From Hydrogenophilales bacterium (GTDB lineage Bacteria; Pseudomonadota; Gammaproteobacteria; Burkholderiales; Thiobacteraceae), in NCBI GenBank assembly GCA_016235775.1, contig JACRIU010000127.1:1-64000 (forward strand): DNA of 64,000 bases, given 5' to 3'. Each line of letters starts with the position of its first letter. Positions within the stretch are counted from its first letter, which is position 1. The notes below the pieces were generated by a model. That model searched no databases. It worked only from the letters and a program-made list of their open reading frames with translations, and was not told where the DNA came from. Positions 1 through 64,000 of this stretch are shown piece by piece. The translations under genes and the position numbers were made by a program.

Positions 1-3000
1 AGCACACCACCAAACGCCCCACGCGCTGTTTGGCGAGCAGCAGCAAGCGCATGAATTGCAGCGTGTCGCCAAAGCCCTGCTCGGTATGCACCAGCAGCGT
101 CTTGTGCGGCTCGGCCGAGCCCGGCCAAAGCGGCGAGCCCAAGGCCAAGCGCTGGCGTGTGCCGGCCTCGAAACCCCATTCGTATTCGCGCCAGCCTTCT
201 TCGTATTCATCATGCAGCAGCAGCGCCAGCGCGCGGTTCCAATGCGCTTCGGCGAATTTCGGACGCAGCAGCACCGCCGTGTCATAGCATTGCAGCGCCG
301 TATCCAGCGCACCCGTGGCTTGCAGGGTGATGCCCAGATTGTTATAGGCCTGGGCGTTGGTCGGGTCGCTCGCCAGCGCTTGGCGAAAAGCGCGCTCGGC
401 CGCTTCCAACTTGTCCTGCCGCGCCAGCACATTGCCCAGATTGTTGTGGGCTTCGCTGTAGCCGGGATCGAGGCGCACCGCTTCCAGCAAATGCGATTCC
501 GCTTCTTCCAGGCGGTCGCGCGACTTCAACGCCACGCCGAGATTGTTGCGCACCGGCGCATACTCCGGTTTCAGCGCCACCGCGCGCAGCAGCACGGCTT
601 CAGCCTCCGGGACGCGGCCGGCGCTGAACAGCGCATTGCCCAAATGAAAATGCGCCTGAAACAGATCAGGCCGGGCGCGCAGCGCGCGCTGGTAACACGT
701 GATCGCTTTCTCTACTTCGCCCATGCCTTGCAGCAGCGTGCCCAGCTCGTCCGCCAGCTCGGCCCAGTCCGGGCGCCAATCGAGCGCCTTGCGGCAGGCG
801 CGCATCGCCTCCGCCCATAAGCCCAAGCGCTGACAGCTCTCGCCGAAGGCATGCCAAGTCTCGCACTCTTCGTTGCCCAGGGCGAGCGCACGTTCCAAAA
901 AACGCGTGGCATTGGCATCGTCGCCGCGCGCCTGCGCGGTCAAGCCCAGCAAGCCGAGCAAAGGCGGATGCTCCGGCCAAGTCATTTGCGCCAGGGTGAG
1001 CGGCGCTTGCGCGGCTGCCGCCTCGCCTTGTTCCAGCAACAGCGCGCCCAGCAGGCAATTCGCTTCCGCGTGGTTGTGCAAGCTTTGCAGCAGCGCTTCC
1101 AGCTCATGCCGCGCCAGACCTGCTTCCCCCCTGCGGCGCGCCTTGCGCGCCCGGCGCAGCGACACCAATACCGGCGGCGGATAAGCCAGCGCGGGCGATT
1201 CCGCCGCGCCCTGCACGCCGCGCGGTTTTGCCGCCCAGGGCCGCAATGCCGCCGCCGCGCCTTCGACCGGCGCGCCCCAAACGCCCAGCGCCTGCTGCCG
1301 GAACAAGCGCATGCCCGGATACCACGGGCTGTCATCGCGCTGCATCAGCCAGCGCCAATCGGGCGAATAAGCCAGCAGCAGCCACACCGGCCGGCCCAAG
1401 GCGCCGGCCAGATGCGCCACCGAGGTATCCACCGTAATCACCAAATCCAATGCGCAAATCGCCGCCGCCGTGTCGGCGAAATCATCAATCTCGTACTGCA
1501 AATCCTTGAGCGGATCGGCCCACGGCTGGGAGGCGAATTCGTCCGCCGCCGCGCCTTTCTGCAAGCTGTAAAGCGATACGCCCGGCACCTCGGCCAGCGG
1601 CGCCAACTGCGCCAATGGACACAAGCGGTTCGGGTTGTCTTCATTCGTGGGCTTGCCGCTCCATACCAGCCCCACTTTGAAATTCGAATCGGAGGCGAAG
1701 CGCGCTTGCCAGCGCTGCGCTGTCCACGGCTCGGGCTTGAGATAGGCTTCCGGCGGCGGGGCAGCGCCCGCGCCGAACAGCCGCGGCAGGCTCATCAGAG
1801 GGGCATACACGTCATAGTCGGCGGGCGTGGCGAGGCTGGGGGTGCGCTCAAACACGTAATCAATGTAAGCGCATTGCTTCAACAGCCGCTTCAGCCCGGC
1901 TTGGCACTCGAACATCACGCGCGCGCCTTGCGCCTTCAGCAGCGGCAGATAGCGTAAAAATTGGAAGGTGTCGCCGAAGCCTTGTTCGGCTTGAACCAGG
2001 ATGGTTTTACCGGCCAGCGGCGCGCCATCCCACAGCGGCTGGTCGTGAAAAATCGGCGCGCGCCCCTGGATGCGAAAACGCCACTCGAATTCGTTCCACC
2101 CCTCCTCGAACCGGCCCTGCTGCAGCAGCACGATGCCGAGATTGAAATGCGCATCGGCATGCTCGGGGTTTTGCGCCAGCGCCTGGCGCAAACAGGTTTC
2201 CGCCTCGTTCAGGCGCGCAAGCTTGCGCAAGGCCACGCTCAGATCGCTCAACAGTTCGGGCTGGCCCGCCTGCAGCGCCGCCGCGCGCGACAGCAGCGCC
2301 TCGGCATCGGCATAGCGATATTGCTTCAAGCGCAGATTGCCCAAGCCATGCACCGCCTCGGGCAGATCGGGGGCGAGCGACATCACGCGCAAGTAATGCA
2401 GTTCGGCTTCGTCGTAGCGCTTTTGCTGCACCAACAGCGCGGCCAGTGCGAGCAGCGCGCCGCCATGCGCGGCATCCAGCTCCAGCGCGGCCAGCAAGGC
2501 CTGCTCCGCCGCCGCCGGCTGGCCCAGCCTTTGCAACAGCAGGCCGCAGCGCACGCGATGCGCCGCTTGCGCCGGCTCCAATCCGGCCAAGGCTTGATAT
2601 TGCGCCAACGCCGCCTCCGGCTGGTCTTGCGCCAGATACAGGCTGGCCAGGTTGACGCGCGCCAATGCGTATTGGGGGTTGATCAGCAGCGCCGCTTGAT
2701 AGCACTGCCCGGCTTCCTTCGGCAGGCCCTTTTCCTGATATGCGAATCCCAGGTGGAAATAGCCTTCCACATGATTCGGCTGCAAGGTGACCAAGCGGCC
2801 GAAGCGCGCCAGCGCCTGGTCCCACGACCCGGCCTGCAAATACAAGGTGCCGAGCAGAAACAGGGCATCGGCATTTTCCGCGCACTCGCCGAGAATGGTG
2901 AGGTAAACCGCTTCGGCGCCGCTCAAATCGCCTTGCAGATGGCGGCCGGTGGCCTCCGCCAGCAAGGCGTGCGGCGCGGCTGCGGAGGGCGCATCGGTTT

Positions 3001-3028
3001 GGGTCGGGAGCGGGAGGCGGAGCGGCAT
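1..3028 (-). CDS. TPR-repeat glycosyltransferase with tandem TPR+GT modules; partial, runs off the left edge
   Basis: Manual minus-strand translation from ATG at 3026-3028 (MPLRLPLPTQTDAPSAAAPHALL...), frame checked at 1312, 805 and 58. TPR repeats, then GT motif LVQAEQGFGDTFQFLRYLP, then more TPRs and a second copy LVHTEQGFGDTLQFMRLL at the edge. Missing from the ORF track because it has no stop inside the window. Confidence 0.85.
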   Translation of the reverse strand, partial: MPLRLPLPTQTDAPSAAAPHALLAEATGRHLQGDLSGAEAVYLTILGECAENADALFLLGTLYLQAGSWDQALARFGRLVTLQPNHVEGYFHLGFAYQEKGLPKEAGQCYQAALLINPQYALARVNLASLYLAQDQPEAALAQYQALAGLEPAQAAHRVRCGLLLQRLGQPAAAEQALLAALELDAAHGGALLALAALLVQQKRYDEAELHYLRVMSLAPDLPEAVHGLGNLRLKQYRYADAEALLSRAAALQAGQPELLSDLSVALRKLARLNEAETCLRQALAQNPEHADAHFNLGIVLLQQGRFEEGWNEFEWRFRIQGRAPIFHDQPLWDGAPLAGKTILVQAEQGFGDTFQFLRYLPLLKAQGARVMFECQAGLKRLLKQCAYIDYVFERTPSLATPADYDVYAPLMSLPRLFGAGAAPPPEAYLKPEPWTAQRWQARFASDSNFKVGLVWSGKPTNEDNPNRLCPLAQLAPLAEVPGVSLYSLQKGAAADEFASQPWADPLKDLQYEIDDFADTAAAICALDLVITVDTSVAHLAGALGRPVWLLLAYSPDWRWLMQRDDSPWYPGMRLFRQQALGVWGAPVEGAAAALRPWAAKPRGVQGAAESPALAYPPPVLVSLRRARKARRRGEAGLARHELEALLQSLHNHAEANCLLGALLLEQGEAAAAQAPLTLAQMTWPEHPPLLGLLGLTAQARGDDANATRFLERALALGNEECETWHAFGESCQRLGLWAEAMRACRKALDWRPDWAELADELGTLLQGMGEVEKAITCYQRALRARPDLFQAHFHLGNALFSAGRVPEAEAVLLRAVALKPEYAPVRNNLGVALKSRDRLEEAESHLLEAVRLDPGYSEAHNNLGNVLARQDKLEAAERAFRQALASDPTNAQAYNNLGITLQATGALDTALQCYDTAVLLRPKFAEAHWNRALALLLHDEYEEGWREYEWGFEAGTRQRLALGSPLWPGSAEPHKTLLVHTEQGFGDTLQFMRLLLLAKQRVGRLVVC

Positions 3029-3143
3029 GGCGGGTTATAAGTCTGTCTGACTTACTCGGGAGTGCGACAGACTTCTAGGGAGTGCCGCAAAACTCCCTCC
3101 CCCTTGATGGCATGGGTATCTACACATCACTTCCCCCCTTTGG

Positions 3144-3210
3144 AAAAGGGGGCTAGGGGGGATTTTGAAGCGCCGGTGCAACATCTAAATCCCCCTTGTT
3201 CCCCCTTTTT
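3144..3210. repeat. Intergenic inverted repeat (AAAAGGGGGCTAGGGGGGATTT / AAATCCCCCTTGTTCCCCCTTTT)
   Basis: Complementary arms ~3144-3167 and ~3187-3210 between two minus-strand genes. Confidence 0.7.
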
Positions 3211-3436
3211 ACCCGCAAGGGGTACGCCGGTGGGTGCCCCGCTGCTACGCAGCGACCCTTCCGCAGTCAAAGGGGGAGACGCTAGCTCGACAGATGATTG
3301 CGCACTTATGTAGATGGCTATGCCTTGATGAGAGAGGGCGAAAAAACATTTAGGTAAGGACAAAGTCATGTTTTTCATAAGCGTCACTTTTATCTCCCGC
3401 GAGGGGAAAAGGGGTAAGGTCATTTTCATTAGCCTG

Positions 3437-6400
3437 CTATCGTGTCAGCGCCGAAAACCATTCATCCAAGTGGTCTTCCAGCATGAAATTGCCGCGCACC
3501 CATTGGCGCAGGCAGTCGCCTTCCATCTCGGCGGCGTCCAGATCGTGGATGCGGTCGCGCAGCGCGGTAATCCAGGCCTGCGGATCATCCGGCACGCGCT
3601 TTACCGGTGCGTTCCGGTAGGGGTAAATATCGGAGCAAATCACCGTCAGCCCCAGCGCGCCGTATTCCAGCAGGCGCAGATTGCTCTTGGCTTCGTTGAA
3701 GGGATGCTGCTCCAACGGCGCCACGGCGATATCGAGATTCAAGCTCGCCAGTTTTTTGGGGTAATCGGCGAAATCCACCACGAATGCGTGCTCTTCCTTG
3801 ACGTAAGGCTTGAGCTCTTCCAAGCACATGCCGAAGAATATCCAATCGACTTCCTGCGCGGTTTCTTTAACCAAATCCACGATCAAGGCCAGATCGCCGT
3901 GATGCTGCTGCGCGCCGGCCCAGCCCACGCGCGGCTTGGGGCCGCTGCGCCGCGCCGATGGCAAGCCGCCCCAGCGCGCTTTTTCCAGCATATTGGGAAT
4001 CAGGCGGATGTCGTCGCTCAGGCCATGGCACATTTCGACCAGGGGCTGGGTCGAGACCACGGCGCGGTCGCACGCGGAGAGCGCCCGGCGCAGCCGCGCC
4101 TTGGCGTCGCGGAACACCAATTTGTAGTAGGGGTTGCTCTCCGGCACGTTGGTGATCAGATCATCCATCGCAAACACGCGCAGGGCGCGATGGTGGCGCT
4201 TGTACCGCTCCAGCATCGCCAACTGCACGTCCGAGATCGCGGCATGCACCATCAGCGTATCCGGATCGGCGCGCGCCAGCTCCGGCAGCGACAGCACGCG
4301 AATCTCGGTGTATTTCGGCGTTTCCACCACATCGCATTTGGCGCGGCCGGCCTGGCCCAGGGCGCGGAACGGCGCATTCAGCCGGTATTCGCCGCTGCCG
4401 CCGACCAGCGGCACGCCCAGGATGCGCGGCCGGTCATGAAAGTTGGTATCCCAATCGATCACCACGCTGGCTTCGACCTGGTAGCCGGTTTGGAGCAAGG
4501 ACAAGTGCCGGTTGTAGGCCGGGTCATTGGCCAGCTTCGGCAGCCAGCGATCGTAAATGGCGTCGGTTTCCTTCACCGCTTGTTCGTGGAAACGCGCTTT
4601 TTTCACGACATCCACGTCCTCGCGCTGGCGCGTGGCGGCATTGTGGTGCACCAGGGTCGCATACGGCGTCCACACCACCTTGTAGCCGAGCTGGCCGATC
4701 TTCAAACACAGATCGACGTCGCCGTACAAATATTGGAAATGCTCCGCATCCATGCCGCGCGCCTCATCGAACACCGATTTGCGCGTGAGCAAACACGCGC
4801 CGGTCACGGCGGAGAGGTTTTGATCGACATGGGTGCGCCCCATATAGCCCGGCGTGTCGATGCCGAGCTGCTTGAAGTAAGGGTGATCCGCCACCTCGGC
4901 CAGACCGAGAATCATGCCCGCGTGCTGCAGCTTGGCGGTCTCGGGGAAAATCAGCCGCGCGCCGACCGCGCCCACCTCGGCGCGCTGGGCATGGCTCATC
5001 ATGCGCGTGAGCCATTCGTCTTGCACGATGTGAATGTCGTTGTTGAGAAACAGCAGATACTCGCCGCGCGCGGCTTGTGCGCCCAGATTATTCATCGCGG
5101 CGAAGTTGAACGGCTGCGGATAGCGCAACACGCGCACGCGTCCCGCATGCCGCGCTTCCAATTCCGCCAGGTAATCCAGCACGTCCGGATCGCTGCTTTG
5201 ATTGTCGATGATCAGCACTTCCAGGTTCGGGTAGCTGGTTTTGCCGAGCAAGCCATTCATGCACGGCTCCAGCACCTCGATCCGATCCTTGGTCGGCACG
5301 ATCACGGATACCAGCGGCGTGTCAGGATGCAGGTATACCACCCGATGGGCGCCGGGCAGATAGCCCTCCGCCACATCGGCTGCAATATTGTTGCGCGCGA
5401 GATGCGCTTCCAGCGCGGCGCGGCAGCCCGTCTCATCGGGGGGGATCGTATCCTGCGGCGTGTGATACAGCACATCGCTGATATGGCCCAGTGCGGCCTC
5501 CCCCGCCGCATCCAGCACGCGCAGCGCCAGGTCATACGCTTCCGCGCCGCGCCCGGCTTGCGCGCCGCCTGCCGCCTGCCACGCTTCACGCGCGATAAAC
5601 AAGCATTCGCCCAGATACGGTTTCGAGCGCAGCAAATCCAAATTGAAATCCGGTTTGAATTCGGGATCGAGGCGTTCTCCGGCCGGCGTGATGCGGTCGG
5701 CATCGGTGTAGATCAGGCGCCAGGCCGGGCGCAGATTGAGATAATCCACGCCGCTGAACAGCGCGTTCGGCTCCAGCCGCACGCCGGGTTCGAGCATGGC
5801 GATCCAATCGCCGCCCAGCGTTTGCACCGCGCGGTTCATGCCGGCGGAGAAGGTTTCGTCCGGCGCCAATTCAATCCAGCGCAGCACTTCGATTTGGTTG
5901 AAGCTCGGGTCGGGACAGGCCGCGGGCGACACCACGCTGAGCCGCCAATTCGAATACATTTGCCCGCCCAGGCTATCCAGGGTATCCGCCAGCCGCGCTT
6001 CCTCACCCGGCCGCAGCGGCAATAACACATGCACCAGCGGCTTGTGCTTCCACTTGAGCATCATGCGTTCGGCCAGCACTTGACCGTCGATTTCCTGCAA
6101 GGAGTGTTTGTACATCCAGTGCTGGTAATTGGATCGGCCGGGGGCGGCGGACGGCGCGGCCTGGCCCGCGCTCGCCGCTTCCAGGTTGCGCAGCGTTTCG
6201 GCGCGACCGGCGGCCACCCGCGCGTTGCCGGCCTTTTCATGCCGCGCGTAGATTTGCTTATACACTTCGAGATAGGTATGCATCTGCTTGCGCGACACAT
6301 TGTCGGCCACATGCGCGCGCTGCCACACTTCCGCCGTCACCACCGGCACATGATGAAGCTCCCAATGCCGGGCAAGGCGCAGCAGCAGCTCCCAATCTTC

Positions 6401-8692
6401 GAGCGAGGGCAGTTTTTCGTCGAACAGCCCGGTGACTTTCAGGCACTCGCGCCGGTGCGCCCAGATATTGATCGGAATGTAATTGCGTATGTGCAATTGA
6501 TCCTGGCTGTGCTCCACCCCGGCCAGCGGGTTGCCGCGCGCAATCTCGGTGCGCTTGCCGTCCTGCATTTCTTCCAGCACATATTCGGTATCGGTGTAGG
6601 CGAAGGCATGCGTCGTGCCGCGCATCGCCGCCACCAGGGTGGATAGATGATGGGGCAGATAGCGGTCGTCGTCATCGAGATAACACACCACTTCGCCGCG
6701 CGCCGCGCGCAGCCCGGTATTTTTGGCCGCGACCTGGCCGAAATTGGTGGCGTGGGACACATAACGGATGCGGCCCTTGGCATCGAGCGCGGTGGCGAGT
6801 TTTTCCACGCTCGCGCCGCCGTCGTTGACGACGATCGCCTCCCAGTGCGGATAGTCCTGCGCGAGGATCGAATGCAAGGCGTCTTTTAAAAAATCCGGAC
6901 GGTTGTGCGTGGGCACGATGATCGACACCAGGGGCTGCGCCCCGAGCGGATGCAGTTGCGCGGGGTCGGCCCGCGCGCCCTTTTCCACCGGCGCGAAACA
7001 AGTGCCGCCGTAGCTGGGCCGCTCGCCCCACGCCGCTTGCCAATAGCGGCGCACGGCGGTTTCGGATTCCTGATTCGAGGTGTCGCGCTGCCCGTGCTCG
7101 TTGCCGGCGGGATTGAGCAGATACAGCCCCAGCACCTCGGGCAGGTGCAAGAATTGCTCCCCGCCCGCCACCAGGCGCAGCCAAAATTCATAATCTCCGG
7201 CGGATAGGAATGTCTCGTCGAGATAGCCGTGGCGCGCGTGCAGATCGCGCCGCCACATCGGCTGCGGGCCGATATGGCAAAGCTTGAACATCGTCTCGCG
7301 CTGGAATGCCGGCCAGCGGTAGTGGCCGATGAGCTCGGCCGACTCCAGCACCTGGTTTTCTTTTTCGGTAATCGCCACATCGGCGTACACCAAGGCTTTA
7401 TCGGGGTGGCTTTCCAGCGCGGCGGCCATTTTCTCCAGGGCATCGGCGCGATGCCGGTCGTCGGTGCAGGCGAGCGTGATGTATTGGCCGCGCGCCGCCT
7501 GGATGCAACGGTTGAGCGTGATGTGCGACTGCTCGCGCAGGCTGGTGCGCATGAAACGGATGTTGTGATAGCGCGTTTGGAATTCGCGCACGATGGCGGC
7601 CTCGCCTTGCGGCGAATTGGAGTCGATGACCACGATCTCCAATTTGTCCGCGATGGTTTGCGCTTCCAAATCTTCCAGCAGGCCGCGCATGAAGCGCTCG
7701 GCGTTGTAACTGGAAACGATGGCGGTGACCAGCGGCGCGGGGGGCGCTTGCTCGCTTTCATACCAGCGGTCCGTTTCGAGGGCCGGCTCACGGCCGGCTT
7801 GCATGGCGGGGCCGGTCACGCGCTCGGCCATGCGCGAAAACTTGGCCTCGAAATCGGTGCCGATGCGGCGCTGCGCCATGCGCCGCGCCTGGACTTCGGC
7901 ATTCATCGTCAGCGGCAGCAGGCGCCCGGTGGAGAAGGCTTCGACAGCTGCCCGCGCGTGGAACTCCACATGCTCGGCGATGATTTCGTCCCAGCTTTCC
8001 TTGTTCTCTTTCGCATTCGAGTGCGGGTGCGCGAAGTGCCAGAGAAGAACCTTGTCGTGCCAAACCTCGGGCAGGCCGGCATTCACCAAGCGCCAGCCCA
8101 ACTCATACGGGCCGCAGATATAGCCGCGCAGCGATTCGTCCTCGTCGAAGCCGCCGAAGCCCAAGGCATCGCGCTTCGCGACCGACATGCAAGCGCCGGC
8201 GTTGGGCCACAACTCCACCCAATCGTAACGCAGCACTTCTTCGATGCTCTCCAATTTTCGCGGATACAGGTGGTTGGAGCGCTGTTCGTGGTGCATCAGC
8301 ACCAAGGGCTTCGACTCGGGGCGCGTATCGAGTTCGAAGCCCTCGATCACCGATTGCACGAACTCGGGTGGGAACACCGCATCACTATCGCACACCGTGA
8401 TGATGTCGCCGCGCGCATGCAGCAGGCCGATGTTGTAGCCCTTGTGCTTGTGATACATGCCGGTCTGGTTGCAGGTGATCAGCCAGTCGGCCTTTTGCAT
8501 CACCTCCGGCGCCACGCGCTCGTATAGTTCGACCCAGATCAGCTCGTACTGGTCACGCGCCACGGTCTGGTTCGCCAGCCAATCCAGGGTGTGGAAACGC
8601 TCGCGGCAGCCCCAGTCGAGCAGGATGATCGAAACTTTGGGACGGGGCCCCTCCAAGGGTGCTTTATGGATAATAATATTTTTCATATTCAA
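3437..8692 (-). CDS. Giant multi-domain glycosyltransferase (about five GT2-like modules plus a GT-B/GT4-like C-terminus), 1751 aa
   Basis: Repeated GT-A starts: PKVSIILLDWG, PLVTAIVSSYNAERF, PLVSIIVPTHNRPDF, PLVHVLLPLRPGEEA, PLVSVIVPTKDRIEV. C-terminal GT-B-like region RPRILGVPLVGGSGEYRL...NLRLLEYGALGLTVICSD. Confidence 0.88.
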   Translation of the reverse strand: MNMKNIIIHKAPLEGPRPKVSIILLDWGCRERFHTLDWLANQTVARDQYELIWVELYERVAPEVMQKADWLITCNQTGMYHKHKGYNIGLLHARGDIITVCDSDAVFPPEFVQSVIEGFELDTRPESKPLVLMHHEQRSNHLYPRKLESIEEVLRYDWVELWPNAGACMSVAKRDALGFGGFDEDESLRGYICGPYELGWRLVNAGLPEVWHDKVLLWHFAHPHSNAKENKESWDEIIAEHVEFHARAAVEAFSTGRLLPLTMNAEVQARRMAQRRIGTDFEAKFSRMAERVTGPAMQAGREPALETDRWYESEQAPPAPLVTAIVSSYNAERFMRGLLEDLEAQTIADKLEIVVIDSNSPQGEAAIVREFQTRYHNIRFMRTSLREQSHITLNRCIQAARGQYITLACTDDRHRADALEKMAAALESHPDKALVYADVAITEKENQVLESAELIGHYRWPAFQRETMFKLCHIGPQPMWRRDLHARHGYLDETFLSAGDYEFWLRLVAGGEQFLHLPEVLGLYLLNPAGNEHGQRDTSNQESETAVRRYWQAAWGERPSYGGTCFAPVEKGARADPAQLHPLGAQPLVSIIVPTHNRPDFLKDALHSILAQDYPHWEAIVVNDGGASVEKLATALDAKGRIRYVSHATNFGQVAAKNTGLRAARGEVVCYLDDDDRYLPHHLSTLVAAMRGTTHAFAYTDTEYVLEEMQDGKRTEIARGNPLAGVEHSQDQLHIRNYIPINIWAHRRECLKVTGLFDEKLPSLEDWELLLRLARHWELHHVPVVTAEVWQRAHVADNVSRKQMHTYLEVYKQIYARHEKAGNARVAAGRAETLRNLEAASAGQAAPSAAPGRSNYQHWMYKHSLQEIDGQVLAERMMLKWKHKPLVHVLLPLRPGEEARLADTLDSLGGQMYSNWRLSVVSPAACPDPSFNQIEVLRWIELAPDETFSAGMNRAVQTLGGDWIAMLEPGVRLEPNALFSGVDYLNLRPAWRLIYTDADRITPAGERLDPEFKPDFNLDLLRSKPYLGECLFIAREAWQAAGGAQAGRGAEAYDLALRVLDAAGEAALGHISDVLYHTPQDTIPPDETGCRAALEAHLARNNIAADVAEGYLPGAHRVVYLHPDTPLVSVIVPTKDRIEVLEPCMNGLLGKTSYPNLEVLIIDNQSSDPDVLDYLAELEARHAGRVRVLRYPQPFNFAAMNNLGAQAARGEYLLFLNNDIHIVQDEWLTRMMSHAQRAEVGAVGARLIFPETAKLQHAGMILGLAEVADHPYFKQLGIDTPGYMGRTHVDQNLSAVTGACLLTRKSVFDEARGMDAEHFQYLYGDVDLCLKIGQLGYKVVWTPYATLVHHNAATRQREDVDVVKKARFHEQAVKETDAIYDRWLPKLANDPAYNRHLSLLQTGYQVEASVVIDWDTNFHDRPRILGVPLVGGSGEYRLNAPFRALGQAGRAKCDVVETPKYTEIRVLSLPELARADPDTLMVHAAISDVQLAMLERYKRHHRALRVFAMDDLITNVPESNPYYKLVFRDAKARLRRALSACDRAVVSTQPLVEMCHGLSDDIRLIPNMLEKARWGGLPSARRSGPKPRVGWAGAQQHHGDLALIVDLVKETAQEVDWIFFGMCLEELKPYVKEEHAFVVDFADYPKKLASLNLDIAVAPLEQHPFNEAKSNLRLLEYGALGLTVICSDIYPYRNAPVKRVPDDPQAWITALRDRIHDLDAAEMEGDCLRQWVRGNFMLEDHLDEWFSALTR

Positions 8693-8845
8693 TGAATTTC
8701 AATGGCTTACGGTGTCTCTGTGGCTACTTGCCGCTAAAGTCTCGCTGGGGGTGACCGTTAGTAGTTCTTAACTACAGAGTGTTATCGGCATCTCTCCGGA
8801 AAATTTGAGAAAAATTTGGTACAGGGCCTGACTACGGTTTAACCC

Positions 8846-9865
8846 ATGAAAGTATTGTTTCTGCATCACCAGCAACGCCTGGATTACCGGCTTGAGCCGA
8901 CTTATGTCGAACTGTTCAAACCCTTCCTCTTATCGGGCTTAGTCGATGAATACGATGAATTCATCTACCAGCACGAACTGCGCCTATGCGCCGGCCGGGT
9001 TTTCGTCGATATGCACAAGGCGATGGGCGAACGGCTGTTGCAAAAAGTGGAAGCCTCGCAGCCGGATCTGATCGTCTATTCACTGACATGGTGGAGCGAA
9101 TGCATCCGGCCGGCTTATTTTTTTGAAATCAAAAAACGTTGGCCGCACATCAAGATTCTCACCCACTACTGGGATCACAATGAGAACAGCGAAATCATGA
9201 TGAACTACGAGCGTGATTGCCACCGCTTTTCCGATCTGGTGGTGATACCCGACAGCCATTCGCGCTGTGAACGGCTGAGGAAGCGTGAGGGGGTGTATGC
9301 CGACTTTCCCTTCCCCGAGAAAGCGCATTTCGTGCCGACCGTATTTGATCCGGATCACTACAAAAAACTCGATGTGCCCAAAGAATTCGACGTCGCCATC
9401 TTCGGCAGCGCCGAGGGCTTGCGCGAGGCGTATATCGTAGCGCTCAAGCAGCGCTACGGACCGCGCTTCGAGCACTTCGGTGGTTTTCACGCCGCGGACA
9501 AAAGCTATATCGGCATCGACGACTACGTGCACAAACTCAATGCCACCAGAGTCTTCGTCAACACGCAGACTTTTCCGCAAAATCGGGTGCAACTCAAAGG
9601 CAAGGTGCGCGAAGCGCTATCCTGCGGCACATTCCTGCTGGAAAATGAAAACCCCGAGTCGCGGTATTACCTGAAACACACGCCAACCGTGTTTTTCAGC
9701 GAGATTCAGGATTTGTATCAGAAGGTTGATTACTACCTGGCGCATGAGGACGAGCGCGAAACCATCGCGCAAGCCAGCCATGATTGGTATGTACAAAACC
9801 ACAATCCGCGCAAATGGGCGGGGTATTTATTGGAGCAGATGGGATTGCTTAAGGCGGCGGTGTAA
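8846..9865 (+). CDS. CgeB-like glycosyltransferase
   Basis: 339 aa ORF; C-terminal KGKVREALSCGTFLLENENPE...; divergent from the 1751 aa gene. Confidence 0.65.
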   Translation: MKVLFLHHQQRLDYRLEPTYVELFKPFLLSGLVDEYDEFIYQHELRLCAGRVFVDMHKAMGERLLQKVEASQPDLIVYSLTWWSECIRPAYFFEIKKRWPHIKILTHYWDHNENSEIMMNYERDCHRFSDLVVIPDSHSRCERLRKREGVYADFPFPEKAHFVPTVFDPDHYKKLDVPKEFDVAIFGSAEGLREAYIVALKQRYGPRFEHFGGFHAADKSYIGIDDYVHKLNATRVFVNTQTFPQNRVQLKGKVREALSCGTFLLENENPESRYYLKHTPTVFFSEIQDLYQKVDYYLAHEDERETIAQASHDWYVQNHNPRKWAGYLLEQMGLLKAAV

Positions 9866-10205
9866 GTTTGGAGATTTGCCATCCCAAGGCAGGCAAATCC
9901 GCTTGAATGGTTTTCCAGACGATTTCCAAATCCACTTTGGGATAACCATGCGCGACACGATTCCGCATCGCATAGATAACTTCCCAAGGAATCTCTGCAT
10001 GCCGCGCTGCAAATACCGGATCGTTTCGCTCGATATTTCTGGCGGCTTCGCCGATGATTTCGATATTGCGGATAACGGCATCCTGCACCAACTCATTTTC
10101 CAGGAAAGCCACTTCCGACATATCGTCGGTGTAGCGTTTGATCCGCTGGATCGCTTGGGCAATATGTTCAAGATAGTCCGCCACGCGGATTGAGTCTTGA
10201 GTCAT
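9849..10205 (-). CDS. hepT: HepT-like RNase toxin (DUF86) of an MNT/HepT toxin-antitoxin pair
   Basis: 118 aa with RNRVAHGY (Rx4-6H-type motif). ATGA overlap with the upstream MntA-like gene at 10202-10205. Confidence 0.85.
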   Translation of the reverse strand: MTQDSIRVADYLEHIAQAIQRIKRYTDDMSEVAFLENELVQDAVIRNIEIIGEAARNIERNDPVFAARHAEIPWEVIYAMRNRVAHGYPKVDLEIVWKTIQADLPALGWQISKLTPPP

Positions 10206-10492
10206 ACCGGCTCAGCCTCGGCAAGCACCTGACTCCGAAACTTGTCCGGCAAGGCATTAGGGGTTAATACATCGACGGAAACACCCAAAAGCCGTTCTAG
10301 CGCCACTTGGATTGCTGCTATGTCCATCAACGTCGTTTCTGAAGTTGGATCGACTAGCAAATCTAGATCGCTATCGTCGCCGTCAACGCCGCGCAGAACA
10401 GAGCCAAACACCCTCGCATTATGTGCGCGGTGCTGAAGAACGACACGACGAATATCGTCACGGTGGGCGCTGAGAGCTTCTGAGGGTTTCAT
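10202..10492 (-). CDS. mntA: MntA-like minimal nucleotidyltransferase antitoxin
   Basis: 96 aa with GSVLRGVDGDDSDLDLLVD (GSx10DxD nucleotidyltransferase motif). Confidence 0.85.
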   Translation of the reverse strand: MKPSEALSAHRDDIRRVVLQHRAHNARVFGSVLRGVDGDDSDLDLLVDPTSETTLMDIAAIQVALERLLGVSVDVLTPNALPDKFRSQVLAEAEPV

Positions 10493-10587
10493 TTTGCTTT
10501 ACTGAGCCTGGAATGGGGCAAGGGTAACCATGTTTTTGCCTATATACAAACGAATTATTGAGCATTTCATAACTCATGACACGCTTC

Positions 10588-10684
10588 AAATTCCCCCACC
10601 CCCCCTTTTGCAAAAGGGGGGCCTCGGGACGCTGCTTGGAGCGGGCTCCTCCCTTTAACAAAGGGAGGCTGGGAGGGATTTTGT
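10588..10684. repeat. Intergenic G/C-run inverted repeat
   Basis: AAATTCCCCCACCCCCCCTTTTGCAAAAGGGGGG ... CCTCCCTTTAACAAAGGGAGGCTGGGAGGGATTTT; same style as 3144-3210. Confidence 0.65.
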
Positions 10685-10756
10685 GAACATGTTTGTCATG
10701 AATGATGAAAAGATTAATAAGTGTATTCGGCGAAGCCGGGAGTTTACCCAACTGAG

Positions 10757-12835
10757 TTAAGCCACCAAGCGCGACATCAGCCGTTTCAGGCGCTGTTCGT
10801 AGTAACTCACCTCCAGCCCCTGGTTTCGGGCGACTTCGAAAAACTCCGCGCCGATTTTGGGCAGGATGTATTCCTTGCGGCCCAGTGCAATTTTCAAATC
10901 AGCCAGCGCTTCGCTTGCCCGGCCGGCGTGCAAATTGAGAATCGCGCGCAATGTCCATGACGGTACGAATTCGGTCTCCGGCGTCATGTGCTGCGTCAGC
11001 AGCGCCAACGCATCCGTGGTCTTGCCTTCGGCAAGCAGGATGTTGCTCTGGTAATACACCACGCTTTCGCGAATCAGCTTTTCGATCTGGCGCAAGTGCT
11101 TGGCGTCAGGCGCTTTGCGGTAAGACACCATCTCTTCCATCATGCGGTCGTAGTCGAAAAGCCCATCCTGAAACTCGCGCCAGAACAAAATATCGTTCGC
11201 GTCATAGCGCAATTGGGGATTGGCCTGAATCGCCTCGAACACCGCCTTGGCCGATTGCAATTCATTCAGCTCAAAGCATAAGCGGCCCAGATTGAACCAA
11301 GCCGCCAGGCGATCGGGATAGGTTTCCGTTAAGCCCTGGTAGGTGATGGCCGCGACATGCAACAGGGATTGCCCCACCTCTGCTTGCTCGAAATTCGATT
11401 TTTCCAAAGTGATATAGCTATACAAAAATGATTCGCCCAGCGCATCTTGATGCGCATATTCCATCGATGCGGATAAGCCTTGACGGAACCGATCCTGCAA
11501 ATTCATGAGCGAGGATAGCTCGGGAAAGTGAAACCGGATGCGCCAAGGCGAGCGGCTGGGGTAACGAATTTTGGAGAACAGCGGATCAATTTGCGTCTTG
11601 GGCGTTTTCTCGATCCCGGCCACGCAATTGACCAGAAAGTGCAAATACAGCCGCGCGCATTTCTTGAAATCAAACAGACGATGCACTTTTTCGCTGCCGC
11701 GCCGCGCGGCTTGCGCGTAGCGCGTATCCCACTGCTCGATCACCCGCTCCAGCACTTCGATGTGATTGCTCTCATTGAAGGGCACGGCGCCCTCATCCTC
11801 CGAGAGAAAGAGACTGATCTCGCCGCCTTCCTGCACCAGTGCGCAGGCGCCGACGCTGAGCGCCTCCACCGCGCGCCCGTTCAGCGCCCCCCAGCGATTG
11901 ACATAAGTAAACGTGGTTTTTGCGCGGGACAAGGCGCGGAAGTATTCCTTGGGCGTCAGAAAGCCCTGATTGACCACGATCCGGTATCGGTCCGGCATCT
12001 GCGTGATATCGAAAATGCGTTGCGACTTGCCGTGGGTATTGGTAAACGGCGTTCCCGAAAGGAAGACATCGATATCCTTGGCAACTTCACTTGCCTGCGC
12101 CTTGGCGATATCGACGCCTAACAGCAAGGGGAAAACAAAAGTCGGCACGCGCGACAACTGTGAGAGGTCGTCGTAATCCGCGCTGCCGAGCGCGATCATC
12201 GCGTCCATCAGCGGCAGGTAGTGATAGCAGTGATGAATGTGCCGGTCGTAATCCTGCGAATGACCGATGACCGGGAACGGCGCGTTCTCGATGCCGATCG
12301 GCGGCGGGTTATCTTCCAGCAGATGCGATACGAAAAAATCCGGCGTCCAGCCTTTGGGCAGGCTTTCCAACACCTCGTCCAGGGTGCTCGCGTAATTGAT
12401 GATGATGTCGGCCAAGGGCGAATAGCCGACCGTAATCAGATCGACGTAGGGAATTTCGCGCAGCGCCCCGACGATATCGTAGTCCGGACAGGCCGGGTCC
12501 TCGCGGCCTTGAAACAGAATGCGAATCGCTGGGCGTTCGATAAAAGCCAACAGCCGCTGAGCCACCCGCCCGAATTGCGGATCGGCAAGCAAACCGCGCA
12601 ACCCTGCCAGCGCTTCTTGCATCCGGTCCAGCCCCCAATAGGCGTACGCAGAATGGTAGCGCGCCCGCGCGCCGGGCAACCGGCCGATCAAGGCGAGGCC
12701 CTCTTCCAATGCGCCGACCAAAACAAGCGCGCAGCCGCGGAGTTCGTCCGATTCCGCGACACGGGCGGCTTTTGAATAGTCGCCCGCAGAGAATGCCTGT
12801 TCGGCGAGCATGTCGTTTGTCGGCAAAGGGGGCAT
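10757..12835 (-). CDS. CgeB-like glycosyltransferase with TPR-like region, 692 aa
   Basis: YFRALSRAKTTFTYVNRWGALNGRAVEALSVGACALVQEGGEISLFLSEDE, with helical repeats at both ends. Confidence 0.6.
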   Translation of the reverse strand: MPPLPTNDMLAEQAFSAGDYSKAARVAESDELRGCALVLVGALEEGLALIGRLPGARARYHSAYAYWGLDRMQEALAGLRGLLADPQFGRVAQRLLAFIERPAIRILFQGREDPACPDYDIVGALREIPYVDLITVGYSPLADIIINYASTLDEVLESLPKGWTPDFFVSHLLEDNPPPIGIENAPFPVIGHSQDYDRHIHHCYHYLPLMDAMIALGSADYDDLSQLSRVPTFVFPLLLGVDIAKAQASEVAKDIDVFLSGTPFTNTHGKSQRIFDITQMPDRYRIVVNQGFLTPKEYFRALSRAKTTFTYVNRWGALNGRAVEALSVGACALVQEGGEISLFLSEDEGAVPFNESNHIEVLERVIEQWDTRYAQAARRGSEKVHRLFDFKKCARLYLHFLVNCVAGIEKTPKTQIDPLFSKIRYPSRSPWRIRFHFPELSSLMNLQDRFRQGLSASMEYAHQDALGESFLYSYITLEKSNFEQAEVGQSLLHVAAITYQGLTETYPDRLAAWFNLGRLCFELNELQSAKAVFEAIQANPQLRYDANDILFWREFQDGLFDYDRMMEEMVSYRKAPDAKHLRQIEKLIRESVVYYQSNILLAEGKTTDALALLTQHMTPETEFVPSWTLRAILNLHAGRASEALADLKIALGRKEYILPKIGAEFFEVARNQGLEVSYYEQRLKRLMSRLVA

Positions 12836-12838
12836 GGA

Positions 12839-13927
12839 TTACGGCGCAGGGGCTGCTGTCAAGCCGCTCGCCGAGCGGATGTCTTCGATCGAGACCTGAA
12901 CGTCGAGTCGAGCGAATACATCCTGCATTGCGTTGTAAATCGTAGGCATCACCAGGAAATAGCTGTTGAGCAAACAAAACAGATCGAAAGCCGCCTTTCT
13001 TTGAGCCGCGTGTCCCTCAGCGAGCGGCAAAATTGACTCAACCCACTCATACGCCTGAAAAAATATTGCCGTCCAGGCGCGCTCCAGGCTCGTAGCCGAA
13101 AATACATTCGCTGCGCCCAGAATGGATCTGCGCACCATGTCTGCATCACCGTATTGATCGAGCCGCCGGATCTTTTGGAGTAGCCCATGCAGCACGCCGG
13201 ACATTTCCGACAATACTCGCGGCATCTTGCGCGCCGCTTCTGCGTAGTTGTAGATTGAATCGATTTCATACCCTTGTAGGTGCATGAAGTAATTGGCCGG
13301 GCCATCCATCAAATCCAACTGCAAGCGGCTATGCGTTCCCTTCCATTCGCCCGATGCGCGGGGCGAAAACCAGAAATCCCGAAATAGTTTGTCAGGAATC
13401 AGTGCATGGCTCGGAGCCTCAACGGTTGCAGCGATCGCTTGGGAAACTTGCTCTTGAGTGCGCTCGAATCCGAGAAAGGCAACCACGCGTGAAACAGCCG
13501 CTTCAGGGTTTTGGCAGATATCCTCGAGGCGAACAATATGGACGTCCATCACGTCCGCCATCGTCATCCAGAATAGACTGAAATAGGCGTAGGCATCCGC
13601 AGGTGATAGTTTGAGGAGGCCAGGAGTAGTAACTGACCATGCCTGTTGATTGAACAGATATTCCTCGTAACTTACCCTGGTCTGGCGCTGCGCCTGATAG
13701 AGCGCATAGATGGCATCGCGCGGATCGCGTATCAGCAAGACGGTGCGGCGCTCGGGATGGCCGGCCCAGTCCAGGCGAGATCCCCATAACACAGAATGTT
13801 CTACGCAGCCGGCCTCAAATTCTCCGCTCGTCATTTGAATACCCAGATCAAGCAGAACATTCACCAGCCACGGCAGGCCACAGGCGAATGGGGGTGAAAC
13901 GATCTGGCCGGTGATTTTTTGCTTCAT
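12839..13927 (-). CDS. Sulfotransferase-like protein
   Basis: RTVLLIRDPRDAIYALYQAQRQTRVSYEEYL (3'-phosphate-binding-type motif) and EDICQNPEAAVSRVVAFLGFERT. The 5' loop looks degenerate (PPFACGLPWLVNVLLDLG). Confidence 0.6.
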   Translation of the reverse strand: MKQKITGQIVSPPFACGLPWLVNVLLDLGIQMTSGEFEAGCVEHSVLWGSRLDWAGHPERRTVLLIRDPRDAIYALYQAQRQTRVSYEEYLFNQQAWSVTTPGLLKLSPADAYAYFSLFWMTMADVMDVHIVRLEDICQNPEAAVSRVVAFLGFERTQEQVSQAIAATVEAPSHALIPDKLFRDFWFSPRASGEWKGTHSRLQLDLMDGPANYFMHLQGYEIDSIYNYAEAARKMPRVLSEMSGVLHGLLQKIRRLDQYGDADMVRRSILGAANVFSATSLERAWTAIFFQAYEWVESILPLAEGHAAQRKAAFDLFCLLNSYFLVMPTIYNAMQDVFARLDVQVSIEDIRSASGLTAAPAP

Positions 13928-13954
13928 AAAATAAACGCGATCGCTGCAATCAAA

Positions 13955-14998
13955 TCAGCTTGAAAACAGCTTTGCGATCTTTTCCGAATTGGGTGACAAC
14001 ACTACGCCCTTCTCGGTAATCAGTCCGGTGACTAAATCTGCCGGCGTCACGTCAAAAGCCGGATTGCGTATTGCGACCCCCGGCGCCGCCCACTGGCAAT
14101 CGCGGAAGCCGCTGACCTCTTCCGGCGCGCGCTCTTCAATCGGAATATCCGCGCCGCTGGCGATCGAACGATCGATGGTCGAGAGCGGGCAGGCGACGTA
14201 GAACGGAATGCCGTGGCGCCGCGCCAGTACCGCGACCATGTAGGTGCCAATTTTATTTGCGACGTCGCCGTTGGCCGCCACCCGGTCGGTTCCCACCACG
14301 ACGGCGTCTACTTCACCCTTGCTCATCAGATAGCCCGACATGTTGTCGGTAATCAGCGTGACAGGAATGTTCTCCTGCACCATCTCCCAGGCAGTCAAGC
14401 GAGCGCCTTGCAAAAATGGCCGCGTCTCGTCGGCGATAACAGAGACCTGCTTGCCCTGCGCCTTTGCCGACCGGATGACGCCCAGCGCCGTGCCCCACCC
14501 TGCCGTGGCGAGCGCACCGGCGTTGCAATGCGTCAATACGCGCGCGCCGTCCTTCAACAACGCGGCGCCAAAATCGCCCATCGCCCGGTTGATGCGAATA
14601 TCCTCGGCTGAAATCTCGTGCGCTTCCTGGAGCAAGCGCCCTGCAATTTGCAATGGCTCCGCAGTGCCCATGCTCGCCCATACGCCACGCATTCTTTCTA
14701 GCGCCCAGAATAGGTTTACCGCGGTGGGGCGGCTCTCTGCTAATGATTTGAATCCAAGATCGAGCTTTTCCGCAAAGCCGGCCAGCGTGTCTTCGCGCAA
14801 CCGCAAAGCCTCAAGCGCGACGCCATAGGCTGCCGCACAGCCGATGGCCGGCGCACCGCGCACGACCATGCTGCGTATGCCCTCCGCGACGCTGGCTGCG
14901 CAATCGTAGGCGATGTAATCGAAGCGCCCGGGCAGGATGCGCTGGTCGATCATTTCGAGCTTGTTGTAACGCCACCTTAAGGTCTCAATACCGGTCAT
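13955..14998 (-). CDS. mtnA: S-methyl-5-thioribose-1-phosphate isomerase
   Basis: MTGIETLRWRYNKLEMIDQRILP..., SMVVRGAPAIGCAAAYG, HCNAGALATAGWGTALGV, VVGTDRVAANGDVANKIGTY. Start set to 14998 rather than the longer track start. Confidence 0.92.
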   Translation of the reverse strand: MTGIETLRWRYNKLEMIDQRILPGRFDYIAYDCAASVAEGIRSMVVRGAPAIGCAAAYGVALEALRLREDTLAGFAEKLDLGFKSLAESRPTAVNLFWALERMRGVWASMGTAEPLQIAGRLLQEAHEISAEDIRINRAMGDFGAALLKDGARVLTHCNAGALATAGWGTALGVIRSAKAQGKQVSVIADETRPFLQGARLTAWEMVQENIPVTLITDNMSGYLMSKGEVDAVVVGTDRVAANGDVANKIGTYMVAVLARRHGIPFYVACPLSTIDRSIASGADIPIEERAPEEVSGFRDCQWAAPGVAIRNPAFDVTPADLVTGLITEKGVVLSPNSEKIAKLFSS

Positions 14999-15000
14999 GT

Positions 15001-17760
15001 TCATTTCGATTGTTGTAACTGTTGAATAGCGGCGCGCACAGTGTTGGGGTCGCATCCCAGTATGAGCGCACCAGGATGCTCGATATCCAGCGTGGACCAG
15101 TCGACATGCGGTGTACTTGGCGGCACGCCAAAGAATTTGCCGCGATAGCGCACGATGTTGTGACCAAGAAAGTTGTACTCCACCGCGATCGGCGTCTCAT
15201 CAAACCGCACGGGCGCGAGTTGCAGCGGCCGGCGCCGATACGCTGCGGCGTGGCGCGAATATCGCAAAGGATCGGCGGCGGAGTGATCGTCATAGCCGAA
15301 AGCCTCAAGATAATCCTTTGGTAATGCGTCGAGTTTGGCGCGTGCCGCCGCAGTAAGATTGGTGTGGTGCGCGCCAATCTGTCCGGCGTGAAAGGTTGCA
15401 GCATTTTTATTGAACACCAGATCGCCAAAATCGCGGGCGTTGCCGTCCACATGCAACTTGATCTGAAGCGACCAGATCAAGCGTGTTTGTGTTTCAACAT
15501 CGCCGCCGCCATTGGGGCCGATCAATTCCTCGAATGAAAGCGGCACGACATTGGGAAACGAGAGCCAAGGCACAAATCCGCCTACCCGTTCGCGCAGTGA
15601 GCCCAACAACCAAGGGTCGTCGATCAAGCGCAGCAGTCTTTCCTCGTACGACAAACCGGCGAAGTAGCCTTCGAACGCCGTGTTGCCATCGCGGTGATAG
15701 TAGTTCGCTTCGGAAACTACGATATCGAGCGGATGGCGATAGATAAACAATGTGGGCGTGTGCGGAAAGGGATGGTGTCTGTTGCCAAACGGGGCACGTC
15801 GCACAGTATCGATAAAGAAATCGCGCGCCGAAGTGTGGGAATTGGAGTATTCCACGCAATACCAACTGCCGGGGAGCGGCCTATCGGGCAATTCAATGCC
15901 CGCATCGTAGCCAAATGCCTGGACTAGCTCATATAAAAGATGCGTACCGGCCTTGGGAATCGAAATAAGAAATAGTGGCTGGTTGCGAAAGTGGCGTTCG
16001 GTGACCGGCGCGACCACCACACCGTCTTCGAGATCGACGAATTCCATTAAGGCATTCGATACCGCTTCGCCGCCGGGTTGGAACAACAGATAAGCATCCA
16101 GCGTCTGCCCCTCAGCTGGCTGCACTGCTCCACCCAATTCAGCACAGAGCAATTGCGGCGCGAAAAATGTCGCGCCGCTCGTCGCCACAGCAGGGCGTCG
16201 GAGAAACTCCGCAATCTCCGCCCCTCTCCCGCTCACACGCACGCGCTTGCGCGGACTTTGCAGCGCAACCAGTTGCAGCAAAACGTTTTCCATCTCCGCC
16301 TGGTTGTGGATGAAGTGCAGTTCAAGTTGTTTGGTCATGAGCTTGGGTTCGGCCTGGCTGGTGCTAAATTTATCGGCAACGTTGCATGGCGCTACAGTGT
16401 TTTTTAATTCCTTTTGAATCAATGCACTGGACGATTGAATCGCCTGTTCGAGCGGTGCACCCAGCGTTGATCCGTGCTTGTGCGCTAGACCTGCTAAGGC
16501 ATGCAAGCTCGCGTCGCGGGCAGTAAACGGCTCCGCCAGAAAGTCAGCCAAAAAGGCGTTCAATTCCGCCACGGCCTGTTCGGCGGCATCCCACACCCGG
16601 TACATCAGGGCATCGTCGGTGAAAATCGAACGCTCTACCTGGGTGTGTTCGCGCCAGTCATAGCGTTTGAACAGAAACTTGTCAGACACCAAATTGGATT
16701 TATTGAAGGCGAAGGTGAATAAATCCTGATCCGGGAAATCCCGATACACCTCGCCCCGGTCAAGATAGGCCTGCACCGCACGTTGGAATGGCGTGTAGGT
16801 CTGCGGGTCAAGATATTCCAAGTGGCCATAGCCGAGTTGCGCCATATAGGGCTCGATGCCATAAGACTTGGCCATTTCGATATGCGCGTTGGTCACACTA
16901 TAACGCCAATCGCCGATCTTGCCGTGCCCGGCTCGGTAATTGTGTTTGTGGTGGCCAGTGAGGTTCACATGATCGAGCCGGGCCCAGATATCCTGAGCGA
17001 CGGCCGTGTCGATGGCGATACCGGCATCGTGCGCCACATGCAGAATGGTTGGCACCGGATTGGAAATCAGATCCTCCCAGCGCATCAGGCTATAGCCGTC
17101 CTTGTGTTGAACGAAGTCCTCCAGATACGCGGTGAGATACTTGAGCAGCCCCTCGTAAAAATCCAAATCGGTAAATTTGTAAATCGCCAGGTTTTGCCGG
17201 ATGGAGTCGTTGTCCTCTTCCGGCGGGACAAACTTTTGAATGTATTCGCTCGCCAGCGCATTAATCGAATGAATCGCGGAATTGATGATGCCAATAGGAT
17301 GCCGCACTGAAGCGAACTTGGCGTAATCGGCATAACCGGGATGGTGAAGCCACAGGCCCGGATTTTCATGAGAGTGCAGAACCGGGTCGATGTCGAGTAA
17401 CTGACGCGGGTGTGAGGTTACCAGCGTGAAATCGCCCATTCCCCGAACACCAATGTACTTTCGGAAACAAGCAAACTCGGGGTTGTCCTTCTTCAGCCAC
17501 TTTGGCCCACCAGGAAGGTAGCGAAAGTTTGGGTTGAACAGTAAATCGTTTGTGATGCCTTCCTTAGCGAAGGTATTCACCACGCTATTGCTCATGTGGG
17601 AACCAATATGCTCAATGAAGTGCCGCAGCAAGGTGAGTTGAAAATCGCCCTTCACGCGGGTGTAGGGCAAGAGGTTCATGATCACGCTGATCAAGAGCGT
17701 GAAACCACTACGTGGCGCGCCGACAACAAGCGGCTTGAATTGTTTGAGCTTTAATCCCAT
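15001..17760 (-). CDS. Two-domain sulfotransferase-like protein, 919 aa
   Basis: N-terminal PLVVGAPRSGFTLLISVIMNLLP and second domain PLFLISIPKAGTHLLYELVQAFGY...PTLFIYRHPLDIVVSEANYYH. Confidence 0.75.
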   Translation of the reverse strand: MGLKLKQFKPLVVGAPRSGFTLLISVIMNLLPYTRVKGDFQLTLLRHFIEHIGSHMSNSVVNTFAKEGITNDLLFNPNFRYLPGGPKWLKKDNPEFACFRKYIGVRGMGDFTLVTSHPRQLLDIDPVLHSHENPGLWLHHPGYADYAKFASVRHPIGIINSAIHSINALASEYIQKFVPPEEDNDSIRQNLAIYKFTDLDFYEGLLKYLTAYLEDFVQHKDGYSLMRWEDLISNPVPTILHVAHDAGIAIDTAVAQDIWARLDHVNLTGHHKHNYRAGHGKIGDWRYSVTNAHIEMAKSYGIEPYMAQLGYGHLEYLDPQTYTPFQRAVQAYLDRGEVYRDFPDQDLFTFAFNKSNLVSDKFLFKRYDWREHTQVERSIFTDDALMYRVWDAAEQAVAELNAFLADFLAEPFTARDASLHALAGLAHKHGSTLGAPLEQAIQSSSALIQKELKNTVAPCNVADKFSTSQAEPKLMTKQLELHFIHNQAEMENVLLQLVALQSPRKRVRVSGRGAEIAEFLRRPAVATSGATFFAPQLLCAELGGAVQPAEGQTLDAYLLFQPGGEAVSNALMEFVDLEDGVVVAPVTERHFRNQPLFLISIPKAGTHLLYELVQAFGYDAGIELPDRPLPGSWYCVEYSNSHTSARDFFIDTVRRAPFGNRHHPFPHTPTLFIYRHPLDIVVSEANYYHRDGNTAFEGYFAGLSYEERLLRLIDDPWLLGSLRERVGGFVPWLSFPNVVPLSFEELIGPNGGGDVETQTRLIWSLQIKLHVDGNARDFGDLVFNKNAATFHAGQIGAHHTNLTAAARAKLDALPKDYLEAFGYDDHSAADPLRYSRHAAAYRRRPLQLAPVRFDETPIAVEYNFLGHNIVRYRGKFFGVPPSTPHVDWSTLDIEHPGALILGCDPNTVRAAIQQLQQSK

Positions 17761-17794
17761 GGGGGAGCACCCTCAGATGGACATGTCGCTGCCA

Positions 17795-19582
17795 TTATTT
17801 ACTACCCATCATTACCGAATTACATAAGCGATCCCATTCGGGCAGCGGCTCGCCGGAGATCATATCCCCAATCACGTCACTCAAATATTCCTCCGAGTTG
17901 CCAACATGAAATATGTTCGCATCCCGAAAGATCGCTATCTTTTGGTGGTACTCCTCAAGGTGATTAAGCAAGTACGAAATGCTTTCCACCAATTCTGTCG
18001 GCGTCCGTGCAACACGGCCGACGGCCGAGCGATTTCGACAATAGGCCTCAGACCGCAATGCGGTGGGCATTTGATCCTCGGCAGGAGAATAGAACAAAAC
18101 GGGGCGCAGTGTGGAGAGCGCGAATGTATAGGCGGTCGATGAAAAGTCCGACACCAGTATTGATGTTTCCGCGTATAACTTCATATAGTCGCTGCCACCC
18201 CAATCAACGCGGAATCCTGGCTGCCCCGTGAAGCGCTCCACGATATTCAGTGTCTGCGCGTTCTTGTCTTCAACATGCGGCTTAAACACCACTTCATAGT
18301 CCGGGAAAGCGCTGAGCAGCGTAGCAACGATATCCATCCCAGCGTTGTACAAGGACGAATACTGGTTCCACACCGGCTTTCCATTCAACGGAGTCGGTGC
18401 ATAGGTAATGATCTTCTTTGGAGCCACATGACGTTCCGTGACCGCCCGGATGTTGGCGTCGATTTGTGGGTATCCTGCGGGCACGATATATATATTTTTT
18501 GGAATCTCACGATCCTTTAGTGCGTCGCTAAATACCTCGAAATGTCGATGTACTGGACGGGGCGCCAGCTCCGGAGAACTCGATATACCATATTGCACGG
18601 CGATACTTTTGATCGCATTTCGATAATATTCTGAAGAAACGACGTAGTAATCGAAGAGACGGAAGAACGCCGAGAAATGCGTCCGGGCTGCAACCGCACG
18701 CTGATATTGTTCTTCGGCCGACATCTGGCCCTCGCCTGCTGCCTCCACTATTCCCTGATGGCCTTCCGGCGCAAAAGGCGCGAACGACCCATGGATGATC
18801 ATGGCTTTCTTCGAATGGTCCGGCAATGCATCCATGATGGTCGCGGTAAAGAACAGATCGACACAACCCAACTTTAAAACCAATTCGCCACCAACATAAA
18901 ACGATGTCGAGTGCGACTCAAAATCATCGCCTACCGACAGCCCATAGAGATATAAAACAGCATAGCCACGCGCTTCCAACAGTGAAGGCAGCTGCCCAAA
19001 ATTTTTCCTGAAGGCGTTATCTGGGCAGAAAAACCCAATCACTTCCGGGAAATCTTTCACGGCATATTCGATACGTGCCAACTGCAGTCGCTGCAGTAAA
19101 TCCAAGGTGTCTAGCCGTCGACAATAGGCCCCGATGAGGTCTTGAGAAACCCAATTCGAATTCGACATGGAGGTCCGCAGCTTTAACGCGCAGGCGAACA
19201 GATAGCCCTTCGAACAATCGATGAAGGCCTGTGTGGAGTCCAAATCCTTCAATAGTTCCTGGAGAAGCGTCTTATGCTGGCCTTCTCCTGCCAGATACCC
19301 CGTGACGACCGCCTCGATGATCTGATCGAAGATACCCGTCATGGATTCGAGAACATCGAGGAAGTGCCCACCATATGTATCGCTAAACAACGGGAGGAGT
19401 TGCACGATTGCGGGAACAGAATAGTGCTCGTCTTCCATCCCGTCGCCCACAGTGAAGTGAAGTGACGCCAGAGTTTTCTCTATCGAGTTACACTCGTCAG
19501 CATCCGAGACAGTCGCAGAAATCAAGTTGCGAATATCCGGTATATTTTCGAGCAACTTTTCAGTGATAAAGTCTTGAAGCAC
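17795..19582 (-). CDS. TagF/TagB-like (CDP-glycerol glycerophosphotransferase family) protein
   Basis: ITYAPTPLNGKPVWNQYSS...LLSAFPDYEVVFKPHVEDKN...ETSILVSDFSSTAYTFALSTLRPVLFYSP. Confidence 0.75.
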   Translation of the reverse strand: MLQDFITEKLLENIPDIRNLISATVSDADECNSIEKTLASLHFTVGDGMEDEHYSVPAIVQLLPLFSDTYGGHFLDVLESMTGIFDQIIEAVVTGYLAGEGQHKTLLQELLKDLDSTQAFIDCSKGYLFACALKLRTSMSNSNWVSQDLIGAYCRRLDTLDLLQRLQLARIEYAVKDFPEVIGFFCPDNAFRKNFGQLPSLLEARGYAVLYLYGLSVGDDFESHSTSFYVGGELVLKLGCVDLFFTATIMDALPDHSKKAMIIHGSFAPFAPEGHQGIVEAAGEGQMSAEEQYQRAVAARTHFSAFFRLFDYYVVSSEYYRNAIKSIAVQYGISSSPELAPRPVHRHFEVFSDALKDREIPKNIYIVPAGYPQIDANIRAVTERHVAPKKIITYAPTPLNGKPVWNQYSSLYNAGMDIVATLLSAFPDYEVVFKPHVEDKNAQTLNIVERFTGQPGFRVDWGGSDYMKLYAETSILVSDFSSTAYTFALSTLRPVLFYSPAEDQMPTALRSEAYCRNRSAVGRVARTPTELVESISYLLNHLEEYHQKIAIFRDANIFHVGNSEEYLSDVIGDMISGEPLPEWDRLCNSVMMGSK

Positions 19583-19750
19583 CGCTTCTCCTAGCTGGGC
19601 GCACTTGCTGTATCGAAGTGTAGGGAAATCCCATTAATTCACGTTGCACTAACGAAAGTAACTTTCAGATAAAGCGCGCTTCGCGTCTGATCGACTTTGA
19701 AGTGCTATCCGGGGTATAAGCCGTTTGACTTTTGCGTGCATGGCTCAACC

Positions 19751-22369
19751 TCATGGAGACGATTGAGGCTTATCAAAGCAGCGCCAGTCAACGCCCTTTT
19801 CTCCCGCGATCATCTGCTTTGCTGCATTGGCAATATAAGCCTCAGACTCACCCACGTGATACACGTAGTCGTCGCGAACGTCGGCGATCCGATCACGGTA
19901 GCCGCTGGGATCCTTCAATGCGGCGCGAACTGCGTTGATCAGACCTTCTGGGTCCGTCACGACCTCCCCAACTTTTGATCGAGCAACACAGTAATCCTCG
20001 GTGCGGACGTATTCCGGGAGCTGTTGTTCTGCTCCGGAAGAGAAAATGACAGGCCGCAGTGTGGCGAACGCATACGTATAGGCGGTGGACGAGAAATCCG
20101 AGACAAGAACCGCGGTTCTCGCGTAGAGGTCGCCGTATTTCGATCCCGACCAATCCACCACAAAATTGTTTACCCCCTCAAATTGATCCAGAATGGCTTG
20201 CGTCCACTGATTGTGATCGAGGATGTATGGCTTAAATACAATACGGTAATCCGGAAAGGCCGAGAGTAAAGCCGCGATAATTTCTGGCCCCGCTAGCCGT
20301 ACCGAGGCATAGGGCTCCCATCTTGGCTTGCCGTTCAGCGGCGTCGGCGCATATGTGATGGTATCGACAGGCCCGCGATATGCGGAAACCGACGCCGCAA
20401 GATTATCAATTTGCGGGTACCCCGCTGGAATTACGCACACGCGATTGGCCAATCTGCGATCGCTAAAGTGTCGATCGTAAGCATCAAAATGCCAATGCCG
20501 CGAAGGCACCTCGCGTACGCCCGCTGAATTACACTCCTGCATACCGTAATCCAACGCCATATCGCATATTTGATTCATGAAGGGCTGCGCCGCCACAAGA
20601 AAATAGTCATATAGGCGGTAAAAGGCGGGGAACGACGTACGCGCATCGAATGCCATGCGGTATTCCTCTTCCGGTGTCGAACCATCGGGCGGAGTGGGAT
20701 CGTATCGCTCAAGCCGGGCAAGCAGGCTAGGCGCGAACGATCCGTGATGAACTAAAGCTCTCTTGCCGCGATCTGGAAGCGCATCCATGATCGTTCCGGT
20801 AAAGAAAAGATCCACGCTATCGATTTTGCGAATCATGTCACCGCCCACGTAAAAAGACGTCGAATGTTCCTCGAATTCACCCCCAATTAACGTGCCATAA
20901 AGGAACAACACAGAATGATTTTGCTCTTGGAACAGCGTTGGCAAGTTGCCAAAATGGGTCCGGAATGCCGCGTCCGGGCAGAAAAATGCGATGGATCCGC
21001 AACCCGCCTCTGCCGCCTGCCGAATCCTTGCCAGTTGCACATACTGCAAAAACGTTCGTTGACCGAGATAAGCAAGTAAGTTGTTGGATATCCGCTCGTT
21101 AAGATTGGCCAGATCATTCGTTTCGATACAAATCGCCGTTTGCATAAGAACACAGCCGCACATGAAGCCCATTAAGCTTCCTAGGCCATCATCCCGCCGG
21201 CAAATATCACGGGTGAGGCTACCGACTTCGGAGAGCCCATTCGATGCGGCTACCAGGATAGAGGAAGCGATCTGGACGAGTTCATCACCGTGTATGGTTG
21301 CGAGCCCTTCAAACGTTCCAGTTCCGTTCCGGGCTAACGCGTCAGCAATGCGCACCAACCTGATATGCAGTTGTTGCGCCGCCGCCGCATCGCTCCCGGT
21401 CACGGCAGTCGTGGTGAGCGCCATCCATCGGCATATCCGGCGTTCGGTTTCCGGCAAGTTCGATGCTTCCGATGCCCACAGGGACGCATCGTACCTTTGC
21501 TCCAGCTCGCGCCACATGTTCAGCTGTTCAAGCCATTGAAGCATGCCGTTGCTGGAGACCCGCTCGACAATGGACAAATCCGACGTATCTACTCTGGTTG
21601 GCATCGACTTCGACTCACGCCGCTCAATATTCTCTTTGTTCACATCCGCAACAGTGCCGTTCACGACCGCGTGGCCACATGCCTCATACCCCAGCAATTG
21701 CGCAGCTGCACCCACCGTGGCGTTATATTTACTTGCAATGTCGCGATCAAAGTAACGTGCCCACCCGCCAGATTTTCCTTCACGCCACATGCCCACGACA
21801 TCGCGCACCAGATGGCCGGCCTCGCCACGTTGTCGCCCAGTAATCGCTTCAAACGAGAACTTCTCAACGATGTGTCCCAGTCGTTTGGCGTCTACGTTTA
21901 TGCCTGCTTGAGTGCAAACGGAATTGCACACCCCCATCACGTCTGCCTTGAGTTGATCAAACGTCAGCGTGAGCACTGTGGGAGCCAAAGTAGTCCACGC
22001 AACGGCATCAGCAATATGGCTTGCGAACTCGGCGTTCAAATAGGCTAGCAACATGCCACCCATGTGCTTTTCTGCCACATTGTGCAGAAACATATCATCC
22101 TTTACCCATGACACCAATACGTCTCGGGGGTCGCGGCTCAGATGGACACAAAGAAAATTCGGATCGGAAATGCACCCTACGAACGGCTTAGGCCCCTGGT
22201 GTGTAAAGTAAAAAAACGGTTTCCCAACACTGGGATAGATTTGGAGAAAATGTTCATCTTTGTTTGGAGGTAGGATGCTGTATTCCGCCTCCATCGCAAC
22301 TTGTTCGAGGATTGGCCGTATTGCTGAGGTTCCGGAGTGCTGAAGCGTAGCAAGAATAATGTTCTTCAT
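19751..22369 (-). CDS. Sulfotransferase-like N-terminus fused to TagF-like C-terminus, ~872 aa
   Basis: MKNIILATLQHSGTSAIRPILEQ...HLSRDPRDVLVSWVKDD at the N-terminus. The C-terminus parallels 17795-19582 (TYAPTPLNGKPRWEPYAS...VLVSDFSSTAYTYAFATLRPVIFSS). Confidence 0.72.
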   Translation of the reverse strand: MKNIILATLQHSGTSAIRPILEQVAMEAEYSILPPNKDEHFLQIYPSVGKPFFYFTHQGPKPFVGCISDPNFLCVHLSRDPRDVLVSWVKDDMFLHNVAEKHMGGMLLAYLNAEFASHIADAVAWTTLAPTVLTLTFDQLKADVMGVCNSVCTQAGINVDAKRLGHIVEKFSFEAITGRQRGEAGHLVRDVVGMWREGKSGGWARYFDRDIASKYNATVGAAAQLLGYEACGHAVVNGTVADVNKENIERRESKSMPTRVDTSDLSIVERVSSNGMLQWLEQLNMWRELEQRYDASLWASEASNLPETERRICRWMALTTTAVTGSDAAAAQQLHIRLVRIADALARNGTGTFEGLATIHGDELVQIASSILVAASNGLSEVGSLTRDICRRDDGLGSLMGFMCGCVLMQTAICIETNDLANLNERISNNLLAYLGQRTFLQYVQLARIRQAAEAGCGSIAFFCPDAAFRTHFGNLPTLFQEQNHSVLFLYGTLIGGEFEEHSTSFYVGGDMIRKIDSVDLFFTGTIMDALPDRGKRALVHHGSFAPSLLARLERYDPTPPDGSTPEEEYRMAFDARTSFPAFYRLYDYFLVAAQPFMNQICDMALDYGMQECNSAGVREVPSRHWHFDAYDRHFSDRRLANRVCVIPAGYPQIDNLAASVSAYRGPVDTITYAPTPLNGKPRWEPYASVRLAGPEIIAALLSAFPDYRIVFKPYILDHNQWTQAILDQFEGVNNFVVDWSGSKYGDLYARTAVLVSDFSSTAYTYAFATLRPVIFSSGAEQQLPEYVRTEDYCVARSKVGEVVTDPEGLINAVRAALKDPSGYRDRIADVRDDYVYHVGESEAYIANAAKQMIAGEKGVDWRCFDKPQSSP

Positions 22370-22424
22370 TGAATGCCTTGAATGCCTCAACCATGAGTAT
22401 GTCGCGCCCAATAACGAGGTATAG

Positions 22425-23189
22425 CTATGCCCCGCCGATCGAACGCACTAGCCAATGGGCGCCATTGGAATCTGCAATTTCCTTTTCACACAATTGCCAG
22501 TCACTTTCAGTGTCAATTTCATACCACATCCCGTTTACCGGCAGCCCTTGAATCACCACGCCACTCGCGATAAGTCGCTGCAACAAGCCGGTCATATCTA
22601 GCCGATCTACCTCGCTTGGAACAAGCGATGCAAGGAAGTGCGCCACCTGTGCCCATCCCGATGGCTCGAACTTTAGGAGCCCCATATACTGTCCCCGAAC
22701 CTCTTCCATAGACTTGGGGCGCCGCCCAATATCCGACACCCGCCCATCGGCTTCGACCGCAAGGGTCTCGGCATCGGCCAGGGGATCATCGAACCGCGCC
22801 TCCCACAGGCGACGCCATTCAGTGTTGTAACTAATCGCGATCGCAGCGGGCGAAACCATCAGCAGTTGGATGGTCTCCGGCGCGAAGACAATGTCGGAGT
22901 AACTCACAATACAGGGACTATTACTTAGCCATTCGCTCGCGCAACTTAACGAAACCACCATATTGGTTTTCTGCCAGCGCTCATTGTCAAAATGGCGCAG
23001 TGAATCCGGCAGCAATTCCTTGCGGTACCCACGCACAATGCCGATTTCCTCGATCCCCGCCGCACGCAATGCGTCGATTTGCCAATCCAATAACGAACGG
23101 CCGGCCAGCCGGGTCAAACACTTGGGCTGATCCTCGGTCAATTTCCCCATTCGGCTTCCACGCCCAGCCGCGAGAATGATCGCCTTCAC
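22425..23189 (-). CDS. LicC-like nucleotidyltransferase; candidate CTP:phosphoglutamine cytidylyltransferase (Cj1416-like)
   Basis: GTG start, VKAIILAAGRGSRMGKLTEDQPKCLTRL...CIVSYSDIVFAPE...FDDPLADAETLAVE. Overlaps the upstream gene by GTGA at 23186-23189. Confidence 0.85.
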   Translation of the reverse strand: MKAIILAAGRGSRMGKLTEDQPKCLTRLAGRSLLDWQIDALRAAGIEEIGIVRGYRKELLPDSLRHFDNERWQKTNMVVSLSCASEWLSNSPCIVSYSDIVFAPETIQLLMVSPAAIAISYNTEWRRLWEARFDDPLADAETLAVEADGRVSDIGRRPKSMEEVRGQYMGLLKFEPSGWAQVAHFLASLVPSEVDRLDMTGLLQRLIASGVVIQGLPVNGMWYEIDTESDWQLCEKEIADSNGAHWLVRSIGGA

Positions 23190-23809
23190 GTCTTTGCGCT
23201 CCCCGCTTGCGCCTTGCCGAATACCGCTTGGAACATCGCAACATCCCTCTCTGCAAAAGGAGCTAGCCGCTCGGGGTGCCACATGACGGCCGTAATCGGA
23301 TAGGACAGATGGCGGATCCCCTTGACCACGCCATCACTTGCCTGCGCAAATATCGCCAAGTCGGGAGAGGTCGTATATGCCCCGTAGTTGTGAAAACTAT
23401 TGACGGTGGCTTTTTCACTTTCGATGGTGATGGCTTGCGTTTCGGCCACATGCCCGGAGACGGGTTCCAAGGCCACGCCGAATCTCGATTGAATCAATTG
23501 CATGCCGCGGCACACGCCTATCACAGGCATTGTTTGATCCAAGGCCCAGTCCAGAAGCATTTTTTCGGTTTCATCCCGCTCCGGCGCATCGCCGCCCATC
23601 GAAACCAAATCATTCCCGCCCGTAAATAGAACGCCGGCAATCGGCACACCGGAAATTAGCTCATGAGCACTCTCGACATGATTGGGGATGAGGAGCGGAA
23701 CCAGGCCACATTTATTTAGAAATGCGTACCACCGCTGATCCAGTGCATCCCGCCGCTCCCGATGCGCGCCATCCACAACAACGCGCTGTGTAATGGCTAT
23801 GAGCTTCAT
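23186..23809 (-). CDS. Class I glutamine amidotransferase / peptidase C26; candidate gamma-glutamyl-CDP-amidate hydrolase (Cj1417-like)
   Basis: MKLIAITQRVV...RDALDQRW...GVLFTGGNDL...VIGVCRGMQLIQ...VNSFHNYG...AVMWHPERLAPF (Cys and His of the triad). ATGA overlap with the upstream gene at 23806-23809. Confidence 0.87.
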   Translation of the reverse strand: MKLIAITQRVVVDGAHRERRDALDQRWYAFLNKCGLVPLLIPNHVESAHELISGVPIAGVLFTGGNDLVSMGGDAPERDETEKMLLDWALDQTMPVIGVCRGMQLIQSRFGVALEPVSGHVAETQAITIESEKATVNSFHNYGAYTTSPDLAIFAQASDGVVKGIRHLSYPITAVMWHPERLAPFAERDVAMFQAVFGKAQAGSAKT

Positions 23810-24615
23810 CGGAGAATACGCACCAAGCGATTGGCGCAATCCATATCCAGCATCTTGGCGCTAGCCCATTTGTTGAACAGCGTCTCACCGGCGCCAATGA
23901 CGGCAGGAATCCCCAACTCCCCGGCGCGAATCGCCATATGCGAGTTCGCCCCGCCGTACATCGTGACAAAGCCGGTAATGCCATGCGAGAAGATCCAGTC
24001 ATAGCCTGGGTCAGCGCTGGGTATGAATAAGATCGCTCCGTGCAATTTCTCATGCGGCGCAGGCAGTTGCACGACCGGCCCCACTGCTTTGCTGAGCGTC
24101 ACGAAATTCGGCTCGCATTGCGGCAATTCGAACGCCACGACATCCTCCGGGCAAGTAATCAGCGGCGGCAGGCAAAGATTGGTGGTCACCGCATAGGCCG
24201 CTTCCCCTTCGGAAATGGACTGCCCCAGGGTGAAGCCAACATCATCACCCGAGCCATATAGCTTGCGAATGATCGATATGTCGGCAAAAGAAGCCCGTTC
24301 CCTGGCATAGCCGTGCTCCCCGGCCAGTTGGCCGAACAGGTTCAATACCTCGCTCAGGCTCTTGGTGAAAACGAATTTTGAATACTCCCGGCCCTCGATC
24401 GCGCCTTTGATGAAATCAAAAAGCCCCAGCACGTCGTGTTCCAGCTGATGCTGCTTCAACAAATCCTCAATCGCGCGCATTTGGCCGAGCGATAAAGCAA
24501 AATCTTGCCTACGGCGATCTGCATCCGGTGGCGGCGCGGCGTGTTCCCAATCGAAGTAGCGCTCCGGCGCCTCGTCATAACGGGGAGAAAGGATGTCATA
24601 GGTGCCTGGGCGCAA
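23806..24615 (-). CDS. C-terminal (PEP-utilizing swivelling/His) part of a Cj1418-like L-glutamine kinase, split by an in-frame TAA; possible TTG start
   Basis: GITGFVTMYGGANSHMAIRAGELGIPAVIGAG is the phospho-His swivel motif. Same frame as 24625-26205. Context across the stop reads SAFLE*YGHLRPGTYDILSPRYDE. Confidence 0.85.
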   Translation of the reverse strand: MRPGTYDILSPRYDEAPERYFDWEHAAPPPDADRRRQDFALSLGQMRAIEDLLKQHQLEHDVLGLFDFIKGAIEGREYSKFVFTKSLSEVLNLFGQLAGEHGYARERASFADISIIRKLYGSGDDVGFTLGQSISEGEAAYAVTTNLCLPPLITCPEDVVAFELPQCEPNFVTLSKAVGPVVQLPAPHEKLHGAILFIPSADPGYDWIFSHGITGFVTMYGGANSHMAIRAGELGIPAVIGAGETLFNKWASAKMLDMDCANRLVRILR

Positions 24616-24624
24616 ATGGCCGTA

Positions 24625-26205
24625 TTACTCCAGAAATGCGCTTCGGGATAAACGAGCAAAATCCTTCGCCATACGCGAACTGACGGTGTCGAGCGAATTC
24701 ATAAAACAATCGTATTCACGATTGCTCAATATGCCTACGCTCACCAAGGATTTTAGCAATTGCACGGCGATGAATCCGGCGCGCGCCAAGCCCGCAAACG
24801 GCAAAGTCCCATAGCGTTTGCAGTCTTCGATCAACCAGTAAATTTTGGATGTCGCATCCAGATCACTCGTGCGGATCGCGTCCAGCCGTGACGCCAGTTC
24901 CTTGATCCTTTCCGCGTCTTTGCGCCACAAGCCGTTTTCGCCGCCGATGATGTTGTTCGTCAGCACGCGCAGGCTGTCCGCGAAGCTGGCGATTTCATGC
25001 TCTTCAAAATCGTGCTCGCGCAATGCTTCGAGCCGCTGCGGAAGATCAAGGGTATAGCAGGAGTAAATAATCTCGAACTCGACCTTGTCGTGATAGTTCG
25101 GGTAAGTCAGCAGGCGATTGATGTAATGATTGGCCAGCTTATTCGATAGCTCGGGCGACACATCCGCCGGGATAAACGAATTGAAGCTCACGCGGACATC
25201 GATATAGGGCAAGCCAAAAAAGCTCAACAAAAGCGGAAAACTGCGCAGATTCTTGTAGCCGTAATTATCGCGCTGGTAGGCCCAAATGCTGTCGGTCACC
25301 AGCTCCTTGTACAGCGACAAGGCCAGCGGGTGCGGACGCACACCGATGATTTCCGCGGGATTCCAGTCCGGCATCACGCCCAGCACCGTGCGATCGCCAT
25401 AGAGATAAGGGTGCGGCTTCGACGCCTCCACAACCCGCTTCTGCACCAGCTTGAGCACTTCGGCGTGCGTATGCGGATCGAGCTGGCTCTCGGCGCGCAC
25501 GATCAATGGCCGCACTTGCAGAATGAAACAGTCCTTGTTTGCGGTAACGGCGAATTCGACATCGAGGCGGTCAAATGCGAACAAGACTTCCAGCTCATGC
25601 AGCGCTTGAAGTATCTGCGCAAGATGATCCGGGGCCTGAACTTCCGCGCGTTTGAAATAAAGATAGGTGCGAAGCTTATTGGTCGCGCCGGATGTCACCG
25701 AGGACGTCGAACCGCTGCGGTCGTCATAATTGACGACATAGTGCGGGCTTCCGGTGGTGGGCTCGCGGGTGAATGCAACCCCGGATAGCTGAACATCCTT
25801 GAGCATGGGCTGGATGAATATCTGATCTTGATCATCTCCCGAATCGAACGACGCGATCACCTCTTCCATGGCCGCACGGAGGTTTTGCTCTCCCATCACA
25901 TTTGGGACGGAGACGAATTTACCGGCCTGCGATTCAATCGAGGAATCTTCGCTGCGGGCGCTGCTGCGCACGATAACCGGCAGCTTGAACCAGCCGCGCT
26001 GCCGGATCGAATCTAAAATGATCTGAGGCTCGGCCCGCCACTGGGCAACCGAGGTGCACACTTGGGGTAGCACACGCCCATGCACCAGCCGCCCCTCCAG
26101 GCGCGCCAGCGTTTCCGCCTTGGTTCCAAATTGCAGCGGCGTGTGCAGCGATAGATCAGACACGCCGGGCAGTCCAAGCGCGTGTAAGGTATGTGGTTTC
26201 GACAT
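24625..26205 (-). CDS. N-terminal ATP-grasp (PPDK/PEP-synthase-like) part of a Cj1418-like L-glutamine kinase
   Basis: LQFGTKAETLARLEG...LPVIVRSSARSEDSSIESQAGKFVSVPNV...FDRLDVEFAVTANKDCFILQVRPL. Ends at TAA 24625-24627, with the frame open beyond. Confidence 0.85.
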   Translation of the reverse strand: MSKPHTLHALGLPGVSDLSLHTPLQFGTKAETLARLEGRLVHGRVLPQVCTSVAQWRAEPQIILDSIRQRGWFKLPVIVRSSARSEDSSIESQAGKFVSVPNVMGEQNLRAAMEEVIASFDSGDDQDQIFIQPMLKDVQLSGVAFTREPTTGSPHYVVNYDDRSGSTSSVTSGATNKLRTYLYFKRAEVQAPDHLAQILQALHELEVLFAFDRLDVEFAVTANKDCFILQVRPLIVRAESQLDPHTHAEVLKLVQKRVVEASKPHPYLYGDRTVLGVMPDWNPAEIIGVRPHPLALSLYKELVTDSIWAYQRDNYGYKNLRSFPLLLSFFGLPYIDVRVSFNSFIPADVSPELSNKLANHYINRLLTYPNYHDKVEFEIIYSCYTLDLPQRLEALREHDFEEHEIASFADSLRVLTNNIIGGENGLWRKDAERIKELASRLDAIRTSDLDATSKIYWLIEDCKRYGTLPFAGLARAGFIAVQLLKSLVSVGILSNREYDCFMNSLDTVSSRMAKDFARLSRSAFLE

Positions 26206-26941
26206 AGTCCAACCCCGCAACTTTCTGTTCCACGAAATCTAAAAAGCGCGCAAATCGTTCCTCGCCCGCCTGCACACGGATGTCGTTCACGGATCGCCAT
26301 ACGCCAAGATAATGTTCCGGCGTCTGCTGCATGACATGACGACCTTCGAGATAGACCACGTCGTCGAAGAAAGGGCTCGCATTAAGCTGCTCGGTCAGCG
26401 TTTCGGTAATGCCGGAAAGGCCGGAAGAAACACGCTTGATATTGGGCGCAAGCTCATACAGCTTGTTTTCAATTTCGACCAGCAAAGGATTGGCTTCGAT
26501 CCAACGCGGATTCCATAGCGCACAAAAACGTCCACCCGGCCGCAGCACACGGTGAAATTCGCGCGTGCCACGCTCGAAATCAACCCAGTGAAACGATGAC
26601 GCCATGGTTAATAAATCGCAGCTTTCATCCGGCAACCCCGTTTGCTCGCCCTTGCCGGCGCGCCATTGAATCGGCAGCCCCGCGTCATCCGCTTCCCCAT
26701 GGCTGCGCATATCGTCATTCGGCTCGACGGCGATGACGCTGCGTGGCTTTCGCTCCGCCACCATACGCGTCCAGATACCGGTACCTGCACCGACATCGAC
26801 AAAATCGAGCGCGGTGACCGGCTTCTCCACAAGACTCAAAATCGCGGTCAATACACTCGCCGAATAGGCGGGCCGATACTTGGCGTAATTTCCCGCAAGC
26901 CCAGTGAAGTCGCCCAGTTTTTTTGCCATTTGCATGCTCAT
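26156..26941 (-). CDS. Class I SAM-dependent methyltransferase
   Basis: VTALDFVDVGAGTGIWTRMVAERKPRSVIAVEPNDDMR. Ends inside the kinase start (~50 nt overlap). Confidence 0.85.
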   Translation of the reverse strand: MSMQMAKKLGDFTGLAGNYAKYRPAYSASVLTAILSLVEKPVTALDFVDVGAGTGIWTRMVAERKPRSVIAVEPNDDMRSHGEADDAGLPIQWRAGKGEQTGLPDESCDLLTMASSFHWVDFERGTREFHRVLRPGGRFCALWNPRWIEANPLLVEIENKLYELAPNIKRVSSGLSGITETLTEQLNASPFFDDVVYLEGRHVMQQTPEHYLGVWRSVNDIRVQAGEERFARFLDFVEQKVAGLDYVETTYLTRAWTARRV

Positions 26942-26950
26942 CCTTTCGCT

Positions 26951-27487
26951 CTAATGCGCGCCAAACGCCGCGATCAAACCCGCCACCAGCTTCTCGACCG
27001 GCTGCGTGCCATCGTTATCCAATACCAAATCGGGGGCCTCTGGCTCTTCCACGGGCAGATCCACGCCCATCACATGCTGGAGTTCACCGCGCAACGCACG
27101 TGCATAGAGCCCTTTCGGATCGCGGCTGACCAACAATTCCATGGGGGCGCGCACATAAATCTCACGGTAGTGGTTGATATGAGCACGATTCCATTCGCGA
27201 ACCTCACGGAACATGGAAATGGTTGCACACACGACATCCACCCCCTGCTCGGCCAACATCCTGCATAAGCGGGCGTTGCGCATCGCGACCGCCAAGCGCT
27301 CGGCAAGCGAGTGGCCAAGATCATTCGAGAACACTTCGCGCAAGACATCGCCGTCAAGGTAAATCACGGCATGCCCCATGCCCCGCAGATGTTCCGCATA
27401 CGCCTTGCCGATAGTCGATTTACCTGCGCCGGACAGGCCGGTAACCCAGTAAACCGTGCCCGGTTCCCTCACATGAGGGTCAATCAT
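26951..27487 (-). CDS. CysC-family kinase; candidate cytidine diphosphoramidate kinase (Cj1415-like) rather than APS kinase
   Basis: VYWVTGLSGAGKSTIGKAYAEHL...YLDGDVLREVFSNDLGHS...REWNRAHINHYREIYV...RDPKGLYARALRGELQHVMGVD. The canonical CysC NFTGID-type segment is HVMGVD here. Confidence 0.8.
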   Translation of the reverse strand: MIDPHVREPGTVYWVTGLSGAGKSTIGKAYAEHLRGMGHAVIYLDGDVLREVFSNDLGHSLAERLAVAMRNARLCRMLAEQGVDVVCATISMFREVREWNRAHINHYREIYVRAPMELLVSRDPKGLYARALRGELQHVMGVDLPVEEPEAPDLVLDNDGTQPVEKLVAGLIAAFGAH

Positions 27488-27968
27488 GCAAATCTCTCCT
27501 TAAACAATTTCCTAAAGCCAAAAGGTCTCATCTGTTCATGCATATTTTTTGAAACCAACAAAACGTTTTTACCGTGTTTTCAAATAGATACAAGCTAACA
27601 CAAAGCAAACAGGTTCCTGTGCTTAACTACGGCAGTTTATTGAAAAACTTAAGAAATACCATGCGAATTTTATGGGGGATGTTGCAGCTTTTGCGTAATT
27701 ACCCCATGAATCGTTGAAGATTTTAATGGTTGCACTCCATTGGGGCTTGTAGCAGCCCTGGGCGGCAGCGCCGGAATATGGCTGCACATGCAGGCGAATT
27801 ACGAACCGTGCCAGGCCGAGAAAGCGTTGAAGGGCGCGGTCGCAAAAAAATCGAATCACTGAAAAAGGCCGCGCAAAGTTCACCTAGGCGGGGACGCATT
27901 AAGTGCTTCAACTTAGTCGGCCTTATCCCACGTACAAATTTTGGCGGGCAACTGACGATAAGCGCGAT

Positions 27969-29942
27969 TCAAATCACCCTATCGTTACCACCATCCACCG
28001 GCACTTGCGCGGCAGTGGTCTTGGCAAACAGCGAGCCGCATAGTTCAGCGGCAAGCTCAGCCACATCCTGGCTGGTCACTTCAGTTTTCAAGACATTGTT
28101 GCGTTTATATTCATCGACCGTGAGGCCGTAATGTTTAGCGCGCGCGGCCAAGACTTCTTCGGTCCAGATGCCGGTGTCGAACACGGCATTGGGGTGCAGG
28201 GTGTTGATGCGGATGCCATCCGCTCCCCACTCCAGGGCGGCGACGCGCATAAGCTGGTTGAGCGCAGCTTTAGATGCCGAATAAGCTGCTGCGCCCGGAC
28301 CCGGCGCGGGCACGTTCTTGGATCCGATCACCACCACGCGGCCATAACGCGGCGCGAGTTTGAGCAAGGGGTGCGCCTCGCGCATGAAGGAAAGATTCGC
28401 ATCCAGATTCACGCTCATCACTTTGCGCCATTCTTCGGAGCCGAGTTGATCGATGCGGCGGCCACCGGGGAAGATGCCGGCATTTAACACCAGCATGTCG
28501 AGGCCACCGAAACGGCGCACGGTTTGTTCCAGCGCGGATTGAATTTCGCTATCGCTGGAAATGTCGCAACGCAGGCCGAGATAATCATCGCGCTTGAATA
28601 GCGATGCAATCGCGGGATTGATATCGAGCCCCACCACCGCCGCGCCGCGCGCCAGCAGCGATTCGACGCAGGCCTTGCCGATGCCGGAGGCGGCGCCGGT
28701 CACCAGCGCGACTTCGCCCGCAAACGCCAAGGGCTTGCCGCTTTTCTTCAGCTTGGCCTGCTCCAAGTCCCAGTATTCCACATCGAAAATATCCTTGGCG
28801 GGCAGCGCCTGAAAACCGCCGAGCGCGGTAGCGCGCAGGATGATATCGATGGTGTGGTCGTATATGTCGGCGACGATGCCCGCGTCTTTCGCGCTGCGCC
28901 CGGCCGTGCACAGGCCGAATTCCGCATCGAGGATAACGCGTGGCGCGGGATCGAGCATGGTCTTGGGTTCTTTTGCGAGCATTGCATGCGCATCAAAATA
29001 AGCGCGGTATTGCGTGGCGTAATCCTCCAGATTGCGGCCCAGCATCGGAATGCGCTTGGTGCGGATCACATGATCCGGTGTCGCGGGGCCTTGGCGGGCG
29101 ATCACGTTGGCATCGGGCCGCTGGGCAAAGGCTAAATACTTTTCAGTCTGATCCGTCGCCAGAATCGCCGGTGCGCCCAGCATGGCTGATACTGATTTGC
29201 GCAAAGCCGCGATATCGCTGCGCAATGGACGATCCGGGGTGGCGGCTTTCGGCGCGGCGAGCTGCCAGGCATTCTGTGCCGCCAAATAGGCCTCCGCGTG
29301 CGACACCAGCGCGATCATGCGCTCGTAGGATTCTTGCGCGGTTTCGCCAAAGGAGAATATGCCGTGGTTCAGCAGCACCATGCCTTGCGTCTTGTCATTG
29401 GCTTCGCGCGCGAAGATCTCCGCCACCAGGCGCGCCAGATCGAAACCCGGCATCACATAGGGAATCACCACCACCTCCTGGCCGTAAATCTCGCGGATGC
29501 GCGCCTCGCCCTTGGCGGTGTTGGTGATGGCGATCACCGCATCGGCGTGGGTGTGATCGACATATTTGTACGGCAGCAGCGCGTGCAGGATGGTCTCGAC
29601 CGAGGGTGTGGGCGCCGAGGCGCGCGTCATGTGGGTGACGAGTTCATTCACCATTTGCGGATCGGGCAGCATGGAGAGCTTGGCCAGCTTCAGCATGTAG
29701 TCCAGGCGCACCGGCGAGAAGCCGGCGGCCTCGATGAATTCCAAGTCCCAGCCGCTGCCTTTGACGTACAGGCGTTGCTCGTCTTCGCCCAGGATGTTGG
29801 GCTCGGTGATTTTGACCGAGGTGTTGCCGCCGCCGTGCAGCACCAGCGTTTTATCCCTGCCCAGCAAACGCGAGGTGTAAATGCGCTGTTGCAAATCACC
29901 CTGATATTGGGCGGCTTCTTGATCGTTCCACAGACTTTGCAC
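27969..29942 (-). CDS. Bifunctional class II aldolase / short-chain dehydrogenase
   Basis: TLVLHGGGNTSVKITEP...VDHTHADAVIAITNT (aldolase), then EVALVTGAASGIGKACVESLLARGAAVVGLDIN...YSASKAAL (SDR). Confidence 0.88.
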   Translation of the reverse strand: MQSLWNDQEAAQYQGDLQQRIYTSRLLGRDKTLVLHGGGNTSVKITEPNILGEDEQRLYVKGSGWDLEFIEAAGFSPVRLDYMLKLAKLSMLPDPQMVNELVTHMTRASAPTPSVETILHALLPYKYVDHTHADAVIAITNTAKGEARIREIYGQEVVVIPYVMPGFDLARLVAEIFAREANDKTQGMVLLNHGIFSFGETAQESYERMIALVSHAEAYLAAQNAWQLAAPKAATPDRPLRSDIAALRKSVSAMLGAPAILATDQTEKYLAFAQRPDANVIARQGPATPDHVIRTKRIPMLGRNLEDYATQYRAYFDAHAMLAKEPKTMLDPAPRVILDAEFGLCTAGRSAKDAGIVADIYDHTIDIILRATALGGFQALPAKDIFDVEYWDLEQAKLKKSGKPLAFAGEVALVTGAASGIGKACVESLLARGAAVVGLDINPAIASLFKRDDYLGLRCDISSDSEIQSALEQTVRRFGGLDMLVLNAGIFPGGRRIDQLGSEEWRKVMSVNLDANLSFMREAHPLLKLAPRYGRVVVIGSKNVPAPGPGAAAYSASKAALNQLMRVAALEWGADGIRINTLHPNAVFDTGIWTEEVLAARAKHYGLTVDEYKRNNVLKTEVTSQDVAELAAELCGSLFAKTTAAQVPVDGGNDRVI

Positions 29943-29995
29943 ACTGGCCTCTTAATGAAGAATGTTAATCACGAATATATTAAGTGCTGCCCTGA

Positions 29996-30127
29996 ACTCG
30001 CCCTCTCCCCGGCCCCTCCCGCAAGTGGGAGAGGGGAGTAAAGTTTTCTCCCCTCTCACGCTTGCGGGAAGGGGGGATGATTTTGCTCCCCTCTCACGCT
30101 TGCGGGAGAGGGGCCGGGGGAGAGGGC
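29996..30127. repeat. Intergenic GC-rich inverted/direct repeat (CCCCTCTCACGCTTGCGGGAGAGGGG type)
   Basis: CTCTCCCCGGCCCCTCCCGCAAGTGGGAGAGGGG, two TCCCCTCTCACGCTTGCGGGA copies, then GAGAGGGGCCGGGGGAGAGG. Confidence 0.75.
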
Positions 30128-30139
30128 AAGCTAAATCAC

Positions 30140-30685
30140 CTAAGAACTCAAAATCCACTCCGCCGCCGCGCCGATGTCACGCACCACCAACACATTGGGC
30201 GGCAACTCGATGCGCGCTTCCGCGCCATAGCCGGTCTCAACCAAGATTGGCGTCACGCCGGCATTCAGCCCCGCTTCCACGTCGCTCACTTTATCACCGA
30301 TCATGTATGAGCTAGGGATATCCACCTCATGCTCGCGCGCGGCTTGCAACAGCATGCCCGGCTCGGGCTTGCGGCAATCGCAGTCGCGCAGCGCGCCGTG
30401 TTCGGGGTGATGCGGGCAATAGTAATAAGCGTCGATATGCCCGCCCTGGCGTTGCAAATCGGCATCGACTTGACGGTGCAGGGCGTCGATATCCGCTTCG
30501 CCGTACATGCCGCGCGCCACACCGGCTTGGTTCGAAGTGACGATGACCAGATAGCCCGCCGCATTGAAGCGCTTGATCGCCTCCACCGCGCCGGGTATCC
30601 ACTCCCAATCCTGCCAGAGGTGAAGATAATTTTTTTCGACGTTGAGCGTGCCGTCGCGGTCGATAAAAATTGCAGATTTAGACAT
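30140..30685 (-). CDS. gmhB: D-glycero-D-manno-heptose 1,7-bisphosphate phosphatase
   Basis: MSKSAIFIDRDGTLNVEKNYLH...VIVTSNQAGVARG...YYCPHHPEHG...CDCRKPEPGMLLQAA (HAD family, Zn-binding Cys/His). Confidence 0.92.
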   Translation of the reverse strand: MSKSAIFIDRDGTLNVEKNYLHLWQDWEWIPGAVEAIKRFNAAGYLVIVTSNQAGVARGMYGEADIDALHRQVDADLQRQGGHIDAYYYCPHHPEHGALRDCDCRKPEPGMLLQAAREHEVDIPSSYMIGDKVSDVEAGLNAGVTPILVETGYGAEARIELPPNVLVVRDIGAAAEWILSS

Positions 30686-31247
30686 GGTTCTTGTATCGGT
30701 AATAAGCGATGAGGGCGCCGGGCTCTTGAATTTCACCGCTTTCGATTAGCGTATCGATTTCACCCAGGGTAAAAAATTGCAGCGCGTGGTGGCCGAATTC
30801 CTCGGCGCTGAATTCGCTTTTGCGCGTGCAATGGCGGGCCAGAAACAAATGCACCCGGGCCGCCAGGGTGCCGGCTTCCGGCGCATACAGACCCAAGGAT
30901 TGCAGATCTTCGGGGCGGCAGGTGAGCCCGGTTTCCTCTTCCAGTTCGCGCAGCGCCGATACTTCCGGCATTTCGCCCTCGTCGATAAAGCCGCGCGGCA
31001 ATTCCCAGCAATAGGCGCGTAGCGGGTGGCGATAGACCTGCACCAAACCCACCTTCCCTTCCCAGATTGGAAACACTGACACGCCGGTGACGAGCTGATC
31101 GGTTTTGACGCGCGGTGCGACGACTAAATACTTCTCGACCTGTTGGCCGTCGGGCGCCTCGATGTGGTCAAAGAACAATTCAAAGCGCAAATTCTCGGCC
31201 ACCAGCCGATGCGCATGCAGTTTGATGGGGGGCGGTTTCTCGCTCAT
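30678..31247 (-). CDS. NUDIX hydrolase (ADP-ribose/ADP-sugar pyrophosphatase-like)
   Basis: GFIDEGEMPEVSALRELEEETGL Nudix box. Start overlaps the lhgO stop by ATGA (31244-31247). Confidence 0.88.
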   Translation of the reverse strand: MSEKPPPIKLHAHRLVAENLRFELFFDHIEAPDGQQVEKYLVVAPRVKTDQLVTGVSVFPIWEGKVGLVQVYRHPLRAYCWELPRGFIDEGEMPEVSALRELEEETGLTCRPEDLQSLGLYAPEAGTLAARVHLFLARHCTRKSEFSAEEFGHHALQFFTLGEIDTLIESGEIQEPGALIAYYRYKNHV

Positions 31248-32461
31248 GCGGCGGCTTTTTTCTGGTGCTGATCCACAATCGATTCGGCGAACGCGAACGA
31301 ACAAGTGAAGGCAGGCGAGATGGAATTCAACACATGCAGCGAGTCGGCCGTCTGCTCCAGCACGAAATCCATTTCCAAACGTTTTTGTTGCAGGTTCACC
31401 AATTGCGGCCGAATGCCGACTTTGTTGCATGGCAGCAAATCATCGGCGCGCACTTCCGGCACCAATTTGCGCGCGGCGGCCAGGAAATTCGCCTTACTGT
31501 ATTTCGCCATCTCGGCATGTACCAGATCACGGAAATGCTGATGATTGGCCGCATACATTTGCATCAGACGCCAAGCGATATTCATGGACTCGCCCAGATG
31601 CAGGCCAGAGAGCACGCCGTAATTTTCCCGCCCCCAGGCGGGGATGGCGGTTGGCCCCACATACACATCACCGCTTATCACGCGCGTGAGATGCACGCCG
31701 AGAAACGGCAGATTGATATCCGGCACCGGGTAGATACTGCTCTTCACCAGGTCGCCGCGTTCCGGACGCAGCTTGTAATACAAGCCTTTAAAGGGCAGCA
31801 GCGCGTATTGCGCGCCGGCGTTGAAAAAACGCGCGACGCGATCCGCGCTCGCACCCGCGCAGTTGAATAGATAACCATAGCCATAGCGATGCTGGTTCGC
31901 ATCGACGGTCTTTTGCCCGGTATCGACCGCGTTCACCGCGGCATTGAAGCGGAGGGTGACACCCTGCCCGCGCAGCAAGTCGCGCAGTTTGGCCACCACG
32001 CCGGGGCTGTCGATCACCGCCGTGTCGGGGCTGTAGATGCCGGCTTCGTAAGCATAAGCATGTGGCTCGATCTGGCGGATGCCGCCGGCGTCCAGCTTTT
32101 CGGCGCGGATGCCGTTATCGCGTGCGTTCTTGAGCAGGCGTTCGAGCGTCGGCAGTTCTTGCTGGCTGGTGGCGATGATGACCTTGCCTGAGCGTTCGCA
32201 ATGAATGCCATGCTCGGCGGCGAATTCGCGCATGCGCGCCGCACCCTTGGCGCAGTACTTGGCTTTGAGCGTATCGGCGGCGTAGTAGATGCCGGAGTGC
32301 AGCACGCCGCTGTTGCGTCCGCTGGCGTGGTAGCCGACATCCGGCTCTTTTTCCAGGATCAGGATGCGGGCGGCGGAATCGCGCCGCTTCAACTCCCAGG
32401 CGACGGTGAGGCCGACAATGCCGGCGCCGACGATAAGGTAGTCGTAGGTTTCCATGGTCAT
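31244..32461 (-). CDS. lhgO: L-2-hydroxyglutarate oxidase/dehydrogenase, FAD-dependent
   Basis: YDYLIVGAGIVGLTVAWEL...GRNSGVLHSGIYYAADTLKAKYC...YPVPDINLPFLGVHLTRVISGDVYVGPTAIPA, close to E. coli LhgO. Confidence 0.9.
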   Translation of the reverse strand: MTMETYDYLIVGAGIVGLTVAWELKRRDSAARILILEKEPDVGYHASGRNSGVLHSGIYYAADTLKAKYCAKGAARMREFAAEHGIHCERSGKVIIATSQQELPTLERLLKNARDNGIRAEKLDAGGIRQIEPHAYAYEAGIYSPDTAVIDSPGVVAKLRDLLRGQGVTLRFNAAVNAVDTGQKTVDANQHRYGYGYLFNCAGASADRVARFFNAGAQYALLPFKGLYYKLRPERGDLVKSSIYPVPDINLPFLGVHLTRVISGDVYVGPTAIPAWGRENYGVLSGLHLGESMNIAWRLMQMYAANHQHFRDLVHAEMAKYSKANFLAAARKLVPEVRADDLLPCNKVGIRPQLVNLQQKRLEMDFVLEQTADSLHVLNSISPAFTCSFAFAESIVDQHQKKAAA

Positions 32462-32468
32462 CCCGCCC

Positions 32469-32519
32469 TTGTAGCGCAGGCATCCTTGCTTGCATGCCGG
32501 CAGGATGCCGGCGCTACAA
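32469..32519. repeat. Intergenic hairpin TTGTAGCGC...GCGCTACAA
   Basis: TTGTAGCGCAGGCATCC...GGCAGGATGCCGGCGCTACAA between lhgO and the epimerase-family gene. Confidence 0.75.
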
Positions 32520-32531
32520 AATCCAGATGGA

Positions 32532-33473
32532 TCACACGTTGCCGTACAGCGAGTTGCGAATCATCGTGTAGCCTTTGACCAACTCGGCGATGCCCGTATC
32601 CAATGAATATTGCTGCTTGAAGCCGGTGGCTTCGATCTTGGCGTTGGAGACGATGTAGTTGCGCTGGTCGGGATCTTTGCCGACGGGAGCGTCGAGATAG
32701 ACGAATTCCGGCACATGTTTGGCGATGTGCTCACATAGTTCTTTCTTCGACACGTTGGCGTCGGACAAGCCCACGTTGTAGATCTGCCCCTTCATCTTGT
32801 CGTAATTGTTCAACGCATGCATGAACACCCGCATCACGTCGCGCACATGGATGTAGTTGCGCTTGAACTGGCTCTCGAACAGCACCACGAAGCGATCGTA
32901 CACCGCGCGGTAGGTGAAGTCGTTGACCAACAGGTCGATGCGCATGCGCGGCGACATGCCGAACACCGTGGCCAAGCGGAAACTGATCGAATTGGGGTGA
33001 TCCATAAACGCCTTTTCGATTTCCACTTTCTCGATCGCGTACTGGGAAATCGGGCGCAAGGGCGATTCTTCCGTGCAGTAGTTGTTTTCGTCGCCGGTGC
33101 CATAGGCGCTGTTGGTGGTCGGCATGAGCAGGATTTGATCCTTGGACACATGCTTCAGCATCATCATGATGGCGTCGTGGTTGATGGTGGTCGCCCCCAC
33201 CGGGTCTTTGGAACACAGCGGCGCGCCGACCAGCGCCGCGAGCGGAATAATCACATCGGCTTTTTTCATCAGCGGCAGCATGGCGCTCTCGACGCGGATA
33301 TCGCCTTTCACCACCTCGAAATTCGGGTGATGGCACACGTGGTTGAGGCTGGTCTGCTTGAACATGAAGTTGTCGATGACCGTCACTTTATAACCGGCAT
33401 TGAGCAGCTCCGGCACCATGGTCGAACCGAGATAGCCCGCACCGCCTGTAACTAGAATATGTTTCATAATCAC
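32532..33473 (-). CDS. NAD-dependent epimerase/dehydratase family protein; candidate GDP-heptose C4-dehydrogenase (Cj1427-like)
   Basis: ILVTGGAGYLGSTMVPELLNAGYKVTVIDNFMF...LAALVGAPLCSKDP...TTNSAYGTG...CTEESPLRPISQYAIEKVE...FRLATVFGMSPRMRIDLLVNDFTYRA...RNYIHVRDV. Confidence 0.85.
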   Translation of the reverse strand: MIMKHILVTGGAGYLGSTMVPELLNAGYKVTVIDNFMFKQTSLNHVCHHPNFEVVKGDIRVESAMLPLMKKADVIIPLAALVGAPLCSKDPVGATTINHDAIMMMLKHVSKDQILLMPTTNSAYGTGDENNYCTEESPLRPISQYAIEKVEIEKAFMDHPNSISFRLATVFGMSPRMRIDLLVNDFTYRAVYDRFVVLFESQFKRNYIHVRDVMRVFMHALNNYDKMKGQIYNVGLSDANVSKKELCEHIAKHVPEFVYLDAPVGKDPDQRNYIVSNAKIEATGFKQQYSLDTGIAELVKGYTMIRNSLYGNV

Positions 33474-33497
33474 ACTCCGATAAAAAACAAATCAATT

Positions 33498-33581
33498 AAC
33501 CACGAATGAACACGAATTAACACGAATACTTCGAAACCTGTTTTTGATTTTATTCGTGTGCATTCGTGTTCATTCGTGGTT
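33498..33581. repeat. Palindromic intergenic element, ACGAAT class (~10-bp internal period)
   Basis: AACCACGAATGAACACGAATTAACACGAAT ... ATTCGTGTGCATTCGTGTTCATTCGTGGTT. Confidence 0.9.
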
Positions 33582-33592
33582 CCAAAAATCCA

Positions 33593-34177
33593 TTAATCAA
33601 AAAACATTGCTGCTTCAACGCTTTCGCACAGGGTATGCGCGAGTACGATATGCAATTCCTGGATGGTGCTGGTTTCCGCGCCCGGCACGATCACGCCATG
33701 ATCGGCCAAAGGCTTGGCCTGCCCGCCGTCGCGGCCACAGAAGACGATGCTGGGCACGCCCATTGCGCGCGCTGTGGTTAGCGCTTTTAAAATATTGGGG
33801 GACTGGCCCGATGTAGTGATGCCGAGGAACACATCGCCTTTGCGCGCCTTGCCAGCCAGTTGCCGCGCGAATATTTCGTCGTAGCCGTAATCGTTGCCGA
33901 TGGCGGTGATAATCGAGCTGTCGGTGGTCAAGGCTTCCGCGGGCAGCGGCGCGCGGTCCCGCGCCAGCTTGCTCACGAATTCGGCCGCGAGATGCTGGGC
34001 ATCCGCCGCGGAGCCGCCATTGCCCGCGATATACAGCCGTCCGCCGCTGCGATAGGCAGCCACCACCACCGCTACCGCTTGGCTGAAGGCCGCTTGCGCC
34101 GGGGCATTGGTCAGCAAGGCCTGCTGGGCGGCGATGGAGGCTTGCAGATTTTTAATCAGTCGATCGTGTGGGGTCAT
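33593..34177 (-). CDS. gmhA: D-sedoheptulose-7-phosphate isomerase
   Basis: SIS fold: RLYIAGNGGSAADAQHLAAEFVSKL...GNDYGYDEIFARQL...GITTSGQSPNILKAL. Confidence 0.9.
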   Translation of the reverse strand: MTPHDRLIKNLQASIAAQQALLTNAPAQAAFSQAVAVVVAAYRSGGRLYIAGNGGSAADAQHLAAEFVSKLARDRAPLPAEALTTDSSIITAIGNDYGYDEIFARQLAGKARKGDVFLGITTSGQSPNILKALTTARAMGVPSIVFCGRDGGQAKPLADHGVIVPGAETSTIQELHIVLAHTLCESVEAAMFFD

Positions 34178-34182
34178 CTTCT

Positions 34183-34881
34183 TTAGTTCGGCAATATATC
34201 GGCTGCGCGGTAATAATCGTCCGGTATGCCGATATCGATAAAATTCGTGCCGGTGACAAATCCAACCACGCGCTTTCCGGCTTTTAATAGGCGTGGAAAC
34301 AAATCCTGTTCCAGCGCAACTTTATCGCCGGGCGCGTAGCCCAAGCCGAGCAGCACGGCAGGCCGCACCAAATACACGCCGCCGTTGATTATACCTTCGC
34401 CCCCGCTCGCCGCCGCGCTAAAGGCGGCCACGTTACCCTGCGCGTCCAGCGCCACTTCGCCATAGCGATCGTTATGCGCAATCCGCCGCAGCGCGACGGT
34501 GACATCGGCCAGCAAAGCGTCATGCCGCGCGCGCAGCTCGGCCAGATTTACCTCAAAAAAAGTATCGCCGTTCAGGACCAAAACCAAATCATCCTGCGCT
34601 TGGCTGAGCCCTAACAGCAAACCGCCGCCCGTGCCGAGCGGGGTTGCTTCGCGCGCATACACGACAGGGCATTGCCGGTAGGCGCCGCCGAAATGCGCTT
34701 CGATCAATTCATGCATATAGCCGACCGACAAAATAAAGCGCGTCACGCCCTGCCCGATCCAATAATCCATTTGATGCTCGAGAAAGGGCCGGTTGCGAAT
34801 CGGCGCCATCGGCTTGGGCAAATCCGGCACCGCTTCGCGTAAACGCGTGCCGAGGCCGCCGGCGAGAATCAGCGCATCCAT
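34183..34881 (-). CDS. hddC: D-glycero-alpha-D-manno-heptose 1-phosphate guanylyltransferase
   Basis: MDALILAGGLGTRLREAVPDLPKPMAPIRNRPFLEHQMDYW...; in a cluster with gmhA, hddA and gmhB. Confidence 0.85.
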   Translation of the reverse strand: MDALILAGGLGTRLREAVPDLPKPMAPIRNRPFLEHQMDYWIGQGVTRFILSVGYMHELIEAHFGGAYRQCPVVYAREATPLGTGGGLLLGLSQAQDDLVLVLNGDTFFEVNLAELRARHDALLADVTVALRRIAHNDRYGEVALDAQGNVAAFSAAASGGEGIINGGVYLVRPAVLLGLGYAPGDKVALEQDLFPRLLKAGKRVVGFVTGTNFIDIGIPDDYYRAADILPN

Positions 34882-36050
34882 TAGACGGCAGCGCGCGTCA
34901 GCACTTCGTGGAAGCGCGTGATCTGCGGTGTAATGTCCTGCGGATGATTGCCGACGAAGAACCCGCGATCATGCGCCAGGTTGGCGTTCACAATTTTTCC
35001 GACGGTATCGTAATCGAAATACTTGATCACGTCGTGGCGCAGGAAACAGCCGCCGGTGATGATGCGGTAGCCGATATCGGCGTCTTTCAGCGCTTGCATC
35101 ACGCGCTTGCGGTCGATATCGAATTTCGGGTTCAGAATCACGGTGAAAGCGAACCAGGAGCTGTTGCCGTTCTCGCGCTGGATGATGAAGCGCTCGTCGC
35201 CCTTGAATAACTTGGTAAAGAGCGACGCATTCTTGCGCCGCACGTCGATCATGCCGTCGAGTTTTTTGAGTTGCTCAATACCAATCGCGCCCGATAGCTC
35301 CAGCGGCCGCGCATTGTAGCCGGGCAAAATAAAACGATAGGCTTCATAAAAGTCATCGTCGCGTTTCTCATAAATATCGCTATCCGCCGGCAGATCGCGC
35401 GTCCAGCCATGCGCGCGCAGCGATTTGGCGATGTGATACAGCTCGGTATTATCGGTCACCACCACGCCGCCTTCCATGGTGGCGATGTGGTGCGAGAAGA
35501 AAGAACTGAAGGTGCCGATATCGCCGAAGGTGCCGGTAAGCTGGCCATTCAGCGTCGCCCCCATCGACTCGCAATTGTCTTCGAACAGATACAAGCCGTG
35601 CTTGTCGCAAAACGCGCGCATCACATCCAGCGCCGCCGGGTTGCCGAGGATGCTCACCGCCATCACCATGCGCGTCTTGGGCGTCAACGCCGCTTCGAGC
35701 TTGGACACATCCAGATTGAGCGTATCGAGCTCAACATCCACGAAACGCAGGCGCAGGCCGTATTGCTGCAGCGGATAATAGGTCGTGGACCAGGAGATCG
35801 CCGGCACGATCACTTCGTCGCCGCGCTGCAAGGGACGCTCCTTTTTAAAGAACAGCGCGCCGACGCCGACCAAGTTCGCGGCCGAACCGGATCTCACCAT
35901 CAAGGCGTGCTTGGAGCCGAATTTCCTGGCGAAATCTTCTTCAAACTTGCGTACGTTCGCCCCCATGGTGAATAGACCGGTTTGAATCACGCGCTGCATG
36001 GCGTCGATTTCTTCGGTGCCCCAGGAGGTGCTGGCTAATTCGTAAAACAT
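34881..36050 (-). CDS. ColD-like sugar-nucleotide 3-dehydratase (DegT/DnrJ/EryC1 fold, His at the PLP-Lys position)
   Basis: YELASTSWGTEEIDAMQRVIQTGLFTMG...IVPAISWSTTYYPLQQYGLRLRFVDVELDTLN...LFEDNCESMGATLNGQLTGTFGDIGTFSSFFSHHIATMEGG...RAHGWTRDLP. Confidence 0.88.
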   Translation of the reverse strand: MFYELASTSWGTEEIDAMQRVIQTGLFTMGANVRKFEEDFARKFGSKHALMVRSGSAANLVGVGALFFKKERPLQRGDEVIVPAISWSTTYYPLQQYGLRLRFVDVELDTLNLDVSKLEAALTPKTRMVMAVSILGNPAALDVMRAFCDKHGLYLFEDNCESMGATLNGQLTGTFGDIGTFSSFFSHHIATMEGGVVVTDNTELYHIAKSLRAHGWTRDLPADSDIYEKRDDDFYEAYRFILPGYNARPLELSGAIGIEQLKKLDGMIDVRRKNASLFTKLFKGDERFIIQRENGNSSWFAFTVILNPKFDIDRKRVMQALKDADIGYRIITGGCFLRHDVIKYFDYDTVGKIVNANLAHDRGFFVGNHPQDITPQITRFHEVLTRAAV

Positions 36051-36071
36051 GGCGATCCTTTTTAAAAAAAA

Positions 36072-36378
36072 AACAATAGACAGGATTAACAGGATTTTTC
36101 AGGATTAACAGGAAGACCGCTGATATAAAAGTACCAGAATATAAATCAATCGTCTTGCTTACTGATGAGGCCGTCAATTTGTGCGTACTCGGCAAATCGC
36201 CCCCTCCCCCTTGATGGGGGAGGGCTGGGGAGAGGGTGAAAATATGAGCTGTTTCTACCCCTCTCCCCAACCCTCTCCCACAAGGGGAGAGGGGGCGCAC
36301 GGTGAATCCAGTTACGCACTATTTACCGACCTGCTCAGTAACTAACCACAAGAAAAATCCTGTTAATCCTGTCCATTG
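36072..36378. repeat. Nested intergenic inverted repeat
   Basis: Outer arms CAATAGACAGGATTAACAGGATTTTT (to 36099) and AAAAATCCTGTTAATCCTGTCCATTG (36353-36378); second CAGGATTAACAGGA at 36100; inner GGGGGAGGG/CCCTCTCCC elements at ~36198-36300. Confidence 0.8.
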
Positions 36379-36391
36379 CCTTTAATACCGA

Positions 36392-37429
36392 TTACTTTCC
36401 ACACAACTCGCGAATCGTCGTGCTGATGCGCTTCACATCCGGATAGAGAAATTGTTCCAGGGTATAGCCGGCCGGGTGCGGAATGTCCGGCAAGCCGATG
36501 CGGCGCACCGGCGCTTTGAGCGAATCGAACCATTTTTCGGCGGCGAGGCAGCCGATCTCGGCGCATACGCCGCCCATCGCCCAGCCCGTGTCCACCACCA
36601 CCAGGCGCCCGGTTTTTTTCAGCGACTCGGCGATGATTTCTTCGTCCAGGGGTTTGATCGTGCGCAGGTCGATCACTTCGGCGTCGATGCCCTCGGCAGC
36701 CAATTTGTTGGCGGCTTGCAAGCCCAACTCCAAGGCATGGGATGCGCCGACGATGGTCACGTCCTTGCCGCGCCGGCGGTAGATGCCTTTGCCCAGCGGC
36801 ACGCGGTAAAAACCTTCAGGCACGATGCCGTCTTTTTTCATCAGCCAGCGATGCTCGAACACCAGCACCGGGTTGTTGTCGAGGATGGCGGAGAGCATCA
36901 GGCCCTTGGCGTCATACGGCGAGCTCGGCATCACGATTTTCAAGCCCGGCACGCCGATCAGCAAGCCTTGAATCGCCTGCGAATGCTGCGCGCCGGAACC
37001 CCAGCCGCGGCCGATGGCGGCCCACACCACCATGGGTACCTTGGTCAGGCCGTTGTCCATGTAATGCATTTTCGCGGCGTGCGTCACCAACTGGTTGAAC
37101 GCCAGCAGAATGAAATCCGGCCGGTTGTGCATGAATACCGGGCGCAAACCGTTCATCGCCGCGCCGACGCTCATGCCCATCATGCCCTCTTCCGACAGGG
37201 GTGAATCGAACACGCGCTTCTCGCCGAATTTATCCTGCAGATCCTTGGTCACGCCAAACATCGCGGTCGGGTCATCCACGCCCTGGCCGAACACAAACAC
37301 CGAGGGATCCTGCTCGAGCGCGATCTCCAGCGCCTCGTTCACGGCCTTGGCATAGCCCAACACCCGCCCTTCCTTCGGATCGGGTGCGTCATACACCAGC
37401 GAATTGACTAAACCTTCATCCCACGGCAT
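36392..37429 (-). CDS. TPP-dependent dehydrogenase E1 beta-like / transketolase C-half-like subunit
   Basis: FVFGQGVDDPTAMFGVTKDLQDKFGEKRVFDSPLSEEGMMGMSVGAAMNGLRPVFMHNRPDF...DVTIVGASHALELGL...EVIDLRTIKPLDEE. Confidence 0.88.
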   Translation of the reverse strand: MPWDEGLVNSLVYDAPDPKEGRVLGYAKAVNEALEIALEQDPSVFVFGQGVDDPTAMFGVTKDLQDKFGEKRVFDSPLSEEGMMGMSVGAAMNGLRPVFMHNRPDFILLAFNQLVTHAAKMHYMDNGLTKVPMVVWAAIGRGWGSGAQHSQAIQGLLIGVPGLKIVMPSSPYDAKGLMLSAILDNNPVLVFEHRWLMKKDGIVPEGFYRVPLGKGIYRRRGKDVTIVGASHALELGLQAANKLAAEGIDAEVIDLRTIKPLDEEIIAESLKKTGRLVVVDTGWAMGGVCAEIGCLAAEKWFDSLKAPVRRIGLPDIPHPAGYTLEQFLYPDVKRISTTIRELCGK

Positions 37430-37441
37430 GTGTGTGGCCTC

Positions 37442-38467
37442 TCAATCAGCGTACACATGCGTGTACAAATCGGCTTCGCTTGGATTGGGGCTGGCGAGCG
37501 CGAAGTCGAAGGCTTCCATCGTCTCCGCCATGATTTCGCCCGCCATGACTTTGCGCGCCTGCTCGTCGATCAGGCCGGCCGATTTCAGAAACGCAAAATA
37601 GGTTTCGATCGGGCAGACTTTTTGCCACGCCTCGCGCTCGGCGATATCGCGATAGCCGGTCTTGCTGTCGTCGCCCGCCCCGCCATGGGCGCGGAAGCGA
37701 TACACCGGCGATTCGATGAAGGTGGGGCCGCCGCCTTGCCTGGCGCGCGCCACCGCCGCTTGCATGGCCTCATACACCGCCAATACATTCGTGCCATCCA
37801 CCAGCACGCTCGGCATGCCATAGCTTGCCGCCCATTTGTAGATTTCGCGCTTGGGCTGACGGGTATGCAGCGGCGATTGCACCGAGTAAAAATTATTCTC
37901 GCAGAAATAGATGATGGGCAGTTGCTTCAGCGCCGCGAAGTTGAGCGCCTCGGACACCGCTCCCTCTTCGGTGGCGGCATCGCCGAGAAACACCGTCGTC
38001 ACATAACTCGCGTTTTGCATCTGTGCGGCGAATGCCGCGCCGGTGGCGATCGGCACCACGCCGGCGACGATGGCCGAGCTGCCGGCCATGCCGACCGATT
38101 TATCCATCAAGTGCATCGAACCGCCGCGCGACCCGACGCAACCATTGATGCGGCAATGCATTTCGCACAACATGGCTTTCAGATCGCCGCCTTTGGCAAA
38201 ATAGTTGCCGTGCGTGCGGTGGCTGGCGTAGAGCAAATCGGCATGCGTCAAGGCCGCGCAGGCGCCGACCGAGGTCGCCTCCTGCCCGATCACCAAATGG
38301 ATCGGCGACTTCATGTGGTCTTGCCAATAGCGGCGCTCGATTTCTTCCTCGATGATGCGGATGCGCAACATGTCGCGGAACAGCTTGAGCAGGAACACCG
38401 GCTCGTAGTGGCTTAGCTTTTCCTGCCAGCCGGCAAAGCCGGTACCGTGGTAGTCGTAGCGAATCAT
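37442..38467 (-). CDS. TPP-dependent dehydrogenase E1 alpha-like subunit
   Basis: HLVIGQEATSVGACAALTHADLLYASHRTHGNYFAKGG...GSRGGSMHLMDKSVGMAGSSAIVAG...FLGDAATEEGAVSEALNFAALKQLPIIYFCENN. Confidence 0.9.
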   Translation of the reverse strand: MIRYDYHGTGFAGWQEKLSHYEPVFLLKLFRDMLRIRIIEEEIERRYWQDHMKSPIHLVIGQEATSVGACAALTHADLLYASHRTHGNYFAKGGDLKAMLCEMHCRINGCVGSRGGSMHLMDKSVGMAGSSAIVAGVVPIATGAAFAAQMQNASYVTTVFLGDAATEEGAVSEALNFAALKQLPIIYFCENNFYSVQSPLHTRQPKREIYKWAASYGMPSVLVDGTNVLAVYEAMQAAVARARQGGGPTFIESPVYRFRAHGGAGDDSKTGYRDIAEREAWQKVCPIETYFAFLKSAGLIDEQARKVMAGEIMAETMEAFDFALASPNPSEADLYTHVYAD

Positions 38468-38470
38468 TGT

Positions 38471-39465
38471 TTAACCTAATCCATTCGGTTGATACATCAC
38501 AATCTTGCTGCCCGAGGTGTCGAATTTAATCGGCACATAGATCAAGCCCTTCAATTTTTCACGGATCGCGGCATGCTGCTCGGGACGCGCAAAAAACATC
38601 AGGAAGCCGCCACCGCCCGCGCCCAGCAGCTTGCCGCCGAGCGCGCCCGCCGATATCGCCGCTTCATAGATCTGGTCGATCTCGGGGGTGGTCACCTTGT
38701 CTGACAGCTTGCGCTTGTATTGCCAATTTTCGTTCAGGAGCTTGCCGAAATCGTCGAAGTTGTCCTTTTCGCTCCCGAGAATGCTGAGCGCTTCATCCAC
38801 CAGCGCGCGCATCATGCGCAGCTCGGTCTTGCGTTGATTGAGATTGTCGATCTTGGCCTTGGCCACGTCCGAGGCATAGCGCGAAATGCCGGTAAAAAAC
38901 AGCATCAAATGCGATTCCAGCGACTCGCGCCGTTCCGGGCGCAAGATCACCGGATTGACGTCTATCGAGCCGTCTTGATGGAACTCGATCTTGTTGAAGC
39001 CGCCATAGGCCGCGGACACTTGATCTTGCGAGCCGACATTCTCCTGGATCAGATCCTGCTCGACATGAAGCGCATGCTGCAACAGCTTTTCCTTGGTGAC
39101 GTACATCCCCTTCATCGCCATCAGCGCATTGATCAGGCCGACCGTGAAGGAAGAGCTGGAACCGAGCCCGGAGCGCGCCGGCAGATCGCCGTCATGATGC
39201 ACTTCGATCCCGCGCACGCAATTCATCCATTGCAGCACCTCGCGCACCGCCGGATGCTCGATCTGCGACAACTCCGCCACATTCTCGATGCGGGAATAGA
39301 CGATGCGGTATTTATGCTCGAAAAAAGGCGGCAGATAGCGGCAACTGATGTAGCAGTATTTGTCGATCGCCGTCGCCAGCACCGCGCCGCCGTGTTCGCG
39401 GTACCAGGCCGGATAATCCGTGCCGCCGCCGAAAAAGGAAATGCGAAAGGGAGTACGGCTGATAA

Positions 39466-39469
<4 letters not shown>
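38471..39469 (-). CDS. hddA: D-glycero-alpha-D-manno-heptose 7-phosphate kinase (GHMP family)
   Basis: [42 protein letters not shown]...LPARSGLGSSSSFTVGLINAL...GGKLLGAGGGGFLMFF. Confidence 0.92.
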
Positions 39470-40983
<1,514 letters not shown>

Positions 40984-41105
40984 TAAATAACCTTATTTAT
41001 CAATATATTGTATATGCAGACTCAAGACCGCAGGCCGTAGTTTAGAACATTATCGGTCGGCTTTGACGCTTCTTAAGCTTTGAATTGACTCTAAATGCAG
41101 AGAAA

Positions 41106-41639
41106 TTAGTCTTCCGGCGAGTCCTGATCGGGGAAAAGTACGTCGGTAAAACCGAATTGACGCATATCTTTCATGCGCATCGGATACAGCACGCCATACA
41201 GATGATCGCACTCATGCTGCACCACTCGCGCGTGGAATCCCTCCACCGTGCGGTCGATGGGATTGCCCGCAGCATCCACACCGGTATAGCGCAAGCGTTT
41301 GAAACGCGGCACGACACCGCGCATGCCCGGCACGGAAAGACAACCTTCCCAGCCGTCTTCCATCTCCTCGTCCAGTTTATACAGCGTGGGATTGATCAGA
41401 ATCGTGAAAGGCACTTGTTCGGCATCGGGATAGCGCGGGTTGTGCTCCACGCCGAAAATCACCAATTGCTGGTTGACGCCGATTTGCGGGGCGGCAAGCC
41501 CCGCGCCATTTTCATCCGCCATGGTGTCGCGCAGGTCCTGGATGAGTGCGTGGAGTTCCGGTGTGTCGAAACGATCCACCAGTTCCGCCACGCGCAGCAG
41601 ACGCGGATCGCCCATGCGGAGAATTTCTCTGACGCTCAT
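41106..41639 (-). CDS. def: Peptide deformylase
   Basis: [29 protein letters not shown]. Confidence 0.95.
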
Positions 41640-41642
41640 GGC

Positions 41643-42389
41643 CTAGCTGGCGTGCAAGGCAACCAAATGCTCGAGGATGTTGCGCACGCGCTGCATGGAT
41701 TGCTTCAACACCGCTTCGACTTCATCGTAATGCACCGCGTCCTTGCTCGATCCGCGGCCCGCGGCGAAATTCGCCACCACGCCGATCGTGGCGTAACACA
41801 GCCCGATTTCCTTGGCGAGCCCGGCTTCCGGCATGCCGGTCATGCCCACCATGGTCGCGCCGTCACGCTCCAGGCGATTGATCTCCGCTTTCGATTCCAG
41901 GCGCGGCCCCTGCACCGCCGCATAGACGCCGCCATCAACACAGGTCTCGCCCGCTGCCTGCGCCGCGCGCAAACAAAGCTCGCGCATTTTTTGGCAATAC
42001 GGCTCGGTGAAATCCATGTGCACCACCGGCTTGTCCTTGCCTTCGCGAAAGGTGGTTTTGCGGCCATGCGTGTAATCGATGATCTGATCCGGGATCACAA
42101 TCGTGCCCGGCTTCAAATCCGCATGAATGCCCCCGACCGAGGCCACCGACACCAGATCCTTGACGCCGCGCGAGTGGATCGCCCAGATATTTGCGCGGTA
42201 GTTCACTTCGTGCGGCGGGATGGTATGGCCGTAGCCGTGCCGCGCCAGAAAAATGATTTCCTCGTTCGATAGCCGGCCGATAGTCAGCGCGCCGGAGGGC
42301 TCGCCGAAGGGCGTGCGGATCACTTGGCGATGGGTAATTTCAAGGTTGGCGAGTTGCGTCAGGCCGGAGCCGCCGATAATTGAGAGCAT
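41643..42389 (-). CDS. mtnP: S-methyl-5'-thioadenosine/thioinosine phosphorylase
   Basis: LSIIGGSGLTQL...FLARHGYGHTIPPHEVNYRANIWAI...YAAVQGPRLESKAEI...MVGMTGMPEAGLAKE. Confidence 0.88.
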   Translation of the reverse strand: MLSIIGGSGLTQLANLEITHRQVIRTPFGEPSGALTIGRLSNEEIIFLARHGYGHTIPPHEVNYRANIWAIHSRGVKDLVSVASVGGIHADLKPGTIVIPDQIIDYTHGRKTTFREGKDKPVVHMDFTEPYCQKMRELCLRAAQAAGETCVDGGVYAAVQGPRLESKAEINRLERDGATMVGMTGMPEAGLAKEIGLCYATIGVVANFAAGRGSSKDAVHYDEVEAVLKQSMQRVRNILEHLVALHAS

Positions 42390-42425
42390 AGGGTTTGTCT
42401 TAAAGAATGATTATGAAAAAGCTTT

Positions 42426-42504
42426 GAACCACGAATGAACACGAATGGACACTAAAAAACCAGGATGATTTTCATTGGTGTTCATTCGTGTTTATTCGTG
42501 GTTT
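42426..42504. repeat. Palindromic intergenic element, ACGAAT class
   Basis: GAACCACGAATGAACACGAATGGACACT ... GGTGTTCATTCGTGTTTATTCGTGGTT. Confidence 0.9.
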
Positions 42505-44279
42505 CCATGATGAACTTTAACATATTGCTCAAGTGCTTGCGCGAGCGCCGCGATCACTGACGCCCAGTCTCCCGCCTGCGTTTGCCGGAACAAGCGCAGC
42601 GTCGGGTACCACGGGCTATCGGCCCGATCCAGCAGCCAGCGCCAGGCCGGAACTTTCGCCAGCAATACCCACGCCGGCTTGCCCAGTGCGCCGGCCAGAT
42701 GCGCTGCCGCGGTTTCCACGGTGATGATGAGATCGAGTTGGCTCATCGCCGCCGCCGTGTCGCCGAAATCGCGAAAGTCCTCACCCAAGGGAATCAGCGG
42801 CACACCGGCGTCGCGCATATCCGATGCCGCCTTGCCGACTTGCAGGCTGTAAAAGCGGCAGCCGGGAATCTCGAGCAGCGGCGCCAAGTCGCGCAAGGTG
42901 CATGACCGCGCCTGATCGTAGGCGCTATCCGGGTTGCCCGCCCAGACCAGACCGACCTTGAGTGCCGGGCTGGGCGCGATGCGTGCGCGCCACTTCAAAC
43001 TCACCGCGTCATCCGCGAATAAATACGGCACGCCGCTGGGAATCGTGTCCAGCGTGGTGCCGAATACGCCGGGCAAACTCTCCAGCGGCAGGTGCAGGTC
43101 GAACCGGCTTTCATCCACTGCTTGCACGCTACGCTCCAGCCACTGGTCCACGCCGGCCAAGCCGCGCAAAGCGGGCTGCAAGCCCGGTTTCACTTCAAAC
43201 AGCACGGTACCGCCGCGCGCCTTCACCAGCGGCAAATAGCGCGCGAATTGAAACACGTCGCCGTAGCCGATTTCATCGTAAATCAAGAGCCGCTTGCCCG
43301 CGAACGGTTCACCGTTCCAGTAGGGCTTGGCGTAACGATGCGGGTAAGCTTGCTGGAACAGGAAGCGCCATTCATAACCTTCCCAGCCGCGCACCAGATC
43401 GCCCTTCTGCAAATACGCCAGCGCGCGGCCCCACTGCGCTTCGGCCAGATCGGGCTTGAGCGCAAGCGCCTGGTCATAGCGCGCAATCGCCTCATCAACG
43501 AAACCTTGGCGCGATAAGGCATTCGCCAAGTTCAGCGCCGCCGCCGGATTGTGCGGCTCCAAGGCCAGCGCTTCCGCATAGTGCGTCATCGCCGCCGCGT
43601 ACTTGCCTTGGGCCACCAACACATTGCCCAGATTATTGCGCAGTTCCGGCGCGCGCGGCTGCAAATGGACGGCCTGGCTCAGCGCCGCTTCCGCGCCGGC
43701 GTAATTGCCCAGCGCCTTCTCGGTCAGCCCTAAATAATGCAGGCTGGAAACATGATCCGGCGCCATCAATAGGGCTTGCTCCAACTGGTGCTTTGCTGCC
43801 TCGGGGCTGCCGGCGCGCAGCAATACCCGGCCCAGATTGGCGCGCGCATCGACAAAGCGCGGCGCGCATTCCAAGGCTTGCTCGAAGCGCGCTTGCGCCG
43901 CTACATATTGCTCCTGCGCTTCCAATGCACAGCCGAGATTGTTGAGCGCTTCGGGAAAATCCGGGCGCAGCGCCAGCGCACGCGCAAATGCCGCTTGCGC
44001 CGCCACGGGATTGACCAAGGACAATTGCGCCGAGCCGAGATTGAAAAAGACTTGGGGATTCTCCGGCAAGGATTTTGCCGCGATTTCGAAATAGGCGGCA
44101 GCGCGCGCGGCCTGCCCCTGCCCCGCCGCAATGGCGCCCAGCAGGTGCAGCACGTTCGGGTCGCCGGGATAGCGGCTCAGCGCGTGCTGGCAGTGCGCCT
44201 CCGCCGCAGGGAAATCGCGCAGGGAAAACAGCCGATGCGCCTCGATCAGCAGATTTTCCAGGGTGGCAGGGACGCTCAT
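42492..44279 (-). CDS. TPR-repeat glycosyltransferase (same family as the gene at 1-3028)
   Basis: TPRs followed by LLIYDEIGYGDVFQFARYLPLVKARGGTVLFEVKPGLQPAL...LDLIITVETAAAHLAGALGKPAWVLL. Start MSVPATL overlaps the hpt stop by ATGA. Confidence 0.85.
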   Translation of the reverse strand: MSVPATLENLLIEAHRLFSLRDFPAAEAHCQHALSRYPGDPNVLHLLGAIAAGQGQAARAAAYFEIAAKSLPENPQVFFNLGSAQLSLVNPVAAQAAFARALALRPDFPEALNNLGCALEAQEQYVAAQARFEQALECAPRFVDARANLGRVLLRAGSPEAAKHQLEQALLMAPDHVSSLHYLGLTEKALGNYAGAEAALSQAVHLQPRAPELRNNLGNVLVAQGKYAAAMTHYAEALALEPHNPAAALNLANALSRQGFVDEAIARYDQALALKPDLAEAQWGRALAYLQKGDLVRGWEGYEWRFLFQQAYPHRYAKPYWNGEPFAGKRLLIYDEIGYGDVFQFARYLPLVKARGGTVLFEVKPGLQPALRGLAGVDQWLERSVQAVDESRFDLHLPLESLPGVFGTTLDTIPSGVPYLFADDAVSLKWRARIAPSPALKVGLVWAGNPDSAYDQARSCTLRDLAPLLEIPGCRFYSLQVGKAASDMRDAGVPLIPLGEDFRDFGDTAAAMSQLDLIITVETAAAHLAGALGKPAWVLLAKVPAWRWLLDRADSPWYPTLRLFRQTQAGDWASVIAALAQALEQYVKVHHGNHE

Positions 44280-44821
44280 TCCTTCAGCGCGTAGATTTCC
44301 GGCAGGTTGCGCCACATGCCTTGCACGTCCATGCCGCAGCCGAAAACATAGCGATTGGGAAGTTGCAAGCCGATGTAGTCGGCCCGGATCGGTTTGGCTT
44401 GGCCGATTTCCTTATCCGCCAGCACGGCGCAATAAAATTCCGCAGCGCCCATTTGCAGCAGCTTGTCGCGCACCGCCGCCAGCGTATGGCCCTCGTCCAG
44501 GATGTCGTCTATCACCAGCACCACGCGGCCTTTCACATCTTCTTTCGGCATCACCTTCCAGGCGATATCCTGGCCTTGCGTGCTGTTGCGGTAGCGCGTG
44601 GCGTGGATGTAATCGAGATCGAGCGGAAAGCGCAGTTGCGGCAATAATTGGCCGGCGAACACGATGGCGCCGCCCATCACCGACAGCACGATGGGATAGC
44701 GCTCGCCGAGTTGGGCGGTGATCTCCCGCGCCACGCGCGACACCGAATCGGATACGAATTCGGCGGAGCAAAGCCGCTCCGCCGAATCGAGTATTTTCAA
44801 TGCCTGTTCGCGCGTATGCAT
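44276..44821 (-). CDS. hpt: Hypoxanthine(-guanine) phosphoribosyltransferase
   Basis: VLSVMGGAIVFAGQLLPQL...VVLVIDDILDEGHTLAAVRDKL (PRPP-binding loop). Confidence 0.88.
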   Translation of the reverse strand: MHTREQALKILDSAERLCSAEFVSDSVSRVAREITAQLGERYPIVLSVMGGAIVFAGQLLPQLRFPLDLDYIHATRYRNSTQGQDIAWKVMPKEDVKGRVVLVIDDILDEGHTLAAVRDKLLQMGAAEFYCAVLADKEIGQAKPIRADYIGLQLPNRYVFGCGMDVQGMWRNLPEIYALKE

Positions 44822-44828
44822 GCAAGGA

Positions 44829-45197
44829 TCAGTAGGTAAACGTCACGGTGTTATCGTCCATCGCCTGCTGGATGACATAGGAGCCGCCCACGGTTTCTTC
44901 GATTTCCGGGATCAGATCTTCGCCCCAAAGCTCCAGCGTCGGCGTGCACACCTTGAATTTCACGCCGGCCGCGTGCGCATCCTTGATATAGTCGTACACG
45001 CTGATGGTTGAGCCCTCCTTCGCATGCAATTTTTCGGCCACGCCGCGTATCGCCAACTCGCCCGCGCCCGCGGTCAGAATCACTTCGACCTCATATTCCA
45101 TCGCCGCCGCCACCGTGGCTTGAAAAAACGGTGCGCCTAATTCCGCGCTGTTCTTGGGATCGGTGTTCACCATCACAATCATGAGTTTGTTAGCCAT
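44829..45197 (-). CDS. DsrE/DsrF-like sulfur-relay family protein
   Basis: MANKLMIVMVNTDPKNSAELGAPFFQATVAAAMEYEVEVILTAGAGEL... Confidence 0.65.
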   Translation of the reverse strand: MANKLMIVMVNTDPKNSAELGAPFFQATVAAAMEYEVEVILTAGAGELAIRGVAEKLHAKEGSTISVYDYIKDAHAAGVKFKVCTPTLELWGEDLIPEIEETVGGSYVIQQAMDDNTVTFTY

Positions 45198-45215
45198 GGG
45201 CAGGCTCCTTCGGAC

Positions 45216-46112
45216 TCAGCGTTTGGGCAAATCGCAATGCATCGACGTCAGATATTCCCGGAATGCATCGCCGATCTCGGGATGTTTTAAAGCATAACCC
45301 ATTGTCGCTTGCAGGTAGCCCATTTTGCCGCCGCAATCGTAGCGCACGCCGTCAAACTGATAGGCAAAAATCGCCTCGTATTCAATCAGCGCGGCGATGC
45401 CGTCGGTGAGCTGGATCTCGCCGCCGGCGCCCGGCTTCACCTGCTCCAGCATGCGAAATATACGCGGCGTCAGGATATAGCGCCCGACCACCGCCAGGGT
45501 GGAAGGCGCTGCCTCCGGTTTGGGTTTTTCCACGATGCCGGTCACGCGCTGCACGCGATCGGAAACCGCGTGGCTATCCACAATGCCGTAGGCGCCGGTA
45601 TTCGCGCGCGGCACATTTTCCACCCCCAGCACCGAACTGGCGTGCTCTTCGTACAATGCCACCATCTGTTTCAGCGCCGGCGGGTTGCCGTCGATCAAGT
45701 CATCGGCCAGGATCACCGCGAACGGCTCGTCACCCACCACCGAAGCGGCGCACAGCACCGCATGCCCCAGCCCCAAGGCTTCCGCCTGGCGGGTATACAC
45801 GCAGGTGACATTGGAAGGCAGGATGCCGCGCAATTGTTCGATGGTGCGGGTCTTGCCGCGCGCGGTCAGCTCGGCTTCGAGCTCATAGGCTTTGTCGAAG
45901 TGGTCTTCGATGGCGCGCTTGTTGCGCCCGGTGACGAAAATCATTTCGGTGATGCCGGCGGCGATCGCTTCCTCCACCGCGTATTGGATCAGCGGCTTAT
46001 CCACGATCGGCAGCATCTCCTTCGGGCTGGCCTTGGTCGCGGGCAAAAAGCGCGTGCCCATCCCGGCCACGGGAAACACGGCTTTGCGGATTTTTTTCGT
46101 CATGATTGGCAT
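45216..46112 (-). CDS. galU: UTP--glucose-1-phosphate uridylyltransferase
   Basis: [45 protein letters not shown]. Confidence 0.96.
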
Positions 46113-46163
46113 CGCTCCTTGGATGGCGCTGGATTTTAGCAGTAATTGGCGGAAGATTAATGA

Positions 46164-48285
<2,122 letters not shown>

Positions 48286-48311
48286 AAAAATAGGTTTATT
48301 GAAGCTGATTT

Positions 48312-49457
48312 TCAGGAAAACAGCCGCTGCGCGCGCGCCGAACCGGCCGGAATGCCGTGCTTATCCATCTTGCCGTAAATCATCGAAATCTGCTGTTTGA
48401 TCTTGGCGATGCCTTCGTCGGTCAAGGGCCGCAGATTGTCGTCCACCAGCATGCCTTTGAGGGAATCGGACAATTGGCGCGCGAATTGAATCATGTGATC
48501 GAATGAACGCAAACCGTTCGGGATGCGCGGCACATCGAACAGCAATGTCAGGCCATGGGTATTCAGGTATTTCATTTCCTGCGTTTTGAACGGCGCCGAT
48601 TCTTGATTGGTCAAGGTGTACAACACCGCCCCGTGATCATCGTGGTATTGATACGTGCCATCGCTTGCCAGCTTAAAGCCGCCCGCCTCGGCCAGGGCAC
48701 GGATTTTGGTGCCCGGAAAGGTATCCTGATCCAGCGCGATCACATTGATGCCCACCAAAATATCCACATCGGCGCAGAACTCATCCAGCTTGGCCGCTGT
48801 ATCCAGCGCGATCTGTCGTTCCGGCATCTGCGCCACCGCCATCAAGGTTTCCGCCGCCTGTTGCACCTGGCTGGAAAATTCCGTGATCTCTTCACCCGTC
48901 AGCGCACCCGCCCGGTCCGCCAACTGCAAGGCGCCATACAGGGCAGAAAACTCCACGCGATCGCGCGCGCTCGTCACGTCTTCCCACTGGCCGGTGGCGT
49001 CCAGGCCGCGCCAAATGAGTGTCTTGCCCGGATTCGAAGCGCCCAGCGCGGCGCGCAATGCGGCGGCTTGCACCGGCTCGGCAAAATCCAGGCGCACGAC
49101 ATAGTCGATGTTGACGTCAATCGGCGCCGGTATTTCACTCCCGGCTTTACGTGTCTTCGCGGCAGGCGCTAACGGCGTTGCCTCAACCTCGGGCTCAGGT
49201 TCGACTTCGGGTTCAATCAAAGCAGAATCTTCCTCGCTCAACTTCGGCTCGATGCGTACATCATTGAGCGTGGCGCGGCCGAGGGTCGTCGCACCGATGG
49301 ACGGATCAGGCTCGGTCATCAGCACATCTTCGCGCGGCGCTTGAAAGCGCTGCTGCGCGATCTTGCGAAACCTGCGCTCCTGAATCCAGTTATAAACCAC
49401 GACTCCGATAATGACCAAGAGTCCGAAGCCCATCAGGCTTAAATGCAGATCGCTCAT
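48312..49457 (-). CDS. zipA: Cell division protein ZipA
   Basis: N-terminal TM (LSLMGFGLLVIIGVVVYNWIQERRFRKIAQQRF), acidic linker, ZipA C-domain; between smc and ligA. Confidence 0.85.
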   Translation of the reverse strand: MSDLHLSLMGFGLLVIIGVVVYNWIQERRFRKIAQQRFQAPREDVLMTEPDPSIGATTLGRATLNDVRIEPKLSEEDSALIEPEVEPEPEVEATPLAPAAKTRKAGSEIPAPIDVNIDYVVRLDFAEPVQAAALRAALGASNPGKTLIWRGLDATGQWEDVTSARDRVEFSALYGALQLADRAGALTGEEITEFSSQVQQAAETLMAVAQMPERQIALDTAAKLDEFCADVDILVGINVIALDQDTFPGTKIRALAEAGGFKLASDGTYQYHDDHGAVLYTLTNQESAPFKTQEMKYLNTHGLTLLFDVPRIPNGLRSFDHMIQFARQLSDSLKGMLVDDNLRPLTDEGIAKIKQQISMIYGKMDKHGIPAGSARAQRLFS

Positions 49458-49488
49458 TATATTTTTAGTTTCCAGAAGGCCATGACGA

Positions 49489-52400
49489 TTAGGCGACGGC
49501 TTGTTCTTGCATTTTCATGGCGACATCGACATCCACCGCCACAATGCGTGATACGCCGGATTCAGGCATGGTGACCCCCACCAATTGCTCGGCCATTTCC
49601 ATGGTGATCTTGTTATGGGTGATGAACATGAACTGTGTGTGTTCCGACATTTTCTTCACCAGCTCGCAGTAACGTTCGGTGTTGGCGTCATCCAAGGGCG
49701 CGTCCACTTCGTCCAGCAGGCAGAACGGCGCGGGGTTGAGGCGGAACAGCGAGAATACCAGTGCTAGTGCGGTCAGCGCCTTCTCGCCACCCGACAGCAG
49801 GTGGATGGAGTTATTGCGCTTGCCCGGCGGCTGCGCGATGAGCTGCACCCCCGCGTCGAGAATTTCATCGCCGGTCAGCACCAGTTCTGCATGGCCGCCG
49901 CCAAAAATGCTCGGGAACAATTCCTTGAAGTAGCCATTAACTGTGTCGTAAGTAGCTTGCAGGCGCTCGCGCGTTTCATGGTCGATTTTGCGAATCGCTT
50001 GTTCCAGCGTCTCTACGGCTTCCAACAAATCGGCTGCTTGTGCATCGAGATACTGTTTGCGCTCGCTCGCCGCTTGCAATTCATCCAGCGCCGCCAGATT
50101 CACCGCACCCAATGCTTCGATTTCCTGTTTCAGACGATTGATTTCGCGTTGCAGATGATCGGCCTTGGCGCCCTTTTCCGCTTGCTCGGCAAGCTGTTCA
50201 AGATTCGCGGCGGCTTCCTGTAGCTGCGCGGCGGCTTGCTCGTCGGCCAAGCGTGCTTCCTGTTCCTTGAGGCGCGCTTGCTCCAATTTGTCGCGCAACG
50301 GGTCGTGCCGCTGCTCGGAGCCGAGGCGCGCTTGCTCCACCGCTTGCAGCGCCAGCGTCGCCTGCGCCAGCACATCGCGCGCCGCAGCAAGTTTCACTTC
50401 CGCTGCTTGACGCGTTTCGAGTGCCCCATCCAGGTCCAACTTAAGCGGGGCTTCGTCCAGCCCATCGCGTTCCAGGCTCAGCTTCGATTTCTCGACGTTG
50501 ATCCGGTTGAGGCTTTCCTCGGCCAGACGTGCAATGTTTTCCAGTTCCTGGATTTTGGCGCGCGCGGCGCGCTCGTTGAACGCCGCTTCCTGTGCGGCGC
50601 GCTCGGCAAGCATTAAGGCATCTCGCTGGCGATTAAGGGTGGCGGTGGCTTCCTCGCGCACGATCTTGGCGTCTTGCATATCGGCCAGCAAGGCTTCGAT
50701 CGCGATGCGCTGAGTTTTGAGGTTTTCACCGATGCGCGCGCGATTCGCATCCTCCGTGCCCAGTGCAATAGTGACTTCGCCGATTTCACGCTCGATCGCG
50801 CCGCCGCGTTGCGCCGCTTGCTGCTCCAGCTGCGCCATGCGTTGGGCATCCATTTGCACCCGGTGCAGCTCTTGCTGCACGCGGCTGATCTCGGCCTGTC
50901 CGGTCGCGAGTTCGGTCTTCAGTGCGGCGCTGCGCTCCTCGGCTTCCGTCACACCGGCTTCGATGCCGCTTTGCGCGTTCTTGCCGGCTTGAATTTCCGC
51001 CTGCAGCGTTTCGATTTCGCGTTGGCGCATCAGCACCGAATGCAGCGGCGATTGTTCGCCGTGGAAGCTCACGCCATGGCGCGTCACCACATGGCCCGCT
51101 TGGCACACGATCAACTCGCCCGGCTTGAGTGCGTTGCGCTGCGACAGCGCTTCGCTGCAATCCGCCACCGCATACACACCATGCAGCCAATCGGCCACAC
51201 AGCCGCCACCCTGGCCGCGCCAGCGCACATAGCGGCTGAGCGGGGTGAGGCTGGAACTGGTCTCGCCATCGTTAATACTGCCCGCACCGCCATCCACGAC
51301 GCTGATCGCCGCCGGCGGCATGTCGCTCATCCATTGGGATGCGTTGCCGACATCGTTCATCACCACCGAATTGACGCGGTCGCGCAACACGCCTTCCAAG
51401 GCGATGTCCCAGCCGGCTTCAATTTCCAAGCTCTTCCACAGGCGGGAGAAGCTCGCCAACTGATGTTTATCGAGCCAGGCCTTGAGCTTCTCGTCCTGGT
51501 CGAGATTGCTCTGCATCTGGGTCAGCGTCTGCACGCGGGCGTCGAGGCGGGCGAGATTTTGCAAATGCTCGTGCACCTTGCGCTGCGCTTCGCGCACGGC
51601 GCGTTCGGCATCGGGCTGGCGCTGATGTTTCTCGCTGTATTGGCTGCGCGCCGTATTCAGGCGGCCGGTCAGGTCGGCCACTTGCGCTTGCAGCGCGGCC
51701 AATTGCGCGCTGTCGGGGCGGGTCAGTTGCGCTGACTCTTGCTGCAAGCGCGCAAGGCGCATGCGGTATTGTTCCAGCGCCTTCTCGGCATGGGCAAAAT
51801 GGGTTTCTTCCACGCGCCGGCTTTGTTCCGCTTCGGACAGCTGGCGCTGCAATTCGGCATTGCGCGATTGCGCGGCATCAAAGGCGGATTGCGCAGCGGG
51901 GAGTTTATTGCGTTCACCACTCGCCGACTCAGCCGTCTCGGCGGCGGCTTTTACCGCGCCTTCGAGCTGCTCGCGCCAATCGGCGAGCTGTTCATTGGCG
52001 CCCGCGCGCTGGGTTTCATGCTGTGCAAGTTGTTGTTCGAGCGAAGTGATTTGCTGGTTGATGCGATTGCGGCTATCGCGTTGGTGCTGAATTTGCTGTT
52101 CGAGCTTGGCCACTTCGGCATTCGCCGCGTACACCTCGCTCTGCACGGCATGCAACTGATCGCTGGCGCTGTAATGATCTGCACGCGCGGCTTCCAGGCG
52201 GCTCTCGGCTTCCCGCAGGCGCGCGGTTTCGGCTTCCAGTTCATTCACCAGGCGCGTTACTTCGCGCGTGGCTTTTTCCCACTGCGCTTGCGCTTCACGT
52301 TTGCGCAGGAACCACAGCATGTGCTGCGAGTGGGTCATCTGCTCATGCAAGGCGTGATAATGCTTGGCGACTTCGGCTTGTGCGGAGAGGCGCTCAAGCT

Positions 52401-53010
52401 GGCTGCCCAGCTCAATCCGGATATCTTCGACGCGGGCCAGGTTTTCGCGCGTATCGCGCAAGCGGTTCTCGGTCTCGCGCCGGCGTTCCTTGTAAATCGA
52501 TACACCGGCCGCTTCTTCCAGAAACACGCGCAACTCTTCCGGCTTGGCATCGATCACGCGCGAAATCATGCCCTGCTCGATGATGGCATAGGCGCGCGCG
52601 CCGACCCCGGTGCCGAGGAACATGTCCATCACGTCGCGGCGGCGCACATGGATATTATTGATGTAGTAATTGGAGTCGCCATTGCGGTCCAGCACGCGCT
52701 TGGTGGAGACTTCGGCGTAAGCCGACCACTGGCCGCCGGCGCGGCCCAGGCTGTTGTCGAACACCAGCTCGACGCTGGCGCGCGACACCGGGTTGCGCCC
52801 GCCGGAGCCGTTGAACAGCACATCCTGCATGGTCTCGCCGCGCAGATGCTTGGCCGAGGATTCGCCCAGCACCCAGCGCACGGCATCGATTACATTGGAT
52901 TTGCCGCAGCCGTTGGGGCCGACGACGCCGACGAGTTGGCCGGGGACGTGAATGGTCGTGGGATCGACGAAAGATTTAAAACCAGCGAGCTTTATATGAG
53001 TGAGACGCAC
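49489..53010 (-). CDS. smc: Chromosome segregation protein SMC
   Basis: [58 protein letters not shown]; C-terminal [40 protein letters not shown]. Confidence 0.97.
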   Translation of the reverse strand: [1173 protein letters not shown]

Positions 53011-53070
53011 AATCGGGCTTCGTTATTTTAAGGAATTGAGACGGCTTACTCATCTTGTTGTCGTTGCCCT

Positions 53071-53110
53071 CTCTCCTAGCTCTCTCCCGCACGCGGGAGA
53101 GAGGGACTTG
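53071..53110. repeat. Intergenic hairpin (CCCTCTCTCC...GGGAGAGAGGG)
   Basis: CCCTCTCTCCTAGCTCTCTCCCGCACGCGGGAGAGAGGG between smc and queF. Confidence 0.7.
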
Positions 53111-53200
53111 GGCTCGCTACGCGAGTTTCAGTTTTAGCCGTCATGGCAGGTTTATAATTTTACCTAATTTTGACCCCAATTCATCCTAAAGAAACGACAA

Positions 53201-53620
53201 ATGCCGAGCAAACCTAGCAAGTCACTGGAAACATTCGATAATCCCAACCCCAACCGGGATTTTCACATCCATATGGAGATTCCCGAGTTCACCTGCCTGT
53301 GTCCCAAGACCGGCCAGCCGGACTTCGCCACCCTGTTTCTGGACTACATCCCGGAAAAACAATGCGTGGAATTGAAGAGCCTCAAGCTCTATATCTGGTC
53401 ATTCCGCAACGAAGGCGCGTTTCATGAGGCCGTGACCAACCGCATTTTGGACGATCTGGTGAAAGCCACCAAGCCGCGCTTCATGCGGCTCACGGCCAAG
53501 TTCTACGTGCGGGGCGGGATTTTTACCAACGTGGTGGCGGAATATCGCAAGAAAGGTTGGAAACCCCAGCCGATGATCGATCTGACGCAGTTCGCGCCGG
53601 ATTCAAATACCCGGGGTTGA
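53201..53620 (+). CDS. queF: NADPH-dependent 7-cyano-7-deazaguanine reductase
   Basis: [51 protein letters not shown]. Confidence 0.95.
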
Positions 53621-54031
53621 TTATTGGAACAGGGATGGCGTGGTTTCGGATTTGCGCGGAATACGCCAATACCGCAATGCCACGACCGGCAAGATCAGGA
53701 GCGCGACAAATCCGAGTTGTTCAGCGATGGACAGACTAACAATATCAAAACCGGCGCCATAGGTTTCCACCATACGCCGCACATTCCAGATCAGGGGCGC
53801 AAACATCGCCGCGATCACCAGAATATTGGCGATAATTCTCGCGGGGGAAATGCTCCGTTCCAATTCGTCCATCGCGTTTTTTAACCATGTGACGGTCCAA
53901 TTCCAGTTTATATCGTCAGTTTGAAGATCACGCCTTAACGTATTGCTTAACGTCAACCGTACCGAGGAACGGTGTGGCATCCGGCTTTGCCGATTTGATT
54001 GGCGGGGAACGAAGGGGCGATCGGTCATCAC
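53621..54031 (-). CDS. Small hypothetical membrane protein (start uncertain)
   Basis: Two hydrophobic segments (ARIIANILVIAAMFAPLIW, LGFVALLILPVVALRYW); convergent with queF. Confidence 0.5.
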   Translation of the reverse strand: MMTDRPFVPRQSNRQSRMPHRSSVRLTLSNTLRRDLQTDDINWNWTVTWLKNAMDELERSISPARIIANILVIAAMFAPLIWNVRRMVETYGAGFDIVSLSIAEQLGFVALLILPVVALRYWRIPRKSETTPSLFQ

Positions 54032-54046
54032 CCGTGACCCGGACGC

Positions 54047-54781
54047 CTAGCGCATCAATAAAATCGCGCCGCTCCCGACTAACAGCGTGCTGATGGCGCG
54101 CTGAAATGCGGCTTGGGTGAGCCTGGTATGAATATGCCCTCCGGCATAGAGGAAAACCGCCATAAGCGGAACCGCCACGGCGAGCAGGTAAAGAAAGCCC
54201 AGCGAAAAATGCCCGGTTGCCCCGAATCCGATCAGGCGCCCGGCGCCATCAATCATGAAGACTGCGGCAAGCGTCGCACGAAAGGCGGCCTTGTCTATAC
54301 CGCGGGCTTTAAAATACGTCACATAAAATGGGCCCCCGGTTCCGAACAATACGTGAACCACGCCGCCTGACAGCCCTGCCCATATACCCCATGCCCGTGC
54401 AGCACCCACTTGGGGGGTGTGCCCGGACAGGCTATACAAACCAAAAACAATAATAAAAACGCCGAGCGCCTTAGTCAGGATATCCGTGTCGATTTGCTGC
54501 AAAAAGAAAAAAGCGACAATCGTGCCGATAAAACTAAACGGCAACAGCGACAGCACCTCCTTCCAGCAGATCTCGCGCCAGCTGCTCATCCCCATGCCAA
54601 TCGATGCGAGATAGTCCAAAACCAAAATCAACGGCACGACAGTCGAGATTGGCATGATGAAGACAAGCAAAGGGATCGCAATCAAACCGGAACCAAAGCC
54701 GGCAATGCCGCGCACCAAATAGGCTATGGCGATAATGGCCGCACCAGCCAAAAGCTGAATCGGGGTCAGCATCTCAAACAA
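54047..54781 (-). CDS. TauE/SafE-family sulfite exporter/permease
   Basis: Polytopic: IAYLVRGIAGFGSGLIAIPLLVFIMPISTVVPLILVLDYLAS...GGVVHVLFGTGGPFYVTYF. Confidence 0.85.
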   Translation of the reverse strand: MFEMLTPIQLLAGAAIIAIAYLVRGIAGFGSGLIAIPLLVFIMPISTVVPLILVLDYLASIGMGMSSWREICWKEVLSLLPFSFIGTIVAFFFLQQIDTDILTKALGVFIIVFGLYSLSGHTPQVGAARAWGIWAGLSGGVVHVLFGTGGPFYVTYFKARGIDKAAFRATLAAVFMIDGAGRLIGFGATGHFSLGFLYLLAVAVPLMAVFLYAGGHIHTRLTQAAFQRAISTLLVGSGAILLMR

Positions 54782-54884
54782 GAAGTCCTCCTATGAATGG
54801 CGGAACATGCACTATCCGCTTATCTTTAGTTGAGGGGCATAGCTTGCACATTATTACATTGTTGTACACTTATAAAAATGACAA

Positions 54885-56153
54885 ATGCACAACTTGATGA
54901 ACAACGACCTTTACCTCGGCCTTGATTTCGGCACCAGCGGTGCGCGCACCCAAGTGATCGACGCCAATGGCAGCCTGATCGCGCAAGCGCATTGTTCCTA
55001 TGACATCAACCAATGGCAAAGCTGGCTGCACGCGTTGACTTGGCTGTTCGCCACCCTGCCCGCCCCGGTGCGGCATCGGATCAAAGCCATCGCCATCGAT
55101 GGCACCTCGTCCACCGTGCTGCTGTGCGATGAGACCAACACGCCTCTGCATCCGCCGCAACTTTATAACGACGATCACGCGCGCGTCGAAGCCGAACGCA
55201 TTGCCGCCTGCGCGCCGCGTGGCCACATCGCCGCGGCGCCCAGCGCCAGCCTCGCCAAACTGCTCTATGCACTCAAACAGCCACATGCCAAGGCCCCCGC
55301 TTATTTCACCGACCAAGCGAGTTGGCTTGCCGCCATGCTCACCGGCCAGCCGGGCTATGCCGACTACCACAATGCTTTGAAGCTGGGCTACGACGCCGCC
55401 GCACGGGCTTGGCCCGATTGGATGCGTGCGCTCAAAGTTTCGGCCTATTTGCCGCGGGTGCTTACGCCCGGCGCCTTGCTGGGCGCCGTGACGCGGGAGG
55501 TGGCAAGCAAACTGGATATTCCGCCTACCTGCCGCGTGCGCGCCGGCACTACTGACAGCATCGCCGCCTTCATCGCCAGCGGCGCATGCACACCGGGTGA
55601 TGCCGTCACTTCGCTCGGCTCCACGCTGGTGCTGAAACTGCTCTCGACCCAGCGCGTGGAAGATGTGCGCTACGGCATTTACAGCCACCGCCTAGGCTCG
55701 CGCTGGCTGGCCGGCGGCGCATCGAACAGTGGCGGCGCGGTGCTGCGCCAATTCTTTGATGACGCGGCGCTGGACAAACTATCCCAGCAAATCGACCCGG
55801 CTCGTCCCAGCGGGCTCGATTATTATCCCTTGCCGGCAATCGGTGAGCGTTTCCCAATCAATGACCCGCAGCTCGCGCCGCGCCTTACCCCGCGCCCGGC
55901 AAACGATGTGCAATTCCTGCATGGCCTATTGGAAGGCATTGCCAGCATAGAAACCCTGGGCTACGCTTTGCTCGCGAAGTGTGGCGCCACCCCCGTCAAA
56001 CGCGTCCTCTCGGCAGGCGGCGGCGCAAAGAATATGGCCTGGCATGCGATCCGCGAACTGCATTTAGGCGTACCGGTCAGCCCCGCCCTGCACGCCGAAG
56101 CGGCTTATGGCGCGGCGCGCTTGGCGCAATTTGGCGATAAACTGCTATCCTGA
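54885..56153 (+). CDS. FGGY-family carbohydrate kinase
   Basis: YLGLDFGTSGARTQVIDANG...AIAIDGTSSTVLLCDETNTPLHPPQLYND...VTSLGSTLVLKLLS...RVLSAGGGAKNMAWH. Confidence 0.85.
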   Translation: MHNLMNNDLYLGLDFGTSGARTQVIDANGSLIAQAHCSYDINQWQSWLHALTWLFATLPAPVRHRIKAIAIDGTSSTVLLCDETNTPLHPPQLYNDDHARVEAERIAACAPRGHIAAAPSASLAKLLYALKQPHAKAPAYFTDQASWLAAMLTGQPGYADYHNALKLGYDAAARAWPDWMRALKVSAYLPRVLTPGALLGAVTREVASKLDIPPTCRVRAGTTDSIAAFIASGACTPGDAVTSLGSTLVLKLLSTQRVEDVRYGIYSHRLGSRWLAGGASNSGGAVLRQFFDDAALDKLSQQIDPARPSGLDYYPLPAIGERFPINDPQLAPRLTPRPANDVQFLHGLLEGIASIETLGYALLAKCGATPVKRVLSAGGGAKNMAWHAIRELHLGVPVSPALHAEAAYGAARLAQFGDKLLS

Positions 56154-56157
56154 AAAC

Positions 56158-56676
56158 ATGAGCGAATCCGGAATTACACTGCATGCCCACCTGCCGCTCG
56201 CTTGGGCTGCCACCGCCTCTTTTCCCCAGCCCTTAATAGCCGAATGGATGCACGGCAACCTCGTCTGCTTGCAAGCACTTGCGGCGTTGGAAAGCCATGA
56301 TAGAGAGATAGACGCCAGCGCCACCGGAGAACATGCCGCGGGGCGCTTGGAGGCTAAGGTGGATTTATTGCTACAACTGGTGGGGGAACTGATGCGCAAA
56401 CAGCAACCCGCCCCACCCAGGGTGGAGGTCATACTCGGCGCGGATGAAGTGATATGGGATGCAGCCACGCCCATCGCGGCCGGGAGCGAAGGCGTGCTCA
56501 CCCTGTTTCTGTCACCGCGCCTGCACTGGCCACTCACTTTTCCGGTGCATGTCACCGGCGTCCAGGGAACCAAAGTTCACGCCAAATTGATTCATCTGAG
56601 CGAAGACGCGCAGGAGTGGCTGGAGCGCACGCTGTTTCGCTACCATCGTCGCGCATTGCATTCCCGGCCGCGCTAG
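56158..56676 (+). CDS. PilZ-domain-like protein
   Basis: MSESGITLHAHLPLAWAATASF...GSEGVLTLFLSPRLHWPLTFPVHVTGV...; family call tentative. Confidence 0.5.
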   Translation: MSESGITLHAHLPLAWAATASFPQPLIAEWMHGNLVCLQALAALESHDREIDASATGEHAAGRLEAKVDLLLQLVGELMRKQQPAPPRVEVILGADEVIWDAATPIAAGSEGVLTLFLSPRLHWPLTFPVHVTGVQGTKVHAKLIHLSEDAQEWLERTLFRYHRRALHSRPR

Positions 56677-57038
56677 TTTTCAACAAACTCCAAGGCATTC
56701 CCATCCGGGTCGCGGCAGAACAAGGCGCGCCGCCCGGAGCGGCTCAGGGTGTAAGCAATCTTCAACTCATCGAGTTTGGCTTTAAGCGCGGCGATATCGT
56801 CGACCGCCAGCGCGATATGCCGGTCGCGCCCGCCATGTTCGGCGTGGATGGCTTGCGGCGCATTGGCCAAGGCGAGTACGTGAATCTGCTGCGCGCCCAA
56901 TTCATACCACACGCCGGGATAGCCCAGGTCCGGGCGCTGGGTGCTCGGGCTTAAGCCCAATACCCCTTCGTAAAACGCGCGCGCTTGGCCGATATCCTGA
57001 ACCAGGATCGAGCTATGCAGTAGTTGGGTGATTTTCAT
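56673..57038 (-). CDS. VOC/glyoxalase-family protein
   Basis: MKITQLLHSSILVQDIGQARAFYEGVLGLSPS...RDRHIALAVDDIAALK...LFCRDPDGNALEFVEN. Start corrected from the track's 57512. Confidence 0.88.
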   Translation of the reverse strand: MKITQLLHSSILVQDIGQARAFYEGVLGLSPSTQRPDLGYPGVWYELGAQQIHVLALANAPQAIHAEHGGRDRHIALAVDDIAALKAKLDELKIAYTLSRSGRRALFCRDPDGNALEFVEN

Positions 57039-57925
57039 GCGTGGGCCGTTTTTTCTTTTTCCATCCTGCCGGAAAAGACGCTTGCCGCCACGATCATCGC
57101 GCCGCCAATCCATTCTTGCAGGCTTAGGGTTTCGTGCGCCAAGTAGTACGACGATACCGCCACCACCACCAACTCGAATAACAAAATCACGATGGCTTGA
57201 TTCGCCGGGGTGTGGGTCAGCCCATACTGCATGGCCGCCGTGGCGATGAAAATGACCAGCCCAACCAGGAAGAGCAAGCCGAAGCCCGCCACATCGAGCT
57301 GCGCCGCCTTTTGCCACTGTGGCGGCTCGATCAAGGCCCAGATCAAGGCCACCCCCACCACCCCGCTCCATACCGCGAGCGCTTTCAATTGCACGGAAAA
57401 TTGCGCCGCTTGGCGCGTCAGCACATTGGTCAGGGCGAAGGCGATGCCCGCCGTAATCGCGATCCACTCCGCGCCGTTTTTCGGCCAGGGCTTGCCGAGT
57501 TCCGGATGCCACAACATGACCACTGCGCCGGAAAGTGCCAGCGCCATGACCAGGATCGCGGCTTTATTCAAGCGCTCATCCAGGAAATAGCGCGCGAAAA
57601 AAACCGTCCACAAGGGGGCGAGATAAAACAGCAGCATGACGCGCACGACTTCACCGTGGATCACCGCCACCACATAGGCCAGATTGGTCCAGCCCGCGGC
57701 CAGCCCGATCCAGATCAGGCGCGCCGCGCCCGGGTTGATTTCGCGCAAGGCATGGCGGTAGGCAATCAAGCCGATGCAAAGCGCGACCGCAAACACGATC
57801 AGCGTGGAAGCGATGCCATTCACCCCCATGCCGTCCAGCAGGCGGAACGGATACCACACCACGCCCCATACGGTGGCGCCGGTGAGCAAGCCGGAAATGG
57901 CATAGAGACTGCGGTTGGTCGGCAT
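57035..57925 (-). CDS. DMT/EamA-family transporter
   Basis: MPTNRSLYAISGLLTGATVWGVVWYPFRLLDGMG...; about 10 TM segments. ATGA overlap with the VOC gene. Confidence 0.88.
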   Translation of the reverse strand: MPTNRSLYAISGLLTGATVWGVVWYPFRLLDGMGVNGIASTLIVFAVALCIGLIAYRHALREINPGAARLIWIGLAAGWTNLAYVVAVIHGEVVRVMLLFYLAPLWTVFFARYFLDERLNKAAILVMALALSGAVVMLWHPELGKPWPKNGAEWIAITAGIAFALTNVLTRQAAQFSVQLKALAVWSGVVGVALIWALIEPPQWQKAAQLDVAGFGLLFLVGLVIFIATAAMQYGLTHTPANQAIVILLFELVVVAVSSYYLAHETLSLQEWIGGAMIVAASVFSGRMEKEKTAHA

Positions 57926-57967
57926 TCGGCTTACCCTTATAATCGTGGTTTTGTCTGGTGTGCCGCT

Positions 57968-59158
57968 GTGAATCCTGATCTCGCCAAGCTTCAAGCCTAT
58001 CCGTTCCAGCGGCTGCGCACGCTGTTTCACGGCATCACGCCTGCGGCGGATTTTACACCGATCAACTTATCCATCGGCGAGCCCAAGCATGCCACCCCTA
58101 CATTAATTCGCGAGGCGCTGATTCAAAATCTGGATGGCCTGGCGGGCTATCCCGCGACGCAAGGTGCGGATGGGCTGCGCGCCGGCATCGCGCATTGGCT
58201 GGAAAAGCGCTACCAAATACCGCATATCAACCCGCAGACCCAAGTATTGCCGGTGAATGGCAGCCGCGAGGCGCTGTTCGCCTTCGCCCAAGCCATCATC
58301 GACCGCGCCAAGCAGCCGGTCATCATTTCACCCAATCCCTTCTATCAAATCTATGAAGGCGCGGCCTTGCTGGCCGGGGCCACGCCCTATTACCTCAACA
58401 CCCAGCCCGGCAACGGCTACCGCATGGATTTCGGCGCCGTGCCGCCGGATGTGTTGCAACGCACCCAGCTCGTGTACGTGTGCTCGCCCGGCAACCCCAC
58501 CGGCCGCGTGATGACGCTGGAGGATTGGCGCGAATTGTTCGCCTTGTCTGATCGCTATAACTTTGTGATCGCCGCCGACGAATGCTATTCGGAAATCTAT
58601 TTCGATGAAGCCCATCCCCCGCTGGGCGCGCTGCAAGCCGCGCAGCAGCTGGGCCGGCAGAATTTTGTCAATTTGGTCGTATTCAGCAGCCTCTCCAAAC
58701 GCTCCAATGTGCCGGGCATGCGCTCCGGTTTCGTCGCGGGCGATGCGGAGATTCTGCAAAAATTTTTGCTCTACCGCACCTATCATGGCTGCGCCATGAG
58801 CCCGGCGGTACAGATGGCGAGTCTTGCCGCGTGGCGAGACGAAGCGCACGTCATCGAGAACCGGCGTTTGTATCGCCTGAAATTCGCCGCGTTCAAGGCC
58901 GAGTTGGCCGGAACGCTGGAAGTGGACATGCCGGATGCCGCGTTCTACTACTGGGTGAAAACGCCGATGGCCGATACCGAATTCGCGCTGGCCTTGCACC
59001 GGGACTATAATGTGACGGTTTTACCAGGCAGCTTTCTCGCACGTGAGGCGCATGGCGCGAATCCCGGCGCGAACTTTGTGCGCATCGCGCTGGTCGCGAA
59101 TGAAACCGAGTGTCTCGAAGCCGCCAAGCGGATTAAGGCCTTCGTGAAAACCCTTTAG
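57968..59158 (+). CDS. dapC: Succinyldiaminopimelate transaminase
   Basis: GTG start; LSIGEPKHATPTLIREAL...GSREALFAFAQAII...SPGNPTGRVM...FSSLSKRSNVPGMRSGF; upstream of dapD and dapE. Confidence 0.92.
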   Translation: MNPDLAKLQAYPFQRLRTLFHGITPAADFTPINLSIGEPKHATPTLIREALIQNLDGLAGYPATQGADGLRAGIAHWLEKRYQIPHINPQTQVLPVNGSREALFAFAQAIIDRAKQPVIISPNPFYQIYEGAALLAGATPYYLNTQPGNGYRMDFGAVPPDVLQRTQLVYVCSPGNPTGRVMTLEDWRELFALSDRYNFVIAADECYSEIYFDEAHPPLGALQAAQQLGRQNFVNLVVFSSLSKRSNVPGMRSGFVAGDAEILQKFLLYRTYHGCAMSPAVQMASLAAWRDEAHVIENRRLYRLKFAAFKAELAGTLEVDMPDAAFYYWVKTPMADTEFALALHRDYNVTVLPGSFLAREAHGANPGANFVRIALVANETECLEAAKRIKAFVKTL

Positions 59159-59221
59159 CCACAGAGGACACAGAGATCACAGAGCAAAGTCTTTCTCTGT
59201 GCCCTCTGTGATTTCTGTGGC
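59158..59221. repeat. Palindromic intergenic element, ACAGAG class (~9-bp internal period)
   Basis: GCCACAGAGGACACAGAGATCACAGAG ... CTCTGTGCCCTCTGTGATTTCTGTGGC. Confidence 0.9.
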
Positions 59222-59253
59222 AAAAACAAAACTTCAGTTTAGGAAAACAGATC

Positions 59254-60075
59254 ATGCAAGATATTCAAGCCACCATCGACGAAGCTTTCGAGCGCCGCGC
59301 CGACATCACCCCGCGCAGCGTGGATGCCAAGACTAAGGAAGCGGTCGAGCTCGTCATCAATCAACTCGATAAAGGAAAATTGCGCGTTGCGGAAAAAATC
59401 GATGGCCAGTGGGTCACGCATCAATGGCTGAAGAAGGCCGTGCTGCTGTCCTTCCGCATGCAGGACAATTTCTTCATCAAGGGCGGGTTTACCAATTACT
59501 TCGACAAAGTGCCGTCAAAATTCTCCGACTACAACTCGACCGATTTCCGCGAGGGCGGCTTCCGCGTCGTGCCGCCGGCCTCGGTGCGCAAGGGCTCGTA
59601 CATCGCCAAGAACGTAGTGCTGATGCCGTCTTACGTCAATATCGGCGCCTATGTGGACGAAGGCACGATGGTCGATACCTGGGCCACCGTCGGCTCCTGC
59701 GCGCAGATCGGCAAGAACGTGCATCTCTCCGGCGGCGTCGGCATCGGCGGCGTGCTGGAGCCGGTGCAAGCCAATCCCACCATCATCGGCGACAACTGCT
59801 TCATCGGCGCGCGCTCCGAAGTGGTGGAAGGCGTGATCGTCGAGGATAACTCGGTGATCTCGATGGGCGTGTATATCGGCCAATCGACCAAAATCTACGA
59901 TCGTGAAACCGGCGAAGTGAGCTATGGCCGCATCCCTGCCGGCTCCGTGGTGGTGTCGGGCAACCTGCCCTCGAAAGACGGCAGCTACAGCCTGTATTGC
60001 GCGGTGATCGTGAAAAAGGTCGATGCGAAAACGCTGTCGAAGGTGGGCATCAACGAACTGCTGCGCGGGGTCTAG
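59254..60075 (+). CDS. dapD: Tetrahydrodipicolinate N-succinyltransferase
   Basis: Left-handed beta-helix hexapeptides: [50 protein letters not shown]. Confidence 0.96.
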
Positions 60076-60086
60076 TTCAAAATCTT

Positions 60087-60160
60087 GAACCACGGAGTAC
60101 ACAGAGTACACGGAGGAAAGCGTTTGAATGTACTCCGTGTACTCTGTGTACTCCGTGGTT
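60087..60160. repeat. Palindromic intergenic element, ACGGAGTAC class (~9-bp internal period)
   Basis: GAACCACGGAGTACACAGAGTACACGGAG ... TACTCCGTGTACTCTGTGTACTCCGTGGTT. Confidence 0.9.
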
Positions 60161-60174
60161 AAAAGGTCTTAAAG

Positions 60175-61405
<1,231 letters not shown>

Positions 61406-61414
61406 GCCCGGCCC

Positions 61415-62314
61415 GTGTTCAAGCAAGCCATCACCCAACTCCATACCCCGCGCGACTTATTACGTTTCGCAGTCAGCCGCTTCAATGAAGCGGAGCTATT
61501 TTTCGGGCACGGCTGTCTCAATGCGCTGGATGAAGCCGCTTATTTGATCTTGCACGCGCTGCACCTGCCGCACGACCGCCTCGATCCGTTTCTGGATGCG
61601 AAATTGTTGCCGCCAGAAGTGGAAAGCGCGCTGCATCTCATCGAACAACGCATCGTCAAACGCGTCCCCGCCGCCTACCTGACGCACGAAGCCTGGCTCG
61701 GCGATTTCCGTTTCTACGTCGACGAGCGGGTGATCGTGCCGCGCTCCTTCATTGCCGAGCTGCTGCGCGAGCAACTCGCGCCGTGGGTGGCGGATGCGGA
61801 GGGCGTCACGAGCGCACTGGATTTATGCACCGGCTCAGGCTGCCTCGCCATATTGCTGGCGCATGCCTTCCCCCATGCGCAAGTGGACGCGGCCGATCTC
61901 TCGCCCGATGCGCTGGAAGTGGCGCGCCGCAATATCAGCGACTACGGATTAGCGCAGCAAGTGACCCCGATAGCGTCGGATCTGTTCACGGCGCTTGCTG
62001 GCCGCCGCTATGATATCATCGTCAGCAACCCGCCTTATGTCGATCAAGCGGCGATGGCGGCCTTGCCCCAGGAGTATCGGCACGAACCGGCGCTCGCCCT
62101 GGCCAGCGGCCAGGATGGCTTGGATCACGTTCGGATGATTTTGAAACAGGCGCCCCAGCATTTAAACGCTGGCGGTGTGCTCATCGTTGAGTTGGGACAT
62201 CACCGCACGGAACTGGAAACCGCCTTCCCCGAGATCGAATTTACCTGGCCGGAAATGAGCGCCGGCACCGATTGCGTCTTCATCGTGACGCGCGAGCAAC
62301 TAATCGTCCAGTAA
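61415..62314 (+). CDS. prmB: Ribosomal protein L3 N5-glutamine methyltransferase
   Basis: GTG start; ALDLCTGSGCLAILLAHAFPHAQVDAADLSPDALEVA...YDIIVSNPPYVD. Confidence 0.93.
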   Translation: MFKQAITQLHTPRDLLRFAVSRFNEAELFFGHGCLNALDEAAYLILHALHLPHDRLDPFLDAKLLPPEVESALHLIEQRIVKRVPAAYLTHEAWLGDFRFYVDERVIVPRSFIAELLREQLAPWVADAEGVTSALDLCTGSGCLAILLAHAFPHAQVDAADLSPDALEVARRNISDYGLAQQVTPIASDLFTALAGRRYDIIVSNPPYVDQAAMAALPQEYRHEPALALASGQDGLDHVRMILKQAPQHLNAGGVLIVELGHHRTELETAFPEIEFTWPEMSAGTDCVFIVTREQLIVQ

Positions 62315-62391
62315 GTGCTTTGACAAAGGACGCAAGTCCGTCTTTAATTCATGCTTGCGTTACCCCTGATGCACAATACTTAGGAGGAGCC

Positions 62392-63060
62392 ATGCAGCAA
62401 CAGATCGATGTCTTCGTCGCCTCGCTCACCTCTTTTTGGACCAAGCTTGCCGCCTTTATCCCGCAATTGCTCGCGGCCTTGCTCCTGCTCTTCATCGGCT
62501 GGATCGTCGCCAAGCTAATCCGCGCCGCCTTCAATAAATTTCTGTGTGTCATTCACTTTGATCAACTCGCGAAAAAATCCGGCGTTGAGTCTTTTCTAAA
62601 ACACGGCGAGCTCGAAGTCTCGCTCACCAAGATTCTGGCCGAGTTGGTGTATTGGCTGGTGATGCTGGTGGTGATCATCCTGGTGTCGGATAGCCTCGGC
62701 CTGTCGAAGGTGACCGAGCTGTTTCACAAGGTGGCGCTGTATATACCAAATATCATCATCGCCATCATCGTGCTGGTGTTCGGCACCCTGCTCGCGCGCG
62801 CGATCAACCGCGTCGTCTTCGCCTATCTGAAAAACATCGGGGTCGAGGGCGCGCTAACCATCAGCACCCTTTCCGAATACGCCATCCAGATTTTCGTTGT
62901 ATTCGTCGCCCTGGAGCAGCTCAATATTGGCACACAATTACTCACCACGGCCTTTGCCATTGGCTTCGGTGCAGTGTGTTTGGCCTTAGCTATCGCGTTT
63001 GGGTTGGGTGGAAAAGATTGGGCGGCGGATGTAATTTACCGCCTGACGAAAAAGAAATAA
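62392..63060 (+). CDS. Small mechanosensitive-channel-like membrane protein (TM-helix repeat family)
   Basis: AGGAGG upstream at ~62382; four or five TM segments; LLTTAFAIGFGAVCLALAIAFGLGGKDWA. Confidence 0.7.
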   Translation: MQQQIDVFVASLTSFWTKLAAFIPQLLAALLLLFIGWIVAKLIRAAFNKFLCVIHFDQLAKKSGVESFLKHGELEVSLTKILAELVYWLVMLVVIILVSDSLGLSKVTELFHKVALYIPNIIIAIIVLVFGTLLARAINRVVFAYLKNIGVEGALTISTLSEYAIQIFVVFVALEQLNIGTQLLTTAFAIGFGAVCLALAIAFGLGGKDWAADVIYRLTKKK

Positions 63061-63066
63061 TCGTCG

Positions 63067-64000
63067 TTATCGAGGTTTACGCCTAGGGCGAGCGCCCTCT
63101 TCACCAGTAGTTCTGCCAGTGCGAGGCTGAGCACGTCCACCGGGTTTCCGCTCTGATGCGGTTTTACTGGCCGATTTTTCGCCCGTGCGCCCAGGCTTGC
63201 GCGGGGTAGCCTCCCGCGCAGGTTTTTCTTCACGGCTTTTAACATTCCGCTGGGGACGCACTTTTTCCGCTGGCGCTTCGATCAAACCCACCGAAGCCAG
63301 CAAGGCATTGACCTGTGGTAACTCCAACTCGATTAACTGTCCACGCTTCACACGCGGTGGAAGCCGGATACTGCCGTAACGCACGCGCAACAGGCGCGAC
63401 ACTAGGAACCCGCCCGCTTGAAAGATGCGGCGCACTTCGCGTTTGTGGCCTTCTTTCAAGACCACGTGATACCAGTGGTTGGAACCTTCGCCGCCGCGAT
63501 CTTCGATATAGTCGAATTTGCCAATGCCATCTTCTAACTGCACGCCATCGACCAAGCGTTGCATTTGCGCTTTAGTTAACACGCCCATCACGCGTACTGC
63601 GTACTCGCGCTCGATTTCATAACTCGGGTGCATCAAACGATTCGCCAGCTCGCCGGACGTGGTGAACAGCAGCAAACCGCCGCTATTGATATCCAGGCGC
63701 CCGACTGAAATCCATTTTGCACCCTTAATACGCGGCAATTGCTGGAAGACAGTCGTGCGACCTTCCGGGTCGTCGCGCGAAACGATCTCGCCTTCGGGTT
63801 TGTTGTAGATCAGCACACGCGGCGGGCGGGCTAGGCCGCTTTTTAGCTCACGTTTGAAGCGAAACGGCCGTTTGTCGATCATGATGCGATCGGTCGTCTC
63901 GATACTGAGTCCGAGTGTGGCCACCTCGCCATTGACCGTGATGCGGCCCGCGCGGATCCACTCCTCTATTTCGCGACGGGAACCTACCCCCGCCGCGGCA
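63067..64000 (-). CDS. rluB: 23S rRNA pseudouridine synthase RluB-like; partial, runs off the right edge
   Basis: VLIYNKPEGEIVSRDDPEGRTTVFQQLPRIKGAKWISVGRLDINSGGLLLFTTSGELANRLMHP. Upstream in-frame S4-like AAGVGSRREIEEWIRAGRITVNGEV continues to the edge. Confidence 0.93.
   Translation of the reverse strand, partial: AAAGVGSRREIEEWIRAGRITVNGEVATLGLSIETTDRIMIDKRPFRFKRELKSGLARPPRVLIYNKPEGEIVSRDDPEGRTTVFQQLPRIKGAKWISVGRLDINSGGLLLFTTSGELANRLMHPSYEIEREYAVRVMGVLTKAQMQRLVDGVQLEDGIGKFDYIEDRGGEGSNHWYHVVLKEGHKREVRRIFQAGGFLVSRLLRVRYGSIRLPPRVKRGQLIELELPQVNALLASVGLIEAPAEKVRPQRNVKSREEKPAREATPRKPGRTGEKSASKTASERKPGGRAQPRTGRTTGEEGARPRRKPR

Follow-up and report, generated by a model that had tools for sequence, protein, structure and literature searches.

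The window, by which we mean the whole 64,000-nucleotide stretch of DNA analysed here, carries a minus-strand operon in which GDP-heptose genes stand together with a sugar 3-dehydratase and an E1 alpha/beta pair; all genes of this operon described below are on that strand. Judged by best NCBIfam matches, the set for GDP-D-glycero-D-manno-heptose is complete in the operon, consisting of a GmhA sedoheptulose 7-phosphate isomerase (33593–34177, SIS domain, phosphoheptose isomerase 181 bits, cut-off 276), an HddA-type D-glycero-D-manno-heptose 7-phosphate kinase (38471–39469, GHMP kinase, HddA 154 bits, cut-off 600), a GmhB heptose 1,7-bisphosphate 7-phosphatase (30140–30736, NF006506, 194 bits, cut-off 178) and an HddC-type heptose 1-phosphate guanylyltransferase (34183–34881, NTP_transferase, HddC 175 bits, cut-off 300); among the four, only GmhB passes its equivalog cut-off. 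A NUDIX hydrolase gene (30678–31430), recognised from its own sequence and from a match to an annotated NUDIX gene in L122, recurs in related clusters. A bifunctional aldolase/SDR (27969–29942) was rejected as a pathway member because it was not detected in the gammaproteobacterial or acidobacterial clusters.

Dehydrogenase, oxidase and 3-dehydratase genes

The short-chain dehydrogenase (SDR) encoded at 32532–33473 resembles one PDB sequence specifically, the GDP-heptose 4-dehydrogenase Cj1427 (6vo6; 382 bits, 168/310 residues or 54% identical), the runner-up in the PDB scoring 77 bits. C4 oxidation of GDP-heptose by this SDR had been proposed in a first-pass annotation of the locus, and finding a predicted Cj1427-type 4-dehydrogenase in the same operon as a ColD relative speaks in favour of the proposal. 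Cj1427 yields a 4-keto heptose and L-2-hydroxyglutarate, and in combination with a ColD-type dehydratase gives GDP-3-deoxy-4-keto-heptose, a sugar reported there solely as an in-vitro product (PMC10680097). Both of these activities appear to be encoded in the window operon. A 6-deoxyheptose product was rejected, as an SDR of the Cj1427 type only oxidises and no gene for a 4,6-dehydratase turned up in the operon.

An L-2-hydroxyglutarate oxidase, LhgO, is encoded at 31244–32461 and scores above its curated equivalog cut-off (NF008726, 365 versus 299 bits); both Solidesulfovibrio magneticus and L143 likewise have an lhgO gene beside a Cj1427-type SDR. We propose that LhgO may return 2-oxoglutarate to the dehydrogenase by recycling its L-2-hydroxyglutarate by-product, and the adjacent gene gives indirect support to a 2-oxoglutarate-dependent turnover of the window SDR. 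The gene had been overlooked in the earlier annotation.

The DegT-fold protein (34881–36050, Pfam DegT 261 bits) is closest to dehydratases, scoring 435 bits against ColD (2gms; 198/382 residues or 52% identical), 183 bits against CDP-sugar 3-dehydrase and 131 bits against the best aminotransferase. As had been claimed for it, the protein carries the ColD signature: the motif SSFFSHHIATMEGG is present, and His187, which replaces the PLP lysine, aligns with the catalytic His of ColD. The same column is occupied by Asn in PDB entry 3b8x, a ColD mutant whose substitution we take to be H188N in literature numbering. The His is kept in every orthologue whose motif was read. At the level of sequence, the protein is thus confirmed as a ColD-type, PMP-dependent sugar 3-dehydratase.

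The E1 alpha (37442–38467) and E1 beta (36392–37429) genes lie upstream of the 3-dehydratase gene, as previously described, but are not immediately adjacent to it. A 341-nt palindromic repeat insertion with 27-nt inverted ends (36051–36391, no strand assigned) splits the operon between the E1 beta and 3-dehydratase genes; in the relative L033 the corresponding gap is 29 nt, and the insertion was not found in relatives.

At 39466–40983 the operon encodes a radical SAM enzyme with a B12-binding-type N-domain (PF04055 and PF02310), whose gene is a conserved partner of the pathway genes in relatives and had likewise escaped notice. Its CxxxCxxC motif is invariant in 10 homologues. The best NCBIfam match is HpnJ (188 bits, cut-off 578) and the best PDB match is AprD4 (6fd2); either identity was rejected, the scores falling far under the family cut-offs.

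An E1 alpha/beta pair and the question of its E2

E1 alpha matches Pfam E1_dh (222 bits) and retains the Mg ligands D163, N192 and Y194, while E1 beta matches Transket_pyr (112 bits) and Transketolase_C (125 bits) and retains E80 and H149. A role as a transketolase supplying sedoheptulose 7-phosphate was rejected for the window pair on account of its E1_dh family. Q49 and N112 of E1 beta sit where dehydrogenase E1s keep acidic residues. These two positions are Gln and Asn in 14/14 core-clade E1 beta sequences, whereas the acids are kept on the E2-linked side. Loss of the proton-wire residue E88 was dropped as evidence, that column not being conserved in the E2-linked set.

The first-pass annotation had noted the absence of E2 and E3 from the window, and this is the case: PF00198 gave no match, and the three FAD-disulphide (E3-like) proteins of the assembly all lie outside the window. 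No E2 (PF00198) was found in the whole assembly searched (3.0 Mb, 93% complete), nor was the canonical PDH locus of relatives, and no link of the window pair to an E2 was seen at this completeness. In a tree of E1 sequences, which took in one uncharacterised Streptomyces plasmid pair (L120) and no characterised sugar-branching pairs, the window pair falls in an E2-free branch with a bootstrap of 100; an E2 is encoded nearby in 0/38 cases on this branch versus 13/18 on the other side of the tree. Relatives encode exactly one E2 per genome, which adjoins a different E1 wherever the locus was read. The window thus holds an orphan E1 pair within a keto-deoxysugar gene cluster, as in the alphaKADH2 sugar-branching class (PMC12247030).

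Conservation of the cluster and exchange of ThDP enzymes

HddA, E1ab and ColD are kept together in 14 of the 15 genomes with close E1 relatives, which belong to Beta- and Gammaproteobacteria and Acidobacteria; the close relative L075 has E1ab with no ColD beside it. In a second, independent sample seeded on the SDR, a ThDP enzyme was present in 9/9 loci with a His-type DegT protein. As can be seen across these nine loci, the ThDP slot is filled by E1ab, by a mini-E1 (one of them a weak E1-alpha match) or by a split transketolase, which replace one another. The association of His-type DegT with ThDP enzymes is by itself weak in this sample (Fisher p = 0.04) because ThDP pairs occur without His-type DegT as well: at L149 and L150 the SDR is accompanied by a ThDP pair with no DegT gene nearby, indicating that 3-deoxygenation is not in every case a prerequisite of the ThDP step. 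The swap of E1ab for a split transketolase was not remarked on in the earlier annotation.

A GDP-fucose-synthase-like reductase gene accompanies the cluster in some relatives, and one is present in G000 at C56. The acidobacterial and Solidesulfovibrio versions include an additional reductase, whereas no reductase gene was found among the operons read from Beta- and Gammaproteobacteria.

Proposed pathway and alternatives

Taken together, the operon looks able to encode the predicted branched 3-deoxyheptose pathway, and we put the probability that it makes a GDP-linked, nine-carbon, C4-branched 3-deoxyheptose for a surface glycan at roughly two in three. The interpretation offered in the first-pass annotation is supported as far as sequence can test it. 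The SDR would oxidise C4 of GDP-heptose, its bound NADH being reoxidised by 2-oxoglutarate to L-2-hydroxyglutarate, a conversion that LhgO would reverse. The ColD-type enzyme, with PMP formed from glutamate, would then strip O3 to give GDP-3-deoxy-4-keto-heptose. The three pathway steps that lead to this sugar are each predicted from close similarity to enzymes of established function. E1ab with ThDP would next decarboxylate a 2-oxoacid, probably pyruvate, and join the acetyl anion to the keto group at C4, forming a 4-C-acetyl tertiary alcohol; this carboligation we infer from enzyme family, gene context, the absent E2 and recurrent co-occurrence. The C–C bond at C4, its donor, the final stereochemistry and the role of the radical SAM enzyme are likewise inferred. 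In the best reading, the product would be GDP-3-deoxy-4-C-acetyl-heptose, a branched nonose precursor of the glycan, and the reductase of some relatives may reduce the branch ketone.

All of these steps have precedents in other sugars, though not in combination on a heptose. The Campylobacter jejuni pathway (HS:5/HS:11) shares the GDP-heptose substrate, the 4-dehydrogenase and the His-type 3-dehydratase family, although Cj1427 and a C3-dehydratase were combined only in vitro for GDP-3-deoxy-4-keto-heptose (PMC10680097), and its described natural pathways use epimerases and C4-reductases with no ThDP enzyme, unlike the window operon with its E1ab. ColD of colitose biosynthesis also has His for the PLP lysine, but acts on a hexose, GDP-4-keto-6-deoxymannose, whereas the predicted substrate here is a heptose that keeps O6. 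In yersiniose A biosynthesis, also for a Gram-negative surface polysaccharide, a 4-keto NDP-sugar is 3-deoxygenated by a His-type 3-dehydratase and then receives a C2 unit at C4 in a ThDP-dependent reaction, as proposed here; however, that route uses a CDP-hexose and YerE, a single-chain decarboxylase-family flavoprotein, in place of GDP-heptose and an E1 alpha/beta pair. Actinomycete E1ab pairs attach C2 branches to keto-sugars (PMC4802897, PMC12247030). Those of aldgamycin, paulomycin (Plm8/Plm9), avilamycin (AviB1/AviB2) and kibdelomycin (KbDH) are likewise orphan pairs in keto-sugar clusters, with C2 addition from pyruvate proposed or shown, and are likened to the window pair by description, not sequence; they act in antibiotic pathways, whereas the window type sits among heptose genes of Proteobacteria and Acidobacteria. 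The split-gene transketolases of miharamycin and amipurimycin, for which C2 transfer to a keto-sugar is proposed but whose function is itself unproven (PMC12247030), correspond to the two-gene transketolases in the ThDP slot of sister heptose clusters; the window has E1ab.

An unbranched 3-deoxyheptose, finished by C4 reduction with a reductase encoded elsewhere while E1ab serves separately, for example in transketolase-like precursor supply, is unlikely but the strongest competitor. The 3,6-dideoxyheptoses of C. jejuni are finished by a C4-reductase (PMC10440746), the ThDP slot sometimes holds a split transketolase, a GDP-fucose-synthase-like gene occurs in some relatives and in G000, and the reductase of the acidobacterial and Solidesulfovibrio versions, which we count against branching, could reduce C4 instead. 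However, the beta- and gammaproteobacterial operons that were read encode no reductase, transketolase scores of the window E1 are just marginal, and genomes with a split transketolase mostly carry a full-length one elsewhere. Exchange of E1 with transketolase is better matched by a shared C2-transfer role, and supports C2 addition to the 4-ketone.

Somewhat less probable is a carboligation with another donor or position, such as a longer 2-oxoacid, a hydroxyacetyl unit or a ketone generated by the radical SAM enzyme. E1-type enzymes branch C3 as well as C4, yet those known to date move C2 from pyruvate (PMC12247030); the conserved, so far unassigned radical SAM gene speaks for this reading, but C4 is the sole ketone expected from the identified enzymes. 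That the pair serves as E1 in a conventional 2-oxoacid dehydrogenase complex with E2 and E3 elsewhere, which the first-pass annotation had set against its own reading, is improbable: the incomplete assembly, missing the PDH locus of relatives, and its E3-like proteins leave some room for this role, but we rejected it on the E2 searches and the tree, as the sole E2 of relatives adjoins another E1, no member of the window branch is E2-linked and the two acidic E1 beta residues are replaced throughout the core clade. An aminotransferase making a 4-amino heptose is scarcely credible, for although the Pfam family (DegT_DnrJ_EryC1) consists mostly of aminotransferases, the PLP lysine is His here and in the orthologues read, and ColD is the nearest solved enzyme by a large margin.

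If the branched heptose is correct, it would be made by a GDP-sugar route, would place an E1-type branching enzyme beyond antibiotic pathways and would give GDP-3-deoxy-4-keto-heptose a natural setting. More tentatively, at slightly under even odds, a modular family of GDP-heptose pathways may be widespread in environmental bacteria. Its 4-keto heptose, for the most part also 3-deoxy, would receive a C-branch from the ThDP enzyme that each cluster happens to encode, so that E1ab, a mini-E1 or a split transketolase would attach an acetyl or hydroxyacetyl group. A radical SAM enzyme of the B12 type would be coupled to these pathways and carry out a further, undescribed reaction on the heptose. 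Transketolase members of the tertiary-alcohol-forming ThDP class are uncharacterised (PMC12247030), and clusters that are otherwise similar but have either E1ab or a split transketolase would allow donor choice among such enzymes to be compared in a natural setting. The cultured Solidesulfovibrio magneticus RS-1 carries a version of the cluster on plasmid pDMC1, making the question directly testable.

Operon layout and the dehydrogenase-dehydratase genes

On its minus strand the window carries a compact operon, extending from a radical SAM gene (40983-39466) through HddA (39469-38471), E1 alpha (38467-37442), E1 beta (37429-36392), a DegT-fold protein (36050-34881), HddC (34881-34183), GmhA (34177-33593), an SDR (33473-32532), an FAD oxidase (32461-31244) and a NUDIX protein (31430-30678) to GmhB (30736-30140). 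HddA, HddC, GmhA and GmhB are named after their best NCBIfam matches; the equivalog cut-off is passed by GmhB alone. Most adjacent genes overlap or are separated by no more than about 120 nt, except that E1 beta and the DegT gene stand 341 nt apart; palindromic repeats, whose inverted ends are 27 nt long, take up this gap. This insertion (36051-36391) is absent from relatives; at L033, a locus in another genome, the gap is 29 nt. Palindromic interspersed repeats of the CCCTCTCCCC type lie between operon genes at both 36051-36391 and 29943-30139. The NUDIX hydrolase recurs beside E1 alpha/beta (E1ab) clusters of unrelated bacteria (loci L121, L122 and L123).

The closest solved structure to the DegT-fold protein is ColD (435 bits, with identity at 198 of 382 aligned residues), compared with 183 bits for the next family, the CDP-sugar 3-dehydrases, and 131 bits for the best aminotransferase. 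Its His187 aligns with the ColD residue mutated to Asn in entry 3b8x, which bears out the first-pass annotation, where a His at the PLP-lysine position had been read as the ColD signature. The protein is of the same enzyme type as the ColD-type enzymes of C. jejuni HS:5 and HS:11, for which removal of O3 from GDP-4-keto-heptose has been shown (PMC10440746). The active-site His is retained in all orthologues with a readable motif.

The SDR shares 168 of 310 residues with PDB entry 6vo6 (Cj1427), a match that scores 382 bits where the second-ranked sequence reaches 77; the generic SDR proposed earlier is thus present and is more exactly a Cj1427 relative. Both Cj1427-type 4-dehydrogenase and ColD-type 3-dehydratase activities are predicted from the operon's sequence. 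The FAD oxidase gene, which follows the SDR, matches L-2-hydroxyglutarate oxidase in NCBIfam (365 bits, above the cut-off of 299). Since the ColD step would free 2-oxoglutarate from glutamate, the SDR, oxidase and ColD-type genes plausibly make up a cofactor cycle.

An E1 pair without E2

The only real E1_dh gene in the source assembly is the window E1 alpha, and no E2 was found there; because this assembly is 93% complete, the relatives weigh more on the E2 question. Exactly one E2 is present in each of 9/9 relatives and, at the fully read E2 loci (genomes G001, G003 and G008), it adjoins an E1 pair other than the window's, the two sharing about 33-35% identity. A tree built from concatenated E1ab sequences (56 pairs) divides, with a bootstrap of 100, into sides of 38 and 18 pairs, with a nearby E2 for 0/38 and 13/18, respectively (Fisher 4.5e-9, relatedness ignored). 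E1 beta retains the catalytic E80 and H149, and E1 alpha its Mg ligands. In a descriptive comparison, two E1 beta positions, E28 and D91 of the so-called proton wire (B. stearothermophilus numbering), are Gln and Asn in 14/14 window-clade members and acidic in 18/18 on the other side. A second E2-free E1ab group (L101, L104, L107, L114 and L121) lies beside SIS-domain, HldE-like kinase and SDR genes, at some loci also with radical SAM or Lys-type DegT genes, which suggests another sugar pathway using an orphan E1 pair.

Scanning genome contigs with E1 alpha gave 15 loci (67-97% identity) in Betaproteobacteria, Gammaproteobacteria (including Sulfuricaulis) and Acidobacteria. When the window and another genome (60% identity) were added and contigs reaching far enough were counted, ColD adjoined E1ab in 14/15 genomes, in variable gene order and with L075 as the exception; among these 14, the SDR was next in 11/11 loci with room. 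On a plasmid of Azospirillum thermophilum, E1ab (41%), ColD (71%) and SDR (62%) are consecutive. Plasmid pDMC1 of Solidesulfovibrio magneticus RS-1 groups radical SAM, HddA, E1 alpha (45%), E1 beta (57%), a GDP-fucose-synthase-like gene, SDR (59%), HddC and lhgO with a His-type DegT that belongs to another lineage (29%).

ThDP enzymes around the 4-keto-heptose SDR

In a less biased test seeded with the SDR, 399 genomes across the phylum were searched, and 16 loci with their flanks were read, excluding the window. Nine carry a His-type DegT, all with a ThDP enzyme nearby: a split transketolase in six (L144, L146, L147, L152, L153 and L155), where it takes the place of E1ab beside the DegT and Cj1427-like SDR genes, and a fused E1ab, a mini-E1 pair and a weak E1-alpha-like match in one each. 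By rough hand counts of the other ThDP pairs in those genomes, the expected frequency of a pair lying no more than 20 kb away is about 0.4-2% for each case. Neither of the two Lys-type DegT loci in this sample has a ThDP enzyme, two further loci have a split transketolase without a DegT, and inside the sample His-type DegT and ThDP enzymes are associated only marginally (p = 0.04). A firmer conclusion is that ThDP pairs cluster around the 4-keto-heptose SDR, with three ThDP families interchanging. The mini pair (L145:13157-14300; about 180-230 residues per chain), between HddA and the His-type DegT gene, contains E1_dh and Transket_pyr domains only, without Transketolase_C; an E1-alpha-like relative occurs in L158.

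Proposed branching and neighbouring genes

That transketolase takes the place of E1ab in otherwise similar clusters is best accounted for by a common role, transfer of a two-carbon unit to the ketone. Precedents exist for both families: E1 pairs serve the acetyl branches of aldgamycin, paulomycin and kibdelomycin, with in vitro testing in the case of kibdelomycin (PMC12247030; PMC4802897), and split transketolases have been proposed for the hydroxyacetyl branches of miharamycin and amipurimycin (PMC12247030). In yersiniose the same task falls, following 3-deoxygenation, to YerE, a single-chain enzyme. By analogy with these precedents, we favour GDP-3-deoxy-4-C-acetyl-heptose as the product that E1ab would form by attaching the unit to the ketone. 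No recognised reductase for the branch was found in the beta- and gammaproteobacterial clusters; the acidobacterial and Solidesulfovibrio clusters carry a GDP-fucose-synthase-like gene that may serve in branch reduction. Reduction could instead take place at C4, by an enzyme encoded outside the operon, which is possible given that a different contig of genome G000 carries a gene matching GDP-fucose synthase strongly. Every chemical step leading to the favoured acetyl-branched heptose already has precedent; new in the searched literature, which omitted most subscription journals, are the use of these steps together on a heptose, E1-type branching beyond antibiotic clusters, and a ThDP slot that is modular.

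A radical SAM protein is found in most of these heptose clusters, including two without DegT (L149 and L150). This conserved enzyme of the B12-binding type lies with the heptose genes in the window (39466-40983) and in L066, L068-L071, L074, L122, L144-L147, L149, L150, L153 and L155. None of the known families fits, the nearest named relatives, HpnJ and AprD4, scoring far under membership; the protein may act on the heptose, at whatever stage. Downstream in the window are many glycosyltransferase- and sulfotransferase-like genes, candidates read from translations. Also encoded in the window are proteins that resemble MtnA and MtnP by sequence (13955-15055 and 41643-42389) and, at 27969-29942, a fusion of class II aldolase and SDR (1122 bits in NCBIfam); together these could salvage 5'-deoxyadenosine or methylthioadenosine.
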